This document shows positions 1 through 64,000 of a stretch of 64,000 nt of DNA, piece after piece (position 1 is the first letter of the stretch; every line of letters begins with the position of its first letter). Source of the stretch: Roseburia intestinalis L1-82 (GTDB lineage: Bacteria; Bacillota; Clostridia; Lachnospirales; Lachnospiraceae). Both the position numbers and the translations under genes were made by a program. The notes under the pieces are model-generated. The model saw only the letters and a list, made by a program, of their open reading frames with translations, made no database searches and was not told the origin of the DNA. Location of the stretch: positions 2,736,001 through 2,800,000 of the forward strand of contig NZ_LR027880.1 in assembly GCF_900537995.1 (NCBI RefSeq). The letters are read 5' to 3'.

Positions 1-413
1 AAAACACTGCTGTCAGCAATAGATGTCATCTGGTTAATATCCGTGTTGATATTATTCAAAGTCTCCGCATAGTTTGTGTTATTGAAATAGTTTACCCGCA
101 GCTTCATAAGATGTGAAAAAGACTGTTCCGAAAGAAAATATTGTATCTTTGCTGAAATATCTACACGTTTCTTTTCCTTGACTATATCTATGAGGGAATT
201 TATAGTGTAGATTACCATAGACACCAAGACCAGCTCTATCAATAATTTCTTATTTCCGCCAATAAAGCCATCGTCCATGATTCGCCTGCTGATCAGCGGA
301 ACGCATAGATTTAACCCGGTAGAAACAAGCAAACAACCGACAATTACAACTATTGTTTTTTTGTATCTGCCTAGTAACAGAAGTAATCTTTTTACAGCCT
401 CTTTGTTATCCAT
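1..413 (-). CDS. ABC transporter (permease/ATPase), N-terminal part only
   Basis: Reading down from an ATG at 413 gives 137 residues with no stop before the window edge. The N-terminus is basic and followed by a hydrophobic stretch (about residues 20-41), then a second hydrophobic stretch (about 56-72) and the amphipathic text typical of an ABC exporter transmembrane domain (FLSEQ, LRVNYFNN). The ATPase domain lies outside the window. The start overlaps the end of the S8 protease gene by 8 bp, so it is translationally coupled and belongs to the RiPP operon. By position it should export, and perhaps trim, the mature Cys-rich peptide. That role is inferred; the exporter type is well supported, the substrate is not. 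Confidence 0.8.
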   Translation of the reverse strand, partial: MDNKEAVKRLLLLLGRYKKTIVVIVGCLLVSTGLNLCVPLISRRIMDDGFIGGNKKLLIELVLVSMVIYTINSLIDIVKEKKRVDISAKIQYFLSEQSFSHLMKLRVNYFNNTNYAETLNNINTDINQMTSIADSSV

Positions 414-1842
414 CTTCTTCCTCCGTCAGTTTCGCTTCTATAATATGATATATTTTCTCAACATCTTTTCTGTCAATCAGTCCAGATATTTTTTTCTCAA
501 TCTTTTCTCCTTCAAAAGAAAACCGGACAATATTTATATCTCCCTCATTGCAAAGACTGATCTGTACATCACAATCAGGATATACTTTCAAATATTTATC
601 CTGTTCTTCCACCGGAATGCACCATATGACCAAATCACTCTGTTTATAAAAAGTCTGGCTCTCTATAAAATTTTTCCAAGCATCAATATCTGATACTGGC
701 TCCGGCATATATTCTAATGCATATAATACACACTCCGGCTCCATTCCTATTGTATATGCGTTATAACCACCATTAGCAAATGCCCTCTTTAGTTCTGTGA
801 GTATATAGAACTTGTCTATTACATCTTCCACTGCCAGTATCACTACCGGAACTTCAAGACCATTTCCCTGATAATGATTATGCTTAATTTGCCGTTGCCT
901 TGTTTCCTTGCTCCAAATGAACCCCTGAACATCTATATTATGAATATCCTCATGACCAAGATATATTAAGTTCTTATTCCTTATATCCAAATTTTCTAAT
1001 TCTGCCATAGAATAAGCTATTACAGTATCTATTTTCCCCTGTATTTCATCATACACCCCTGTAACTGTTTCAAAATAATACTCTGCCCTGCTCATAGTTC
1101 CTCTGCCCGATATATACGCCCTGTAAATCCAGTCCGGCTCATAACTATCCACTGTCATTTCAATATGGCTTTGCTCTTTAGCATATCTCTTTAATTTTAC
1201 TATATCGAGAGTTTTGTCATTGCTTAGTTTATTTGCAATCAATGCACATATATAAGGAGCTGCATAGCTGTTACTCGGTGAAGTTTTGTGTTCCTTATTT
1301 TCTAACATAATTATATGTTCTGAAATTGTAACTGTATCTATCCCTAAATGTATATAATCTTTGGAATAGGATAGAGGACTTTCCACATTTGCAACACCTA
1401 TAACATTAGTAAAACTTGCCGGGAAAGTAAAATATCCTATATTCGATATAGCCGCAACAAATACCAGTCCTTTATATGTATACCTATTAATTAGTTTTTT
1501 TAAAATATCTTTTTCTTTAAAATGTGTAGTCCCCAAACTAAGATTGACAATTTTTATATTATTTTTGCAACACCATTCTAAAGCAGGCTCTAGCTTTTCA
1601 ACCCCACCTGTTCCGTTCTGATTAAGAATGCGAATACTGTTAAACACAGCATCAGGACAATACTTTTCTATTATTATAGCACATATTGTACCATGAAGAA
1701 AATCACTAGCTTTCGACATCGAGCGTTCTTCAATAAAATCATTATTTTCATCCACTTCAAACCGATTTCTAATTTTTTTCCTATCCAATAGCTTTTCATT
1801 TAATCCGCTATCTATTACAGCAATTTGAATTTCAAGACTCAT
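406..1842 (-). CDS. Subtilisin-like (S8) protease of the RiPP operon
   Basis: 478 residues. The first ~200 are a subtilase domain: the Asp in AVIDSGL (about residue 10), the His in LHGTICA (about 50) and the Ser in NSYAAP (about 193) form a recognisable triad. The Ser motif is a divergent form of GTSxAxP. The last ~240 residues are an extra domain that I do not recognise. There is no signal peptide, so it probably acts in the cytoplasm. It lies between an acyl-carrier-related gene and an ABC exporter, where S8 proteins occur in the clostridial CLI_3235-type peptide systems. The likely role is leader removal or processing of the Cys-rich precursor (inferred). An RBS (AGAGGTG) precedes the ATG. 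Confidence 0.8.
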   Translation of the reverse strand: MSLEIQIAVIDSGLNEKLLDRKKIRNRFEVDENNDFIEERSMSKASDFLHGTICAIIIEKYCPDAVFNSIRILNQNGTGGVEKLEPALEWCCKNNIKIVNLSLGTTHFKEKDILKKLINRYTYKGLVFVAAISNIGYFTFPASFTNVIGVANVESPLSYSKDYIHLGIDTVTISEHIIMLENKEHKTSPSNSYAAPYICALIANKLSNDKTLDIVKLKRYAKEQSHIEMTVDSYEPDWIYRAYISGRGTMSRAEYYFETVTGVYDEIQGKIDTVIAYSMAELENLDIRNKNLIYLGHEDIHNIDVQGFIWSKETRQRQIKHNHYQGNGLEVPVVILAVEDVIDKFYILTELKRAFANGGYNAYTIGMEPECVLYALEYMPEPVSDIDAWKNFIESQTFYKQSDLVIWCIPVEEQDKYLKVYPDCDVQISLCNEGDINIVRFSFEGEKIEKKISGLIDRKDVEKIYHIIEAKLTEEEDG

Positions 1843-1965
1843 ACCGCACCTCTACAAATAAAAGGACATAAATCTCAATCAACCTACTTTTTGATAGAAG
1901 ATAAACGCCCTTATTACATACTATTGACTATAAAATAACAGATTCCGTTTTAGTCTTAAAACTCC

Positions 1966-2238
1966 TTAATCATCTTTCTTTTGAAGTACCTCACAAATAA
2001 TGTTTGTGACATTATCTAGTGTATTAAATTTCCCCTCTTGTATATATGAGGACGGAATCTGCAAATTAAATTCTTTCTCAACAGCATACAAATAAGCAAC
2101 TACATCTCCCGGCAATAATCCCATTTTACTACCAAAGAAATTATCAGTGCAATAACTATCCTGAATCTTGCTTTCATCTTTCTGAAATAAATCAAAAAAA
2201 ACTTTTTTGACTTTAGCCCTTATATTTTCAGCATCCAC
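1966..2238 (-). CDS. Acyl-carrier-related peptide maturation protein
   Basis: 90 residues, acidic and helical, of the size of an acyl carrier protein. It resembles the peptide maturation system ACP-related family (TIGR04069, from memory). The place where an ACP carries its phosphopantetheine serine reads around FFGSKMGLLPGDVVAYLYAV; a serine is present, but I cannot confirm a true attachment motif. The next gene upstream ends 18 bp away, so it is in the RiPP operon. It could hold a thioester intermediate or act only as a scaffold or recognition protein. Family assignment is moderate, mechanism unknown. Confidence 0.7.
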   Translation of the reverse strand: MDAENIRAKVKKVFFDLFQKDESKIQDSYCTDNFFGSKMGLLPGDVVAYLYAVEKEFNLQIPSSYIQEGKFNTLDNVTNIICEVLQKKDD

Positions 2239-2255
2239 ATTCTTCTCCTCCCTTC

Positions 2256-3362
2256 TTAACTTACAGTTCCAAAATCACTTTCACTCAGTTTATTTACAAT
2301 ATAACTATACATCTCTAAAGCACTTGTAACGTTCAACGAGTTGTAAATTGGGATTTCAGTATCTCTCTTTAAATCCTCTATCCTTTTATCCACCAAGTCT
2401 GCACCTGTTGTTATAAAAGACAATTTCTTTTCTTCTTTGCTCCTTGCTACATCAAAATGTTTGTTTGCCATGTTAAAGCAATCAACCTGCATATCTAACT
2501 TATATTTTGATGATGTCTGTATCATTTTAAGGAAACCGGAATCATAACCTTCATATGGAACACACATGATAGCTGTATCTGGTCTAACGGCATTTGCAAT
2601 CTCAAAGGCAGTTATGCCAAAATTATTTGTAATTGTTTCATTGAATACCATTGTGGCTCCCGGCACACCAATAATAAAAATATCGGGCTTTTCCTGTAGT
2701 TCAATGCTTTTACAAATTCGATTGAACCATACAATCTTGTCAGCTTCACTCAATTGATTTGCGTACATAAATTCAGGTATTGCATGAAAACCAAATAACT
2801 CACAATATTCTTTTGTTCCAATCTGGCTAACTTTATATCCTTCTTCCTGCAGAAATTTTCTCAGCCCTAATTGCACATCAAATTTATTAGTATTTTCAAT
2901 AACACTGGCTACAAAGACCACTGGAACGGATAATGGTATAATTTCATGCTCAAATAATTTATCTGTATCCATTCTCCGATTTGTAAGAACAACACATTTT
3001 ACGTTCTTTTTTTTACACGTTTCTTCTGCTTCTTTCTTCTGTTGCTGAGAAATATTATATAAAAAAATAACATTTTTCCCACATTCTGCTGCAAGTTTTA
3101 CTTGTGGCATTATAAATGTATCAAAATCACTAGATGACTCACATACTAACAAATCATCAAAATTTATTTCACTTATTTTCTTATCTGAGATAACAATCCC
3201 TGTATTTTCTCCTCCATATGCATATGCAGCATCTTTTCCTTGTAATCCATAACCAATTGGAGACACGCAAGCCACAATTTCATGGTTTAACAACAACTCT
3301 CTATTTCGTACAAGAGAAGCACATTCTGCATTATAAGGGAAAATTATAGCTTTCCTTTTCAT
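2256..3362 (-). CDS. Peptide maturation system protein, TIGR04066-like
   Basis: 368 residues from the ATG at 3362, chosen because AAGGAGATATT precedes it; the open frame extends 13 codons further up without a good RBS. The text beginning KRKAIIFPYNAECASLVRN is characteristic of the TIGR04066 family that accompanies clostridial Cys-rich peptide maturases (from memory). No catalytic motif is obvious. The gene starts 13 bp after the radical SAM maturase gene, which suggests a joint complex. Its exact role is unknown; it may assist substrate handling. Confidence 0.75.
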   Translation of the reverse strand: MKRKAIIFPYNAECASLVRNRELLLNHEIVACVSPIGYGLQGKDAAYAYGGENTGIVISDKKISEINFDDLLVCESSSDFDTFIMPQVKLAAECGKNVIFLYNISQQQKKEAEETCKKKNVKCVVLTNRRMDTDKLFEHEIIPLSVPVVFVASVIENTNKFDVQLGLRKFLQEEGYKVSQIGTKEYCELFGFHAIPEFMYANQLSEADKIVWFNRICKSIELQEKPDIFIIGVPGATMVFNETITNNFGITAFEIANAVRPDTAIMCVPYEGYDSGFLKMIQTSSKYKLDMQVDCFNMANKHFDVARSKEEKKLSFITTGADLVDKRIEDLKRDTEIPIYNSLNVTSALEMYSYIVNKLSESDFGTVS

Positions 3363-3375
3363 AATATCTCCTTCT

Positions 3376-4785
3376 CTAAACAAACAATTTTTCCTTATCA
3401 AAATTACATCCTAAATCTCTCATAACACAATAATCTCTCATCATGTTATCTATGTGACCACGAATTAATGCACAGTTTTGTAACTTTTTTTCAGCAGACA
3501 GTTCTTCCAAATTATCTGCTTGAACTGCACAAGCAGAACAAAACCTAAATGCCCAACATTGCTTGCATTCTTTTTCAGTTAATTTTCCAATATTCAATAA
3601 AGCTCTAGCTTTATCAATATCAAAACCTGTATCTATATGTCCCATTCTTACTGCCTTTGACGCTTCGCTCACTCGTTCACAAGGATATAAGTTTCCTTCT
3701 ACATCAACAAATAGTCTCTGTATACCTGGTACACATGGTCCAGAATGATGATCTCTTTTTATTGTTAAAGAAGATGGCATTTTTGTTTTATCATGTATTT
3801 CCTTCAAACTATGAAAACCATGTGAAACAAGTTTTGATACGCTTCCATTCTCCAATCTTCCTAATTTTTGAAGATACATTTTAAATATTTCATAACTAAA
3901 TTTTTCCCTATACTCTTCATCTGTTGCCACTTCATCCTTACGATAATATTCAGAAATAAGATTTGCCTGTATATAAAAGTCTTTAACTGTTTTATAATCA
4001 GAAAAGAAATTACTAGTACAATCAAAATCTGTAGTCGGATCTATAACAGCATTAATATGTACTCTTTCCATATAATCTGGATACTGTGTTTGTATTTTTT
4101 CAAGAATTTGCATTACTACACTAAATGTACCAGCACCATTTGCAGCAAATACTCTATTTTTATCATGAGCCTGTCGATCTCCATCTAAACTCACCGTTAA
4201 GCTAAACTCATTATCATATAGAAATTTCAAAACTTCATCTGTTATAAGTGTTGTATTTGAAGTTATATTAAACATCAATTCTTTACCTATGCTCTTTTTC
4301 TTTGCATACTTAACACATTCCTTTATCAAATCTAATTCAAGTAATGGTTCTCCACCGTAAAATCCAAGAGAAACCCTATCACGATCTATAGAATGATCAA
4401 AAAGAAAATCAATTGCCTTAAATGCAATTTCCTTACTCATTCTCTTACTACTATGGACACGATTATCATAACTACCAGAATAAGCACAATATTTACAACG
4501 CAAATTGCACCCCTGTGTGACTTGTAACGCAATTGTACCTATACAACGCTCCAAAGAATATTCCAATGTAGAATCCATCGGATGCACCATTTCAAAATCT
4601 GCTCTATCTTTTAAATATCCTCTATCTCTTAATTTTTCTATAGCTGGTGTGATCTCTTTATATCCACTTTGCATATATTTCTCAAGTTCAAAATACAAAT
4701 CCTCTTTAAGATTTATAATTACATTTGTATTTGCATCAAACATATACCTCTTCCCACCAGCAGTAAATGTATGAAAAACCGGCAT
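3376..4785 (-). CDS. ccpM: Radical SAM/SPASM maturase of a Cys-rich peptide (CcpM type)
   Basis: 469 residues. An N-terminal region of about 90 residues, probably a precursor-recognition (RRE-like) fold, precedes the radical SAM domain with the CxxxCxxC cluster in CNLRCKYC (about residues 93-100) and the GGEP motif (FYGGEPLL). The C-terminal third has SPASM-type cysteines (YPCE, ECKQCWAFRFCSACA, NCALIRG). This architecture matches the Cys-rich peptide radical SAM maturase CcpM (TIGR04068). It should use SAM and Fe-S clusters to install crosslinks on the precursor encoded just upstream; the chemistry, possibly Cys thioethers, is inferred. A strong hairpin separates it from the precursor gene and probably sets the peptide-to-enzyme ratio. 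Confidence 0.88.
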   Translation of the reverse strand: MPVFHTFTAGGKRYMFDANTNVIINLKEDLYFELEKYMQSGYKEITPAIEKLRDRGYLKDRADFEMVHPMDSTLEYSLERCIGTIALQVTQGCNLRCKYCAYSGSYDNRVHSSKRMSKEIAFKAIDFLFDHSIDRDRVSLGFYGGEPLLELDLIKECVKYAKKKSIGKELMFNITSNTTLITDEVLKFLYDNEFSLTVSLDGDRQAHDKNRVFAANGAGTFSVVMQILEKIQTQYPDYMERVHINAVIDPTTDFDCTSNFFSDYKTVKDFYIQANLISEYYRKDEVATDEEYREKFSYEIFKMYLQKLGRLENGSVSKLVSHGFHSLKEIHDKTKMPSSLTIKRDHHSGPCVPGIQRLFVDVEGNLYPCERVSEASKAVRMGHIDTGFDIDKARALLNIGKLTEKECKQCWAFRFCSACAVQADNLEELSAEKKLQNCALIRGHIDNMMRDYCVMRDLGCNFDKEKLFV

Positions 4786-4814
4786 ACTATTTCCTCCCTA
4801 ATTATTAAACAGGC

Positions 4815-4843
4815 ATGACAATATGCCCAAAGCATATTGTCAT
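4815..4843 (-). terminator. Hairpin attenuator between RiPP precursor and maturase genes
   Basis: Two perfect 12-base arms (4815-4826 and 4832-4843) separated by 5 bases, followed on the minus strand by a U-rich but imperfect tail (TGTTTAATAATT). It is placed to let most transcripts stop after the abundant precursor while some read into ccpM. Confidence 0.7.
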
Positions 4844-4871
4844 ACCCATCTTCCGCTGCATTGCTATGTTC

Positions 4872-5054
4872 TTACACCATACGAATTGCTACAAAGTCCA
4901 TGTAAAATTGGGTGTATCTAGCCTGAAACAAAGCTGCTGAATTATTTGTCTGTCCAGTGCTACAAGAGCAAGTTCCATAACAACTGCAACTGCAACTGCA
5001 ATATGCCTCCAATGTTTCCTGCATAACATCGCTACGCTTTACCAACTTCTTCAT
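4872..5054 (-). CDS. Cys-rich RiPP precursor peptide (CLI_3235 type)
   Basis: 60 residues with a perfect AAAGGAGGTGAGAAT RBS before the ATG. It starts MKKLVKRSDVMQETLEAY, like the putative bacteriocin precursor family CLI_3235 (TIGR04065). It then has six cysteines at residues 19, 21, 23, 25, 29 and 31, in a CSCSCSC-YGT-CSC pattern, and a 28-residue tail rich in aromatics. The Cys block sits in the middle, so leader removal alone would leave a long follower or a large core. The adjacent radical SAM maturase is the expected modifying enzyme. The product's activity is unknown. Confidence 0.87.
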   Translation of the reverse strand: MKKLVKRSDVMQETLEAYCSCSCSCYGTCSCSTGQTNNSAALFQARYTQFYMDFVAIRMV

Positions 5055-5123
5055 ATTCTCACCTCCTTTCAGCGCATAATATTATATATCGATTATTATA
5101 AGTTGATATAGTCAGTAAAGTCC

Positions 5124-5897
5124 TCAATTATCAATTGTACTTTTTATTATGTTTTCATTAAAAGTATTGGCAATATTTTCATAAGCAGCTATGGCAACCG
5201 CCCTATCTACTTCCGATAATACATTAACAGCCGATATATTATCATTAAAAGCCGCATCTTTTTTACTCTTTTGCATATTAATCTCTTCTATCTGTCTGCG
5301 CTTTTCTGCCGCCTCCTCACTGCGCTCTAAATATTGTCTACGCCGTTTAGCCTTCTCTTCATCTTCAGCTTTCATTTGCGCCTCTATCTTTGCTTTTTTT
5401 TCTGGTGAAACATCTCCACAAACATAATAGTGTGCAGTTCCATCCGGGTGAATAACCATACCATAAGATTGAATCTCAAACCCCCCGACTGCCATCTGCG
5501 CCTTCACAGTTGACTGCGAAGCAAAAAAATCCTGTATCATCTTTTCGTAATAAGCTGCTTTTTTGGGATCATTTGCCATTGTTTCCAAAACATTGGGTGC
5601 AATCACAATATTATTCATCCCATATGTCCCCGTCCCCAATGAATCCATACTCTTTTGATCACTTCCAACATTTTGGATCATTATATTCCCATACTTAGCC
5701 TTTAAATATTCAGTGTAGGTATCTACTTTTGAAACACTATTTTCATTTGGCTTCTGTACTTTCTCTGTATTATCACCCTCTTTAGCAGATAAAATCTTAT
5801 TGAAATCTAAATGATTGGCTTGCCCTGTCGTCTTATTCTGTTGATACCTATAATTCTGATTATAAGCATTAACTGAATTTTCAATGCCTAATCCCAT
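5124..5897 (-). CDS. DUF6033-like protein in the RiPP operon
   Basis: 257 residues, preceded by AAAGGAGTTAAT. It has no signal peptide or membrane segment. The N-terminus is Asn/Gln/Tyr-rich (SVNAYNQNYRYQQNK), the middle contains a compact region ending in HYYVCGD, and residues about 170-215 are a highly charged KK/EE/RR helix. The style matches DUF6033 proteins of Clostridia, a tentative match from memory. It sits between the AgrD-like peptide gene and the RiPP precursor, in the same direction, so it is probably co-expressed. Function unknown. Confidence 0.6.
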   Translation of the reverse strand: MGLGIENSVNAYNQNYRYQQNKTTGQANHLDFNKILSAKEGDNTEKVQKPNENSVSKVDTYTEYLKAKYGNIMIQNVGSDQKSMDSLGTGTYGMNNIVIAPNVLETMANDPKKAAYYEKMIQDFFASQSTVKAQMAVGGFEIQSYGMVIHPDGTAHYYVCGDVSPEKKAKIEAQMKAEDEEKAKRRRQYLERSEEAAEKRRQIEEINMQKSKKDAAFNDNISAVNVLSEVDRAVAIAAYENIANTFNENIIKSTIDN

Positions 5898-5911
5898 ATT
5901 AACTCCTTTCC

Positions 5912-5937
5912 ACGGTTCTTCTGTCAGTCAGAACCGT
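5912..5937 (-). promoter_or_regulatory. Hairpin between the AgrD-like and DUF6033-like genes
   Basis: Eight-base arms ACGGTTCT and AGAACCGT with a 10-base loop. On the minus strand it is followed by the RBS of the DUF6033-like gene and not by a T-run. It therefore looks like an mRNA processing or stability hairpin and not a terminator. Confidence 0.45.
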
Positions 5938-6009
5938 ACCTGCTCTCTCCATCCGAAGCCCAAGCAGTAACCTTTAATTGATTTATTGGAATAACAGCTC
6001 TTTTACATT

Positions 6010-6126
6010 CTATGGCATTTTAGGCTGATAACCAATAAACAAACATGCTGAGTCTGCTTCCTTTTTGGCATTAACATATGCTGCTTTTGCAAGTAATCTC
6101 AGTGCTACATCATTAAGCTTTTTCAT
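6010..6126 (-). CDS. AgrD-like cyclic autoinducer peptide precursor
   Basis: 38 codons, with AAGGAGG eight bases before the ATG. The peptide has a basic, amphipathic N-terminal helix (residues 1-24), then DSACLFIG and the tail YQPKMP. This matches AgrD architecture: a Cys four residues before the end of the core (C28 to G32, able to close a five-residue thiolactone), followed by a Q/E-P-x-x-P tail, as in clostridial AgrD (SACLWFT then HQPEEP). The usual acidic end after the second Pro is missing, so the tail is short. AgrB, needed to cut and cyclise it, is not in the window. It lies at the head of the RiPP operon. A short RiPP or leader peptide is the alternative. Confidence 0.72.
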   Translation of the reverse strand: MKKLNDVALRLLAKAAYVNAKKEADSACLFIGYQPKMP

Positions 6127-6165
6127 ATTTGAAAACCTCCTTATTTTTCTTTTTTATCGGCAAGT

Positions 6166-6222
6166 ATCTTACAACATTTCACCTTTTCTGCACGAAGTAA
6201 GATTTTTTTGCACGAAGTAAGA
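6166..6222 (-). promoter_or_regulatory. Promoter with two 14-bp direct repeats (LytTR/AgrA-like site)
   Basis: On the minus strand TCTTACTTCGTGCA occurs twice (6209-6222 and 6189-6202) with a 20-bp period. A -10 box TAAGAT (6166-6171) follows at 17 bp from the position of a poor -35 (CGTGCA), which is formed by the end of the proximal repeat. A weak -35 overlapped by direct repeats about two helical turns apart is how LytTR regulators such as AgrA activate agr promoters. The predicted start is about 33 nt before the AgrD-like ATG. The link to a LytTR regulator is inferred. Confidence 0.55.
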
Positions 6223-6472
6223 CTTTTTTATTCAAAAAAGCATAAAGTTATTCTTATTATAAAAAACTCATGACCTATATTTCAGCTCAAGAAAACTCAA
6301 CATATACTTCATATTTCATCTATTAAACGACGCATTGTTTCTATATTTTTATTATAAATAACCATATAACCGAACTAAAAGTAAAAAACATTTTCTTGCC
6401 CAAAACAGAAAAGTGGACGATTATTCTTTAACTGTGTAAAAAACAACCATCCACTAAAAACTCTGTCTATTC

Positions 6473-6859
6473 TTATTGTCTTAATTTGAATACCGAAACC
6501 ATACCGCTAAGTGTTGTAGCCTGAGCTGTAAGTTCTTCACTCGTCGCTGATGTTTCCTGTGCCGCAGCCGAATTATTCTGAACAACTTCAGCAATTCTTT
6601 CTGCGGTTACCTCTACCTGTTCCATACTGTCTGCCTGTTCAATGGAAATTTCTTTTATTTTTTTCGCACTGTCTGCAATCGCCTGTATACCATCCACAAC
6701 TTCTCTCAATGAAGTTGAGGCTTTCTCTGCATACATATTTCCATCTCCAACCTCATGAATAGCTGCTTCAATAAGTGCTTTTGAATCCACCGCTGATTTT
6801 GCACTCTGTTCTGCAAGGTTTCTGATCTGATCCGCAACAACAGCAAAACCTTTACCACA
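6473..6859 (-). pseudogene. Methyl-accepting chemotaxis protein, C-terminal fragment
   Basis: About 129 codons of the end of an MCP signalling domain: GKGFAVVADQIRNLAEQS is readable upstream of the first ATG (which would give 105 residues), followed by VVQNNSAAAQETSATSEEL and a short tail. The conserved hairpin tip is therefore just missing. Homology stops at 6859 with an in-frame stop at 6863-6865. The sensor and membrane parts are absent and unrelated DNA follows, so the gene was cut by a rearrangement. Confidence 0.85.
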
Positions 6860-6865
6860 ATGTCA

Positions 6866-7370
6866 AGTGGTAAATTCAAAAAGGTCAAACACCATCAAAG
6901 AAAGCTATCTTTCGTAGTGCTTGCCCTATTTTCACCTTATTTTTATTCATGTTTTCTGTCTTGTATTGTTCGAGCGAGAGAATTGTAATATATTTTGTGA
7001 AGGTGCGAAATGGACTATATGACATTGAAAGTGGGTGCCGAGAAATAGGGCATGACATCTCACATGGTGTGTCGGCGGGCGTATTCCCGGCGCTGTGAAG
7101 ATGGCTGGTGCTTGGCTGATTCCAAAAACTGCGGAGAATCCAACAGATCGGCGCTATAAGCCATTAGGAAAACCTTAATAATCTCATGTAAATCATAGAG
7201 AATGAAAACTTTATATCGGTTATACTTAATCAAATAGAGACTCAAAAAGTCCAGCTAATAAATGTCAATAGATAAATGAAAAATATTTTTCCTCTAAAAA
7301 AGGGTAGACTTTCCCCTTGGTGAAAATATTATTTTTCAAAAAGATATTGATTCGTTGGATTTGCAGTATT
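6866..7370. other. Intergenic stretch without a recognisable gene
   Basis: About 500 bp between a truncated MCP and an IS110 remnant. A 61-codon minus frame (7060-7245) has no convincing RBS and no family I recognise. The junction character and a locally GC-richer patch (about 7040-7150) suggest scrambled insertion-sequence debris, but I cannot name the element. Confidence 0.4.
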
Positions 7371-7590
7371 TTATGCGGCTATGTCGCATTTAGCAGCATT
7401 GTATTGTTTGATGTGCTCCTGTGGCGTAATGATTTCAAAAGACTTGCTATCTCTGAGTATTGCATAGATTATGTTGCGTACTTTATGGGAAACGGCACCC
7501 ATTGCTACAAGCTTTGGTTTTGAACTGCATTTTTTGAGGTAATAATCGCGAAGCACCGGATTCTTGGCAGCTCCTGTACGGGATGTACTG
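7371..7590 (-). pseudogene. IS110-family transposase, C-terminal fragment
   Basis: About 70 residues read as the end of an IS110-type (Transposase_20) protein: SRTGAAKNPVLRDYYLKK, then KLVAMGAVSHKVRNIIYAIL. The N-terminal DEDD catalytic part is absent and the upstream frame is unrelated, so this is a dead remnant marking an old insertion left of the methyltransferase operon. Confidence 0.75.
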
Positions 7591-7744
7591 ATACTTTGTA
7601 AAGTCAGTGTATGAATTACCCGTGCCGTAGATTTAATCGTATCAATAATCTCTAGTGAAAATATATATGCCCTCTTACGAACAATAACAAATTCTCTAGT
7701 GAAACTCAACAGGTACAAGGTAATACTTTACAGAGTGGTTTTAA

Positions 7745-7769
7745 ACTTCGGGACAATCTGCCCCGAAGT
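7745..7769 (+). terminator. Hairpin upstream of the methyltransferase operon
   Basis: Arms ACTTCGGG and CCCGAAGT around a 9-base loop; the last arm is followed by CCAAAGAAAAATG, so there is no plus-strand T-run. It closely resembles the terminator that ends the operon at 12309-12347: both contain CTTCGnG and CTGCCCCGAAGT. Confidence 0.55.
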
Positions 7770-7795
7770 CCAAAGAAAAATGTGTATCGTGCATA

Positions 7796-7824
7796 TTGAA
7801 TCTCTACATAGGAAGTTGTAAAAT
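7796..7824 (+). promoter_or_regulatory. Sigma-A-type promoter of the methyltransferase operon
   Basis: TTGAAT (7796-7801), a 17-bp spacer and TAAAAT (7819-7824) give a near-consensus promoter about 60 bp before the first ATG at 7886. No other good promoter was seen before 11118, so the six genes are probably one transcript. Confidence 0.7.
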
Positions 7825-7885
7825 ACATATATCGACAGCTACTTACTATTTTTTTGTGTATTTTGGGTAATAAGGGGGAATTTTT

Positions 7886-8659
7886 ATGTTTGATAGTTCT
7901 GATGTTCAATCTGTATTTTCAGGTAATATAGCCGAAGAATGGGAGAAAAAGTCACGCTATATTAACAGCCTTAACGGTAATGATAATATGATGATTCCTA
8001 CAATCAAGAAATATATAACCTCAACATCAAAGATTTTGGAAGTTGGTTGTGGGACTGGAAAATTGTTAAGTCAGATTGACGCACTAACTTTTGGCATTGA
8101 ATTAACTGGAGTTGAAATGAGTAGCGATATGCTCCAGCAAATAGATACATTAAGATTTAAAAATCCTGTTCGGTTAATAAATGATAGTGTAGAAAATTTT
8201 ATTGATGACAATAAATATGACATTATCGTAATGAAACAGGTATTACATCATATTGTATCAAGAGAGCAAGTTTTGAAAAAATTAGCTGGTTACTTAAATC
8301 CAAATGGAGTCATTATTATAATGACACCAAATGACGGTTATCAGAAAAGCATTTTGCCGTTTAATCCTATTACAGATTTGTTAGGTAGAATTGATGATTC
8401 GATGATCTACGAGTATATAAAAGATTTGCCTTTACAAGTAGTCGAAATACAGCACGTTAATAGCCTTGCCACATTTAATTCACTATACGAGTATTTTATG
8501 TTTCTTTATGCCATTGGTAGTTTACAGAAAATATTCAATTATAAAGGCGAATACGAATATGCACTAAAGCTAATTACTGTATTCAAAAATCTATTTAGCA
8601 AAGAGGAAACTTTGTCAGTAGATTTTAATTATAGTTACATAACACTTAAAAAGAAATAA
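7886..8659 (+). CDS. Class I SAM-dependent methyltransferase (first of operon)
   Basis: 257 residues, start supported by AAGGGGGAATTTTT before the ATG. Motif I is ILEVGCGTGKLLSQI (about residues 50-64); the acidic residue after strand 2 is in GVEMSSDML, and VMKQVLHHI is motif IV. The C-terminal ~90 residues are aromatic and probably form the substrate lid. The Rossmann methyltransferase fold is clear, but the substrate (small molecule, peptide or RNA) cannot be read. It heads an operon with a second methyltransferase, MazG-like, LOG, DUF1848 and MFS proteins. Confidence 0.85.
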   Translation: MFDSSDVQSVFSGNIAEEWEKKSRYINSLNGNDNMMIPTIKKYITSTSKILEVGCGTGKLLSQIDALTFGIELTGVEMSSDMLQQIDTLRFKNPVRLINDSVENFIDDNKYDIIVMKQVLHHIVSREQVLKKLAGYLNPNGVIIIMTPNDGYQKSILPFNPITDLLGRIDDSMIYEYIKDLPLQVVEIQHVNSLATFNSLYEYFMFLYAIGSLQKIFNYKGEYEYALKLITVFKNLFSKEETLSVDFNYSYITLKKK

Positions 8660-8690
8660 ATTGTATGCCTTGTAGCAGAAAGGAGATATT

Positions 8691-9344
8691 ATGAATTACT
8701 ACAAAAAAGTAAAAAGTGCGTTTGATGATTGGGCAACTACATATGAAAGTGATGTTGTTCCTAAATTAGATTTAAGAGGATATAGCTATGATGAGTTAGC
8801 AAAGACAATACTTTCATATTATGACAAGTCTATGGATAAAAAATCTATCTTAGAATTAGGTGTAGGAACAGGAGTATTAGGAGAACGTGTAAAAAGTCTT
8901 GTGCCAAGCACAGAAATTGACGGCTTAGATATATCTTCGGAAATGTTGAAAAGATCAAAAGAAAAGGCAGTATATAATCATTTGTATTTAGGGAGTGCAG
9001 ATGAACATTTATATACCGAACAATATGCTTTTGTATATTCAGCATTTATGTTCCATAGCGTAAAAGGGCAGGACATTCTTCTCTCAAAAATTGCAGAGTG
9101 TTTAGTCAACGGTGGAATGTTTATACTTGTGGATTTGATTCCAAATATGAAGATATTAGCTAATAACGCAGATTTTAATGCACATAGTATAAAGTATGAA
9201 CATGGCGCCCCTGCTATGTATAAGACTTGTGCGGAAATGGTTGACTTAATCGAAAGTTCTCCTTTTGAACTTGTCGAATTGAAAAAATTAGGAATTAGTA
9301 AAGACTATAATCATTATTTATTCGCATTGAGAAAGGGGAAGTAA
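8691..9344 (+). CDS. Class I SAM-dependent methyltransferase (second of operon)
   Basis: 217 residues, preceded by AAAGGAGATATT. Motif I is ILELGVGTGVLGERV (about residues 55-69); GLDISSEML carries the ribose-binding acid, and FVYSAFMFHSV fits motif IV. The N-terminus YYKKVKSAFDDWATTYE is of the type seen in small-molecule methyltransferases. It differs from its upstream neighbour, so the pair is not a recent duplication. The stop is followed 2 bp later by the next start, showing tight coupling. Substrate unknown. Confidence 0.85.
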   Translation: MNYYKKVKSAFDDWATTYESDVVPKLDLRGYSYDELAKTILSYYDKSMDKKSILELGVGTGVLGERVKSLVPSTEIDGLDISSEMLKRSKEKAVYNHLYLGSADEHLYTEQYAFVYSAFMFHSVKGQDILLSKIAECLVNGGMFILVDLIPNMKILANNADFNAHSIKYEHGAPAMYKTCAEMVDLIESSPFELVELKKLGISKDYNHYLFALRKGK

Positions 9345-9346
9345 AA

Positions 9347-9667
9347 ATGGAGCAGCTTTTAGAAAAAGTAAGATTATTACACATACAAAATGATTTTAAG
9401 AATAACGGTGGGGAAGATAAGTATTTTAGAATGGCGTTGCTTATGGAAGAATTAGGCGAGATTTGTGACGCTCTCACAAAGCAAAAACCTAATTTTAAAG
9501 AAGAACACGCCGATTTACTGATTTTGTTATTAGGAAATTGTGTGGCATACGATATTGATATTATTAAATTAACATCAGAAAAGTTAGATAGGCTTTTGAA
9601 AATGAAAGCGAGAACAGACGGAAACGGTCATAGCCGTTTGATTACTGAGTTGGAGGAGAAAGAATGA
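9347..9667 (+). CDS. MazG-like nucleotide pyrophosphohydrolase
   Basis: 106 residues. The all-helical MazG signature is present: EELGEICDAL gives the ExxE-type pair and EEHADLLILLLG the downstream Glu/Asp pair that bind Mg2+. Such enzymes cut NTPs or modified nucleotides between the alpha and beta phosphates. The start lies 2 bp after the previous stop and the end overlaps the next gene by 4 bp (ATGA). It could act on a modified nucleotide made or detoxified by this operon (inference). Confidence 0.75.
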   Translation: MEQLLEKVRLLHIQNDFKNNGGEDKYFRMALLMEELGEICDALTKQKPNFKEEHADLLILLLGNCVAYDIDIIKLTSEKLDRLLKMKARTDGNGHSRLITELEEKE

Positions 9668-10182
9668 AAATTATGATAGCCGGAGCATGGGACGAAACAA
9701 ATGAAAACTTGTTGTCCTCAGCGTTTCAAATTGCTAAAGTTGCCGCCGAAAAAAAACATATAATAATTACTGGCGGAGGAACAGGAATCCCTAATTCTGC
9801 TACGCATGGAGCATTAGCTGTAAACGGAATAAGTATTGCATATAGTAATGAGGGGCATTGTGAAGGCGGACATGAACCAGCTACTTTTCGCGTGGCGACT
9901 GAAATGGGTTGGGACGGGCGAAGTGTATTGGCTGTAAAGTCCAGCGACCTTCTTATTGTTATAGGTGGGTGTAATGGCACATTAAACGAAATAACCCTTG
10001 CATACCTTAATAATATACCTATATGGGTTTTGGAAGATAGCAGCGAAATGATTTGTCGTTTAAAAAATTTTCTATATGAGGGAAAATATATTGATAAACG
10101 GAAAAATGTTGAAATCGAGTTTTTTAATTCAGCGCAAAGTATGATTGAAAAACTCAATTCCAAAAATATTTTACAAAACTAG
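9664..10182 (+). CDS. LOG/SLOG-fold nucleotide-binding protein
   Basis: 172 residues. ITGGGTGIPNSATHGAL near residue 38 and IGGCNGTLNEITLAY near residue 100 correspond to the GG-loop and the PGGxGTxxE motif of LOG/TIGR00725 Rossmann proteins; the conserved Pro is Ile here, while the catalytic-type Glu is kept. Relatives cleave nucleoside monophosphates to base and phosphoribose (cytokinin-activating LOG) or bind nucleotides. Together with the MazG-like protein it points to nucleotide handling. Overlaps the gene before it by 4 bp. Specific function unknown. Confidence 0.75.
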   Translation: MKIMIAGAWDETNENLLSSAFQIAKVAAEKKHIIITGGGTGIPNSATHGALAVNGISIAYSNEGHCEGGHEPATFRVATEMGWDGRSVLAVKSSDLLIVIGGCNGTLNEITLAYLNNIPIWVLEDSSEMICRLKNFLYEGKYIDKRKNVEIEFFNSAQSMIEKLNSKNILQN

Positions 10183-10193
10183 AGGAGAAAGAA

Positions 10194-11096
10194 ATGATAT
10201 TATCCGTGTCAAGGAGAACGGATATTCCGGGCTGCTATCCAGAATGGTTTATGAATCGGTTGCGTGACAAATATGTTATGACTAGGAATCCGATGAATTT
10301 TCATCAGGTTAGCCAGATAAATCTTTCGCCAGATTTTATTGAGTGTATTGTTTTTTGGACTAAAAATGCAGTACCATTTATGGACTATTTAGAGGAATTA
10401 AATCGTATGGGATATATGTATATGTTCCAGTACACCATTACCCCATACGATAATACTCTTGAAAAGAATATATCTGATAAAAGCGACATTATAAAAAATG
10501 TATTGGAATTATCCGAAAAAATCGAAAAAAAACGAATCGTATGGAGATATGATCCTATTTTACTTAATGATACTTATACTGTAAATCGGCATATTGAACT
10601 ATTTGAAGAAATGTGTAGTTTGTTATATACGGCAGTAAATCATGTTGTTATTAGCTTTATTGATTTATACCAGAAAAATAGAGGATATAGGTTATACGAA
10701 TTAAGTACAGATGAAATAACACATCTTGCACAAGCGTTTGGAGAAATAGGCGCAAAGTATAAACTTCCGATAAAGACTTGTTGCGAAAATTATGATTTGA
10801 CGAAATTTGGAATAACTAAAGGTGCTTGTATTGACAGTGTTCTATTAGAAGAAATCTGTAATCGCCCATTACTATTAAAAAAGGCGACTGGACAAAGAAA
10901 AAACTGTCTTTGTGCAGAAAGTGTTGATATAGGTGCTTATCATACCTGTTTGAATGGGTGCATATATTGCTATGCTACCGATTATAAACGACTGAAAACT
11001 AAACAAAAGTGTTATGATAAAAATAGTCAAATTCTATGCGACAAATTGGATTTTGGCAAAGATATTATAAAAGTACGCAAAATGAAAAAGTTATAA
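10194..11096 (+). CDS. DUF1848 protein with C-terminal CxxxCxxC motif
   Basis: 300 residues, preceded by AGAGGAGAAAGAA. The opening MILSVSRRTDIPGCYPEWF and the text FWTKNAVPFM are typical of DUF1848. Residues 252-259 read CLNGCIYC, the spacing of a radical-SAM iron-sulfur site but near the C-terminus, with further cysteines at 206-207, 238, 240 and 273. It may bind an Fe-S cluster; the reaction is unknown. It lies inside the nucleotide/methyltransferase operon, 11 bp after the LOG gene. Confidence 0.75.
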   Translation: MILSVSRRTDIPGCYPEWFMNRLRDKYVMTRNPMNFHQVSQINLSPDFIECIVFWTKNAVPFMDYLEELNRMGYMYMFQYTITPYDNTLEKNISDKSDIIKNVLELSEKIEKKRIVWRYDPILLNDTYTVNRHIELFEEMCSLLYTAVNHVVISFIDLYQKNRGYRLYELSTDEITHLAQAFGEIGAKYKLPIKTCCENYDLTKFGITKGACIDSVLLEEICNRPLLLKKATGQRKNCLCAESVDIGAYHTCLNGCIYCYATDYKRLKTKQKCYDKNSQILCDKLDFGKDIIKVRKMKKL

Positions 11097-11117
11097 ATTT
11101 AGAGGGAGAGGTGGAAA

Positions 11118-12305
11118 ATGAAAGATAAAAGTTTAACGCGTGTTTCAGTCTTTCTTACCAGTCAAATAATCTCCTTATTTGGCTCTGCCATAGTGTCTTA
11201 TTCTATTGTTTGGTATATAACACTAAAAACATCATCAACAATGGCTCTTGCAATATCTATAGTTTGTACTTATATGCCGCAGATTGTTATTTCTATGTTT
11301 TCAGGAACGTGGGGGGATAAATTCAACAAAAAAAATCTAATTATAATAGGCGATACGATTACTGGTATTTCTACATTGATACTAGCAATTTTATTTATAA
11401 ATGGTTTTGATTCATTATACCTACTATACGGTGCTTGTGCGTTGAGATCGGTTGGTTCAGGAATACAAACACCATTAGAACACGCCTTTTTACCGCTGAT
11501 TTGCCCTGAAGAAAAATTAACAAAAATAAATGGAATCTATGCTACTGCTTCATCAGCAATCAATATTTTATCTCCTGCTATGGCAGGTGTTTTATTAAAT
11601 GTAATGGATTTTGGACATACCCTCTTTATTGACTGTATCACAGCACTATTGGCGATTATTGTACTATTAAAGCTAAAATATAAGAACACAATAAGTTCTA
11701 ACAAGGATACAAGTACACTGTCTGATTTTTTGGAGGGAGTAAAATATTTCAAGCAGCACATTTTCTTAGGAAGATTGATTTTATTTTATTTGCTTTTTTA
11801 TTTCTTTATGTCAGCACCAGCTTTTTTAACGCCAGTATTGGTAAATCTTAAATTTAGCAGTAGTGTTAATGCTTTGGCAATCAATGAATTTGTATGGTCA
11901 TTAGGAACTATGTTAGGCGGGATTTTGATTTGTTCTTTTAAAGAGTTTAATAAACTAAAATTCATGGCAATATCAGCATTGCTTTTTGGAGGTTTTATTT
12001 GTCTTTTAGGGGCGTCAAATATTTTTAGTATATATATTCTTTTTATGCTATGCTCAGGAATATCTCTTCCTTTGTTCAATACATCAAATACTGTTTTAAT
12101 ACAAGAAAATGTAAAAAAAGAGATGTTAGGACGCGTTTTTGCTAACTTAAATATATTATCTACAATTTCTACGACAATAGGAATTACTGTTTTCGGAATA
12201 ATAGGTAATACAATTTCCGTTGATATTCTTTTGATTTTAGTTGGAGCATTTATAGCAATATTGTCTATTTGGATATGGAAAATTTATCGTGAAAACAAAG
12301 TGTAG
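11118..12305 (+). CDS. MFS efflux transporter
   Basis: 395 residues with about 12 hydrophobic segments; the cytoplasmic loop between TM2 and TM3 reads GTWGDKFNKKNL, the expected G-x-x-x-D-(R/K) MFS signature. The layout and size are those of macrolide/drug efflux (MefA-like) MFS proteins. A good RBS (GAGGGAGAGGTGG) precedes it. As the last gene before a strong terminator it probably exports the product, or a toxic compound, handled by the upstream enzymes. Substrate unknown. Confidence 0.85.
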   Translation: MKDKSLTRVSVFLTSQIISLFGSAIVSYSIVWYITLKTSSTMALAISIVCTYMPQIVISMFSGTWGDKFNKKNLIIIGDTITGISTLILAILFINGFDSLYLLYGACALRSVGSGIQTPLEHAFLPLICPEEKLTKINGIYATASSAINILSPAMAGVLLNVMDFGHTLFIDCITALLAIIVLLKLKYKNTISSNKDTSTLSDFLEGVKYFKQHIFLGRLILFYLLFYFFMSAPAFLTPVLVNLKFSSSVNALAINEFVWSLGTMLGGILICSFKEFNKLKFMAISALLFGGFICLLGASNIFSIYILFMLCSGISLPLFNTSNTVLIQENVKKEMLGRVFANLNILSTISTTIGITVFGIIGNTISVDILLILVGAFIAILSIWIWKIYRENKV

Positions 12306-12308
12306 CAC

Positions 12309-12347
12309 AAAAAACACTTCGAGCCATCCTGCCCCGAAGTGTTTTTT
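12309..12347 (+). terminator. Strong intrinsic terminator of the methyltransferase/MFS operon
   Basis: AAAAAACACTTCG pairs with CGAAGTGTTTTTT, giving a long stem with A- and T-runs. It lies 4 bp after the MFS stop codon. Confidence 0.92.
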
Positions 12348-12455
12348 GTTACGAAATAAATTAGAAATTCAAGAAAAGAGATAGTCTACTATTTATCATG
12401 CAAAAAAGGTACTCGCTATAGAGCGTTTACGTTTTCCAAGCAAGTGTTCCGTAAA
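12348..12455. other. Short gap between operon terminator and intron 3' end
   Basis: About 100 bp of AT-rich DNA with no gene. It is the downstream flank (3' exon side) of the group II intron. Confidence 0.5.
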
Positions 12456-14319
12456 ATCGAGTAGGAGAAAATTTCTCAAAAAATGAGAAATTTTCGACCT
12501 CTCACACCACCGTGCGTACCGTTCGGTACACGGCGGTTCAATCAACTTAACAAGTAACACACCTTTCGGTGTAGTAATCTAACATTGAGACTAATCCAAA
12601 ACGGGTTAGTCTTTCTTTTGTAACGGCTACATTCATGGCACCGCCTTGACAGCAGTGTGCGATTCTCGCACCATTATAAGCCGTTGAGTACGCTAGTTTC
12701 TTATATACCCCTAGCTTTATTAAGTTCTTCGCGCGATTCTGTGGAGTTTTCCAATGTTTCCATATACACATGCGCAATCGAAATCTTATATTTTGGTCGA
12801 GCGTGGCACATAACACCTTCATACTACCTATTTTAAAGTAGTTAATCCATCCTCTGATAAGCTGATTAATTTTCTCAACCTTATAGCTGTTACTAACGCC
12901 CCAGCTACGACAAGTGAGTTCTTTCATTCGCCTCTTGAACTTTGCTACTGATTTTGCATGTGGTTTTGCCTTAAATTGGTGTGCTCTTGAATCAAAGTAG
13001 AATCCGAAACCCAGATATTTCAATCCACTTGGTCTATCTACTTCGCTCTTGGTCATGTTAACTTTGAGTCCTAGTTTCTCTTCAATAAAACGAGATATGT
13101 TTCTCATTACACGATTGGCAGACATTTCGCTTCCGACCATAATTATACAGTCATCCGCATATCGTACGAAGTTAAGCCCTCGCTTCTCCATTTCCTTATC
13201 AAGTTCATTTAGCATGATATTTGCCAATAGTGGCGAGAGGTTTCCTCCTTGTGGTGTACCCACAATAGAATCCTCGTATTCGTTGTCAATCATGATTCCA
13301 CTAACAAGATATTTTCTAATAATAGAGATGACATCTCCATCTTTAATAGTTCTACCTATGATAGTCATAAGCTTGTCATGATTCACTGTGTCAAAGAACT
13401 TTTCCAAGTCAATATCTACAATCCAGTCATTGCCATCATTCATCATGTCTAGTGCTGTTAGGATTGCCTGTTGTGCACATCTATTAGGTCTAAATCCATA
13501 ACTGTGGTCATGAAACTGTTCCTCATAGATTGGCGTTAAAACCTGTGCAATGGCTTGTTGTATAAATCTGTCTGTTACTGTTGGTACTCCTAGGTTTCTG
13601 ACACCACCATCTGGTTTTGGTATCTCCACTCTTCGTACTGGTTGAGGTTTATATTTTCTTGCCCTCAACTGTTCCTTGATGTTTTCGCCGTTCTTTGCAA
13701 GATGTTCTTTGAGTTCTGTGTACTTCATTCCGTCCACTCCTTCTGCACCTTTGTTTCGTACGACTTGCAGATATGCCCTGTTGAGGTTATCGCTAGATAA
13801 TATCTGCTCCATTAGACTACTTGTGTCCATGCGTTCTTTCCTTTCCGCCTCGCTTGATTTGACCATCCTTTACCCGATTGGTTACAGCAGATGTTGTCAT
13901 TTCTGCAATACGAGACATACTCAAACTTATTGATTGTTCACCCCTTTGCTCCATCTCCATTACAGAGACTTCTTCACTACTATGGGCTCGGCTGACTTCT
14001 CACAGTTCGTTGTTACTAGGCTAATGGAACCCCTATGAGACCTCCACGCTTAAGGTGCACGCTCTTTCTCTCCATATATCCGCCACATTTACTCTGCTAC
14101 TACAAAAGTGATAGTTATTAGACTTCGTTGCTTTTAGCCAACTTATCTCTCGCAGCCTAGCCTTATATGTGATTTCTGTACGTCAGACCAGAGATTTGCT
14201 TACAGCTTCCTTCAGATTCCACCTCACGATAGACACCCTTGCTGTTCAGCTATACACTTCCCACTATCTGGGCGTGTTCGGGACTTTCACCCGTTAGAGC
14301 GCGCCCATGGCGCGCAAAC
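12456..14319 (-). mobile_element. Group II intron, class C-like, with intact maturase
   Basis: On the minus strand the intron begins near 14315-14319 (GCGCGCCATGGGCGCGC, then GGTGAAAGTCCCGAACACG). Ribozyme domains I-IV fill about 450 bp before the maturase gene. A domain V-like hairpin follows the gene (12500-12541, ACCGCCGTGTACC), then a domain VI hairpin with GAAAATTTCTC arms. It ends ...TCCTACTCGAT at about 12456. The 5' end lies directly behind the recombinase terminator, the target type of class C introns. Exact ends are estimated to a few bases. Confidence 0.85.
12547..13830 (-). CDS. ltrA: Group II intron reverse transcriptase/maturase, MarathonRT relative
   Basis: 427 residues from the ATG at 13830 (AAAGGAAAGAACGC before it); the frame reaches an ATG at 13866 with a poorer RBS. 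The RT domain is complete: PKPDGGVRNLGVP, DIDLEKFFDTVNHD, GTPQGGNLSPLLANI and the catalytic FVRYADDC. There is no endonuclease domain, as in class C introns. From about residue 1 to 330 the text is nearly the same as the A. rectalis maturase known as MarathonRT, as I remember it; the last ~100 residues (thumb and DNA-binding end) differ more. It should splice the intron and reverse-transcribe it into new sites. Confidence 0.93.
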   Translation of the reverse strand: MDTSSLMEQILSSDNLNRAYLQVVRNKGAEGVDGMKYTELKEHLAKNGENIKEQLRARKYKPQPVRRVEIPKPDGGVRNLGVPTVTDRFIQQAIAQVLTPIYEEQFHDHSYGFRPNRCAQQAILTALDMMNDGNDWIVDIDLEKFFDTVNHDKLMTIIGRTIKDGDVISIIRKYLVSGIMIDNEYEDSIVGTPQGGNLSPLLANIMLNELDKEMEKRGLNFVRYADDCIIMVGSEMSANRVMRNISRFIEEKLGLKVNMTKSEVDRPSGLKYLGFGFYFDSRAHQFKAKPHAKSVAKFKRRMKELTCRSWGVSNSYKVEKINQLIRGWINYFKIGSMKVLCATLDQNIRFRLRMCIWKHWKTPQNRAKNLIKLGVYKKLAYSTAYNGARIAHCCQGGAMNVAVTKERLTRFGLVSMLDYYTERCVTC

Positions 14320-14323
14320 TAAA

Positions 14324-14358
14324 AATCCCCATCCCTCGTTAATTGAGAGATGGGGATT
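14324..14358 (-). terminator. Terminator of the serine recombinase gene, intron target
   Basis: Ten-base arms AATCCCCATC and GATGGGGATT with a 15-base loop, followed on the minus strand by TTTAG and then at once by the group II intron. It lies 6 bp after the recombinase stop codon. Confidence 0.85.
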
Positions 14359-14363
14359 CACTA

Positions 14364-16016
14364 TTATACAATAATTTCCGGTATTTCTCCGACAAAGTTA
14401 TAAATGATTCTGACTTCCTGTACTTTCTGTCCGTCAATTTTCTTGACTTCACTCACCAGAATCTTGCTGATGAGTCGGTTCAACACCGCTTCGTCCAGTT
14501 CCTCAATGGTTGCATAGCGCCGGATTTCTTTGATGAAGGTGCGGACCTCATTTTCCTGTTCGTCAGAGTGGCGCATCATCAACATCAGGTCTTGCAGGCG
14601 CTTCTGGTTGGCTTCCTGCTCCTGTTCCAGCGTTGCTGTCAGCTTCATAAAACGCTGCTCAGTCAGGATTCCTTTCGCCTTATCGGTATATAGGCTCAGG
14701 AACATCCCGTCAATTTCCTGATTCCTGCTTTCCAGCCGCTGACATTCCTTCTGTGTCTGGGAAGCATCTAGCAGATACCGCCGTTCCATCCGACTGCTCA
14801 GCCGCTGATAAAAAGCATCGGCATCTTTGAATGCAGTCTTTGCCAGTTCCTGAATATCTTTCAGCACAAGGTTATATAAATCTCTGGCTTCAATCTTGTG
14901 GCTGGTGCAGGCATTCTTGCCCAGCCGGTTGTAGGTCTAGCAAATATAATACGCCTTATCAATCGGCTCCCGAATCTCGCCGGTAAAACGGTTCTTTCCG
15001 GTTCTTCCAACCTTTTCATACCGCACCTGCATGGATTTTCCACAGGTCGCACAGTAAATGATGCCGTGGAACAGATTGTAAAAAGGACAGGAATTGCCTT
15101 TCATAATAGTTGGTCTACGGTCAATGATTTCCCGTACCTGCTCCCATTCTTCCGGGGATATGATTGCTTCATGGCAATCCTCGATAATTTCCCAATCCTC
15201 ACGAGGGATAATGTCATAGGTGTTGGAGCGAATCCCTTTCTGATGTGTCCGGCAGACCAGATGTGCGCCCTTATAAAAAGGGTTTCGCAGGATATGGCTG
15301 ATTCTTGCACTTCCCCATGAATAGTAATTCACGTCACATTCTGTGTTGCTCTTTACTCTGGTAATCGGGACTTTATCATCCATAAGCTGCTTTGCGATCC
15401 GCATACAGCCCCATCCATCCAGCGCCATATCATAGATTTTGCGAATCACCGGCGCAGTTTCCGGGTCAAGGATCAAATGCCCCTTATCCTCCGGGTCACG
15501 CATCAAACCGAGAGGCGGTTGTCCGCCGCAAAATTTTCCCTGTCTGGAACGGGTCATACGCCCTGCCAGCACCTTTTTGGAAATATCCCGGCTGTACATA
15601 TCGTTCAGGATATTCTTAAAAGGTGTAATGTCCATTTCCTGACGGGTCAGACTGTCCACTCCGTCTGTAATGGCAATATATCGTACATTGTGCTTTGGAA
15701 AAAAGATTTCAATATAGCTGCCAGCTTCAATATAATTTCTGCCCAGTCTGGACAGATCTTTGGTGATGACGCAGCCGATCTTTCCCGCCTCAATATCAGC
15801 AATCATGCGCTGAAAAGAAGGACGGTTGAAGTTACGGCCTGTATAACCGTCATCTACATAATACTCATACTGGAACATCCCGTTTTTTTCGGCAAAGTCC
15901 CGGAGCATAAGTTTCTGGTTGCTGATGCTCATGCTTTCATTATCGCCGCCATCCTCCAGAGAGATACGGCAGTAAAGAGCTGTGATTTTCTGATTAACTT
16001 GTTTTTTCCTGCTCAT
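14364..16016 (-). pseudogene. Large serine recombinase (TndX/TnpX type) with in-frame amber stop
   Basis: A 551-codon frame with one TAG at 14937-14939. The first part (359 aa) has the resolvase domain with the nucleophile Ser in YCRISLEDGG (about residue 18), RLGRNYIE, the recombinase domain (QGKFCGGQPPLGL) and zinc-binding cysteines (YCATCGKS). After the stop the same frame continues TYNRLGKNACTSHKIEARDL and a coiled coil, where relatives usually have YYICQTYNRLGK, so a CAG-to-TAG change is likely. Its position next to the ICE genes suggests it is the ICE integrase. It is broken unless the stop is read through or the 359-aa part suffices. Confidence 0.85.
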
Positions 16017-16132
16017 AGTGTTCTTCCATTCATTTCAAAAAATAAGTTCGATTGGAATATTATAACATATACATCCAAATTTTTCTACTTTAACAAGGCG
16101 TACCACCATTTCTGATGATACGCCTTTATTAT

Positions 16133-17053
16133 TTATCTAACTTTATCTTCACTAACCTTTGGCAGAGCCTTTCCTGCCTTTTCCTGCTTTCCCTCTGATG
16201 TCTTTCTAGCCTCAAATGCATCTGCATTATACTGATACTCCTGTGGTTCAGCGACCATCGGTGCGTATACAATCTCTGCTTCCACTCTCTCAGCTTCTGC
16301 CATCTCCGGCTCTGTCTGTTCCTGTGCTTTCGCATTCTCCATATGCTTTTCCTTATCAAGTTGCACATTCATAGCGAGATTATCCAGCTTATCAATCGAA
16401 GCGTCCAGATGCAGTTCCATTAACACAAACAATTTTCTCACTGCTTTCATAGGTGCAAGCACCGCCTTTGTAATGGGATGTTTCTGCTCTTTCTGTGAGT
16501 AATCTACCTCCGATTTGTCAGCAAAAGTGCGGAATGCATTGGCTGCTGTCTGCCCTGCTTCACGAAATCCTTTTGCAAGAAGTGCTGTCTTTGCTATATC
16601 CTTATCCGTGGTCTTGATTGCACCTCTTACATTTTCCCGGATATCAAGAAGTCTTTTCTTAATTTCTAAGAACTCCGACACCCTGTATAATGCAGCTCTT
16701 CCCTTTGCCTTTGCTTCATCAACTATGCTCTTTGCTGTAGATTTGACCTGTGCTTTCACTTCCAATACCTGTGACTTTATCTGCTCACATCTGACATTAA
16801 GTCGCTCCTGTGCTTCTGACAATGCCTTTTTTGCATTATTAACAAGTGTGTCTTCCTGCATTTCTTTGATCTGGTTCTGCATATTGGTAAGTTCTTCCGT
16901 CATGGAATCAATCTTTTTCTCCAGTCCATCCACATAGCTGCATATCTCAAATACATCGTTTGCCTGCTCTTTCATGGCATTTTTCTTTAATAATTCGAGA
17001 AGTTCCCTTATAACCTCCTCATTGGTAAGTGTTTTTCCTGCTTCCATATCCAT
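16133..17053 (-). CDS. DUF6674-like coiled-coil ICE protein
   Basis: 306 residues with GGAGGAAACAG before the ATG. It starts with a helical domain (LTNEEVIRELLELLKKN), then a long heptad-like coiled coil (about residues 45-130) and Ala/Lys-rich helices; the last 80 residues are Glu/Ala/Lys-rich and disordered. No signal peptide. This matches DUF6674 proteins found at the end of Firmicutes ICEs. It is the last ICE gene before the recombinase. Function unknown; a structural or DNA-associated role is possible. Confidence 0.7.
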   Translation of the reverse strand: MDMEAGKTLTNEEVIRELLELLKKNAMKEQANDVFEICSYVDGLEKKIDSMTEELTNMQNQIKEMQEDTLVNNAKKALSEAQERLNVRCEQIKSQVLEVKAQVKSTAKSIVDEAKAKGRAALYRVSEFLEIKKRLLDIRENVRGAIKTTDKDIAKTALLAKGFREAGQTAANAFRTFADKSEVDYSQKEQKHPITKAVLAPMKAVRKLFVLMELHLDASIDKLDNLAMNVQLDKEKHMENAKAQEQTEPEMAEAERVEAEIVYAPMVAEPQEYQYNADAFEARKTSEGKQEKAGKALPKVSEDKVR

Positions 17054-17113
17054 TCTGTTTCCTCCATTCTGTAAATGGGGCAGCCTTGGCCGCCCCTGTA
17101 CCTTGATTACTAA

Positions 17114-17803
17114 TTATCGAAAGGGTGTTGCCTCTTTGTCCTTATCTTTATCAGGATTGCCATGATGTTTCTCTGCACTCTCCCTCGCCTTTTCGTTGCT
17201 CTTATCCTTTGCTTTCTCATATTCCGAGATAATCTCATTATAGAGTTTTTCCCTGAAATCCTTTGTGACCGGATAGCAGACATCCTGATAGATTGGCTTG
17301 CCCTGCTCGTCCACCTGCTTTGTCTTATAAGAAGGCATTGATACAAAGATTTTCTCTTTTCCCTGCACGATATTGATATTATTTACAATGAAACTGTTTT
17401 CAAAGTAAATGCGGGCAAGTCCTTTGATGTTACTGCCTTCCCTCTCATAAGGTGTCACAGTTACGGAAAACTCAGGCATTTCCTGTGTTCTGTCCTGCTT
17501 CTGTGTCTCCTCTTTCTCCGGTTCTTTGATTCTTGCATAGGCATCAAGGATATTAGTATAGAGTTCCTCTCGAAACTCTGCTGTGATAGGATTGCACACA
17601 TCCTTATAGATCACGCCATTGCTTTCATCACGCTCATTGGAGCGGTATCTAGGCATTGATACGAAAAACTCTCCCTTGTCCTTATTCTCAAGGATTGCTA
17701 TATTGGTAATCTTGAATGAATCACCAAATACTACTGTTGCAAATCCTTTGATATTGCTGCCCTCTTTTGCTCTTACTTCGTTTACCTTAATTGAATACTT
17801 CAT
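17114..17803 (-). CDS. Tandem SpoVG-domain protein
   Basis: 229 residues made of two SpoVG-like domains: residues about 1-90 (KVNEVRAKEGSNIKGFATV, ...FVSMPRYRS) and about 115-205 (VTPYEREGSNIKGLARI, ...FVSMPSYKT). Both end in a DVCNPIT or DVCYPVT block followed by a helix. SpoVG binds nucleic acid and is a global regulator in Firmicutes; ICE copies are usually this duplicated form. The C-terminal 25 residues are charged. It probably regulates element genes (inference). Confidence 0.85.
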   Translation of the reverse strand: MKYSIKVNEVRAKEGSNIKGFATVVFGDSFKITNIAILENKDKGEFFVSMPRYRSNERDESNGVIYKDVCNPITAEFREELYTNILDAYARIKEPEKEETQKQDRTQEMPEFSVTVTPYEREGSNIKGLARIYFENSFIVNNINIVQGKEKIFVSMPSYKTKQVDEQGKPIYQDVCYPVTKDFREKLYNEIISEYEKAKDKSNEKARESAEKHHGNPDKDKDKEATPFR

Positions 17804-17806
17804 ATG

Positions 17807-18205
17807 CTATTCCTCGCTTTCTTTTTGTTCTTTGTTTTTCTCCGGTATGATAAGCTCACACCAAAGCTGCTCTATCTGTTCACAAGACAATCTGCCATTA
17901 AGCCAGTTGCCAAGTGTAACAACCATTCCATCCTGCTCATAATAGAGCCACTCCTGTGTTTCAATGTTCCCCTCATACACGATGGTCACATCAAAATCAG
18001 GCATGAATAATCCTTCCTCTGCATCCCATACACAGGCTATTCCCTGTCTGAGTGTCAGATTCAGGCTTTCGACATACACAGACCAGCCGCTTACGACTAT
18101 CTGAAAGTCATCATCAATCTCTGCAATATCATCCTCGATGTCGATTAGCTCTTCCATTTCTGATACTGCCTCTTCTATCTCACCTAACCGGTATCTCTTA
18201 TTCAT
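17807..18205 (-). CDS. Hypothetical acidic ICE protein
   Basis: 132 residues, strongly acidic at both ends, with a middle rich in Trp and Tyr (VSGWSVYVESLNL, QEWLYYEQDG). No family recognised. It overlaps the end of the sortase gene by 8 bp and ends 3 bp before the SpoVG gene, so it is part of the ICE operon. Confidence 0.65.
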   Translation of the reverse strand: MNKRYRLGEIEEAVSEMEELIDIEDDIAEIDDDFQIVVSGWSVYVESLNLTLRQGIACVWDAEEGLFMPDFDVTIVYEGNIETQEWLYYEQDGMVVTLGNWLNGRLSCEQIEQLWCELIIPEKNKEQKESEE

Positions 18206-18815
18206 CCATCACCGCCTCCTTATAAATGCACCTGACCACAAAACGCATGGTTCCTTTCTGGGAACAGGTAAAAAGAGTTAGTTCTTTTTCATCTCCCTGT
18301 GTCTTGATGCTGTTATCATACGGATTTACTATCTCTGTCTCTGTTACCTCATAGATATGCTTCAGCCCATTTTTGTCGGTTATCATTATTTCATCACCTA
18401 TGGATATCTGACTTAGTGGTGTAAAAAATGTGCCATATCTGCTGCCATTATGACCGCACAATACACAGTTGCCACTTTCTCCGATTCCTGCTGTTTCTTC
18501 TATATGACCGATCCCGGCATTAAGCACTTTACTTGCGGTACCTTCCATTACCGGATACCTGATATTTAAGCCCGGTATCTCAATGATGCCGATAACACCG
18601 CCTTCTTTAAGAATGGCTTCATCCTCTTCACTAATGGAGGTTTGCTCTTCCTCCACATCTGTTTCTTCATCGTAATCATCCTCCAATGTCTGCTCAAATT
18701 CACTTATGAGCTGTTCTGTCTGTTTTTCTCCGGTTGTCCTCCAGAAAAAAGGGACTGCCATAATGGCAATCCCTGCTGCAATCAGTAGTCCTGCGACCAC
18801 TTTTCTTATGCTCAT
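18198..18815 (-). CDS. Sortase (class D-like)
   Basis: 205 residues from the ATG at 18815, chosen for the AGGAGAG RBS just before it. Residues 4-22 form one membrane segment, followed by an acidic linker (about 35-60) and the sortase barrel. The catalytic His is in CVLCGHNG, the catalytic Cys in LTLFTC and the Arg in MRFVVRC. It would anchor LPXTG proteins to peptidoglycan. An LPQTG-type substrate remnant is present in the same element at 52016-52240, so the natural substrate seems lost. Confidence 0.87.
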   Translation of the reverse strand: MSIRKVVAGLLIAAGIAIMAVPFFWRTTGEKQTEQLISEFEQTLEDDYDEETDVEEEQTSISEEDEAILKEGGVIGIIEIPGLNIRYPVMEGTASKVLNAGIGHIEETAGIGESGNCVLCGHNGSRYGTFFTPLSQISIGDEIMITDKNGLKHIYEVTETEIVNPYDNSIKTQGDEKELTLFTCSQKGTMRFVVRCIYKEAVMDE

Positions 18816-19633
18816 ATTATTCACTCTCCTATCGTGTTCTGCCCTCTCTGTCGGCTTGATAAGCACCTTTATCCTCTGCTACAATTGCTGCAGATTCCAT
18901 CCTGTCATCTGCTTCTCTTTCTTCCTCCGGTCCGCTCAGGTCTGCATCCACAGCCTTTGCGTTCTCAAGGTCAAGCTGGGCATTCAGTTCACACTGCCTT
19001 GCCAGCTTTTCTTCCAGTTCCTTGCTGTATGCAAATGGCTTGTCATACTCTGCCTTTGATGCTTCAAGGTCATTCTGGTACTGCTCAATCTTCTTTTCTA
19101 AGAAATCAATGTTCTCATGGAGTCCATTGAACAGGTTTTCCAGCTTTACCATGCTGCCGACCGGACTTGTGGAAAGTTCTGCCTTGTACTCAGTCTTTCC
19201 ACGAAGCACCATATAATTGATACCAAGGAAGTTCTTTTCCACAAGCAGCTCAAATCCATGGAACTTGCCGATTGCAGTTGTCTCTCCGGTCTTACATTTG
19301 CTGATTGCTTCAAGCATCATCGTTCCTCCATCCACACGCTCTGTGTAGGTTGCTTTGCCTATAGTAATGGCAAATTCCGGATTATCAATCAGCTCTTTAT
19401 CCCTTGCCTTTACATCCTCACGGACATTGGCAAGCTTTTCAGTTGCTGTCTTAATCAGCTTTGGGTACTTAATCATAAAGTTATCCTGCAAGCCATATCT
19501 CTGGTTGTCATAGGAAGCCTTCAAAAGCTTTAATCTCTGGACATCATTGTCAATCTCTGGATAGGTTACAATTAACTGGACAGATTTTTTAAGGTCATAT
19601 AATCTATAATAAATACACGAAGGAGCACTCTTT

Positions 19634-19930
19634 ATGACCGAACAAAAACAACGACGAAAACCTCGCAAATATACAGACGAATTTAAACAGCAACTGGTGG
19701 AACTATATCGTTCCGGCAAACGCAGATGTGATATCTGCCGTGAATATGACATTGCTACGTCCCTGTTTGACAAGTGGGTAAAGCAGGCATCCAATTCCGG
19801 TTCTTTCCATGAAAAAGATAACCGGACTCCGGAGCAGGAAGAACTGATCCGGCTTCGGAAAGAAAACCAGCAGTTAAGAATGGAAAATGATATTTTAAAA
19901 CAAGCGGCGCTGATCTTAGGACGAAAGTAA
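19634..19930 (+). CDS. IS3-family transposase OrfA, copy 1
   Basis: 98 residues: a helix-turn-helix of the Transposase_8 type (RKPRKYTDEFKQQLVELY, then CREYDIATSLFDKWVKQ) and a leucine-zipper-like tail. A slippery T_TTA_AAA heptamer at 19894-19900, 30 bases before its stop, can shift ribosomes to the -1 frame of OrfB and make the active OrfAB fusion. Confidence 0.92.
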   Translation: MTEQKQRRKPRKYTDEFKQQLVELYRSGKRRCDICREYDIATSLFDKWVKQASNSGSFHEKDNRTPEQEELIRLRKENQQLRMENDILKQAALILGRK

Positions 19931-19932
19931 AT

Positions 19933-20763
19933 GTGATCAAAGCAAATGCCCACAAATACTCTGTATCAGCAATGTGCCGCGTCCTACAGGTAAACAGAAG
20001 CACCTATTATTATGAAGCAGCAAAAAAAGATGAATCAGAACTCACTGCAGACATTCAGGAAATTTTTAGAAAAAGCCGGAACCATTATGGTACACGAAAG
20101 ATCAAGAAAGAACTGGCTGATTGCGGGAAACAGGTATCAAGACGCAGGATTGGACGGATTATGAAACAGGAAGGTCTGGTATCAAGCTATACTACAGCAC
20201 AGTTTAAACCGCAAAAAGACAGATGTAATGAATCAAAAGTAGAGAATGTGTTGAACCGACAATTTCAAAACCAGCCATACCGCAATGTAGTGGTAAGTGA
20301 TTTGACCTACGTAAGGGTAGGAAACCGCTGGAATTATATTTGTGTACTGATTGATCTTTTTAACAGGGAGATTATTGGATACAGTGCAGGAGAACATAAA
20401 ACAGCAGAACTTGTAAAACAGGCATTTATGAAAGTAGACGGAAATCTGTCGGAAATCCATATTTTCCACACAGACCGTGGAAATGAATTTAAAAACGAGA
20501 CAATTGAAGAACTGTTAGAAACGTTCCATATGGAACGCTCCCTGAGCCATAAGGGATGTCCTTATGACAATGCAGTGGCAGAAGCTACGTTCAAGATTAT
20601 AAAAACAGAATTTGTATGGAATGAAACATTCCATACGCAGGAAGAACTGAAGATAAAACTATGGGATTATGTAAACTGGTATAATCATCACCGCATACAT
20701 TCTTCCTTAGGGTATCAAACGCCTGTACAATATCGGAAAAATAACCTAAAAAAATTTGTCTGA
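19933..20763 (+). CDS. IS3-family transposase OrfB, copy 1
   Basis: 276 residues, reading from GTG; the -1 frame is open back to 19891, which fits expression as OrfAB fusion. The integrase core DDE triad is readable: [18 protein letters not shown] and the Glu in NAVAEATFK. One Ala codon shorter than the other copies (EAAKKD in place of EAAAKKD). Likely functional. Confidence 0.92.
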
Positions 20764-23700
20764 AAAAGTGTTGACAATCCACTCCATCTTCTCACGAATA
20801 AGAGGATTGCCTGTGGCGACTGCCTTAATCTCTGCATAGGAAAGTGTTGCCTCGTCGATGTCCTCACAGCTTCGGCTTACTGCCTTGCTTGTCATGACCT
20901 GACTGATGAATCGCTGCTTATTTTCGATGAGCGACCAGTTGTATGCATCAAAGGTTCCTTTGGTGACATATCTGTAGATTGCAACCTCTTCATTTTCGTT
21001 GCCCTGTCGTATGCCTCGTCCTTCCCTCTGTTCAATGGAGCTTGGCTTCCACGGACAGTCCACATGATGCATTGCTACAAGGTGTGTCTGCACATTGACA
21101 CCTGTTCCACACTTATCTGTTGAACCGATAAGAACCTTCTTTTTACCTGTCCTCATCTCCTTAAAAAGTGCATCCCTCTGTGCGTCAGTCTTAGCATCAT
21201 GGATAAAAGCTATCTCCTCTGCCGGAATACCATACTGGATAAGTGTTTCCTTCAGATAATCGTAGATGGTAAAGTCCTTATCCGGTCCCGGTGTGCCGAT
21301 ATCTGAAAAAATAAGCTGACAGCCTATATGACCGTCAACATTTCCTTTCTCATATTCTTTCCACACATTTTCTGCTACCTTATTGAGCTTTCCGTCAGGA
21401 TTACTTGGTGCGTCCTTATCAATCAGCCTTGCATCTGTTCCGAGTAATCTTGCCTCATGAGTAATCTTTAGGAAGTTGTCCACGCTTGGATCTACTCCAC
21501 CTCCTCTGATACGCTCTGCCCTCACAACAAAATCTTCCATGACCTGCTTTACATACCAGTCAGGCTCCGACTCCACAATAATAGGCTTGCCGCCCCTTAG
21601 TGCCGGTACATCTAAGTCCAGCATATCGGCAGTCTGCACATCTGCTACCTCACGGAAGATATTCATAAGCTCCGGAAGATTGGTAAATTTATTGAATCTG
21701 CTCTTGAAACGGAATCCGCTTCCCTCTACAGTAAGCTCCAGTGCTGTTGTCACTTCACCAAAGTTCGCTGCCCATGAATCAAAGTGATAAATCCCCATCT
21801 CTTCAAGTGCCGCTTTCTGTAAGTAAAGCTGCATGACATACATCTCACACATGGTATTGGATATCGGTGTACCTGTTGCAAATACAATGCCTCTGCCATC
21901 ATTTATCTCTGATAAATACTGACATTTAAGCTGCATATCTGTTGACTTCTTTGCTCCACTGCTGCTGATACCTGACACATTATTCATCTTGGAAAAAATC
22001 GCAAGATTCTTAAAATTATGTGCCTCGTCCACCATGATAGAGTCCACACCCAGCTCCTCAAAGGTTATAAGGTCATCCTTTCTGCTCTCATCAGATAGAG
22101 ATTTCAGCTGTTCCTCCAGCTTTTTCTTCTGGCTTTCCATCTGTTTTACAGTCCATCTCTCTCCGTTACGCTCCTTCATCTCATCAATCGCATAGCTGAT
22201 CTCATCAATCTGCTCATTGAGCATTCTTTCCTTTCTCTCTGCTGAGATCGGGATTTTTTCAAACTGCGAGTGCGACATGATGATACAGTCATAGTCACCT
22301 GTTGCAATCCTTGATACGAACTGCTTCCTGCGGCTCTTTTCAAAATCACGCTCTGTGGCAACCAGGATATTTGCTGACGGATAAAGCCTTAAAAACTCTG
22401 ATGCCGTCTGACCGATAAGTGGCTTTGGAACAACCATGATCGTCTTATTGGCAAGTCCGAGTCTCTTCTGCTCCATACAGGCAGCCATCATCTCAAAGGA
22501 CTTTCCGGCACCAACGCAGTGTGCCAACAGGGTGTTTCCTCCAAGAAGGATTCTTGCCACCGCATTCTTCTGATGTGGCTTTAACTCAATCGCCGGATTC
22601 ATTCCCGGAAACTGTAAGTGACTTCCGTCATACTCACGCAGACGGATGTTATTGAATGTCTCGTTGTAATACTCCACATATTTCTGTCTTCGCTCCGGCT
22701 CTGCAAACAGCCATTCCTTGAACTTCTCCTTGATCATGTTCTGCTTTTCCCTTGCAAGCATTGTCTCGTTCTTATTGACTTCGTAATGATATTTGCCATC
22801 ACCGTCATCAATCCTGTCCCTTACTGTTACAGTTTTAAGATTCAGCGTATCCTCAAAAATAGAATAAGCATCCATGCGGCTTGTACCATAAGTCTTAGTA
22901 GCTGCCACTGAATGCTTATCCATGCTCTTATTCTCGATGAACCATTCCATGCTCATCTTATTTAAGTGTACCTGAATGCCTGTATTGTAAAACTGGCTTC
23001 TGACTGCCCTTGCTCTTCTTGGTGTATTGAGAAGCTCATAGATAAACTGCTCATAATCAAGCGACTCAATCCATGTCGTACCAATCTTTACATCAATATC
23101 CGAGGCTTCAATCCATTCCGGCTGCACCTTTTCAAGTGCTGCCACATTTCCTGCAAATCTTTCTGCCTGCGGATTGTCTGTATCAGCCGCCATAGCCTTT
23201 GCTACACGAAGTTTGTCTCTCACATTTCCCGAAAGATACTCGTCTGCTGTCTCCCAGCCGATGTCGGGATTGTTCTCGTTGTAGCGGTCTGGATTTAGGA
23301 AAACCAGTCCGTCCAGCTCTTCCACAAGGACTGCCCTTCTAATCTCTGCTAATGCATCATCACTTAGCGTTATCTCATCCACTGTCTGTCCGGACTTTTC
23401 TGCAAGTTCTTCCTTTGCATTTGTAATATCCGGCTCATAGATAGAAAGCATATAGGCAAGATTTACATATCCAAATTCATTGACGGATACATTTAATGCT
23501 TCCACAGCGGTCTCCACTCTGTCTATGACTGTCTTTGCCTTAATCGTCTGCTTATAAAACATATCCGCTTTTTTCACCTCCCCATCTTCGTTTACTTCCT
23601 CAAGACTGCAAAGAAGCGGGTAATCGCTGTCATCCCTGAATGCTATTCTGTTTGCTTTTGAAGTAATGGCTCCATACTGCTTTACGAAGGCATCATATTT

Positions 23701-26700
23701 TACATTAAGAAGTCTCTGCTTATCAGAAAGCTCCTCCTCGCTGCAGCCATCCATCTGGATATCAATCAGCTCTCTTGTTATCTGTCTGATTTCATCAAGG
23801 CTTCGGATTCGCTCCTCGGCAGTCTGTGATACTTCTTTTTTTACCATCTCGGAATTTTCCCTGTAATAGAGTTTTCCTTCAAAAAATGTGTAAGTGTAGT
23901 TTCTCACATCCGGATCAGCCGGGATAACTTCCTCCGTCTGCTCCGCCTCATCTGCCACTCTCTCAAAATCTGTCATCTGGGCTTTGATATTACCGATAGC
24001 CTTATTGAGAGTCTCATACATATTGAAGTTCTCATCATTATTCACACAGACTGTATATCTGCTGTCCTGTCCGTAAATCCTTGTGTCATATTCCATAGAT
24101 CCAAGCATCATCTCCGGATGCTCTGCAAAATAAGAGTTGACTGCAATGCCATTCTCAGTTACACCAAGGTGTACCCAGTCAGGTTCAATATCAATCTTTC
24201 TCTCCCTCTTCTGCAAAAACAGGATATCTGCTGTCACTTCGGTTCCTGCATTATCTTTAAATGCAGTATTCGGAAGTCTTACTGCTCCCACAAGCTCTGC
24301 TCTTTCAGCCAGATACTTTCGGATAGTAGGATTTGCCTTATCAAGTGTTCCCTTTGTGGTGATTACTGCAACCATGCCTCCCGGTCTTACCTGATCAAGT
24401 GCTTTTGCCAGAAAATAATCGTGGATACGGAAGTTATACTTGTTGTACTTTGGATCAAATACCTTATAATCACCAAATGGCACATTTCCGACAACCACAT
24501 CAAAGAAGTTATCCGGATATGTGGTATTCTCAAATCCTGTGATACTGATATTGGCATTCTGATAAAGCTGCTTTGCAATTCTTCCTGAAATGCTGTCAAT
24601 CTCCACCCCATACAGCTTGCTTCTCTGCATTGGTGCCGGCATACTTCCAAAGAAGTTACCGATACCCATAGATGGCTCTAATACATTGCCGCCTCTGAAA
24701 CCAAACTGGACAAGTGCCGAATTTATGCACATGGCAATCTCCGGTGAAGTATAAAAGGCGTTATTTACTGTTGCCCTTGCAGCACTGTATTCCTCATCAG
24801 ATAAAAGGTCTTTCAGCTCTGCATATTCTTTGCTCCAGCCTGCGTTATTCTCATCAAATGCCTGTGACAGTCCGCCCCATCCGACAAACTTCGACAGAGT
24901 TTTCTGTTCCTCAGGTGTGGCAAGCCTGTTCTCTGATTCAATCTGCTTTAAAGTGCGGATTGCATCCATATTCCACTGGTATCTGGTCTTAGCACCGCCT
25001 TTTTCCATTTCCCAGAGGTTATAGTGGAAATTGTGTTTCGTCTGCCCGGCAACATTCTTCTCATTTTCAAGACTTTCTACTTGCTGTACTGGTTCCTGCT
25101 TTGGTGTAAAATCTACAGTTTCCTGTGATTCTGTATCAGCCTGAATATCATCCACAGATACTGATACTGCATCATCTGAAACCACATGTCCATTCTCATC
25201 AATCTTGGTTTCCCAGCCATTCGCTATTGCTCTTTCCCTGGTTTCAAGACGATTGGCTTTTACACTATCCTCGATATCAAAGAATCTCTTATAGACCGGA
25301 TTCATCTTATCCCTGTCAGCCTTCTGCTTTGTCTCCTGATAATACTTCTTCTGGTCTTCTCCGCAGTAAAATGGCTGTTTTACCATATAAGATAAGATTT
25401 CATATAACTCACGCCAATCGAGAGCACCTTCTTTACGCACACCATTCCTGTTCTTATAGCTGATCTTCACATATCCGCTTCTGATTGAGTACTCCACAAG
25501 ACCATACTTATTGTTGGAATATGCCTTTCTTTCTGCATTATCTGTCCCTAATGCAATATCCCTGATAAGGTCAAGTTTATTTGGCATAAATGCAAAATCA
25601 GACTGCACCACATCCATAAGGAATGCCCTAAACGGAGTGTAGCAGCTGCAATCTGTTACAAGAATCTCCGCCGCATCACGCAGGTCTTCATCAAGCTCTG
25701 CAATACGCTTGGCATAATCAATCGGTGTAATATACTTAAGCTCTGATGGATCTTTTTCAGATGTTTCAGCTTCTATCTCGGCACCATATTCTGCCTGTGT
25801 TACCATGCGGTCTTCATCGGCAGCTTCCTGTGGTGTCATGCCTTTTGCACTTACATAATCTCTGTTAGAAGCATAGCTCTCCGGCTCATCCGGTATTGCA
25901 TAATCATCAATCTCTGATTCTGCCTCTTCCGGTTCCACTTCCCGATATTCGGCATCAATGACCTCATCATCCTCACGGAGTCCGTCCATCGCAAGCTCAT
26001 CAATACGAGGTGTCTCAGGCTGGTATTCCCCTGTAAGAATAAGGACACCAAGCTCTTTTTCGATATCTTTCCATGAAACATATCCTTCAACCTCTCCATC
26101 CTCATCTCGCCACTGAAAACGCAGTCCGTTCCCATGAAATGTGTCATATCCGTGCAGTCCCAGTCCGTCAACCGGCCAGCCTGCACCTCCCTGACCATAT
26201 TCTGCTTTGATACGCTTTGCCCTGGTTCCTGCATCAATCTCTGTTTCAAAAATCTTGCATACCCTGCCCTTACCACCGATAAAACCTGTACCTCCCATAA
26301 GCACCTGTTTGATATACTCACCTGGTACTGTTGCAGACTTTTTGGGATTCAGGTAATTGTATTTACCTGCTAATGCAGCTTTTCTGTCCTGCTCGAACTG
26401 ACGCATAAACTGATTATTGTTTTCGTCCTCAGTATGAATGGTGCCAATGCTTGCCTGCCCGTTCTGGTCGAAAAAAAAGGAAGCCTGTGTATATTCGGCT
26501 TCCTTACTGACACCCAATGAATTGATTTCATCAAGTTCCCTATTCAGTTCTGTATCATCTGATTCTAGTGGAATCGCATCACTATCTGATTCAGTACCAC
26601 TTCCTCTGCCTGCATCTTCGCCTGCTCTCTTATCTTCCACATCTCCATTGTCGATGACGGATCCTGTGGCTTGTGCTTCGCCAGATACTGCATCTCTAAC

Positions 26701-27444
26701 TGGTCGTACAGCTGATTCGCTTCCTCCTCTACCGCTGACATCTTCTCGTACATCTTCCCGAATCTCATCAGCGTCTTGTATCTTGCCGGCTCGTTCTCTT
26801 TGAGATAGTTCATCGCCATCCTTCCGTATTTGCCCAGCTTCGTGAGATCCTCCGTCTCGTCCGGCATCTCTATCTGCGGATAAAGCAGTCCGTCCACTTC
26901 CTTGTAAGTCATTTCTTCTAACATATCCAATTCTCCTTTCGCTCTCGATTGCCTTTAAGTTACGACTAAATTCTCTAAGAACACTACAGGAGACATCGCA
27001 TACAATGGAACCAAGACGGTAAATGATCTCTTCGTCTTTGATATTTACGATCTGACTGAAATCCTGTTCTTGCACAGATAAGTCAAATCCGCATCTCGTC
27101 CCTACAGCATACATGACACTTGCATATACAAGCTGCTCCATGTCCATTTCCTGCTGTAAGCCATTGCGTTTCTTACTTTCTTCCTTTATCACACTACCTG
27201 ATAGCTGCATGAGCTCGGTCATTCGGTCTCCGAACTCTTCTTTTATTATAAGCCAAACATCTGTTCCTGTAAACTGTTTTAATATATTTTTTAGAGACTC
27301 CCTGTCGCTGTTATCGTACTGCTCAATCTGACCTTCTGACACAAGAAAATCCACATAATCCTTAAGATTTTCTCCCTCAAGGTCCCATGTCAGCTTAACA
27401 TTCTTCCCTCCGGTATCACTGATATCTGGATTGTCAACACTTTT

Positions 27445-28278
27445 TCAGACAAATTTTTTTAGGTTATTTTTCCGATATTGTACAGGCGTTTGATACCCTA
27501 AGGAAGAATGTATGCGGTGATGATTATACCAGTTTACATAATCCCATAGTTTTATCTTCAGTTCTTCCTGCGTATGGAATGTTTCATTCCATACAAATTC
27601 TGTTTTTATAATCTTGAACGTAGCTTCTGCCACTGCATTGTCATAAGGACATCCCTTATGGCTCAGGGAGCGTTCCATATGGAACGTTTCTAACAGTTCT
27701 TCAATTGTCTCGTTTTTAAATTCATTTCCACGGTCTGTGTGGAAAATATGGATTTCCGACAGATTTCCGTCTACTTTCATAAATGCCTGTTTTACAAGTT
27801 CTGCTGTTTTATGTTCTCCTGCACTGTATCCAATAATCTCCCTGTTAAAAAGATCAATCAGTACACAAATATAATTCCAGCGGTTTCCTACCCTTACGTA
27901 GGTCAAATCACTTACCACTACATTGCGGTATGGCTGGTTTTGAAATTGTCGGTTCAACACATTCTCTACTTTTGATTCATTACATCTGTCTTTTTGCGGT
28001 TTAAACTGTGCTGTAGTATAGCTTGATACCAGACCTTCCTGTTTCATAATCCGTCCAATCCTGCGTCTTGATACCTGTTTCCCGCAATCAGCCAGTTCTT
28101 TCTTGATCTTTCGTGTACCATAATGGTTCCGGCTTTTTCTAAAAATTTCCTGAATGTCTGCAGTGAGTTCTGATTCATCTTTTTTTGCTGCTGCTTCATA
28201 ATAATAGGTGCTTCTGTTTACCTGTAGGACGCGACACATTGCTGATACAGAGTATTTGTGGGCATTTGCTTTAATCAC
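27445..28278 (-). CDS. IS3-family transposase OrfB, copy 2
   Basis: 277 residues with an intact DDE core ([26 protein letters not shown]). Identical in protein to copies 3 and 4. In the -1 frame relative to its OrfA, as expected for programmed frameshifting. Confidence 0.92.
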   Translation of the reverse strand: MIKANAHKYSVSAMCRVLQVNRSTYYYEAAAKKDESELTADIQEIFRKSRNHYGTRKIKKELADCGKQVSRRRIGRIMKQEGLVSSYTTAQFKPQKDRCNESKVENVLNRQFQNQPYRNVVVSDLTYVRVGNRWNYICVLIDLFNREIIGYSAGEHKTAELVKQAFMKVDGNLSEIHIFHTDRGNEFKNETIEELLETFHMERSLSHKGCPYDNAVAEATFKIIKTEFVWNETFHTQEELKIKLWDYVNWYNHHRIHSSLGYQTPVQYRKNNLKKFV

Positions 28279-28280
28279 AT

Positions 28281-28577
28281 TTACTTTCGTCCTAAGATCA
28301 GCGCCGCTTGTTTTAAAATATCATTTTCCATTCTTAACTGCTGGTTTTCTTTCCGAAGCCGGATCAGTTCTTCCTGCTCCGGAGTCCGGTTATCTTTTTC
28401 ATGGAAAGAACCGGAATTGGATGCCTGCTTTACCCACTTGTCAAACAGGGAAGTAGCAATGTCATATTCACGGCAGATATCACATCTGCGTTTGCCGGAA
28501 CGATATAGTTCCACCAGTTGCTGTTTAAATTCATCTGTATATTTGCGAGGTTTTCGTCGTTGTTTTTGTTCGGTCAT
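28281..28577 (-). CDS. IS3-family transposase OrfA, copy 2
   Basis: 98 residues, the same HTH protein as in the other copies (RKPRKYTDEFKQQLVELY). The RBS is GAAGGAGCACTCTTT before the ATG. Confidence 0.92.
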   Translation of the reverse strand: MTEQKQRRKPRKYTDEFKQQLVELYRSGKRRCDICREYDIATSLFDKWVKQASNSGSFHEKDNRTPEQEELIRLRKENQQLRMENDILKQAALILGRK

Positions 28578-28952
28578 AAAGAGTGCTCCTTCGTGTATTT
28601 ATTATAGATTATATGACCTTAAAAAATCTGTCCAGTTAATTGTAACCTATCCAATCAAAGATATACCTCATGCGTGGATTCAGTGCCCTTGACGGGAAGA
28701 TGGCGCAGCCTTTCGCACCACGCTTTACATATCTTCCCACCTTTTTCCAGGTATCATAATCTGCCATGAGTGTGCTTTTTTCCGGAGGTCTCTGAGCTGT
28801 TACCATAACGATATTGTCAAATTCATAGCGGTATAACTGACCTGCGACCTTTAACACATCCTTCCAGTTCTTTTCTGATCTGGTGATGTTACCAATCTCA
28901 GAATCGTATATCGCTTTGACCTTCATATCAACGCCCATACCTTTGTCCTCCT

Positions 28953-29321
28953 CTACTTAAACATCTCTGCAAACAATCCCTTAAATAGCTTTAACTCATC
29001 CTTATCCAGCTCGATTGCAAATTCATTGTCGATTGCCTGTTTTTCGCATTTATCCTTTTTCTTTGCAATCTTACGCACCACACGAAGAAGCACATAGCAC
29101 TCCTTTGACTTTGCCATGCTCTGTTTAAATGTCAGCTCATCCTCATCGACTGACTTCTGTGTCTGATAGATAATCTCTTTTAACTTATCATTAATACCAT
29201 CTACTTCCTCAATGGAAATAATAACGGATGCCTTAGAAGCACCCGATCTGTCCCACTCCTTATGAAGTTCCTTTACTAAAAACTCCATGTTCTTAATTAC
29301 TGTTGTTGAATCACTTGTCAT
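28953..29321 (-). CDS. Hypothetical ICE protein
   Basis: 122 residues, helical, Lys/Glu-rich, no membrane segment. The text KECYVLLRVVRKIAKKKDKCEK and the end LKLFKGLFAEMFK are not assigned to a family I know. It overlaps the PcfM-like gene by 4 bp and precedes the methylase-helicase by 14 bp, so it is in the conjugation operon. Confidence 0.6.
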   Translation of the reverse strand: MTSDSTTVIKNMEFLVKELHKEWDRSGASKASVIISIEEVDGINDKLKEIIYQTQKSVDEDELTFKQSMAKSKECYVLLRVVRKIAKKKDKCEKQAIDNEFAIELDKDELKLFKGLFAEMFK

Positions 29322-29536
29322 CTTGCTCTTCCTCCGTTTTCTTTTAATGAAGAAGGGAGCTGACTTTCGCTGATAGGTGCAAAATCAACTCCCTTCATGT
29401 CCTCTGCTCCAAGGACTATCTGCTCTGCATAATACATATCCATTGCCTTATTGATGGCATCGTCAAGCGACTCTGCCTTTACTTTCTGTACTCGTGAAAG
29501 CACTTCTTTTATCTCAACATCAAATTCCTGTTCCAT
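29318..29536 (-). CDS. DpnD/PcfM-like small ICE protein
   Basis: 72 residues; the first 50 (FDVEIKEVLSRVQKVKAESLDDAINKAMDMY) follow the DpnD/PcfM pattern, a small alpha/beta domain seen in conjugative plasmids and ICEs. Function of the family is poorly known. It overlaps the following gene by 4 bp. Confidence 0.7.
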   Translation of the reverse strand: MEQEFDVEIKEVLSRVQKVKAESLDDAINKAMDMYYAEQIVLGAEDMKGVDFAPISESQLPSSLKENGGRAR

Positions 29537-29563
29537 ATGATATCGCCTCCTGTAAAAATCTCA

Positions 29564-30460
29564 TCACCGGCTCTTTTCTTCCTTTACCTGTCTTTCCTTA
29601 AAGCCTTCATCGTACTTTCCATCTTCCAGCCTGTCGTAAAAACAGTCCTCTTCAATCGTTCCAAAATCCTCATACATCTGGTGAAGGAAGTCATTCTGCA
29701 GCTTCTTTGGTACATCATCATCCTTTGACATATCCTGATAAAAATAGAACTTCTGCTTTAGCTTTGCCCTGTAATCATAGATATCCTCTATCTTTTCCGG
29801 TGTGCCATACTCCCTCTTGTATGCCTTGAAATTCGTGGTTGAGAGTGTGGAACCAAGATAAATGCCATGCTCCCACGATACTCCGATTGTGGTATTGTCC
29901 TTTGTAGGCTTCTCATCCTTCGGATAACGCTTATACTCTGTCGCACCAAGGGCGATTGTAAGAGAACCTGACTTCATATCCATCACCACGAGATTCCTTG
30001 GTGATAATGCTTCAAGCACCATGTAATCATGGTCATTGAAATTATGAAATGTCTGTCCCCTTTCAAATGAGCGGTTCTCCATTTCATAATGCAGGTTAAA
30101 ATCATCCACCCAGCCCTTATCGGTCATTCCAATCTCCTTAAGCTTTGCAACACATTCAGAAGAACTGGCTTCTTTATCAAACCGAAATTCTTTGGAATCG
30201 TTATAAAACCCCTGAAGAAAATGTCCCAGCTGAATATCATCCAGACAGAATCTCGCAGATAAAGTTACATTTGCTGCCCTGTAATACTCTGCGAAGTTTT
30301 CTGCTTCACCAAGTGTTCTTCCAAGCTGCAACAAATTATCTGCAAGCTCTGACATGTCATCAACTGCTATAAAACTCTTATAATCATCCAGAGTCATCAG
30401 CATATTTGTCTCTGTTCCCCTGTCGTTTTCTGTTACCAGTATCATATCTTTTAAATCCAT
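29564..30460 (-). CDS. Hypothetical ICE protein, DUF4316-like
   Basis: 298 residues from the ATG at 30460 (TGGAGGTAAGA before it). It starts DLKDMILVTENDRGTETNML, soluble and acidic, with the block GVSWEHGIYLGSTLSTTNFK in the middle and a charged end. Similar proteins sit between the NlpC/P60 hydrolase and the methylase-helicase in related ICEs; the DUF4316 label is from memory and uncertain. Function unknown. Confidence 0.6.
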   Translation of the reverse strand: MDLKDMILVTENDRGTETNMLMTLDDYKSFIAVDDMSELADNLLQLGRTLGEAENFAEYYRAANVTLSARFCLDDIQLGHFLQGFYNDSKEFRFDKEASSSECVAKLKEIGMTDKGWVDDFNLHYEMENRSFERGQTFHNFNDHDYMVLEALSPRNLVVMDMKSGSLTIALGATEYKRYPKDEKPTKDNTTIGVSWEHGIYLGSTLSTTNFKAYKREYGTPEKIEDIYDYRAKLKQKFYFYQDMSKDDDVPKKLQNDFLHQMYEDFGTIEEDCFYDRLEDGKYDEGFKERQVKEEKSR

Positions 30461-30726
30461 TCTTACCTCCAGTCTCAGAGAGGGACTATGCCCTCTCTGC
30501 AAATTTCCTGTTATGGTCTTCCTATCACAACAATCTTTCCTGTGCTTGCCACATCTCTGTAGACCACACCAAGACTTTCATTAAGTGCCTCTACCACCTT
30601 GCCATTTCCGACATATACTGCCACATGGCTGATGTTCTTATATCTTCCGTTGCTTGTAAAACTGTAGAAAATAAGGTCTCCCGGCTGTAACTCATCAAAG
30701 GAGACTGTTGGATTGTCAACACTTTT

Positions 30727-31560
30727 TCAGACAAATTTTTTTAGGTTATTTTTCCGATATTGTACAGGCGTTTGATACCCTAAGGAAGAATGTATGCGGT
30801 GATGATTATACCAGTTTACATAATCCCATAGTTTTATCTTCAGTTCTTCCTGCGTATGGAATGTTTCATTCCATACAAATTCTGTTTTTATAATCTTGAA
30901 CGTAGCTTCTGCCACTGCATTGTCATAAGGACATCCCTTATGGCTCAGGGAGCGTTCCATATGGAACGTTTCTAACAGTTCTTCAATTGTCTCGTTTTTA
31001 AATTCATTTCCACGGTCTGTGTGGAAAATATGGATTTCCGACAGATTTCCGTCTACTTTCATAAATGCCTGTTTTACAAGTTCTGCTGTTTTATGTTCTC
31101 CTGCACTGTATCCAATAATCTCCCTGTTAAAAAGATCAATCAGTACACAAATATAATTCCAGCGGTTTCCTACCCTTACGTAGGTCAAATCACTTACCAC
31201 TACATTGCGGTATGGCTGGTTTTGAAATTGTCGGTTCAACACATTCTCTACTTTTGATTCATTACATCTGTCTTTTTGCGGTTTAAACTGTGCTGTAGTA
31301 TAGCTTGATACCAGACCTTCCTGTTTCATAATCCGTCCAATCCTGCGTCTTGATACCTGTTTCCCGCAATCAGCCAGTTCTTTCTTGATCTTTCGTGTAC
31401 CATAATGGTTCCGGCTTTTTCTAAAAATTTCCTGAATGTCTGCAGTGAGTTCTGATTCATCTTTTTTTGCTGCTGCTTCATAATAATAGGTGCTTCTGTT
31501 TACCTGTAGGACGCGACACATTGCTGATACAGAGTATTTGTGGGCATTTGCTTTAATCAC
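30727..31560 (-). CDS. IS3-family transposase OrfB, copy 3
   Basis: 277 residues with an intact DDE triad, identical to copies 2 and 4 in protein. Likely active. Confidence 0.92.
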   Translation of the reverse strand: MIKANAHKYSVSAMCRVLQVNRSTYYYEAAAKKDESELTADIQEIFRKSRNHYGTRKIKKELADCGKQVSRRRIGRIMKQEGLVSSYTTAQFKPQKDRCNESKVENVLNRQFQNQPYRNVVVSDLTYVRVGNRWNYICVLIDLFNREIIGYSAGEHKTAELVKQAFMKVDGNLSEIHIFHTDRGNEFKNETIEELLETFHMERSLSHKGCPYDNAVAEATFKIIKTEFVWNETFHTQEELKIKLWDYVNWYNHHRIHSSLGYQTPVQYRKNNLKKFV

Positions 31561-31562
31561 AT

Positions 31563-31859
31563 TTACTTTCGTCCTAAGATCAGCGCCGCTTGTTTTAAAA
31601 TATCATTTTCCATTCTTAACTGCTGGTTTTCTTTCCGAAGCCGGATCAGTTCTTCCTGCTCCGGAGTCCGGTTATCTTTTTCATGGAAAGAACCGGAATT
31701 GGATGCCTGCTTTACCCACTTGTCAAACAGGGAAGTAGCAATGTCATATTCACGGCAGATATCACATCTGCGTTTGCCGGAACGATATAGTTCCACCAGT
31801 TGCTGTTTAAATTCATCTGTATATTTGCGAGGTTTTCGTCGTTGTTTTTGTTCGGTCAT
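31563..31859 (-). CDS. IS3-family transposase OrfA, copy 3
   Basis: 98-residue HTH protein identical to the other copies, in the +1 frame relative to OrfB. Confidence 0.92.
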   Translation of the reverse strand: MTEQKQRRKPRKYTDEFKQQLVELYRSGKRRCDICREYDIATSLFDKWVKQASNSGSFHEKDNRTPEQEELIRLRKENQQLRMENDILKQAALILGRK

Positions 31860-33758
31860 AAAGAGTGCTCCTTCGTGTATTTATTATAGATTATATGACC
31901 TTAAAAAATCTGTCCAGTTAATTGTAACCTATCCATGTCTTTCCGGCTTCATCCAGTCCCTGTGCCTCCGCTGCCGCTGTGGTTGCACCGCCGTAACTAA
32001 TATCCACACCTGCATCCTTCCATGAATAATAGGCTAAGGAGCTGCAGTCATAATAGTTACCGCTATCTCTTAAATCTTGACTATAAGGAAAGCCAACTCT
32101 GTGAAGTGCATAGGAGCAGACTGTTTTCTGCCTGCTGTCTGTAATTCCACTAAGGATGGCATTGATTTCATCCTCAGTCATGGAGCTTACTCCCGGACTT
32201 CCGCCTCCGCCGCCACTTCCGCTTCCGGCATATCCAAGCTGTCCCATAAACTCCGGACTCATGATCTGCTCAAGCATTTCCACCTGATCAGAATTAAATC
32301 CATAGACCGAAATCATATCTCTGTACGATTTCAGTGTGACATTCACATACAGAACCGACTTCGTGACAGTAGTTACATTACCGTCTGCATCTGTTTCTTC
32401 CACATCCTTTGTTCCTGTGCTTGTGGTGTATGAACACATATCATTTACTACTGCCTGCAGCCAGCCTTTTGAAATGTCATTCATGACTGTTGCAGTATCT
32501 CCGATACCATGCTTGACCATATAGACTGCCATGATGTCATAGTAATTGCTTGGGTTTTCTTCCATACCTTCATAATCCACATATACAAGCTCTCCAAGGT
32601 CATATCCGGTATGCTCATTCACTTTCGTATTCACATCCCGGTTAAACTCCTGCACATAAGCACTCGTTACTGTCTGCACGGTATCTCCTGATTCAAGTGG
32701 TGGCAGAAATAAAGCAAATGGAGAATTGTAAAGGATTGCTATCACCGCTATAACCGGAACCGCAATCATGGCAACTACAAGAACAAGTAATAAAAGCACC
32801 AATCCGATAATCGGTGCAGCTGCCTTTACCCAGGTAATCGCTTTTCGCACAATCAGATCCTTTACCAGTTTTGCCACGCTGTCTGTCTGATTCTCCTGTG
32901 CTTTCATCTTATCCAGAAAGAATTTTATCTTCCTGCTCCGGTTGGTCATCTTTTCATCCTTGACCTCTATGGACACACCTGCAGCATATCCGGCTGCCAT
33001 GCCGATTGCAGTACCAACTCCCGGTGCAACCGCTGTTCCTGCCGCGGTAGCAGCTGCCTTTGTCGCAGTTTTTGTTGCAACCTTGGCAGTTGTCTTGGCT
33101 GTTTCTTTTGCCGTCTCTTTAGCTACCGTCTTGGCTGTATCTTTGACAGCTTTCTTTGCTGTCTTTTTTGCCAGCTTCTTTCCTGCCTCTACCTTCTTGA
33201 TACGCTTCTTTGCCTCGGCTGCCGCCTTTTTCCTGAAAAGTGCTGCCCCCTTGGAAGCAGTTCCGGTAACAGGTTGGCTTGCTTCATATGCAAGATATGC
33301 TGCCTGCGATACCTCATACCCGCCTTCCACCTGCTCCGTTACTGCCCCGGCTGCAAGTACACCTGTTCTTCCTGCAATGTGAAGATTGGTGTTCTTGGTC
33401 TTGATGGAAGTTCCTGACTCTCTGATGTTACGCTTAAACCTAGAAAGACCTTTATCCTTAGCCTCCGATTGATGAATGGTACTCTTTCTATAAGTACGCT
33501 TTCCACCAGCACTTTTCTGAAGCATTAATTTTGCAGATGCTTTTTTATCCATTTCATTGGCTTTAGCATCATGCACTTTCGGACCTCTCTCTACTGTATA
33601 GATGTTGCTGCCTTTAATCTTGGCACCCTTTGGCTCGTGGGCATGAATCTTGGCTTTCTCCTTGGTGTGAATGACCATAGGCTTATCATCCACCTTTTTT
33701 ATCTTCAATGTTCTCACCTTCTTTCTACATCCATTACCCAAAAATGGGTAAAAAAATA

Positions 33759-33790
33759 GCCATCTGGATGATTAGTCCAAATGGCTTATG
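33759..33790 (-). terminator. Terminator of the PBECR4-type gene
   Basis: On the minus strand AGCCATTTGGA pairs with TCCAGATGGCT across a short loop, followed by ATTTTTTTACCC. It isolates the cargo gene from the NlpC/P60 gene downstream. Confidence 0.85.
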
Positions 33791-33797
33791 TAAAAAT

Positions 33798-34367
33798 CTA
33801 TTTAATTCTATTGTAAAGAACTGTCTCTATTCTGGTTGATAAATCAATCTTTTTCTTATAAAGAAGTGTCCACGATGCTTGATTTTTTGAATAATCCATC
33901 TTTTCCTCTGGAAAAAATGAACGACAGAAATAATTATCTCCTTCATCATTAGATAAAAACAAAAATAGATTCCTGCTCTCCACGTTGTTTTCCATAAGAT
34001 AATCAGCCTCAATCATTGAATACATATTTGCTTTCTTATTATACTTAAACACAGTATCATTACTATCAATCATTTGTTCAAGCAATGGCAGGAAATGAAC
34101 TCTTTGCTCTATCTTATTATAAAAATCTGATGACTCTATTTTTTCAATTGTAATTGTTCCATCTGCTATCTCATCAAATACTCTGCCTCTGTCTCGGCTC
34201 AATTCAGGTCTGTCTACCAGATATTGTAATCCCATAAGATGAAAACAATCTTTTTTATCAAATGAAATTCTTAATGTAACTGAAACACCTTTTCTCCCTA
34301 GTACAAGCTCATATTCGGTTGATAATAGCGGAATAAATGCATTTATGCAATCTAAAACATTCCTCAT
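33798..34367 (-). CDS. PBECR4-like domain protein (BECR-fold RNase candidate)
   Basis: 189 residues, start with TGGAGAACTGTA before the ATG. The text FDKKDCFHLMGLQYLVDRPEL, IEQRVHFLPLLEQMIDS, NLFLFLSNDEGD-NYFCRSFFPEEK and SWTLLYKKKI is what I recall for PBECR4 (phage Barnase-EndoU-ColicinE5/D-RelE-like nuclease 4) proteins. The conserved His, Arg and Ser/Thr residues could form a ribonuclease site. It is more AT-rich than the conjugation genes around it and has its own promoter, leader RNA and terminator. It looks like an independent cargo cassette; toxin or host-interaction function is inferred. Confidence 0.7.
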   Translation of the reverse strand: MRNVLDCINAFIPLLSTEYELVLGRKGVSVTLRISFDKKDCFHLMGLQYLVDRPELSRDRGRVFDEIADGTITIEKIESSDFYNKIEQRVHFLPLLEQMIDSNDTVFKYNKKANMYSMIEADYLMENNVESRNLFLFLSNDEGDNYFCRSFFPEEKMDYSKNQASWTLLYKKKIDLSTRIETVLYNRIK

Positions 34368-34394
34368 TACAGTTCTCCACTACATCCTTAGATT

Positions 34395-34557
34395 AAGAAA
34401 GGCTCTGCATAAGCAGAGCCCTTCTAACATTTTCTTTCGAGGATTAACCTCTAGCCAGATTGTGGTAAATGTCAAACCCTTATAAAGCTCATAAGGCACT
34501 GCTCTCTGGCACAACACCTTACTTTGCCGCTTGGCAGACACTCAAGTTGCCTGTCTT
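34395..34557 (-). ncRNA. Structured leader RNA ending in an intrinsic terminator, upstream of PBECR4-type gene
   Basis: From the predicted start near 34557 the minus strand reads about 160 nt with several short helices: TGCC-aagc-GGCA, CCTTAT-(7)-ATAAGG nested inside CCAGA...TCTGG, GAGG-ttaat-CCTC, and finally the terminator arms GGGCTCTGC/GCAGAGCCT (34401-34420) with TTTCTTAAT. No long ORF. The nuclease-like gene begins 33 nt after the terminator. It could be an attenuator, a riboswitch or the RNA antitoxin of a type III-like pair; I do not recognise a known RNA family, and I see no tandem repeats. Confidence 0.6.
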
Positions 34558-34564
34558 TAATATT

Positions 34565-34593
34565 ATATTACCTGTCATATGAAAATATGTCAA
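34565..34593 (-). promoter_or_regulatory. Near-consensus promoter of the leader RNA/PBECR4 cassette
   Basis: TTGACA (34588-34593 on the minus strand), 17-bp spacer and TAATAT (34565-34570). One of the best sigma-A promoters in the ICE, and internal to the conjugation gene block. Confidence 0.8.
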
Positions 34594-35511
34594 TCCAAAA
34601 TTCATGACTTCATAAAGAATTAACATTTTTCATTTGCATGCTTTTTCATCTCAATTATCTCGTGAATGTTGGTATTGTACAGCTTATACAAATCCGTATC
34701 CTTACTTATCTGATTATCAAACGGAATCACCACAGAACCACACTTGATAAGTCCCATTCCAGATGCAGTATTGGTTACAAATCTAAGCTGTGCCTCTGAT
34801 ACTCCGATAACCTCCGCCATCTTGGAACTGTCTGTATTCGCCTGCTTTAAAAGTGCCACAAACTCAGAGTTTGCAAGCATTGTGGTTGCTGTGTAATTCT
34901 GCAACAGATCGACTACATTTTGCGTGATACCGGTACAAAGACCTCCCTGTTTTCTCACTTTCTTCCAGAGCTGCTGCAGATATTTTGCAGAATACTCGGA
35001 ATTAAGTAAGACATGGAACTCATCAATATAGAGCCATGTTGCCTTGCCTCTCTTACCATTCTCAACAATCCTGTTCTGAATGGACTCCATCATGACAAGC
35101 ATTGTGATAGGACTAAGCTCTGTACCTAAGTCCCTGATGCCATATACTGTGAATCTGTTATCCACATCCACATTTGTCTGATGGTTGAAGATGTTAAGTG
35201 AACCATTTACAAAAAGCTCCAATGACAATGCAATGTCCTTTGCCTCGTCCTCCGGCTGTGCCATAAGGATATCGTAAAAGTCACTCATTACAGGGATATA
35301 CTTCTCTTTGCTCCTTGCAATGTCGATATACAGCTTTCTCACACAGCGGTCAATGATTGACTTCTGTCTTGAATTTAAACTGTCTCCGATACACTGCTCA
35401 CAAAGTCCAAGCATAAACTCGCCTTTTTCTCTTACTGGATAGGTTACAATTAACTGGACAGATTTTTTAAGGTCATATAATCTATAATAAATACACGAAG
35501 GAGCACTCTTT

Positions 35512-35808
35512 ATGACCGAACAAAAACAACGACGAAAACCTCGCAAATATACAGATGAATTTAAACAGCAACTGGTGGAACTATATCGTTCCGGCAAACG
35601 CAGATGTGATATCTGCCGTGAATATGACATTGCTACTTCCCTGTTTGACAAGTGGGTAAAGCAGGCATCCAATTCCGGTTCTTTCCATGAAAAAGATAAC
35701 CGGACTCCGGAGCAGGAAGAACTGATCCGGCTTCGGAAAGAAAACCAGCAGTTAAGAATGGAAAATGATATTTTAAAACAAGCGGCGCTGATCTTAGGAC
35801 GAAAGTAA
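35512..35808 (+). CDS. IS3-family transposase OrfA, copy 4
   Basis: 98-residue HTH protein identical to the other copies; RBS GAAGGAGCACTCTTT. The slippery T_TTA_AAA heptamer lies at 35772-35778. Confidence 0.92.
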   Translation: MTEQKQRRKPRKYTDEFKQQLVELYRSGKRRCDICREYDIATSLFDKWVKQASNSGSFHEKDNRTPEQEELIRLRKENQQLRMENDILKQAALILGRK

Positions 35809-35810
35809 AT

Positions 35811-36644
35811 GTGATTAAAGCAAATGCCCACAAATACTCTGTATCAGCAATGTGTCGCGTCCTACAGGTAAACAGAAGCACCTATTATTATGAAGCAGCA
35901 GCAAAAAAAGATGAATCAGAACTCACTGCAGACATTCAGGAAATTTTTAGAAAAAGCCGGAACCATTATGGTACACGAAAGATCAAGAAAGAACTGGCTG
36001 ATTGCGGGAAACAGGTATCAAGACGCAGGATTGGACGGATTATGAAACAGGAAGGTCTGGTATCAAGCTATACTACAGCACAGTTTAAACCGCAAAAAGA
36101 CAGATGTAATGAATCAAAAGTAGAGAATGTGTTGAACCGACAATTTCAAAACCAGCCATACCGCAATGTAGTGGTAAGTGATTTGACCTACGTAAGGGTA
36201 GGAAACCGCTGGAATTATATTTGTGTACTGATTGATCTTTTTAACAGGGAGATTATTGGATACAGTGCAGGAGAACATAAAACAGCAGAACTTGTAAAAC
36301 AGGCATTTATGAAAGTAGACGGAAATCTGTCGGAAATCCATATTTTCCACACAGACCGTGGAAATGAATTTAAAAACGAGACAATTGAAGAACTGTTAGA
36401 AACGTTCCATATGGAACGCTCCCTGAGCCATAAGGGATGTCCTTATGACAATGCAGTGGCAGAAGCTACGTTCAAGATTATAAAAACAGAATTTGTATGG
36501 AATGAAACATTCCATACGCAGGAAGAACTGAAGATAAAACTATGGGATTATGTAAACTGGTATAATCATCACCGCATACATTCTTCCTTAGGGTATCAAA
36601 CGCCTGTACAATATCGGAAAAATAACCTAAAAAAATTTGTCTGA
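35811..36644 (+). CDS. IS3-family transposase OrfB, copy 4
   Basis: 277 residues, DDE core intact, -1 frame relative to OrfA. Likely active. Confidence 0.92.
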   Translation: MIKANAHKYSVSAMCRVLQVNRSTYYYEAAAKKDESELTADIQEIFRKSRNHYGTRKIKKELADCGKQVSRRRIGRIMKQEGLVSSYTTAQFKPQKDRCNESKVENVLNRQFQNQPYRNVVVSDLTYVRVGNRWNYICVLIDLFNREIIGYSAGEHKTAELVKQAFMKVDGNLSEIHIFHTDRGNEFKNETIEELLETFHMERSLSHKGCPYDNAVAEATFKIIKTEFVWNETFHTQEELKIKLWDYVNWYNHHRIHSSLGYQTPVQYRKNNLKKFV

Positions 36645-38420
36645 AAAAGTGTTGACAATCCATACCATTCCCTTTGAATCATTCGGGTCAAGGCTCCACA
36701 CATCCATCTCCAGCGGATTCACATAGTTATCCGTGTAAGTAGACATATTTACTACAGTTCCGCCATAAGTCTCAGCAATATCAAAGTATTCGTTCATTGG
36801 ATCTATGACGATTATCTCATCATCACCCGACAAGAATACGCTGCCCATCTCCATCTTGCAGAAGAAGGATTTACCGGAACCCGGCACACCAAATACAAAG
36901 CCATTTCCATTAATGAGCTTCTTTCTGTTGCCGATATTCACATTCTTGCTGATCTGGTTGATGCCATAATAGTTTCCTGTGCTGTCATTTAATTCCTGCA
37001 CATTAAATGGCATAAGCACCGCAAGTGACTGGGTAAGAAGTGTACGCATTGTCTCCACCTGTCTTACACCAATCGGAAGTGCTGTGTTGAGTGCTTCCCT
37101 CTGCTTTAAGTAGTGTGTATCAATCGTGCAACTGTTACGCTTTCCGATAGTCTCCACAGTCTCACATACACTCTCAAGCTCCTTCTTGCTTTCTGCCATA
37201 AGAATAATGGTTACTCCCACAAAGAAAAGGCACTGGTCATTCTCACGGACATCATCCATGATTTCCTCAATCTCCTTTTTCTCCGTTCTCTTGGCATATG
37301 AGATTTCCGTAGAAAAATCGTTATTCTTATTACGGACTCTCTGCTGCTTAATGATATCCGACTCAATACCAAGGTATTTCTTCTGAAGCACCTTTGTGGT
37401 CAGATCCTTTGGTACGGGCACCACATCAATGCTCGTGATGGAATGAACCGGAAGGGAAGTAATCTCATTGATGAATCTGTCTGACAAACTGCTCGGATAC
37501 TTTTTGATAAAAAGTGCCTTGCAGAATTTACTCTCATCCTCAAAATGGTCCGGGAAATATTTCACCATTCCATTACATAGATCATTTCTAAAATCTGGCC
37601 CGACCTTCTTAGCCTTTTTGATATCAAAATCAAAACTGCCCTCATCTCCAAGATGATAATAGTCATAGAGCACTTTCAGTCTCTCATTTCCATTAAGTGG
37701 TACAATGTCTGCACCAAGCTCAATGAAAGCCTTGTGTATCGTTGCCTCAAGGGTTGCAAACTGTGCCTTTGCCTCCTCAAAGTTCTTTCTCTCAATCGTG
37801 ATCGTCAGGTATCTCTCCTGCTCAATCCCCTGTCTGCCCTCAATAATCTTCTCCTCAATGATGTCATTATAGATTCTTCTGTAATTATTGAAGCCATCAT
37901 TTTTCTCAGCAATCAGAACCTTATCACGGAGGTCATCCATATTTTTGTTCTTATTGTTGATCGTAATCTTATAATTACAGTCCAGCGAATTTAAGAACTT
38001 GCAGTATCTTTCAAATATGCCAATCTGCTCATCCTCCGTTGCTGTCGTGTAATTGATGTCCTGAAAGCGGTAGCATTTGGAATACTTATTTTTGCTTACT
38101 TCAAAAATGCCGTTTTCAGCTACCGCCATAATCTCTATGGTTTCCTGAATGGATTTAGGTGTCTTATACAAAGGCTCACTCGCCTTCTTTAATAACTTAA
38201 ATCCGTCTGTAAATAAACCCATGTCTCTAACCTCGCTTTCTTTTTTATCATGAATGCTTGCATTCATGCTGCGAAATGCACATCATGCAATGCATGATTT
38301 TCCTCTGTGCATTTCTGCAATCCTGCGGAGCATCTGCTCTGATTTTTCAGAGCACTGAAGCCCGCCGGGAACTTCACCCTGCGGGCTGTGTTCCCGACCT
38401 TTCGGTCAGATACTTTTTAT

Positions 38421-38933
38421 CTAATGCATCGCCTTATATGCTGCAATGCCTGCTGCTGCCGCCACAATGACTGCAACAAGACCAAGCAGCATATTTCTTG
38501 TCTTTTTCTTCATCGCTTCAAACTCCTCCTGCTTCTTTACAGCCGAATCAGCTGTTACCGTCTCCGGTTCAGCCTTTCTGCCTTTCTTCTTTACCTGTTC
38601 ATTCTGTTCTGCTTCTAACTGCTTTATTGCAGGCTCTCCCTCAGTTGACACATAAGTAAGTGCCCTGTTTCCAAACATAAAATGCAGTTTCTTTCCCATA
38701 TACTCGTAGAAATTCATCCCGTTAAAGGAATAGAAACCACCAAGTGCAATCGGTGCCACACAGGGAATTGCCACATAAGCAGAACCCGTAAGACCGATAT
38801 ACTTGTAAAGAAGAAGGACGATACCGCCACCAACCACTACGCTTGCAATGGAAAATATAAGCTGCCTTGCAGTAAGTCCCATTGCAACCGATTCCTGATA
38901 GCGGTCAATATCCTTGTTTACTTCGATTACCAT
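38421..38933 (-). CDS. PrgI-like (VirB3-type) membrane protein
   Basis: 170 residues. Two membrane segments (about 24-44 and 48-68: LIFSIASVVVGGGIVLLLYKY and VAIPCVAPIALGGFYSF) follow VNKDIDRYQESVAMGLTARQ, the PrgI pattern. A third hydrophobic stretch is at the C-terminus after a charged linker. PrgI proteins lie next to virB4 and form the inner membrane part of the Gram-positive conjugation channel, as here. Confidence 0.85.
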   Translation of the reverse strand: MVIEVNKDIDRYQESVAMGLTARQLIFSIASVVVGGGIVLLLYKYIGLTGSAYVAIPCVAPIALGGFYSFNGMNFYEYMGKKLHFMFGNRALTYVSTEGEPAIKQLEAEQNEQVKKKGRKAEPETVTADSAVKKQEEFEAMKKKTRNMLLGLVAVIVAAAAGIAAYKAMH

Positions 38934-38945
38934 TGTCCCTGCCTC

Positions 38946-39356
38946 CTATCTTGATAAATCCTTTGTCTCCGGCTTTCTTGTCATTCCGATATTTGCCTCA
39001 TACTTATCCATTCCATCCGGACACAGTTCTCTAAGCTTATCTACATTGAACAGATAAAGCGGATATTCGCAGAAACCGCTCCTTTGCGTGAATCCTGTAA
39101 ACTCTCCAAGGTCGTTATCTGTAATAAACTTTTCAATATCCGGCATGTCATTCACATTCAGATATCCGCAGTAATTTGGTGCTGCAACCGACAAATTCAC
39201 AGTCACATCCCCAAAAGGCTCCTCATATCCATCTTCATTACACATAAGACCAATAAACATTGCCCTGTTATTCATATACTGCTGGATATCAAATGTCACC
39301 TGCGTTTCTCCGGTTATACTTGAATTATAAGTAACCTGTTTCTTTTCATTATCCAT
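38946..39356 (-). CDS. DUF4313-like ICE protein
   Basis: 136 residues, soluble. TGETQVTFDIQQYMNNRAMFIGL and PFGDVTVNLSV fit DUF4313, a small family of unknown function in ICEs. It sits between the prgI-like and virB6-like genes, 12 bp from each. Role in conjugation inferred only from place. Confidence 0.7.
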   Translation of the reverse strand: MDNEKKQVTYNSSITGETQVTFDIQQYMNNRAMFIGLMCNEDGYEEPFGDVTVNLSVAAPNYCGYLNVNDMPDIEKFITDNDLGEFTGFTQRSGFCEYPLYLFNVDKLRELCPDGMDKYEANIGMTRKPETKDLSR

Positions 39357-39368
39357 TTCTGCCTCCTT

Positions 39369-40211
39369 CTATAATCCAAATGCCTTGCTTGTAAGTGTCT
39401 GTGCACCCTTCACGCTTCCGACAGTCATTGCAATCGTAAATGTCATTTCACACAGACATATAAGCGTCTGTGCCCAGTCAGCATAACTTCCTGTAAATGC
39501 CGGAAGTCCTGCATTGATAAATGCATTACATACCACAATCGCAAGTGCCATCGTTACTGCCTCAAATACACACGAAAGAAAATATTTGCAGTAGGTAGCC
39601 ATTGTATGACTGACCATTCTGTTTCCTGCCATTGTGGAGCATGCAATCGCACCGAGCGGCACAATAATCAGGATTTTTAAGAACCTGAAATACACTGTGT
39701 AGATGATAAAGAATCCACAGATAATAATGATGATTGCAAGCAAAGCTGTGAGTATCAGCATTACCAGACTCTCACCAAATCCGAGTCCCTTAATGATGTC
39801 TGCCTGTGTCCTGTCAATGGCAAGCTGCGTCGTTGTCCCGGCAGATATAAGTCCCACCAGATTTCCTATGGAAGTAAAAAACGCTTTCATAATCGTGACA
39901 TTATTTGCAACAAACCATTCTGCAAGTCCCAGTCGGATAAGCATACGCAGGATTGATTCAAACCTCATCTCATCTTTTACATCTATGCTTTCCGAGCAGA
40001 AACCGATAACAAAGAACAGCACAACGAGGGATGAACCGACCGCTACAAAGACCGGCTCAATACCCTCAATGACTGCCCAGGGACCTCCGCCCTTGAAACT
40101 GACCGGTGACTGTCCAAGCATTGCAAAGACCAGGGATATCTGATTGTTCCAAAACCCAAACACTGCCTCAAGAAGTGCAAGGATCTTGTCTCCAAGCTTA
40201 AAAATATCCAT
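39369..40211 (-). CDS. TrbL/VirB6-like polytopic membrane protein
   Basis: 280 residues with about six hydrophobic segments, e.g. VAVGSSLVVLFFVIGF and LVMLILTALLAIIIIICGFF. The N-terminus DIFKLGDKILALLEAVFGF and position before PrgI/VirB4 fit the VirB6/TrbL-like component of CD1115-type elements. It forms part of the inner-membrane transfer pore. Confidence 0.85.
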   Translation of the reverse strand: MDIFKLGDKILALLEAVFGFWNNQISLVFAMLGQSPVSFKGGGPWAVIEGIEPVFVAVGSSLVVLFFVIGFCSESIDVKDEMRFESILRMLIRLGLAEWFVANNVTIMKAFFTSIGNLVGLISAGTTTQLAIDRTQADIIKGLGFGESLVMLILTALLAIIIIICGFFIIYTVYFRFLKILIIVPLGAIACSTMAGNRMVSHTMATYCKYFLSCVFEAVTMALAIVVCNAFINAGLPAFTGSYADWAQTLICLCEMTFTIAMTVGSVKGAQTLTSKAFGL

Positions 40212-40265
40212 ACTTGTTGTTCACCTCTTTCCTTTTACTAAAAGGGAAATTGCATTTCCCCAATC

Positions 40266-40589
40266 TTAGAAGCCTAAGAATGTCAGAACTGTTGAAATAC
40301 CAGCCATCATGACACCTGCTACAATTCCTTTCAGAGCGGAGTTCATGGTAGATGAATCCTGCTGCTGGTAGGCTTGTGCGAACTCCATAACATTCTTTGC
40401 AAGAATAATGACACCAACAGCACCAATGACTGCAATGATAAGTGTCTTTAAGTTCTCAAGCGGCTGTGTTACTGCGGAAGTACCTGTACCTGCTGCAAAA
40501 CAAGTAGTGCTCATAAGCATTACTCCCATAAGTGCCCCGGATAATGCCGGAACGAATCTCTTTTTAAAGTGAATGAATCTGTTCTTCAT
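40266..40589 (-). CDS. VirB2/Maff2-like small membrane protein
   Basis: 107 residues from the ATG at 40589, chosen for GGAGGAGAAAGGC directly before it. A signal-like segment with Ala cleavage site (LMSTTCFAAG, about residue 30) precedes a mature part with two membrane segments (LIIAVIGAVGVIILAKNVM and IVAGVMMAGISTVLTFLGF). The size and place fit the TrbC/VirB2 pilin-like or Maff2 proteins of Gram-positive ICEs. Confidence 0.75.
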   Translation of the reverse strand: MKNRFIHFKKRFVPALSGALMGVMLMSTTCFAAGTGTSAVTQPLENLKTLIIAVIGAVGVIILAKNVMEFAQAYQQQDSSTMNSALKGIVAGVMMAGISTVLTFLGF

Positions 40590-40660
40590 GCCTTTCTCCT
40601 CCATCTGTTTGTTATTTGTCGTAATAATCTGTTCTTTTCTCATGTCGTTTATCTCCTTTT

Positions 40661-40833
40661 CGATAAAAAAATAAGCCAGCAGGGATATAATCCCTAACTG
40701 GCTGTTAAAAGTTACTCTATATGATCAGGCAATGCCTGTTGTAATGATTAAATCGGGCTTTCCCCGATGTGTTTAGCTGTAACCACCTCCTTTCAAGGTG
40801 AAAAAAGCACCTTAACCATATTGGCTAAAGTGC
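40661..40833 (-). promoter_or_regulatory. Two intrinsic terminators flanking a hairpin leader upstream of the virB2-like gene
   Basis: Reading the minus strand: GCACTTTAGCCA/GGTTAAGGTGC with TTTTTT (40801-40833) ends the cargo gene; then AAAGGAGGTGGTT and the hairpin ATCGGG-(5)-CCCGAT; then AGCCAG-TTAGGGATTATATCCCT-GCTGGCT with TATTTTTTTATCG (40661-40703), directly before the virB2-like gene. The second looks like an attenuator of the downstream transfer genes. Any short leader peptide here is not supported by a proper start codon. Confidence 0.7.
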
Positions 40834-40840
40834 TTGTATA

Positions 40841-41620
40841 TTAATTATCTTTTCTCTCTTTTGTTCTATTCCATTCAATTTTAAGATATATCCTCATTGC
40901 ATTAGTTAACATATCCACATCACTAAATAATTTATTATTCTGTTCAGCAACACACTGACATTTTGCAAGATTGCCATTTATAAAAGAGCTACACTCATTT
41001 TCTTGTTGTTGATTTGAATAATGCTCATTATATATATTGCAATTCTCATATTCACTTCCCGATTTACGGCATGACTTACATAGTGAATCCAAATCATTAC
41101 ATGTTTTCATTGTCTTGATATTGATAAAATAACTACAACATCCTATATATATATCTTCTATCAACTTGACTATATGCTGATTTTTAGAAATATTATCACC
41201 CTTATTTAATAAATCAACTTTATCATTTTCCACTTTATCTGGTCCAAAATAAAGAATTAATAAATTACTCTTTTCCCTTACAGACATTAAATTCATTTTT
41301 ACCAAATCAACATCATTTTCGTCAGAATAAATATAATTATTTATTGCTGTGAGTAAATCAGCAGTCGCCCTTCTTACATTTTGTATCCACTCAACTCTTG
41401 CTGACCATACAATATTTGCATCTATTTGACTTTCATTTCTTTTATTTTCTTCATCCTGCTCAAACACAGCTATTTCTCTATTTGTTCTATTAGTCACTTC
41501 ATTGCTTTGTGCTGCTGCTTTATTTGACTTGTTTGCAGCACACCATGCAAATACTGACGATCCTAATGATACGGCTGCTGCAATTGCTGCCGCAATTATT
41601 GTTGCATTTCCAACATCCAT
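40841..41620 (-). CDS. Unknown membrane-anchored cargo protein
   Basis: 259 residues. One N-terminal membrane segment (ATIIAAAIAAAVSLGSSVFA, about 5-24), then a helical, Asn-rich cytoplasmic part with a Cys cluster (about 165-215: GCCSYF, LCKSCRKSG, NGNLAKCQC). No family recognised. Base composition is lower in GC than the transfer genes on both sides and it has its own terminator, so it was inserted between virD4 and the virB2-like gene. Membrane-tethered helical proteins of this type occur in defence or exclusion cargo, but there is no direct evidence for that here. Confidence 0.65.
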   Translation of the reverse strand: MDVGNATIIAAAIAAAVSLGSSVFAWCAANKSNKAAAQSNEVTNRTNREIAVFEQDEENKRNESQIDANIVWSARVEWIQNVRRATADLLTAINNYIYSDENDVDLVKMNLMSVREKSNLLILYFGPDKVENDKVDLLNKGDNISKNQHIVKLIEDIYIGCCSYFINIKTMKTCNDLDSLCKSCRKSGSEYENCNIYNEHYSNQQQENECSSFINGNLAKCQCVAEQNNKLFSDVDMLTNAMRIYLKIEWNRTKERKDN

Positions 41621-41689
41621 TGATTTAAATCTCCTTTTTATCGTATAGGCACATTATACCATATTCCTGTACCTATACAATAACACTTA

Positions 41690-43882
41690 CTACTTCTTTC
41701 TGTATGAACTCATCTTCTCCACTGTAACATCCGGATAGAAGTAAGTAAGAATCGTTGCTTTCGGAACTCCTACAGCAAGTGCTTTCCTAAGCTCTTCCTT
41801 CTGCTCCGGTGTATACGACCAGTGCAGCATTCGATTTGTGATGGTATCCTCCCACTTAGGCTTTTCCCTCTCAGGATTCCTTACAGGCTTACCACCAGCA
41901 CTTCCATTAGATGCATTGGCACTTTCTGCAGCATCTGACTTCTGTGATTCATCAACATACTCAAGCTCATTTGCCTGCTCCCTGTCTATCTTTGCTTTCT
42001 GCTCTGCTTCATCCTGCATGGAAAATCTTCTGCTTAATTCCGCATCACCAAGCATCATAAACTGCTCATAGGTAAGAGAATCAATATACACATTCTCGCC
42101 CTTATCCTTCAGTTTTTCATAATACTTAACCGCCTTGCCTGAAAGAATCTCAAATGGCGGACCGATAAGATTATCTGCTCCTCTTATCTGATGAACATAA
42201 GGCTCTCCCTTGCCATCTGCTGTCTGGTTAAACATCGGATGATTGAATGGTATGAACTTATTGTCCATGATAGGATCAAATCCACGGATAAAGATAATAC
42301 ACTTTTTGTTATCCAGCTTTCTGACTTCATCGGGTGTAAACAGTTCTCTTCCTAATACATCATAATTTCTTGAAGAGCTTCCCTGTCTGCCCTTTGTCTC
42401 TCCGCTTGACTTCTTATCAATCGTACCTTTTCCAAGCAGCTCTGAGACGTACTTATGCGTTGACTGCTCGTTGCCGCCAAGGTAGATGAAAGTATCGCAG
42501 TTGCCTGGAATTGTCTCCCAGGTGTCCTTAAAAAGTGCCTTTAACTGGGCAAAGTTCTGTATGATGATAATACTTGAAATCTCTCTGCTTCGCATTGTCG
42601 ATAACAATGAACAGTAGTCATCCGGCAATGCGACATTCGCAAATTCGTCTAACATAAAGGTCACATGAATTGGAAGTCTGCCGCCACAGTTAAAGTCCGC
42701 CTGATAGTACAGTTCCTGAAATATCTGCGTATAAAGTAGTCCAATAATAAAGTTATAGGATTTGTCACTATCCGGGATTACACAAAACAGTGCTGTCTTT
42801 GTCTCTCCATCCCCATTCACTCCAATACCGATATCTGACAGATTAAGCTCATCTTTTGAGAGTAATCGTAAAACCTGCTTATTCTCAAGAAATGCAAGTC
42901 TTGAGTTGGCACTGATGATAATGGAACGGACGGTATCTCCTGCACCTCTCATACATTTGTTGTACTGCTTTACTGCCGGATGATTAGCTCCAAGCGGAGA
43001 ACTTTCCTCTAAAAACTTCATACGCACATCCAGCTTTGATGCTTTTCCCTGTTCTGTAACCTCTGCCTCTCCAAGAAGTTTAAGTACTGTCTCAAAGTTT
43101 CTCTTTGCCGGCTGTACCTCCAGCCACACATAATAAAAGATAGCCTGTAAGAACAATCCTTCCGCTTTTTCCCAGAACGGATCACTTGGTGTCGCTCCCT
43201 TTGGTGTCGTATTGCTGATAAGATTTGTAATCAGCTTGACCACATCTGTTTCCTCTCTGATATAAGAAAATGGATTGTAACAGTCTGATTTATCCATCTC
43301 TAACAGATTAATGACTTTCAGGTTATATCCGTTATTTTTTAACATCTGCCCGCAGCTTCTAAGGATTTCTCCCTTTGGATCGGTACAGATAAAGGAACAG
43401 TTATGCGGCATCTGCATAAGATTCGGCTTTACTTCATAAAATGTTTTTCCTGCTCCGGAACCACCACAGATAAGGATATTTCCATTGAGCTTGAGTCTCC
43501 TGAAATCCAGCGACATCTTCACATTCTGGCTGAGTATCCGGTTGAAATTTTCATCCTTATCTGCAAGTATCTTGTTGACCTGCTTCGGATTTTCAAATCT
43601 TGCCGTACCAAATTCTTTGCCAGGCATATAGTTTCTCTGACTGGTGTAATACATGACAATAGCCATCGCATAGATACCTAATGCAATGGCTACTGCTTTT
43701 ACTGTATTTGAATTGTAATAATTGGCAAAAGGAACAGCACATACTTCATTGAATCTGTCCATAAATTCATTAAAGGCAATCCCTTCCGTCCACGCACCAT
43801 TTATCAGATAACCAAGATACCCTGCTAACACTGCACCCACAAGGATGAATATCAGTGACGGCTTTTTCTTTGTTGTCTGCAT
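41690..43882 (-). CDS. virD4: VirD4/TraG-type coupling protein (CD1115 family)
   Basis: 730 residues. Two N-terminal membrane segments (about 8-27 and 60-80), Walker A in CGGSGAGKTFYEVKPNL, Walker B in HVTFMLDEFANVALP, and the conserved NCDTFIYLGG and GRELFTPDEVRKL. The C-terminus is charged and ends in a small helical domain. It links the relaxase-DNA complex to the secretion channel. Intact, unlike virB4. It is 7 bp downstream of the pcfB-like gene. Confidence 0.93.
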   Translation of the reverse strand: MQTTKKKPSLIFILVGAVLAGYLGYLINGAWTEGIAFNEFMDRFNEVCAVPFANYYNSNTVKAVAIALGIYAMAIVMYYTSQRNYMPGKEFGTARFENPKQVNKILADKDENFNRILSQNVKMSLDFRRLKLNGNILICGGSGAGKTFYEVKPNLMQMPHNCSFICTDPKGEILRSCGQMLKNNGYNLKVINLLEMDKSDCYNPFSYIREETDVVKLITNLISNTTPKGATPSDPFWEKAEGLFLQAIFYYVWLEVQPAKRNFETVLKLLGEAEVTEQGKASKLDVRMKFLEESSPLGANHPAVKQYNKCMRGAGDTVRSIIISANSRLAFLENKQVLRLLSKDELNLSDIGIGVNGDGETKTALFCVIPDSDKSYNFIIGLLYTQIFQELYYQADFNCGGRLPIHVTFMLDEFANVALPDDYCSLLSTMRSREISSIIIIQNFAQLKALFKDTWETIPGNCDTFIYLGGNEQSTHKYVSELLGKGTIDKKSSGETKGRQGSSSRNYDVLGRELFTPDEVRKLDNKKCIIFIRGFDPIMDNKFIPFNHPMFNQTADGKGEPYVHQIRGADNLIGPPFEILSGKAVKYYEKLKDKGENVYIDSLTYEQFMMLGDAELSRRFSMQDEAEQKAKIDREQANELEYVDESQKSDAAESANASNGSAGGKPVRNPEREKPKWEDTITNRMLHWSYTPEQKEELRKALAVGVPKATILTYFYPDVTVEKMSSYRKK

Positions 43883-43888
43883 AGGCTG

Positions 43889-45007
43889 CTACCTCGCTTT
43901 CTTTGTGGTAACAGTTTTCTTCTGTGTGGTCTTTTTCTGCTGCTTCTGCACTTTCTCGTAACGCTCCCTGACAGATAACTCCACCTTGTCGTAGTGAGTA
44001 TAAAGCTCGGTTCCTTTCTGGGTTGTCACCACACGATTCTGCTCATCGTAGAGCTTATAATCCTTGGTGGAATCAAGGAAGGTAAGCATTGTCTTTCCAC
44101 CATGAATCTCCATGATGTTTTCCTTACGGAGCCATACATATCTTGCCTCTTCTCCCCATGTGCCGGGAACTCTGGTCTTAACAGCATGGTCATTTTCTTC
44201 GATAATCAGCTTCTTGCTGATTGTCACATCTGACAGGTTCGCATTTTTTGATGCTGCAACTGCCCTCATTCTCTCAGCAAGGTCCTGATAGCCTCTGACA
44301 CGGTTGATAAATGCATCCTTGTCCATCATGACTGTATGGGTGCCATCCTCATTTTTCTTTCCAAGCACACCGATTGTCTCAAGCTGTTTGATAACACTTT
44401 CAGCCTGCTCACCATTGATACTGAAATTCTCCTTGACCTGATCCACACTGATAGCTTTCTTTTCCATTGCAAACATTCCGACCTTTTCGATCAGTCCGTC
44501 AATAGCGGTATTAACCCTATCCCCTTCTATCGTGTGGCTTTTCTCGTTTCCCTGCTGTTTCTTCAAAAAATCCATCAGCTTGCCAAGGGATTTTTCATCT
44601 CCATTCTTCAGATAATCGTCAAATGTGGCAATCTTACCAAACTTGAGCTTCTGTATCATCATATTCACACGGGGAACTGCCTCTGTATGAAAGATTACCT
44701 CACTCAGTCCATCTTTCCTGTTACAGTCTGGAAGTACCGAATACAGGATTCCATACTTCTTTGCCATCTTTTCAACCTTTTTCATATCTTCGGTATTAAA
44801 CTGCAACACCTGTAAATCGCCACCTTTTAAGATCAGCTTTCTCATGGATGTCTTGCCAAGTGACTTTTCATAATCAAGCATCCCTTTTAAGAAATCTATT
44901 GCCTTCTGCATGGCAGCAATGCCGCCGCTTCCTACCTTCATGGCAATCTCAATGCCATCATAAGCTACACGGATGATCTGCACCGCTTCCTGAATCTCTT
45001 CTGCCAT
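43889..45007 (-). CDS. PcfB-like (DUF3801) conjugation protein
   Basis: 372 residues. The first ~130 match DUF3801/PcfB (VGSGGIAAMQKAIDFLKGML, ILYSVLPDCNRKDG, FHTEAVPRVNMMIQKL). The rest is longer than usual, with a winged-helix-like region and a Lys/Thr-rich end. PcfB-type proteins accompany coupling proteins. It overlaps the previous gene by 1 bp. Confidence 0.8.
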   Translation of the reverse strand: MAEEIQEAVQIIRVAYDGIEIAMKVGSGGIAAMQKAIDFLKGMLDYEKSLGKTSMRKLILKGGDLQVLQFNTEDMKKVEKMAKKYGILYSVLPDCNRKDGLSEVIFHTEAVPRVNMMIQKLKFGKIATFDDYLKNGDEKSLGKLMDFLKKQQGNEKSHTIEGDRVNTAIDGLIEKVGMFAMEKKAISVDQVKENFSINGEQAESVIKQLETIGVLGKKNEDGTHTVMMDKDAFINRVRGYQDLAERMRAVAASKNANLSDVTISKKLIIEENDHAVKTRVPGTWGEEARYVWLRKENIMEIHGGKTMLTFLDSTKDYKLYDEQNRVVTTQKGTELYTHYDKVELSVRERYEKVQKQQKKTTQKKTVTTKKAR

Positions 45008-45411
45008 TATCGCACCTCCACTTTCTCTCTGACTGTTGTTTTAAGCGTTTCTGTCTCTGTAGTACGGATTTCCTCGGCTGATACATCAATACCATAAGCA
45101 GTCAAAATATCTGCCAGATGATTGATTGCTTTCTCCTCCTCGATACGATACATTTCAAGTGCCACAAGCAGGTTTTCCACCTGTTCCACCCATGCAGGCT
45201 TCATATCATATTTAGACCTGTATGTGACCATAATCTCGTCCGACTCAGCCTTATCCGCTGAATGTGCCAAAGCTTCAATAAGAGAAATCGTGTCTTCCTT
45301 GCTGCCACTTCTGAATGCGAACTGGACAACAAAGTTTTTCTCTTCCTCTGTAAACTGATGCTCCACACCATTCATCTCTGTTACTGCTTCATTTACTACT
45401 GCTAAATTCAT
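45007..45411 (-). CDS. Hypothetical ICE protein
   Basis: 134 residues, acidic and helical, with no membrane segment. It opens NLAVVNEAVTEMNGVEHQF. No family recognised. Tight spacing to its neighbours (1-bp overlap and 9-bp gap) makes it part of the transfer operon. Confidence 0.6.
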   Translation of the reverse strand: MNLAVVNEAVTEMNGVEHQFTEEEKNFVVQFAFRSGSKEDTISLIEALAHSADKAESDEIMVTYRSKYDMKPAWVEQVENLLVALEMYRIEEEKAINHLADILTAYGIDVSAEEIRTTETETLKTTVREKVEVR

Positions 45412-45420
45412 AAGTTCCTC

Positions 45421-46605
45421 CTAATCTGCCATACTGTTTTCAAGCACAGCAATCTCAATGATCTCCTTCATCTTTTCCGCTGAAATGTTGTTGTTTATGA
45501 GCTCTACAAGCTGTGACTCAGTAAGTCCCTTTTCTATTGCACTCTTAATCTGCACAAGCTGCGCCGGAACAAGGTCTCCCGATGCAACCAGCTTTACAAT
45601 GTCTGCTCTTGACTTTTTCTTAAATGACAGTCTTGCAAAAAGACTTGCCACTCCGCTGTTGCTGCTCTTTCTCACACTTCGCTCAATCGGAAGTCTCTGC
45701 ACCACATTTCCAGTACCATCAACTACCGGAATCTGATAATAGACCGGAATCCCGTTTGCCACAGCCTGCATATTCTGCGGAACTGCAACTGTATCAACCA
45801 TCTTTTTTTCTGCCTGTGGTACGGACTGGCTTTCCTGCGGCTCTGCCTTACTTTCTGCCTCTTTCTTATTCTCTGTGGCAACACTTATGATCTTATCTTC
45901 CAATGACTCTATTCTGTCTCCCATACGCTTTATCTCCTTATCCTTTTTCTCAATATCATCCCTGAGTCTTGCAATCGTACTGCTTGCCTTATTCAGTTCA
46001 TTCTGCTGACTGTTGATAAGAGCATCCTTATCCTGGTTCTCCTTGACCAGACGCTCCCTGACTTCCTCATCATCTTTGGAAGTTTCTATTTCAGAAAGCT
46101 TCTTATTCAGGGCATCATACCTTTCATTCTGGTGATTGATTTTTTCGACCACTTCATCCATCTGGGCTACAAGACTTTTCACATACTCTAAATCCTGTGG
46201 CACCTGCTCTTTAGCTTTATTAAGCTTATCTAATACGACATCAAACATCCTGCGCATGTTTACTGCTGTATCATCTTTTTGGACTACCTCTCTGATTGCA
46301 TCAATCGGCACACCTTTTTCATAGTAATCCAATGCTGTCTGCATCTTAGGTGCTGCCATCCTGCTATCTTTCAGCAGCGTTAACAACTCTTCTGATACAC
46401 CCTTATGCAGACATTTTGATAACACCTTCATCTGCTCAATGTCATAACTTTTGTTAAGATACAGACCGATTTCATCATCAGTCAGTCCATATTCATAATC
46501 GCTTTTGACAAGAGCAATAACCTCACTGTCCATATGCTTATTACGAAGAATCTGTATCTTTCTCTCAATCGCCATTTCACTTAATGGCTCTCTTTTTTCT
46601 TCCAT
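45421..46605 (-). CDS. Coiled-coil ICE protein
   Basis: 394 residues. The N-terminal part contains repeated short helical motifs (about 15-120: VIALVKSDYEYGLTDDEIGLYL), the middle (about 135-240) is a long coiled coil, and the C-terminus returns to the same type of motif (LVELINNNISAEKMKEI). No enzyme signature. Similar proteins occur next to relaxase genes in related ICEs. A scaffold role is inferred. Confidence 0.65.
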   Translation of the reverse strand: MEEKREPLSEMAIERKIQILRNKHMDSEVIALVKSDYEYGLTDDEIGLYLNKSYDIEQMKVLSKCLHKGVSEELLTLLKDSRMAAPKMQTALDYYEKGVPIDAIREVVQKDDTAVNMRRMFDVVLDKLNKAKEQVPQDLEYVKSLVAQMDEVVEKINHQNERYDALNKKLSEIETSKDDEEVRERLVKENQDKDALINSQQNELNKASSTIARLRDDIEKKDKEIKRMGDRIESLEDKIISVATENKKEAESKAEPQESQSVPQAEKKMVDTVAVPQNMQAVANGIPVYYQIPVVDGTGNVVQRLPIERSVRKSSNSGVASLFARLSFKKKSRADIVKLVASGDLVPAQLVQIKSAIEKGLTESQLVELINNNISAEKMKEIIEIAVLENSMAD

Positions 46606-46634
46606 ATATGCCTCCTAACCACTAAAAAAACAGC

Positions 46635-48077
46635 CTAACGTATCGGCTGTTCTTTTCTGTCTCTTATTGTTTCTTTGTCATACTGCTTCTCTTCTGCCGA
46701 AGCTGATACAGTAAGTTCCTTCCATATTGATCTTCCAAGGCTAAGTTCCTTTGATACCGCCCGTTCTGCCTTACAGTCTTGTGCATACTTGCTCTCATAT
46801 TTCTTTCTAAGACTCTCGACCTCTTCCACACTGTATCCCTGTGCTAAAAGTTCAGTGTTAAGCCTTTCCCATGCATTGTGCTCATCTTCAAAGAAGGTAT
46901 CCCCACTCTGATAACACGATTCCGCATCATTAAGCTCCCGGATTTGTTCAGCCTTGTCAAAAATATCTTTGAATCTTTCCTTAGCCTTATAGGTCTTACT
47001 CTTTTCCTTTGATGCTTCTTTCTTCTTATCCGTCAGATTATCAAGTACCGACACAAGTTCTTCCGCACTCTCAATCTTATGCCTTACCAGAAATAGATAC
47101 TGCTCCTGCAGCTTATGCATCTTTCGGATATCATCCCTATACTTCCATACCTGACTGTATGGCTTCTTTTTCAGCTTTCCAATCCGGTAAAGCTTTGCAT
47201 AATATCTTTTCTGCAAGCCTGACATCTTCGCCCTGTGGTATCTTTTGACATAGCACTTTACTATCGCTGCCTGTTTTTCCTCATTCTGTGACTGGTAAAA
47301 AGATAAATCTTCCTTAGCAATACGCTCCACAATAGCTTCCTGTGAATAATTCTCGCCAAGAGTCTTACATCTTCTGAATCTTGTCATCCCCTGTGGTCTG
47401 ACTGCCAGATACTTTCCCTGCTTGACCTCATATCCTTTTTCCGACAGCAGCTCCAGAAATCCACTGAAATCATTTGCCTGTAAAATGCAGGCATCCAAAT
47501 CTCTTTTTATCATATCTGCCCACACAAAGCTGCCTTCACGATATTCGCTCCAGTCCTTATAATTCTCATGCTGTTTCTCTTTGCTGCCATCCTCCACATC
47601 TATAATGGAAAGACCATACTCCTGACACAGCTTATTGGTAATTGGCTGGATATACTTTGCCCAGTCACCTTTCTCATAGCGATACTTTTTCCCATCCACA
47701 AAGCTTACACTGTTAAATACAATGTGTGAATGAACATGGTCTGTATTATCATGAACCACAAATACCGCTTCATAGGCATCACCAAGATATTCTGCTACAA
47801 ACTTCTGTGTTATCTCAAAAGCCCTGTCCGGTTCCACCTCATCCTCTTTGAAAGAAAGAATGATATGATACCCCTGTCGCTTGTCTGTTTTTCCAAACTG
47901 CTTCTTTGTATCCATCATCTGCTCAAAAGCCATATCTGTCTGGCAGTTTATGGCTCCCACAAGTCTTCCTCCCTGCGTTTTCTCAGGATTCATCACATAA
48001 TCCAGTGCCCGCTTTAAATGCCTTGCATGAAAAGAATTCCCGCTGTCCTTCATGTGAAGTATCTTACTGATTGCCAA
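46635..48077 (-). CDS. Relaxase of the ICE (MobA/VirD2-like)
   Basis: 480 residues. The N-terminal ~240 are the relaxase: YVMNPEKTQGG near the possible catalytic Tyr, GYHIILSF, and the metal-binding HNDTDHVHSHIVFNSV (about 112-127). The C-terminal half is a Lys-rich helical region. It overlaps mobC by 14 bp. It should nick oriT and lead the strand into the recipient. The frame is intact. Confidence 0.93.
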   Translation of the reverse strand: MAISKILHMKDSGNSFHARHLKRALDYVMNPEKTQGGRLVGAINCQTDMAFEQMMDTKKQFGKTDKRQGYHIILSFKEDEVEPDRAFEITQKFVAEYLGDAYEAVFVVHDNTDHVHSHIVFNSVSFVDGKKYRYEKGDWAKYIQPITNKLCQEYGLSIIDVEDGSKEKQHENYKDWSEYREGSFVWADMIKRDLDACILQANDFSGFLELLSEKGYEVKQGKYLAVRPQGMTRFRRCKTLGENYSQEAIVERIAKEDLSFYQSQNEEKQAAIVKCYVKRYHRAKMSGLQKRYYAKLYRIGKLKKKPYSQVWKYRDDIRKMHKLQEQYLFLVRHKIESAEELVSVLDNLTDKKKEASKEKSKTYKAKERFKDIFDKAEQIRELNDAESCYQSGDTFFEDEHNAWERLNTELLAQGYSVEEVESLRKKYESKYAQDCKAERAVSKELSLGRSIWKELTVSASAEEKQYDKETIRDRKEQPIR

Positions 48078-48396
48078 TCTTTACCACCGCCTCGCTGACA
48101 GACTGATTCAGCTTTTTCATATATGCCACAAGCTGTTCCTTATCTTTCTTGGAATACAGCTGTGCATTGCTGTTAAATACAATCTGATTGATGTTAATGC
48201 CGATACGGTTTACCTCATTAATAAGCTCTTTAAGAAGTTTCCTTACTTCCGGATAATCATTTGGTTTCTGACTGATTAGAAGCCTGATATATTCGGCTTC
48301 ATTCATTCCATTTGCCTTTGCCTTATCAGAAAGCACCTTCGCTTCCTGTGGCATAAGTCTTAGTGTTTTCCTTATACAATGAACTTTATCTGCCAT
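48064..48396 (-). CDS. mobC: MobC-like relaxosome protein
   Basis: 110 residues. A ribbon-helix-helix start (TLRLMPQEAKVLSDKAKANGMNEAEYIRLLI) and a coiled end with NEVNRIGININQIVFNSN, the MobC signature. It helps the relaxase to open oriT. The candidate oriT palindrome is about 600 bp upstream. Confidence 0.9.
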   Translation of the reverse strand: MADKVHCIRKTLRLMPQEAKVLSDKAKANGMNEAEYIRLLISQKPNDYPEVRKLLKELINEVNRIGININQIVFNSNAQLYSKKDKEQLVAYMKKLNQSVSEAVVKIGNQ

Positions 48397-48400
48397 AGGA

Positions 48401-48922
48401 TCACCTTCCTCTCTTACCCGTACTGTATTCTCTTACTCCTTCTGCTACTGTTACAGCAGCTTTTTCCAGTTCTTTATTACCCAGCTGGGCAATAACCCTG
48501 TCTGCAAGCTCTGTGGCAACTTCTATAAGTTCCTTACCATAACTGGTTTTATCAAACAATCTGTCCAGTCTCTTTTCATCTGCTTTCAGACTTTCATACC
48601 TGCTCTGATACTCGTTATAGTCGTTAAAATCCTTTGGATCACTCCTGTGTGCTTCCGCATCAAGTATCAGTTCATAGTTCCATTCACAGACAATATCTAT
48701 AACATCATCTATCGGGTATGGTTCAATTTCACCATTCTCCTCAGCTACATCCTGCCTGTACATCTTCCCATCTGAATCTATGCCAATGGCATAATCATGT
48801 CCTTCCATATAGTTAAGCAGAATTGCAGCATCTTCTATCGAAGGGTTTAGTAAGATATCAAATGTGTCTGCCCAGGCAATAAGTTCCTCTGGTTCTGCGA
48901 TTATTGTAAGTTCTTTATCCAT
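48401..48922 (-). CDS. Hypothetical acidic ICE protein
   Basis: 173 residues, pI clearly acidic in the first 100 (AEPEELIAWADTFDILLNP, HDYAIGIDSDGKMYR). No recognised family. Precedes mobC by 4 bp, so it is co-transcribed with the relaxosome genes. Its ATG has GGGAGGTGCAGG upstream. Confidence 0.6.
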   Translation of the reverse strand: MDKELTIIAEPEELIAWADTFDILLNPSIEDAAILLNYMEGHDYAIGIDSDGKMYRQDVAEENGEIEPYPIDDVIDIVCEWNYELILDAEAHRSDPKDFNDYNEYQSRYESLKADEKRLDRLFDKTSYGKELIEVATELADRVIAQLGNKELEKAAVTVAEGVREYSTGKRGR

Positions 48923-49001
48923 TGCTTTCCTGCACCTCCCTTATCCGTGTTTTGTATATCTCTTCCACCCACACGCCTGTCTGAATCTCTTAGGTTTACG
49001 G

Positions 49002-49043
49002 CTAGATACGCATTAGAGACATCTCTGTCCTAATGCCATCTAG
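49002..49043. other. 42-bp nested palindrome, candidate oriT of the ICE
   Basis: Three nested arm pairs: CTAGAT...ATCTAG (49002-49007/49038-49043), GCATTAG...CTAATGC (49010-49016/49030-49036) and GACA...TGTC around TCTC. It is in the non-coding gap upstream of the mobC-relaxase genes, where oriT is expected. No nic consensus is recognised. Confidence 0.6.
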
Positions 49044-49064
49044 TTAGGGAGAAAATCTCCCTAA
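49044..49064. other. Perfect 9-bp inverted repeat beside the palindrome
   Basis: TTAGGGAGA-AAA-TCTCCCTAA directly abuts the 42-bp palindrome. Neither strand has a real T-run next to it (CTAACTAG on one side, CCCTC on the other), so it is not a typical terminator. Confidence 0.6.
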
Positions 49065-49081
49065 AACCCTCTGTTTATGAA

Positions 49082-49295
49082 AGTGGGGGCGCTTTTTGCC
49101 CCCACTTTGCTACTTTGGGGGCGCTTTCTGCCCCCATTTTGTTATTTTGGGGGCGCTTTCTGCCCCCACTTTTATTTTTACTTCAGTCCGGATTTTGTCG
49201 TGTCCAAATTGCGGGGGCACTTTTTGCCCCCACTTTGACATTTTGGGGGCGCTTTCTGCCCCCACTTTGCTGTTTTGGGGGCGCTTTCTGCCCCC
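49082..49295. repeat. Array of six GGGGGC/GCCCCC hairpins at 32-bp period
   Basis: GGGGGC begins at 49085, 49117, 49149, 49213, 49245 and 49277, each followed after 7 bases by GCCCCC (loops GCTTTCT, GCTTTTT or ACTTTTT). The spacing is exactly 32, 32, 64, 32 and 32, so one unit (about 49181-49212) has decayed. It lies between the DUF3991 stop and the candidate oriT. Confidence 0.9.
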
Positions 49296-49315
49296 ACACA
49301 TCAAAATCCGGTTTC

Positions 49316-50293
49316 TCATGCCCTGACTGGTTCATCTGCTCGCTTATTCATCCTGTTCAGATTAAGCTTTGCCGCTACAAGCCACTCGTTGTAATCCTTA
49401 TATCCGGCTGGAGGCGGGCAGTCTTCCACCTCATATCCAAGCTCATAATACTTTCTCATAAGTTCAACTGCCGCATTTCTTCCCGGCTCATCTCCATCAA
49501 GACAGAACCGGATGGAAGTTATCTGCGGATGTTCCCGAAGAAATGTTTCAAGTGGTGCATCTGCAAGCATACCAAGTGCCAGCTTATTTGATTCATAATC
49601 CGTGAAGATATCAACATAACTCATAAGGTCGATTGCTGCCTCAAATACTACAAGCTCTGTACTGTTTTCATTTACCACATTAAATCCATAGTTCTTATCA
49701 TTTCCTGTGACATCACACTTGAATGGCTTGCCCTGCTTATCAAACACTCCACGCATACTTGCAAATCTTGTCACTCCATTTTTATCATTTCCTTTGAAAA
49801 CAACATTGTGGTAATGCCTGCTCTCATAAATCAGTCCTTCTTTTAAAAACAGATCTATGACTGCTCTGCTGATTCCTCTCTCCTGATTCAGATAGGAAAT
49901 AAGATAGGAATTATCTCCTGCCGGTTCCGGTAGGACAAATGGCTTTCTCTCTTCTGCCTGCTTCTGCGATACCTGATGAACAAGAGGCTGCTTTACAGGC
50001 TTCTCAATTCTTTTGTATCCTGCGAAATCTAAAAGCCAGAACACAGCCTCTTTTACACTCATTCCACAAAATACCCGTAAGAAATCTATCTGTGAGCCGC
50101 CATTGTTGCCTTTGTCAAACTGCCTTGACCATCTGTACCAATGGCTTCTGTTATAGATACGGATGGAATCCATCTCCTTTAAAGTGTGGTATTTGCCAAT
50201 CCTCTTTACTGTATACCCAAGGCTTTCAGCAACTGCACACAGGTCAACACTCTTTGCTATGGCAAGCTCTTCATCCGTAAATCTTCCATCCAT
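49316..50293 (-). CDS. DUF3991/TOPRIM primase-like protein
   Basis: 325 residues. Residues 1-95 are the CHC2-like DUF3991 part without the usual zinc cysteines (HWYRWSRQFDKGNNGGSQIDFL). The TOPRIM part follows with ELVVFEAAIDLMSYVD (Glu) and IRFCLDGDEPGRNA (DxD-type acids). Likely makes or recognises primers during transfer replication. It ends next to the hairpin array. Confidence 0.8.
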   Translation of the reverse strand: MDGRFTDEELAIAKSVDLCAVAESLGYTVKRIGKYHTLKEMDSIRIYNRSHWYRWSRQFDKGNNGGSQIDFLRVFCGMSVKEAVFWLLDFAGYKRIEKPVKQPLVHQVSQKQAEERKPFVLPEPAGDNSYLISYLNQERGISRAVIDLFLKEGLIYESRHYHNVVFKGNDKNGVTRFASMRGVFDKQGKPFKCDVTGNDKNYGFNVVNENSTELVVFEAAIDLMSYVDIFTDYESNKLALGMLADAPLETFLREHPQITSIRFCLDGDEPGRNAAVELMRKYYELGYEVEDCPPPAGYKDYNEWLVAAKLNLNRMNKRADEPVRA

Positions 50294-50297
50294 GCTT

Positions 50298-50837
50298 TCA
50301 CCTTGCCTTTCCCTGCTCTGCTACAAGCGGTGACTTGATATCAAGTGTCCGGTAATCTGTGCTTAGGGTAATCTTAGGATTATCAATCATGCCTTTTTCC
50401 CTGAAACTGAAAAATTCACGATTGTCTCCACCGACTATGATATGGTCAATGAGCGGTATTCCCATCAGTTCACACAGCTTGTTCATGCGGTCTGTCATCA
50501 TCGTGTCTGCCTTGCTTGGGAATACATTTCCGGATGGATGACAATGGATTAACATCATGCTTGCAGCATTGCTTAAGATACTTGATTTAAACAGCTCTCT
50601 CGGATGTGCCATTGCCTCATTTAAAGAACCAACACTTGCAAAATGCACATTGATAGGTTTTAAATCTGACCTTAGATTGACCACACACACTACTTCCCTG
50701 TCAAACTGGCACATACAGTCTCCCATGACAGCAGCTATATCCGCCGGATTGTTAAAGGTGTGCTCCGAATAAATCGGAGCATCCTTTACAAGTCTTACCG
50801 AAACCACATCAAGCTTGAAGTCATTCTTCTTTGGCAT
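50298..50837 (-). CDS. RadC/JAB-domain protein
   Basis: 179 residues from the ATG at 50837 (GGAGAGGAGGCGG upstream). The MPN+ metalloprotease-like motif is complete: the Glu in SLNEAM, then LIHCHPSGNVFPSKAD, giving His-x-His and Asp. RadC-like proteins are frequent in ICEs and phages; their function there is not settled. The start overlaps the end of the preceding small gene. Confidence 0.85.
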   Translation of the reverse strand: MPKKNDFKLDVVSVRLVKDAPIYSEHTFNNPADIAAVMGDCMCQFDREVVCVVNLRSDLKPINVHFASVGSLNEAMAHPRELFKSSILSNAASMMLIHCHPSGNVFPSKADTMMTDRMNKLCELMGIPLIDHIIVGGDNREFFSFREKGMIDNPKITLSTDYRTLDIKSPLVAEQGKAR

Positions 50838-50937
50838 CAGACACCGCCTCCTCTCCAGACTCGACACGGATAACAAAGTCACCTTTCTGGCTGTTTATGA
50901 GAGCAATGAGTTCTTCCATTGTAAGTTCCTGCTCCAT
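50821..50937 (-). CDS. Small acidic ORF upstream of radC-like gene
   Basis: 38 codons with AGGAGGCAGTT before the ATG; the peptide starts MEQELTMEELIALINSQKGD and is acidic. It overlaps the radC-like start by 17 bp, and its 3' end carries that gene's RBS. This suggests a real, translationally coupled small gene. No family recognised. Confidence 0.6.
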   Translation of the reverse strand: MEQELTMEELIALINSQKGDFVIRVESGEEAVSDAKEE

Positions 50938-50946
50938 AACTGCCTC

Positions 50947-51942
50947 CTATCTGGACTTTTCCTTCGCATCATATACAAGGGGAGGTTCTGCAACGATACC
51001 ATCAAGTCTCTTGTTTGGTGTATCAGTTGCAAGGGTGAGTTTTCTTAAATCCTTATCATAGTGATATACCTGATTGGAAAGTCTCTCGTCCAAAGACACC
51101 TCCTGCATATTTACCTCGACTACCATCTGTGCAAGCATCTCAGGGCTTCCCATATCTGAAGATACTGCAATAACCTCATGCACGCTCGAAGGGAGAATAT
51201 AAAGGTCACTCTCTAAACTCTCTGCCAGCTCATGAAGCTCATTCTCATAAAGCATGGATGCTGCACCATTGATACCCTTTTCATTGGAAATCACCCACAT
51301 CGTCTGCTCTGGTGGAATCTCAGCTATCATCATCTCTGCAATCTCCTGTGGCATCCCATCCCTTGCGAACATTTCTTTCATAATGTCATTCATGCTACGA
51401 ACGACAGGTGGAAAGAGTCTTCTTGTGTTTTCCACTGCACACTTAAAGAGCTGTTCCTCGCTCATTCCAAGTCTTTTCGCAAATTCATTTGTAATTTTTG
51501 AACTCTGCACCGCATCCTTATCTGCACTGATTATTACCTTATACACAATAGAAAGATCCTGGAACTCCCTGTGAGGCACCTGTTCCAAAAATGTTTTATT
51601 CTGCTCTGTATTGATGAGCTGGAATACAATCTTCTCGTTAGCATCCCTCATAATGCTGTCCACATCAACAACCAGAGCCTGCTCATATGCCCTTTCCATG
51701 AAGTCACATGCAGCCATAAGTGTTTCCTCAAGATCGCCACAGTCCTGATACTTCTTATACATGTCATTGATATAAATCGTAGGCGAAATATTCCTGCCTT
51801 CCTCTCTTAAGATGATGCCATCAAGAGTCACATTCACCTTTTCCACGGGTTCTACCACAAGCTCCATTCCTTTGAACTTCTCTGGCATATAATCCATAAA
51901 CTTTTCTTTTACTACTTCCTTAAAAATCTCGTAATTCATCAT
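50947..51942 (-). CDS. DUF5688-like ICE protein
   Basis: 331 residues from the first of two adjacent ATGs, which has AAGGAGGAACC upstream. NYEIFKEVVKEKFMDYMPE and ERLSNQVYHYDKDLRKLTL are typical of DUF5688. Soluble, with no catalytic motif evident. Such genes are standard in large Lachnospiraceae ICEs; function unknown. Confidence 0.8.
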   Translation of the reverse strand: MMNYEIFKEVVKEKFMDYMPEKFKGMELVVEPVEKVNVTLDGIILREEGRNISPTIYINDMYKKYQDCGDLEETLMAACDFMERAYEQALVVDVDSIMRDANEKIVFQLINTEQNKTFLEQVPHREFQDLSIVYKVIISADKDAVQSSKITNEFAKRLGMSEEQLFKCAVENTRRLFPPVVRSMNDIMKEMFARDGMPQEIAEMMIAEIPPEQTMWVISNEKGINGAASMLYENELHELAESLESDLYILPSSVHEVIAVSSDMGSPEMLAQMVVEVNMQEVSLDERLSNQVYHYDKDLRKLTLATDTPNKRLDGIVAEPPLVYDAKEKSR

Positions 51943-51969
51943 ATTACGGTTCCTCCTTAATCTAAAAAA

Positions 51970-52003
51970 GCGGGGAACATAAGTCACTGGCTTACATTCC
52001 CCG
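51970..52003 (-). terminator. Terminator behind the LPXTG remnant
   Basis: Arms GCGGGGAA...TTCCCCGC, extended by inner AAG/CTT pairing, between the LPQTG remnant and the DUF5688 gene. On the minus strand it is followed by TTTTTTAGA. Confidence 0.8.
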
Positions 52004-52015
52004 CAAGGTTAATTG

Positions 52016-52240
52016 TTACTGTTTATTCTTTTTCTTTCTTCCACGAAGTCCGACTCCAACACCTGTAATAAGTGCAAGTGCACCAATTCCAAGATAAAGA
52101 AGCGGATTTGCATTGTCTCCTGTCTGTGGAAGCTTAGGCTCTGTCGGTACATTGACAAGCTTAAGAGTTGCTACAACAACATCCGGTGCATTATCATCAT
52201 ATCGAAGTGTTACATCGTGCCATCCACCCTTGCAGTGAAC
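52016..52240 (-). pseudogene. LPXTG surface protein, C-terminal fragment
   Basis: About 74 codons: GGWHDVTLRYDDNAPDVVVA, a Pro-containing linker, the sorting signal LPQTGDNANPLLY, a membrane segment (LGIGALALITGVGVGL) and a basic tail (RGRKKKNKQ). The N-terminal hundreds of residues of a pilin or adhesin are missing; a stop and a short leader ORF lie in frame just upstream. It would be a substrate of the sortase at 18198-18815, lost by deletion. Confidence 0.85.
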
Positions 52241-52243
52241 TAT

Positions 52244-52291
52244 TTATCTGTAATGCACGGGACACATAGGACTGTCCCGTATTCTGTGCAT
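52244..52291 (-). CDS. 15-codon leader-like ORF with hairpin
   Basis: AAAGGAGTTTAAG before ATG, preceded by TGGTATAAT (extended -10). The peptide is MHRIRDSPMCPVHYR. The coding DNA itself folds: TGCAC...CGGGACA pairs with TGTCCCGTGCA. Such a leader is typical of attenuation control of a following gene; here only the LPXTG remnant follows, in frame after the stop. Meaning uncertain. Confidence 0.45.
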   Translation of the reverse strand: MHRIRDSPMCPVHYR

Positions 52292-52404
52292 CTTAAACTC
52301 CTTTCATTATACCAGCTCTCTTATTTTAAAGAAATACTGCATAAGTCTTCTGTTTTTCTTATAATTTAAGAATAAACCCTTTACCTGCATACGCTCACCT
52401 CCTC

Positions 52405-52578
52405 TCAGAATGTGCCCATTCTTACGAATGAAAGAAATATCCTTGCCACCATAGCGAATAGAAGAAGAATTATTCTGGCAAGTCCTAAGACCAGCTTCAA
52501 CGCTCCAAGAATTATCCTTAATATCCACTTGAGTATCTCTAAAATTACTGTTCCTACGGCTCCCATAACTCTTCTCAT
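52405..52578 (-). CDS. Small double-hairpin membrane protein
   Basis: 57 residues from the ATG at 52578 (GAAAGGAGACTG upstream). Almost wholly hydrophobic with periodic Arg/Lys (VILEILKWILRIILGALKL). Small proteins of this kind lie beside ParM-type genes in related ICEs. It begins 6 bp after the ParR-like gene. Function unknown. Confidence 0.65.
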   Translation of the reverse strand: MRRVMGAVGTVILEILKWILRIILGALKLVLGLARIILLLFAMVARIFLSFVRMGTF

Positions 52579-52583
52579 AATAA

Positions 52584-53033
52584 TCAGTCTCCTTTCGACA
52601 TCCATCCCATTGCAAGTCCTGCAACATCTGCATCGTCCATAACATCTTCTGTAGGTTCTTGTGCTTCACTATTGGCTGCCTGCATTATTACCGGCTGACC
52701 AACATTCATCCCGGATATCACTCCGCCTAACAGCCTTATGACCTCTTTCCTAGCCTCATTGGTTGCTACTTCAATGACTTCTTCCTTAATATCCTCAATA
52801 TCTTCTGACCGGATATATTCAGCCCTCTCTTTTTCCTTCTTCTTGATAACAAAGGTTTCTTTTCCATAATTATCAATATAGAACTGAATCGCATCTATGA
52901 TGAACTGGTTCTTAGATTTGAAAATCTTCGGATCAAGGTTCTGAATCACATCATTGATTTTCACATGCTGAGGATTGCTCATGTTGAGGCGGACAGAAGT
53001 TTTTACTTCATATTCAAGTCTTCTTCCCATCAT
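52584..53033 (-). CDS. ParR/StbB-like partition adaptor
   Basis: 149 residues. An N-terminal ribbon-helix-helix region (VKTSVRLNMSNPQHVKINDVI, then KSKNQFIIDAIQFYIDNYG), a charged linker and an acidic C-terminal end with GLAMGWMSKGD that may bind the filament. It directly follows the ParM-like gene by 8 bp, the usual parMR order. Confidence 0.75.
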   Translation of the reverse strand: MMGRRLEYEVKTSVRLNMSNPQHVKINDVIQNLDPKIFKSKNQFIIDAIQFYIDNYGKETFVIKKKEKERAEYIRSEDIEDIKEEVIEVATNEARKEVIRLLGGVISGMNVGQPVIMQAANSEAQEPTEDVMDDADVAGLAMGWMSKGD

Positions 53034-53041
53034 CTGCCTCC

Positions 53042-53962
53042 TTATGATAATCGCTTAGTGCTTTTAAGTCCCATTGTGGCAAGCTGCTCATATCCTCTTG
53101 CATTTGCCTTTACATCAAGGTTATAGGAAATGTTCTTAGCATCATGACTACCAAAATTCTTCATCACAACTGCCCCGCCTCCGACAAATACAATCGGTGT
53201 AGTTTTTAAGTTATACCCAAACTCACGGATTGAGTTATATACCTTATCGACAAAATCCTCTATCTCTGCCTTGATAATGGCAAAGTATTCATCATCAATA
53301 TCTGACCTGCCATATCGCATGATATTCTGTATCTCTGACTCGTCTACCTCTCCGTTAAGCTGTCTTACACACTGCTCATTGATAGAACGCATACAGGTAA
53401 TAAGACCTTTTGGAATCGTCACACACTTTGATTCATCCGGTGACTTGTTGATTACCGGCATAATGTCGATTGTCCAGCTACCGATATCTACTATCAGCGT
53501 TTTCTTTGCCATTGTAGGAATCTTGTCCACTACTGCTGCATAGCACTGAGGAAATACTGCCACATCATCAATTTCAATATGATATGACTCATTCTCATAT
53601 TTGAAGCTTACACGCTTATTCTTTGTCAGGTACTTGATAAAATCATTCTTCTCAGCTCCAAATCTTGTAAGTGGAAGTCCTACAGCAAGGAATACTTTTG
53701 CCTCTTCAAGACCTCTTCTTTTAAGTTCCTTAGCAACTGTTGCAAGAGTGAGAAGATAAAAGCTGTCATCTTCAACCTTGGTATCCTTTACTTCCTGCCT
53801 CACAGTTCCAACCTTATAGAACTTTCCTTCATACTCAAGTACATCGCCGAAAAGTGCCGGAGTTGTTGTAATCTCCTTAACACCTGTGACAAATACCTGA
53901 GAGATTGTTTTCATCATTGACCAGCCATGATCAATGCCGATTACTTCTAATTTGTTATTCAT
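53042..53962 (-). CDS. ParM/StbA-like actin-type partition ATPase
   Basis: 306 residues from the ATG at 53962 (AGGAGTGAAAGGAAC upstream). Actin-fold motifs: IGIDHGWSMMK (phosphate 1, about residue 7), LIVDIGSWTIDIMPV (phosphate 2) and PIVFVGGGAVVM (adenosine). With the ParR-like protein it would segregate a circular, replicating form of the ICE. The frame is intact. Confidence 0.88.
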   Translation of the reverse strand: MNNKLEVIGIDHGWSMMKTISQVFVTGVKEITTTPALFGDVLEYEGKFYKVGTVRQEVKDTKVEDDSFYLLTLATVAKELKRRGLEEAKVFLAVGLPLTRFGAEKNDFIKYLTKNKRVSFKYENESYHIEIDDVAVFPQCYAAVVDKIPTMAKKTLIVDIGSWTIDIMPVINKSPDESKCVTIPKGLITCMRSINEQCVRQLNGEVDESEIQNIMRYGRSDIDDEYFAIIKAEIEDFVDKVYNSIREFGYNLKTTPIVFVGGGAVVMKNFGSHDAKNISYNLDVKANARGYEQLATMGLKSTKRLS

Positions 53963-54020
53963 GTTCCTTTCACTCCTTTTCTGTATTGTCTGCATTATTG
54001 TTTTGCAAAATTTCATATAA

Positions 54021-54200
54021 TTACCCACACCCTTTCAAGTGCTCAGTTTTGTCAGATGCAGGAATATCATCTGACCTGCCATAAAAATGCTTTCTCATTA
54101 ATTCCTCATACAGTTCATCACTCTCTGCCTTAACTTTCATAAGACAGTAGAGAACCACTGTACTAATAATGATTACGAACCAAATTAACACCTTGCCCAT
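54021..54200 (-). CDS. Small membrane protein at the start of the parM operon
   Basis: 59 residues from the ATG at 54200 (GAGAGGAGTGG upstream). Membrane segment VLIWFVIIISTVVLYCLM (about 3-20), then an acidic/basic tail. No family recognised. First gene after two tandem terminators. Confidence 0.55.
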   Translation of the reverse strand: MGKVLIWFVIIISTVVLYCLMKVKAESDELYEELMRKHFYGRSDDIPASDKTEHLKGCG

Positions 54201-54225
54201 TCGACCACTCCTCTCAAATAAAAAG

Positions 54226-54276
54226 AGGACCAAACCAGCTGATGGAGTATTCCATCTCAAGTGCTAATTTAGTCCT
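54226..54276 (-). terminator. Intrinsic terminator/attenuator B before the parM operon
   Basis: On the minus strand AGGACTAAATTAGC...GATGGA pairs with TCCATC...GGTTTGGTCCT and is followed by CTTTTTATTT. It lies just before the RBS of the first small gene, so it may act as an attenuator of the whole ICE operon. Confidence 0.75.
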
Positions 54277-54425
54277 CACTAAATGTTTTTGATATAAAAT
54301 TGTACCTAATCTAAGCACACAGATTCACTCTCAGACTGATTGCGGACATCTGTGATACTGACTTGGATTTTCGGTTTAATATTGCAGCGCTGCCCTATCT
54401 TTACCGCTAAAATGGTATAAAAATA

Positions 54426-54481
54426 AGGACTAAATTAGGCATAACCCCTTGATTTTACTGGGTTTCATCTAACTTGGTCCT
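54426..54481 (-). terminator. Intrinsic terminator A behind the truncated XRE gene
   Basis: AGGACCAAGTTAG pairs with CTAATTTAGTCCT, followed by TATTTTTAT. The arm sequences are near-copies of terminator B at 54226-54276, about 200 bp away. Confidence 0.75.
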
Positions 54482-54489
54482 ATTATAAC

Positions 54490-54609
54490 TCAAACACCAC
54501 TTTCCCATTTTGAAATAGATTGTCTTGAAACATTAAGCTGCTCAGCCAGTTGTTCCTGTGTTAATTCTCTACTTTTGCGTAGTGTTATAAGTTTTTCTGC
54601 GAACTCCAT
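54490..54609 (-). CDS. Very short XRE-type HTH protein, probably truncated
   Basis: 39 codons with AAAAGGAGGAACACAT upstream. The peptide is a complete helix-turn-helix start (FAEKLITLRKSRELTQEQLA, then LNVSRQSISKWESG), but it stops right after the recognition helix, where family members normally continue for 30 or more residues. Either a remnant of an ICE repressor or a mini-HTH. Confidence 0.65.
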   Translation of the reverse strand: MEFAEKLITLRKSRELTQEQLAEQLNVSRQSISKWESGV

Positions 54610-54843
54610 ATGTGTTCCTCCTTTTGATTTTGTGTATAAATCTTATCAAAATACTCATTTGCACTCTAGCAAGTAAGCTATACAATTACATGACAAACGG
54701 TAGAGTTTAAGTGCTTTCTTGTATATCTTGATTGTCATTCTACTTTATATGCCTATTTTAGCATAGAAAAAACGTTTTCTCTATTACTCCATTATTTTAC
54801 GGAATAGTGGGCTGTCTTTCTTTATTTTAGTTGTGTTACTTTA
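54610..54843. other. AT-rich gap without a gene
   Basis: About 230 bp between the truncated HTH gene and a Maff2 remnant. No ORF or hairpin with support; it contains the junction between the main ICE and the second ICE remnant. Confidence 0.5.
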
Positions 54844-54981
54844 TCACACATGAGCATTTGCACCCGGATTATCGTTTCCGTAACCCTCCAGAAGATTGAT
54901 CACACCCCATACTGCCACACCTGCACCGATTGCGGTTACTACTGTTTTAAGTCCTGTTACTGCTGTTGTAAAAAATGCCAT
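54844..54981 (-). pseudogene. Maff2-family membrane protein, truncated
   Basis: 45 codons. AFFTTAVTGLKTVVTAIGAG and GVINLLEGYGNDNPGA are the classic N-terminal half of Maff2, a small protein that normally continues with a second membrane segment to about 70 residues. Here the frame ends in NAHV. A remnant of a second CD1115-type ICE. Confidence 0.8.
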
Positions 54982-55050
54982 TCAATTTACCTCTTTCTTT
55001 TCTTAGATTATTTTTGCTTCTGGACATTGTGTCCAAAGGTTCATGTTTCT

Positions 55051-55905
55051 TTATTCAGTTGTATTTGAGGAATGCTCCTCCTGCCCGTTTACCTCCCCAC
55101 AGTCAAAGGCTTCATCCACCTGTGTATTTGGAGTGACTTTCATGTGATGCAGATGCTTCACATATTTCTCAATACCAAAGGCATTTTTCTGGTCATAATC
55201 GGACAGCTCCCTGTATCTTTTGTGCTTCGTTATATCAAATTTGTCTGAGAAAAAAGGTCTCACGCCCCTAAGCTGCATGATACATTTTCCGCCGTCCATG
55301 ACCGCAATCTCATCCTGACTCATAAGCTCTTTTCCGGTTTTCTGGTAATTCAGACCGTAGGACTGGCTTGTACCTCTTGTATCCGAGGTATTGTAAAGGT
55401 CAATCGTTTCCTTACCCAGAACTTCTGCCAGCTCTTTGAGCGTAGTCTTTTCCTTCCCACCGAGGAATAGTGTGGTATCACAGTTGCCTTCAATCGTGTC
55501 AGCGTTGTCCTTATAAATCGCCTTGAGCTGGGACTTTGACTGCAAAATAATAGAAGCTGATATTTCACGGCTACGGATTGTAGCAATCAGCTTCTCAAAC
55601 TGTGGAATCTGCCCGATGTTCGCAAACTCATCAAGGAGCATACGCACATGAACCGGGAGTCTCCCGTTATATACATCATCTGCCTTGTCACAAAGCAGGT
55701 TAAAGAGTTGGGAATACATAATCGACACCACGAAATTAAATGTGGCATCCGTATCGGAAATAATGACAAATAACGCTGTCTTTTTCTCGCCAATCGTATC
55801 AAGCTCCAGTTCGTCATATTCCATCAGGTCCCGCAGCTCTTTAATATCAAATGGTGCCAGTCTTGCACCACAGCTAATCAATATAGATTTTGCTGTCTTT
55901 CCAGA
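55051..55905 (-). pseudogene. TraG/VirD4 coupling protein, 3' part of a second ICE
   Basis: About 285 codons: TAKSILISCGARLAPFDIKE at the broken start, Walker B in VRMLLDEFANIGQIP, NCDTTLFLGGKEKTTLKE, GKELMSQDEIAVMDGGKC. The N-terminal membrane part and Walker A are missing because the Tn4451-like element begins at about 55906. It differs clearly from the intact VirD4 at 41690-43882, so it comes from another ICE. The other half may lie beyond the far end of the mobilizable element. Confidence 0.88.
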
Positions 55906-55946
55906 GACGAAAAGTCAAGGACTTTTTCATCAAATTCACAAAGAAG

Positions 55947-56105
55947 TCACATTTTGCGGACTTCCTCACGGAGCATACGCTTGATTTTGTCCTCCATTGT
56001 CTCTTTTGCGGTCTGGCTGAAATGGACACGGACGATATAGGTGGTCTTGCCGATCTGCTTTCTGACAGTCGGGCAAGTGGCGGTGTTGGTTGCGGTATTG
56101 TTCAT
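55947..56105 (-). CDS. tnpW: TnpW-like transposon-encoded protein
   Basis: 52 codons, AGGAGGATTTTGA before the ATG. The text VRKQIGKTTYIVRVHFSQTA and KIKRMLREEVRKM is the TnpW signature of Tn4451-like elements. Function unknown. It is at the extreme end of the element, as in its relatives. Confidence 0.88.
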   Translation of the reverse strand: MNNTATNTATCPTVRKQIGKTTYIVRVHFSQTAKETMEDKIKRMLREEVRKM

Positions 56106-56247
56106 TCAAAATCCTCCTGTAAATGAAAAATGTCCGGTGACGGTTCATCATCGGGCGGTGTCGGTATGAGGGAACAAGGCAAGGCGGCAACATTAAGGTA
56201 TCTATAAAAACCTTGCCGTCTTTGCCACGCTTGCCGTGTTCCTGTTG

Positions 56248-58119
56248 TCAGTTTCGGAGATAGCAGACCCATGCTGTGCCGTCTTTCTCGGTCACAAGTC
56301 TGTCCCCGATACGGCTCTTTGCCGTTCTCATGGTGCGTGAGGAAATCCCACGCTCATTGACCGTCTTTTCCAGCTCTGCGCTTGGCATACGCTTTCCGTC
56401 TGCAAGCAGTTCCAGAATGAGCATTTGCGCCTGTGCGGTCTTGCTTTCGGTCTTGGTGTTGTCTGCCCCGGCAAGAAGCTCGTCAGCGGTAATGTCATAA
56501 GCCCCTATCCACTCAAAGCCTTTCTCGTCTCCCAGAGAAAAGGCAAGGGACTGTCCGGGCGGCGCAAGGGAGCTTTTCTCATGGATAAGTACCCTTGTTG
56601 TGGGGCTGTCCTTCAGCTTGCCGATAAAGAGCAGACTGCGGACTGCCGCCGTAATGTCGATAGACCCTAATCCCCGGTAGGTGCTTTGCGTTCCTGCGGC
56701 TTTGTTGAGGTGTCCGATCAGCACGATAGCGCACCCGGTAGCCTGTGCAATGTCTCCCAGACTGCGGAATATCGGGCGCACCTCGTTTGCCCGGTTCATG
56801 TCCACATCTGCGCCCAGAAACGCCTGTACCGGGTCAATGATAACCAGCCTTGCGTTGTTTTCCCGGATTGCCCTTGCTATGCGTTTATCGGCAAGGGTCA
56901 GTGGTGTGTCTCTATCGTCAATGACAAGCACTTTTTCAAGGTCTGCGTCTGCTTCCATCAGCCGGGGCTTGACGGTATCGCCCAGACCGTCCTCTGCGGT
57001 CTGGTAGATGATGTTGAAAGGCTCAAGGGTCTCCATACCGGGTAAAGGCTTTCGGTTGGTGCAAGCCGCCGCAAGACGCATGGCAAAGTAGGTCTTGCCC
57101 TCGCCGGGGTTGCCCTGTATAATCGTCAGCTTTCCAAAGGGGATATACGGAAACCATAGCCAATCCACGCTCGTCAGCTCCACATCTGCCATACGGAGCA
57201 TGGGGACAGGCTGGGCGGTGGGCAGCTCTCGCAGCGTGATTGTCTCGGCTATGAATTTGCGGCTGGGAATGTCCCCTTGCTGACGGAGAACATCGTTCCA
57301 GTCTTTCCTTGCCGGGACAAGGCGAATGACGGCGATCTCGCCGGGAATGTCCTGTGCCAGCCGGGTGCAGGCTTCACTTCCTGCGGTGTCGCTGTCAAGG
57401 CAGAGGAACACTTTTCGGGTGTCCTTGCGTTCAGAAAGGAAACGGTCAAGGGCTTTGCCTGAAACGCCGCCCAGGGCAAGGTAGCTCCTTGTCCGCCAGT
57501 CCTGCGGATAAAGGCAGATAAAGGACAAAAGGTCAATCGGTGCTTCAAAGACAAAGAGCTGGTTGCCGTTTCCCTCATAGTGGAACGGATAGGATTTGTC
57601 AGACCCGGCAATGTCCTGTCTGAATGGGTCTGCCGTTCCTCGCACATGGGCGTATCTCGGCGTACCGCTTCGGTCTCTGCCGACAAACACAACATTGTGC
57701 CGCTTTGCGTCCTCGTAAATATCCCCGGAAAGAAGAAAATCCTCAACAAGCGTTTTGTTGAGACCTCGGCTTTCGCAAAGATATTGAATTGCTCTGTCGG
57801 CTGTTCTGTTGTGCAAGGGCAAGTGGAACGCTGTGGGCGGTGCTGTGGTGGCTTCGGTCTGTCCCTCGCCGTTTTCGCCTGTCAACATCTGGACAGCTTC
57901 GGGAAAGGACTTGCCGTAAAACTCCATGACGAAATCAATGGGATAGCCGCCCTTGCTCTGGCTGTGGCGAAACCACTTGTTTCCCCGGACGGTCAGGCTG
58001 TCATGTTCTTTCCAGCGGTATTCCCGTCCGCTTTTGATAAGCGTCTCTCCCTGTGTGCGGAGAAAATCTTCCAGACTGACGGCGTTTGCCCGGTCAATCT
58101 GCGCTTGGGTGTAATTCAT
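56248..58119 (-). CDS. TOPRIM (DUF3991)-RepA-like helicase fusion protein
   Basis: 623 residues. N-terminal DUF3991 (WFRHSQSKGGYPIDFVMEFYG), TOPRIM (LFVFEAPIDLLSF, VFLCLDSDTAG) and a C-terminal RecA-like AAA_25 domain with Walker A IIQGNPGEGKTYFAMRL and Walker B LVIIDPVQAFLG, plus a winged-helix end. It combines primase-type and hexameric helicase functions for replication of the mobilizable element. It overlaps the relaxase gene by 4 bp. Confidence 0.88.
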   Translation of the reverse strand: MNYTQAQIDRANAVSLEDFLRTQGETLIKSGREYRWKEHDSLTVRGNKWFRHSQSKGGYPIDFVMEFYGKSFPEAVQMLTGENGEGQTEATTAPPTAFHLPLHNRTADRAIQYLCESRGLNKTLVEDFLLSGDIYEDAKRHNVVFVGRDRSGTPRYAHVRGTADPFRQDIAGSDKSYPFHYEGNGNQLFVFEAPIDLLSFICLYPQDWRTRSYLALGGVSGKALDRFLSERKDTRKVFLCLDSDTAGSEACTRLAQDIPGEIAVIRLVPARKDWNDVLRQQGDIPSRKFIAETITLRELPTAQPVPMLRMADVELTSVDWLWFPYIPFGKLTIIQGNPGEGKTYFAMRLAAACTNRKPLPGMETLEPFNIIYQTAEDGLGDTVKPRLMEADADLEKVLVIDDRDTPLTLADKRIARAIRENNARLVIIDPVQAFLGADVDMNRANEVRPIFRSLGDIAQATGCAIVLIGHLNKAAGTQSTYRGLGSIDITAAVRSLLFIGKLKDSPTTRVLIHEKSSLAPPGQSLAFSLGDEKGFEWIGAYDITADELLAGADNTKTESKTAQAQMLILELLADGKRMPSAELEKTVNERGISSRTMRTAKSRIGDRLVTEKDGTAWVCYLRN

Positions 58120-59612
58120 CGGGATAGTTCCTCCTTTTTCTGTCGTGTTTGGGGTCGATTTTGGAGCTTTTGTTCCTCTGTGCGCTCGTTAAATCGGGCG
58201 GCAGTACCTACGCATGACTTAACCTTCCAAAGGCGATGTAAATCGTCTCTGACGGTCTTAAACTCGCCATAGGTGGTGTTGTGCGCCTGTTCCAGCTCGT
58301 CATACTCTTCGGTCAGCTTTTTCATATCCACCTTGCCGTCCGGGAACTCTCCGGTCAGCTTGCGTCTGGCGGCGTAGAACTGTTTCAGTTCCGCTTCATG
58401 CTCTGCCTTGTACTTGGCTCTGGGCTTCTCAAACTTGATTTTCTGCAAGCCGTCATAGACAGGCTTCAAGCTCTGGAAAGCAGCAGAGCTGTCATAGAGC
58501 TGCTTAATTGCTTTCATTCGGGCGGTCTGTTCGTCCAGCGTTTTCTTCAAGCTCTCTGTGGCAGCACTGTGTTCGCTGACACGGCTTTCCAAATCTTCAA
58601 GAGTGTAAATGCCGTTTGCCCGGAGATAATTGAAAGTCTCGTTCATCTCCTTTAGGTTGCTGACCTTGCCTTTCTGCGAATACGCCCCGGCTCTGCGCTG
58701 GGTGTAATAGGCGTTCAGCAGCGAAACAAGGTCGGGTGCCTGCGGCTTGGCAAGCTCTGCTTTTGCTTCGGCAATCCAATCAAACAGGAGAGTGATTTTC
58801 TTCTTGATGTCCCGGATAACGGCATTGGTGGCTTTGATCCAGCGGTTGAACTCGCCTTTCTCGGTGCGTATGCCTTTCTTCTCCATTGCCCGGACGGTTG
58901 CGCCCTCGTGGATAGTGGGAAGAAGCTCCACGCCCTGACGCTCATAGCTCCGGTGGTCGATACGAACATCAATACCTTTTTCCGCAAACTTGGCATTGCA
59001 TAGCTCCGCCCATGCTTCACGCCAATGTTCCAGCGTTTCGGGACTGCCCCAGTCGGTAGTGGGAACGGCGTTGAAAACAAACTCGCCGTTCTGGTCTCGG
59101 ATACGGTTGCCGTCCTCGTCCAGCTCGTACACCCGGCGTTGCTTTAGTCCCCATTTGCCGTTCTGCTCGATGGGACGGATGGGGCAAAGCACATGGAAGT
59201 GTGGGTTTGGTATGCCGCCGTCCTCCCGGTCGGGCTGGTGTACGGCGAAGTCAACCACCATGCCCCGGCTCACAAAGTTCTCCAACAAAAATTGCCTTGC
59301 AAGAGCGATGTTTTCCTCAAGGGAAAATTCATTCTGCAAGGCAATGTCAAAGCTGTATGCAAGCTGGGCGTTCTTTCCACGCTCGGCTTTTTCCACGGCG
59401 TTCCATAGGGTCTGGCGGTCTGCGTATTCGGGCGGTGCATGGGACGGCAGGAGAATGTCAGAGCAGATCACGCCGCCCTTGCGGGTGTAGTCGCTGTATT
59501 CGCCGTAATACTCGCTATACAATCGCTCCCCGGCTCGGTAGGCGGCAGAAGCGATAGCGGACTGTCCTGCGCTTCGCTTAGTCTGCGTGACGCTCAGATG
59601 AAATAGTGCCAT
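58116..59612 (-). CDS. MobA/MobL relaxase of the mobilizable element
   Basis: 498 residues. The N-terminal relaxase starts ALFHLSVTQTKRSAGQSAIA and has YRAGERLYSEYYGEYSDY (catalytic Tyr region) and the metal-binding NPHFHVLCPIRP. The C-terminal half is a long coiled coil. It belongs to the MobA/MobL (MOBQ) family. An RSF1010-like nic core lies about 600 bp upstream. It overlaps the DUF3847 gene by 35 bp. Confidence 0.92.
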   Translation of the reverse strand: MALFHLSVTQTKRSAGQSAIASAAYRAGERLYSEYYGEYSDYTRKGGVICSDILLPSHAPPEYADRQTLWNAVEKAERGKNAQLAYSFDIALQNEFSLEENIALARQFLLENFVSRGMVVDFAVHQPDREDGGIPNPHFHVLCPIRPIEQNGKWGLKQRRVYELDEDGNRIRDQNGEFVFNAVPTTDWGSPETLEHWREAWAELCNAKFAEKGIDVRIDHRSYERQGVELLPTIHEGATVRAMEKKGIRTEKGEFNRWIKATNAVIRDIKKKITLLFDWIAEAKAELAKPQAPDLVSLLNAYYTQRRAGAYSQKGKVSNLKEMNETFNYLRANGIYTLEDLESRVSEHSAATESLKKTLDEQTARMKAIKQLYDSSAAFQSLKPVYDGLQKIKFEKPRAKYKAEHEAELKQFYAARRKLTGEFPDGKVDMKKLTEEYDELEQAHNTTYGEFKTVRDDLHRLWKVKSCVGTAARFNERTEEQKLQNRPQTRQKKEELSR

Positions 59613-59937
59613 CGGCTTTCAACTCCTTTTCTCTGTTTGCTTGGCTGATATGAGTAATCGCCATGTGACGGACGGCTCGCTGGACTTCGGACAGGGAAAA
59701 GATGTGTTCCATCAGCTCTGTCATTTCGGTGCGTGTGAGATCTTTGACCTCCGGGGCAAGGCTCTCAATCGTGCCGCCCAGATTGCAAAGGCGGTGGGTG
59801 CGCTTGGTGCGTTCGCCTTTCTCCAGATACTTCTTTCTATTCTCCAGACGCTCCAGCTTGTGTTGTTCCTGTGCAAGCTGCGTCTCGGCTCGTTCCTTTT
59901 CGGCTCGGAGCTGGTCAAGGGTTTTCGGTTTTGTCAT
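59578..59937 (-). CDS. DUF3847-like mobilization accessory protein
   Basis: 119 residues from the ATG at 59937 (AAAGGAGGTCAATCACA). A coiled coil (LRAEKERAETQLAQEQHKLE) is followed by RTHRLCNLGGTIESLAPEV, the mobilization-accessory pattern also found in MobC/TraD-like proteins. Likely assists the relaxase; it ends inside the relaxase start. Confidence 0.8.
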   Translation of the reverse strand: MTKPKTLDQLRAEKERAETQLAQEQHKLERLENRKKYLEKGERTKRTHRLCNLGGTIESLAPEVKDLTRTEMTELMEHIFSLSEVQRAVRHMAITHISQANREKELKADGTISSERHAD

Positions 59938-59969
59938 TGTGATTGACCTCCTTTTTTGATTTTGGGGAT

Positions 59970-60016
59970 AAAAAAAGACCGTCAACTTTTCGCATAGTGC
60001 GACCAGTCAACGGTCT
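59970..60016 (-). terminator. Terminator-like hairpin before the mobilization genes
   Basis: On the minus strand AGACCGTTGAC and GTTGACGGTCT form the stem, with the T-run TTTTTTT after it. It sits between oriT and the DUF3847 gene, so it may attenuate transcription into the mob genes. Confidence 0.7.
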
Positions 60017-60212
60017 GATTTTCGGTATTTATTTTTCCAAACTTGCTGGCGGCGAACAGCATTTTATGCTGTTTGCGGACGGCAAGTCCACAGGGGATAG
60101 CCGCATTAGCGGCGCAAGGGGGTGTAGCCACCTTGACGGAACGAAGTGACGCAACTTTCTCGGTCGGGCAGTTTTCTTCTGCTGACAGAGAATGAAGCTC
60201 CGCAGGACGCAC

Positions 60213-60246
60213 ATACTCCCGATAGGAGAGTATAGAAGTGCGCCCT
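60213..60246 (+). other. oriT of the mobilizable element with RSF1010-like nic core
   Basis: The inverted repeat ATACTC...GAGTAT (60213-60218/60228-60233) is followed by AAGTGCGCCCT (60236-60246). The latter matches the nic region of RSF1010/R1162-type (MOBQ) oriTs, where an inverted repeat also precedes the nick. The relaxase encoded downstream is of the same broad family. Confidence 0.75.
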
Positions 60247-60319
60247 TTAGTTCCTAAAGGGATTTTCTTCTGACCCAAATTATATAAAATGTAGATCAAG
60301 ACATTTCTAAGAGGTACTC

Positions 60320-60934
60320 TCAGATTTTCACAACATAAGGTTCATCTTCAATAATACCCTGATCGTGGGTAACAATGATAACCGTTTTACCTTCTTCATT
60401 GAGTTCGTGCAATAACCTCATAACAATATCTCTATTTTTCTTGTCAAGTGAGCCAGTAGGTTCATCTGCCAAAACAACAGAACATTTTTTCATCATAAGA
60501 CGAGCTAAAGCAACTCTCTGTTGTTCACCACCGGAAAGCTGATAAACTTTTTTGTTAACTTCCTTTGATAACCCCACACGATTAAGAGCTTCTTTAAGTG
60601 ATACTTTAGTTCGGCTTGATTTTTTAATCAAACTTAAATTTTCTTTAACTGTCTTATTTTCAAGCAGTGCAAAATTCTGAAAAAGAAACCCCACTGTATC
60701 CGCAAAAAAACTGTTTTTATTTTTAAGCCGGGTAATATTCAGCCCTTCGATTATGATACTGCCGCTATCCGGTTTTTCGATACCACCAATCATATTGAGT
60801 AAAGTGCTTTTTCCACTGCCGCTATCGCCGCTGATTACTACAAAACTTCCATCCGGAATTTCTAAATTAAAGTTAGAGAAAATTATTTTCTCTCCAAATG
60901 CTTTATTTAAGCCACGAATTATAATCATAAACAT
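60320..60934 (-). CDS. ABC transporter ATP-binding protein (bacteriocin-export type)
   Basis: 204 residues. Walker A SGDSGSGKSTLLNMIGG, Q-loop FLFQNFALLEN, signature QLSGGEQQRVALARL, Walker B CSVVLADEPTGSLD and the H-loop IIVTHD are all intact. Size and sequence fit the LolD/MacB-like class paired with bacteriocin-associated permeases. It overlaps the permease gene by 10 bp. Confidence 0.92.
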   Translation of the reverse strand: MFMIIIRGLNKAFGEKIIFSNFNLEIPDGSFVVISGDSGSGKSTLLNMIGGIEKPDSGSIIIEGLNITRLKNKNSFFADTVGFLFQNFALLENKTVKENLSLIKKSSRTKVSLKEALNRVGLSKEVNKKVYQLSGGEQQRVALARLMMKKCSVVLADEPTGSLDKKNRDIVMRLLHELNEEGKTVIIVTHDQGIIEDEPYVVKI

Positions 60935-62889
60935 CCTCCCTTCAATGACTTTGAGATATTTGTTTTTTCAACCCACATAATATTTGTGAAAATGATTGCC
61001 ATTTCAATAATGGTGAGCAACGCTCCAATCAGTAAAGCAATCCCGACACTTGCGTTAGATATAAAAATTGAAACAATGCAAATCAATATCACAACGGCTA
61101 TATTTTCTAAGAGATTAACGGAAATAAATCTTTTGTGCCTTTCATAAAAGCGATAGCCCAAAACCTTTTTGAGGGAGATTTCCATCGCATTAAGTCTAAA
61201 TTCCATTTTCACTTCAGATATGATGATAGCGATATCTAACAGCAATACTAATACGCAAAGAGAGCTTATAAAGCCAATCAGTTTCACGAGGAAACTATGA
61301 CTATAAATGTAATCCTCTCCGACATTCGTCAGCATAAAATAGTGTGAACCAAGCTGTTCTGAATATTTTTTCGCAACACTGCGAATTGTGCTTTCATCGC
61401 ATCCGTAGATTACCTCACCATTATATGTTCCTGTTTCGATATAACTTCCATTTAAAGCAACAGCCTCATTTGCCTGATAAATCACAATCGGATTTGTTAC
61501 TCTTGACAATCCGTCAATAGCCTCTTCTCTGTTCGAATTGAGATAATAAAATTGTTCTCTGCCAGAATATTCTTTATAAACAACACGCAGTTCTTCTGCA
61601 TTTTGGGTAAGAGAGCCAATTTCCTCTTTTGCGATATCTTTGTATGATTCCGCATTTCTTCCCTTTGGCACGAAGACCACGATATCCTCTTTTTCATCAT
61701 CTTCAGTAAGCATATCAGAAAACCCTTGTAGCATATCTCTGGCATTATGATTTACAAAAATATAATTATCCGTATCGCTTATCCGGCTGCCTATGCAGAC
61801 CACCGGATTTATCGTGTTGTATTCATTTTCGTAAAGGTCATTCCAAAATTTGCTCTCTTTGGATTCCTCCTCATTTTCTTCAAAAGGAGGTTCAATCTGC
61901 ATAACTCCAAAATAATAATCATTATAATGATTTTCTAAAAGAGTAGTGTTTGTAAGTAAATTACCTTGAATGCTACTGAGATTTGTAGTTATTGTAAAAA
62001 TTGTCATAGCAGTAGCAAATACTTTAAGACCGTTCAGAAGATAAAACATACCTTTTTTATCTGAAGCATTGGCAAAGGCTTTTTTTACATCAAAGCGGAC
62101 AAAAGCAGCATAAGGAATTACGGAAAGAACTGCTCCGGCACAATACACTGCCAAAATGAGATGATCTTCATACGCTCCCGATATAAATTGAGAAACAAGC
62201 AACTTTGCTAAGACGAATAATGCAGCATATGAAATCATATCAGCCACTACAGCTTTTAGAGCAATCACAGCAGCATTTTCGCCCAGAGAAGCTCGTACAA
62301 CTACTTCCTTTTGCCTGCGTATCACCTCAATCATATTAAGTACAATCATCAATATGGCAACCAGGCCCCAAACAATGAACATCATATCAGTTTCGGTTGA
62401 TTGCCAAAACTCTGGCTGCGATATAGAATATTCTTTTGCCAAATCTTGATATGTGGCAATAATGTCATCATCATCACCGATATAGCTGACCATTATTTCC
62501 TGTCCATTGCCTGTGTTTTTTGCTTCTCTAAAATCTTCAAATTCTATTACGGTGATTCCACCTATCAAAGCCGTATATGTTTTTTCCTCAATATCCATTG
62601 TGCTTTTAAGACTATCCCGAACAACGGTATCATCACCATAAATATAAAGTCTTGTCTGATAATTAGAAACTCTCTGATTAAAAGTCGAAAAAATATGAAC
62701 ACCATGCTTCTCAGCTGTATCTTCTGCATTGGCTAAAAATGAATCCATATCGTCATTAGTAGTTGTGTATCTGGACGATAAATAATAAGCACCATTAAAG
62801 TTCCAGAGCATATTTTGATATACTTCAGCTTGCATAACAAAAGCAAAAATAATCGTAATCAACAGCAATATATTTCTTATATGTTTCAT
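60925..62889 (-). CDS. Bacteriocin-associated integral membrane protein (DUF1430-like permease)
   Basis: 654 residues. A signal-like first membrane segment (NILLLITIIFAFVMQAEVYQ), a large extracellular domain, about three membrane segments (about 170-270) with further helices near 285-305, a second extracellular domain and three to four C-terminal segments. This is the FtsX-like layout of proteins accompanying lactococcin 972-type bacteriocins. With its ATPase it probably gives export or self-protection. AT-rich relative to the mob genes, hence cargo. Confidence 0.83.
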   Translation of the reverse strand: MKHIRNILLLITIIFAFVMQAEVYQNMLWNFNGAYYLSSRYTTTNDDMDSFLANAEDTAEKHGVHIFSTFNQRVSNYQTRLYIYGDDTVVRDSLKSTMDIEEKTYTALIGGITVIEFEDFREAKNTGNGQEIMVSYIGDDDDIIATYQDLAKEYSISQPEFWQSTETDMMFIVWGLVAILMIVLNMIEVIRRQKEVVVRASLGENAAVIALKAVVADMISYAALFVLAKLLVSQFISGAYEDHLILAVYCAGAVLSVIPYAAFVRFDVKKAFANASDKKGMFYLLNGLKVFATAMTIFTITTNLSSIQGNLLTNTTLLENHYNDYYFGVMQIEPPFEENEEESKESKFWNDLYENEYNTINPVVCIGSRISDTDNYIFVNHNARDMLQGFSDMLTEDDEKEDIVVFVPKGRNAESYKDIAKEEIGSLTQNAEELRVVYKEYSGREQFYYLNSNREEAIDGLSRVTNPIVIYQANEAVALNGSYIETGTYNGEVIYGCDESTIRSVAKKYSEQLGSHYFMLTNVGEDYIYSHSFLVKLIGFISSLCVLVLLLDIAIIISEVKMEFRLNAMEISLKKVLGYRFYERHKRFISVNLLENIAVVILICIVSIFISNASVGIALLIGALLTIIEMAIIFTNIMWVEKTNISKSLKGGCL

Positions 62890-62963
62890 TTGAAATTCTT
62901 AAACCTCCTTTGAATAGGTAACAGACACACGATTGCCCAAAATACTAATATGGATTTTTTCAT
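62886..62963 (-). CDS. Possible 25-aa hydrophobic peptide overlapping the permease start
   Basis: MKKSILVFWAIVCLLPIQRR and a basic end; the stop overlaps the permease ATG (ATGA). The start has only a weak RBS, while the permease RBS (AAAGGAGG) lies inside it. It could be a coupled leader peptide or the remnant of a secreted bacteriocin signal sequence. Low support. Confidence 0.3.
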   Translation of the reverse strand: MKKSILVFWAIVCLLPIQRRFKNFK

Positions 62964-63016
62964 ACAACCACATTCTCTTGTTAGATTCTAATTTTCCGTT
63001 TTCTTTATTCGCATAA

Positions 63017-63027
63017 ATTGTACCATA
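63017..63027 (-). promoter_or_regulatory. Extended -10 element before the ABC exporter genes
   Basis: TATGGTACAAT on the minus strand carries the extended TGnTACAAT motif, about 130 bp before the permease ATG. No good -35 box is visible at 17 bp. It follows the tnpV terminator, so the exporter cargo has its own promoter. Confidence 0.5.
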
Positions 63028-63070
63028 AAACTCGTGAACAATTCTACCGCAACTTTGGACTACATGAGAA

Positions 63071-63098
63071 AAGTCCGAACAGTTTTCTGCCCGGACTT
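63071..63098 (-). terminator. Terminator behind tnpV
   Basis: AAGTCCG...CGGACTT arms with the loop GGCAGAAAACTGTT, followed by TTCTC on the minus strand; 7 bp after the tnpV stop. Confidence 0.7.
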
Positions 63099-63104
63099 CC
63101 TCGC

Positions 63105-63449
63105 TCAATCATAAATCAATTCCGCTTTCACAATCTCCTCTGCCTGTGCCTTGCAAGCGTTCATCTGCCGCACCCATTCCATTTGGTTTTTGGCTTTTAG
63201 TTGCTCGGTCACGCCGTTTTGCTCTGCCAGTGACCGCACGATCAGCTCCATGCGGTTTCGTGCCGCTTCGTCAATCTCGGCGCAATGCTCAAAGAGCTTG
63301 TCGGATAGCACCAGCTCATTGAACAGTATCGGACGGTGCATTTCCAGATACGCCTTGCGAAGTCTGCCGTAGTGTCCGAGGGGCTTGGTCTTGCGGATAA
63401 CGATGTTCGGGATAAGATAATCGCCGTTCTGTGTATAAGTGATATTCAT
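63105..63449 (-). CDS. tnpV: TnpV-like transposon-encoded protein
   Basis: 114 residues: DYLIPNIVIRKTKPLGHYGRL and KAYLEMHRPILFNELVLS are typical of TnpV in Tn4451-like elements. Soluble and helical, function unknown. It overlaps the recombinase gene by 4 bp, which shows coupling. Confidence 0.88.
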   Translation of the reverse strand: MNITYTQNGDYLIPNIVIRKTKPLGHYGRLRKAYLEMHRPILFNELVLSDKLFEHCAEIDEAARNRMELIVRSLAEQNGVTEQLKAKNQMEWVRQMNACKAQAEEIVKAELIYD

Positions 63450-64000
63450 GCTGTTTGTACTCCTTTCATCGGCTCTCTCTGCGGTAAACTGCTGACAGGG
63501 ACGAACACTCCCTTTGCAATATCCTCCGCACGAATAGCGGCTTTCTTGGCTTCGATTTCTGCCTTTTTTCTCCCCTTGATTTTGTCCTCGTATCGCTTCT
63601 GCGCTCCGCTGGCTTTCCGCTTCAAGTAGTTCTGATGAAGCCTGTCCTTGCGTTCCTCACGCTTGCGGATTTCCTCTAATTCCTCCGGGGTAAGCTCCGC
63701 TTCTCCAAACGCCGGGGGAACGAATCGCCCAACAAAATTGAAGTAAATCTCGACCTCCTGTGTGGTCTGTATACTGCCTTTGCGGTCACGCTCATGCACA
63801 AGGATTTTCTCGATAAACTCGTTGAGCATGGCAATGGTCAGCTTGTCGAAGTTCTCGTATTTGTCAATCAGAGCGATAAAACGGTCAGCGTCCTTTTCGT
63901 GCTTTTCATAACTCCTGATAGCCTTTTCCAGAGCAGAGATTTCATCGGTAAGCTCGGCTTGCTCCTTTGCGTATTGAGCGTCCAGAGTGGCGTATCTGCT
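63446..64000 (-). CDS. Large serine recombinase (TnpX-like), C-terminal part
   Basis: The open frame runs from the window edge to the stop at 63446, about 184 codons. Visible is the coiled coil of the C-terminal domain (ELTDEISALEKAIRSYEKHE), then LTIAMLNEFIEKILVHER and EVEIYFNFVGRF, the usual end of TndX/TnpX-type recombinases with a DUF4368-like part. The catalytic domain is beyond the window. Distinct from the recombinase at 14364-16016. It should excise and insert the mobilizable element. Confidence 0.9.
   Translation of the reverse strand, partial: SRYATLDAQYAKEQAELTDEISALEKAIRSYEKHEKDADRFIALIDKYENFDKLTIAMLNEFIEKILVHERDRKGSIQTTQEVEIYFNFVGRFVPPAFGEAELTPEELEEIRKREERKDRLHQNYLKRKASGAQKRYEDKIKGRKKAEIEAKKAAIRAEDIAKGVFVPVSSLPQREPMKGVQTA

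Follow-up and report, generated by a model that had tools for sequence, protein, structure and literature searches.

Linkage of drum RNAs to PBECR4-family nucleases suggests a type III-like toxin–antitoxin module on mobile elements

Features of the drum–PBECR4 cassette in Roseburia intestinalis

The locus described here lies in a 64,000-nucleotide stretch of the Roseburia intestinalis L1-82 genome (contig NZ_LR027880.1, positions 2,736,001 to 2,800,000; hereafter the window, by whose positions all features are numbered) and comprises, on the minus strand, a promoter, a structured RNA, an intrinsic terminator and a gene for a predicted ribonuclease (RNase). The sigma-70-type promoter, TTGACA-17-TAATAT (34565..34593), was identified from the sequence and by comparison of homologous leaders, and the RNA is expected to start downstream of it, near 34558; as a bare count, promoter-like sites were not above chance (6 found vs 9.3 expected). 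The transcript would begin with a 5′ hairpin supported by covariation and lying outside the Rfam model (P0, 34533..34556), followed by the proposed RNA antitoxin, a member of the drum RNA family (RF02958, 34422..34532; 91.9 bits vs a gathering threshold of 43). An intrinsic terminator that recurs in homologous loci (approximately 34393..34424, read from the sequence) lies in the spacer between the RNA and a 189-aa open reading frame (ORF; 33798..34367), the proposed toxin, for which PBECR4 (PF18813) was the only Pfam family above cut-off (120.2 bits vs 27). A second terminator called from the sequence (33758..33786) closes the cassette.

The leader is an ORF-less RNA with a folding z of −2.72, in which no tandem repeats were found. 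The original prediction for this locus had described a consensus promoter, a repeat-free multi-helix RNA without ORF, a terminator, and only then a PBECR4 gene with its own terminator, all of which were recovered here. It had also listed membership in a known riboswitch class as counter-evidence, and the Rfam scan of the window matched no riboswitch family at gathering score. Its claim of an undescribed system held in part: the leader RNA is already known, because it belongs to a described Rfam family (type line: sRNA), whereas its pairing with PBECR4 was absent from the literature searched. Weinberg 2017 is said to be the drum discovery paper.

An AlphaFold2 model of the window protein had a pLDDT of 92.0 and a pTM of 0.85. 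Fold searches of the PDB with this model returned no clear structural match, the weak ones including BrnT, CdiA-CT and RelE amid unrelated folds. The predicted PBECR active site, as given in the available part of its description (PMC5512222), consists of a histidine in a helix and a serine or threonine in the C-terminal strand, and is fitted by H43 in helix 38–45 and S150 in strand 145–153; in alignment A1, histidine occupies the H43 position in 21/21 sequences and S/T the S150 position in 20/21 (column assigned by eye). ToxN and CptN chains in the PDB gave no sequence match to the window protein and only a weak fold comparison. The protein likewise matched no PADLOC defence gene and no NCBIfam family, and its PHROGs matches were confined to families of unknown function.

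Mobile context

The cassette is flanked on the minus strand by a TraG/VirB4-like conjugation ATPase gene with a TraG P-loop domain, and by a further gene, surroundings that look like a conjugation operon. Ten related integrative and conjugative element (ICE) loci were compared at the cassette site. Four of these (L190, L197, L198 and L200) lack the segment 33726..34651, with only 29–117 nt between the end of the ATPase gene (~34652) and the start of the next gene (~33725), two (L191 and L195) carry other genes in its place, and in the remaining four (L192, L193, L196 and L199) the next gene was not matched in the stretch compared. The empty and otherwise filled sites thus identify the cassette as a cargo of ~0.9 kb inserted in a variable spot, in agreement with the original proposal that it entered the conjugation operon as a self-contained unit.

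Elsewhere in the window, one insertion sequence (IS) is present in three copies (27445–28577, 30727–31859 and 35512–36644), each with the same two ORFs (277 and 98 aa). The third copy lies inside the TraG/VirB4-like gene (frames 34620–35831 and 36627–38267, by eye), and transfer of the ICE may be lost because this copy splits the gene. Group II intron RNA domains (RF02001 and RF01998) were detected at 13941–14233 (minus strand).

Relatives also occur on plasmids, with 21 PLSDB records carrying one, 19 of them from Enterococcus. Four of the 21 were examined, and in each a drum-like RNA precedes the gene (E 4e-18 to 2e-20), one leader being common to two of them. On one plasmid (pEFM9-2, L215), an annotated AbiH family gene follows the PBECR4 module, which makes its surroundings a possible defence neighbourhood. 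Erysipelothrix phage phi1605, the sole phage record with a class-B relative (see below), has a class-B RNA upstream of this relative (E 2e-16) at the one place examined of two reported. With the window protein or L050 as query, tblastn found nothing in phage records, and none of 25 matches to the drum-clade alignment pattern in viral contigs was confirmed.

Linkage of drum RNA and PBECR4 across genomes

A sample of 391 genomes of the same class was scanned for both components, yielding 24 drum matches in 19 genomes and 32 PBECR4 places in 29 genomes. For 13 of the 24 drums, a PBECR4 match follows on the same strand 54–71 nt beyond the drum end, including one in G181 in which the drum falls just below the gathering score and the PBECR4 gene is truncated. 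Two further drums (L014 and L015) are followed by a terminator and a remnant of the PBECR4 N-terminus (recognised by eye), one (L026) lies at a contig edge, and eight are solitary.

The reverse, protein-only scan of named genomes confirmed 85 loci, of which 80 were kept; this set is biased towards the drum clade, because the query pattern came from that clade, a bias not shared by the Pfam samples described below. Rfam identified 78 drums at gathering score in 73 of the 80 loci, and 72 loci have such a drum with its 3′ end 45–195 nt upstream of the PBECR4 match. In six more (L120, L124, L125, L127, L134 and L135), the upstream RNA scores below the Rfam threshold and is recognised as drum-like by R2, a drum model built here that holds no pseudoknot pairs (E ≤ 8e-14). 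The two remaining loci are L098, in which an insert of ~1.5 kb has pushed the drum away from the nuclease, and L131, in which the nuclease is broken and the drum absent. Extra drum copies adjoin PBECR4 at four loci (L074, L075, L086 and L096), and in L086 the second drum stands before a second, disrupted PBECR4 gene. Chance or hitchhiking was rejected as the source of the linkage, a drum or drum-like RNA being found upstream in 78/80 loci.

The order of promoter, RNA, terminator and gene recurs across these loci. Of the 72 drums adjacent to a nuclease gene, 61 are preceded by an exact TATAAT at a distance of no more than 75 nt (vs 10.3% in shuffles), and 69 are separated from the gene by an intrinsic terminator (vs 9.7%).

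A second Pfam sample comprised 299 family genomes, 57 of them with PBECR4. All 28 newly returned best-scoring loci (L136–L163) have a known RNA upstream, drum in 15 and class B in 13, nine of the latter being training rows of the class-B model R1. Of 38 lower-scoring places, R1 or R2 recognises 15 (E < 1e-3). The other 23 include ~15 with different ORF-less, terminator-ended leaders (by eye), four truncated genes for which no leader was seen by eye (L226, L228, L239 and L247) and one doubtful PBECR4 (L253), the rest being fragments or contig ends. At least three further leader types were distinguished by eye before divergent PBECR4 genes: one with a repeated GGTCGG-GAGACC (L224, L231, L233, L236 and L049), one with GTTGGGCTG (L222, L223, L225 and L035), and one with GTCGTTCGG (L245, L248, L249 and L251), three members of which (L248, L249 and L251) match R2 weakly.

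Structure of the drum RNA

After removal of 11 near copies from the 72 leaders, the remaining 61 were aligned (A4) to assess structural support. A total of 36 pairs were supported, 34 with changes on both sides; 89.5% of cells were paired, compared with 32–50% when partners were slid by 1–3 columns, totals that lean towards structure because the pairs were chosen on A4 itself. The P0 hairpin is supported (7/7 pairs with both-side changes, 91.1% of cells paired), as is helix P3 of the Rfam structure (34470..34472 with 34427..34429, minus strand; 3/3 pairs covarying, 96.7%). Helices 5 and 7 as drawn are weak in A4 (53% and 61% paired), and covariation support is absent for an invariant GGU/ACC hairpin that would cross P3.

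The RNA is pseudoknotted. PK1 joins the apical loop of P2 (34506..34510) to a downstream strand (34454..34458, both minus strand), and its 5/5 pairs covary in A4, with 96% of cells paired. PK1 and P0 are additions to the Rfam structure of RF02958. The P2 region was also scanned in 34 RNAs not included in A4, after their alignment to R2, and PK1 came out on top (155 of 160 cells paired). Four of these RNAs are near copies of A4 rows; the 30 mutually distinct RNAs that remain pair in 135 of 140 cells, with 45 both-side changes. A K-turn has also been predicted in drum RNA, according to the part of that report available (PMC11974997).

A second RNA class in the sister clade

PBECR4 genes without a drum are preceded by an ORF-less leader in 17 of 18 cases by eye, the exception being L037. 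One RNA type among these, class B, is found in the same genome as the window cassette, at its second PBECR4 locus (L003; G000, 373243–373739), where the nuclease is truncated to a 141-aa frame covering profile positions 1–98 of 188. An alignment of fifteen class-B leaders (A5) supports 22 pairs, 16 with both-side changes, and 91.2% of its cells are paired, compared with 23–42% after sliding. The RNA consists of two units linked by a stem that is paired in 15/15 sequences and covaries at 4/4 pairs. Two results count against this structure: pair types are no more numerous in A5 than in shuffles, of which 363 of 500 score as high, and helix 3 is paired in only 69%. The two unit tails lie 49–67 nt apart in 18 of 20 class-B loci scanned for the motif. 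At a low threshold, TRF detected unit arrays of 2.1–2.2 copies in three of 14 class-B sequences (L138, period 54, 98% match; L036, 53, 85%; L146, 51, 82%), and the units have therefore diverged in most class-B RNAs; one relative (L158) has a single unit. Leaders of the eight class-B loci scanned had no Rfam match.

The class-B model built from A5 (R1) matches 21 of 59 PBECR4 loci at E ≤ 1e-3, including its own 15 training rows. Across the 391 genomes it identified 19 places in 17 genomes, of which seven are directly upstream of PBECR4 (six being training rows), one precedes an N-terminal PBECR4 remnant (L175), and 11, two with weak scores, have no PBECR4 that could be seen. The original prediction had set the RNA apart from type III antitoxins; this stands for the repeat-free leader of the window, whereas the two-unit repeat RNA of the sister clade is closer to the classical antitoxins.

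RNA class follows protein clade. A tree of 64 proteins was made by a quick method, and its members were labelled by RNA as drum, class B, group C (weakly drum-like) or 'other' (mixed). These four labels require three changes, the minimum possible, a value matched by none of 200 shuffles, and drum versus class B requires one. Branch support was 94 for drum and 86 for class B; the position of four rows with long branches and other leaders is uncertain. The Bacillota drum proteins also enclose three from Treponema, which are accompanied by their drums, and this suggests that RNA and gene travel as a pair.

One-sided decay and solitary RNAs

An ORF rule classified the nucleases of the 80 loci as 68 intact, 11 broken or partial and one at a contig end. 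Each of the 68 intact nucleases is preceded by a drum or a drum-like RNA (62 passing the gathering score, five by R2 and one, L098, displaced), which supports the type III-like toxin–antitoxin reading of the original prediction. The RNA is also retained beside 10 of the 11 broken nucleases (nine at gathering score, one by R2), although some gene breaks may be assembly errors because many loci come from metagenome assemblies. Decay is thus one-sided, as expected if loss of the RNA alone harms. The original prediction had named leaderless homologues as evidence against it. None occurs among the intact copies; those found are truncated (L037, L131, L226, L228, L239 and L247). L037, from the Pfam sample, is the counter-result in this respect, in that profile positions 16–187 are free of stops while the N-terminal end is missing, and no leader was found by eye or by R2.

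RNAs also occur alone. Five closely similar solitary drums (L020 and L022–L025; G016 and G239), all within one genus, stand behind a common 3′ coding end and resemble a dispersed RNA gene. Solitary class-B RNAs with promoter and terminator (L177–L181) were found in several genomes of one genus, with no nuclease seen beside them.

Proposed function

These findings are best read as a new toxin family with new RNA partners within the type III-like toxin–antitoxin layout, the cassette probably being a two-component module of RNA and RNase. That the RNA keeps the predicted nuclease in check is suggested by their nearly constant co-occurrence in the relatives examined. One promoter would give rise to a short, presumably abundant RNA made up of 5′ hairpin, drum and terminator, and occasional read-through of the terminator would provide a little nuclease mRNA. 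The pseudoknotted drum would bind the PBECR4 RNase directly and keep it inactive. Should the supply of RNA stop, through loss of the element or a shutdown of transcription triggered, for example, by a phage, the drum would decay faster than the PBECR4 protein, and the freed, putatively toxic RNase would cut RNA. The mobile element would thereby be stabilised, and the module may defend the cell or exclude competitors.

An RNA acting only in cis, as an attenuator or riboswitch-like leader that sets read-through into the nuclease gene, would suit the recurrent terminator between RNA and gene, and the AbiF RNA attenuates as well (available portion of PMC12373285). At least five terminator-arm bases are paired upstream in the minimum free energy fold of 40 of 61 sequences, but mean arm pairing (4.48 nt) is equal to that of shuffled arms, so these counts support neither side, and the 70 top column pairs touch the terminator only as scattered singles, forming no helix. 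Attenuation alone is unlikely, accounting poorly for solitary RNAs with their own promoter and terminator, for the two-unit array of one sister RNA class, and for RNAs that outlive a broken gene. Still less probable is a role for the RNA as an activating or guiding cofactor, with drum and PBECR4 forming an active, Cas13-like ribonucleoprotein. The near-obligate pairing, with no intact nuclease lacking an RNA, and the elaborate fold are as compatible with a cofactor as with an inhibitor; however, no variable guide stretch was seen by eye in the alignment, an activator would be needless beside the broken nucleases that retain it, and the repeated class-B units resemble ToxI-type antitoxins. That the RNA is mainly a substrate, cut by the nuclease for self-regulation while the enzyme acts elsewhere unheld by RNA, is barely credible, since it leaves the solitary RNAs and one-sided loss unexplained, even though the A-rich GAAAGAAAA close to the 3′ end of drum, and the AGAAAAA that separates class-B units, resemble the A-rich cleavage sites of ToxN (available part of PMC8860590).

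Beyond the toxin–antitoxin reading of the single cassette, we tentatively raise a wider possibility, somewhat short of an even chance, that PBECR4 is a superfamily of RNA-neutralised RNases apart from ToxN and AbiF. Its members would have recruited several unlike partners (drum, class-B two-unit repeats and the further leaders recognised by eye), and orphan drum and class-B RNAs would have spread as solitary genes immunising their hosts against incoming elements, as anti-addiction RNAs. If true, this would give the drum family a function.

The literature search covered titles and parts of abstracts, with most subscription papers and bioRxiv outside its scope, and within it no work linking drum or PBECR4 to an RNA antitoxin was found. 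The drum–PBECR4 pairing therefore appears new with respect to the papers searched, the drum RNA itself being already described in Rfam. The present proposal offers a function for an RNA treated in those sources only as a structure example, and would enlarge the RNA-based toxin–antitoxin systems by one toxin family and two or more RNA classes. It also provides a natural set of RNAs that diverge in parallel with a single RNase family. Because it occurs on plasmids, ICEs and a phage, and in both Bacillota and Treponema, the module may be relevant to the stability of plasmids and to defence against phages.

Comparison with known systems

AbiF proteins are of the Abi_2 type, and thus of another family than the window protein (Pfam PBECR4), and their Rfam RNA is abiF rather than drum. 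AbiF-RCd22 (RF03085), from the Clostridioides difficile prophage phi027, is nevertheless the closest tested parallel to drum–PBECR4. Both have the order promoter, ncRNA, Rho-independent terminator and toxin gene, and both reside on mobile elements; in the portion of the AbiF-RCd22 report available (PMC12373285), RNA and toxin gene are co-transcribed through read-through, and the RNA both attenuates and represses the toxin. By analogy, the drum should bind and silence PBECR4.

PBECR domains (PMC5512222) share with the window protein the family name, the helix histidine and the S/T of the C-terminal strand. They are described as RNases of polyvalent or solo proteins, with no RNA partner named in the part of that paper available, whereas here PBECR4 stands alone behind an RNA. 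Like the type III systems ToxIN, CptIN and TenpIN, the cassette has a predicted RNase gene preceded by a pseudoknotted ncRNA, the two being separated by a terminator, and the sequence indicates that the RNA has a promoter of its own. The type III systems differ in their tandem repeats, the drum being one large unit without repeats, and the solved ToxN and CptN chains gave no sequence match to the window protein. The class-B RNAs narrow this difference, their units lying 49–67 nt apart, near the 45 and 50 nt units that CptIN and TenpIN repeat 2.1 times (available portion of PMC12373285).
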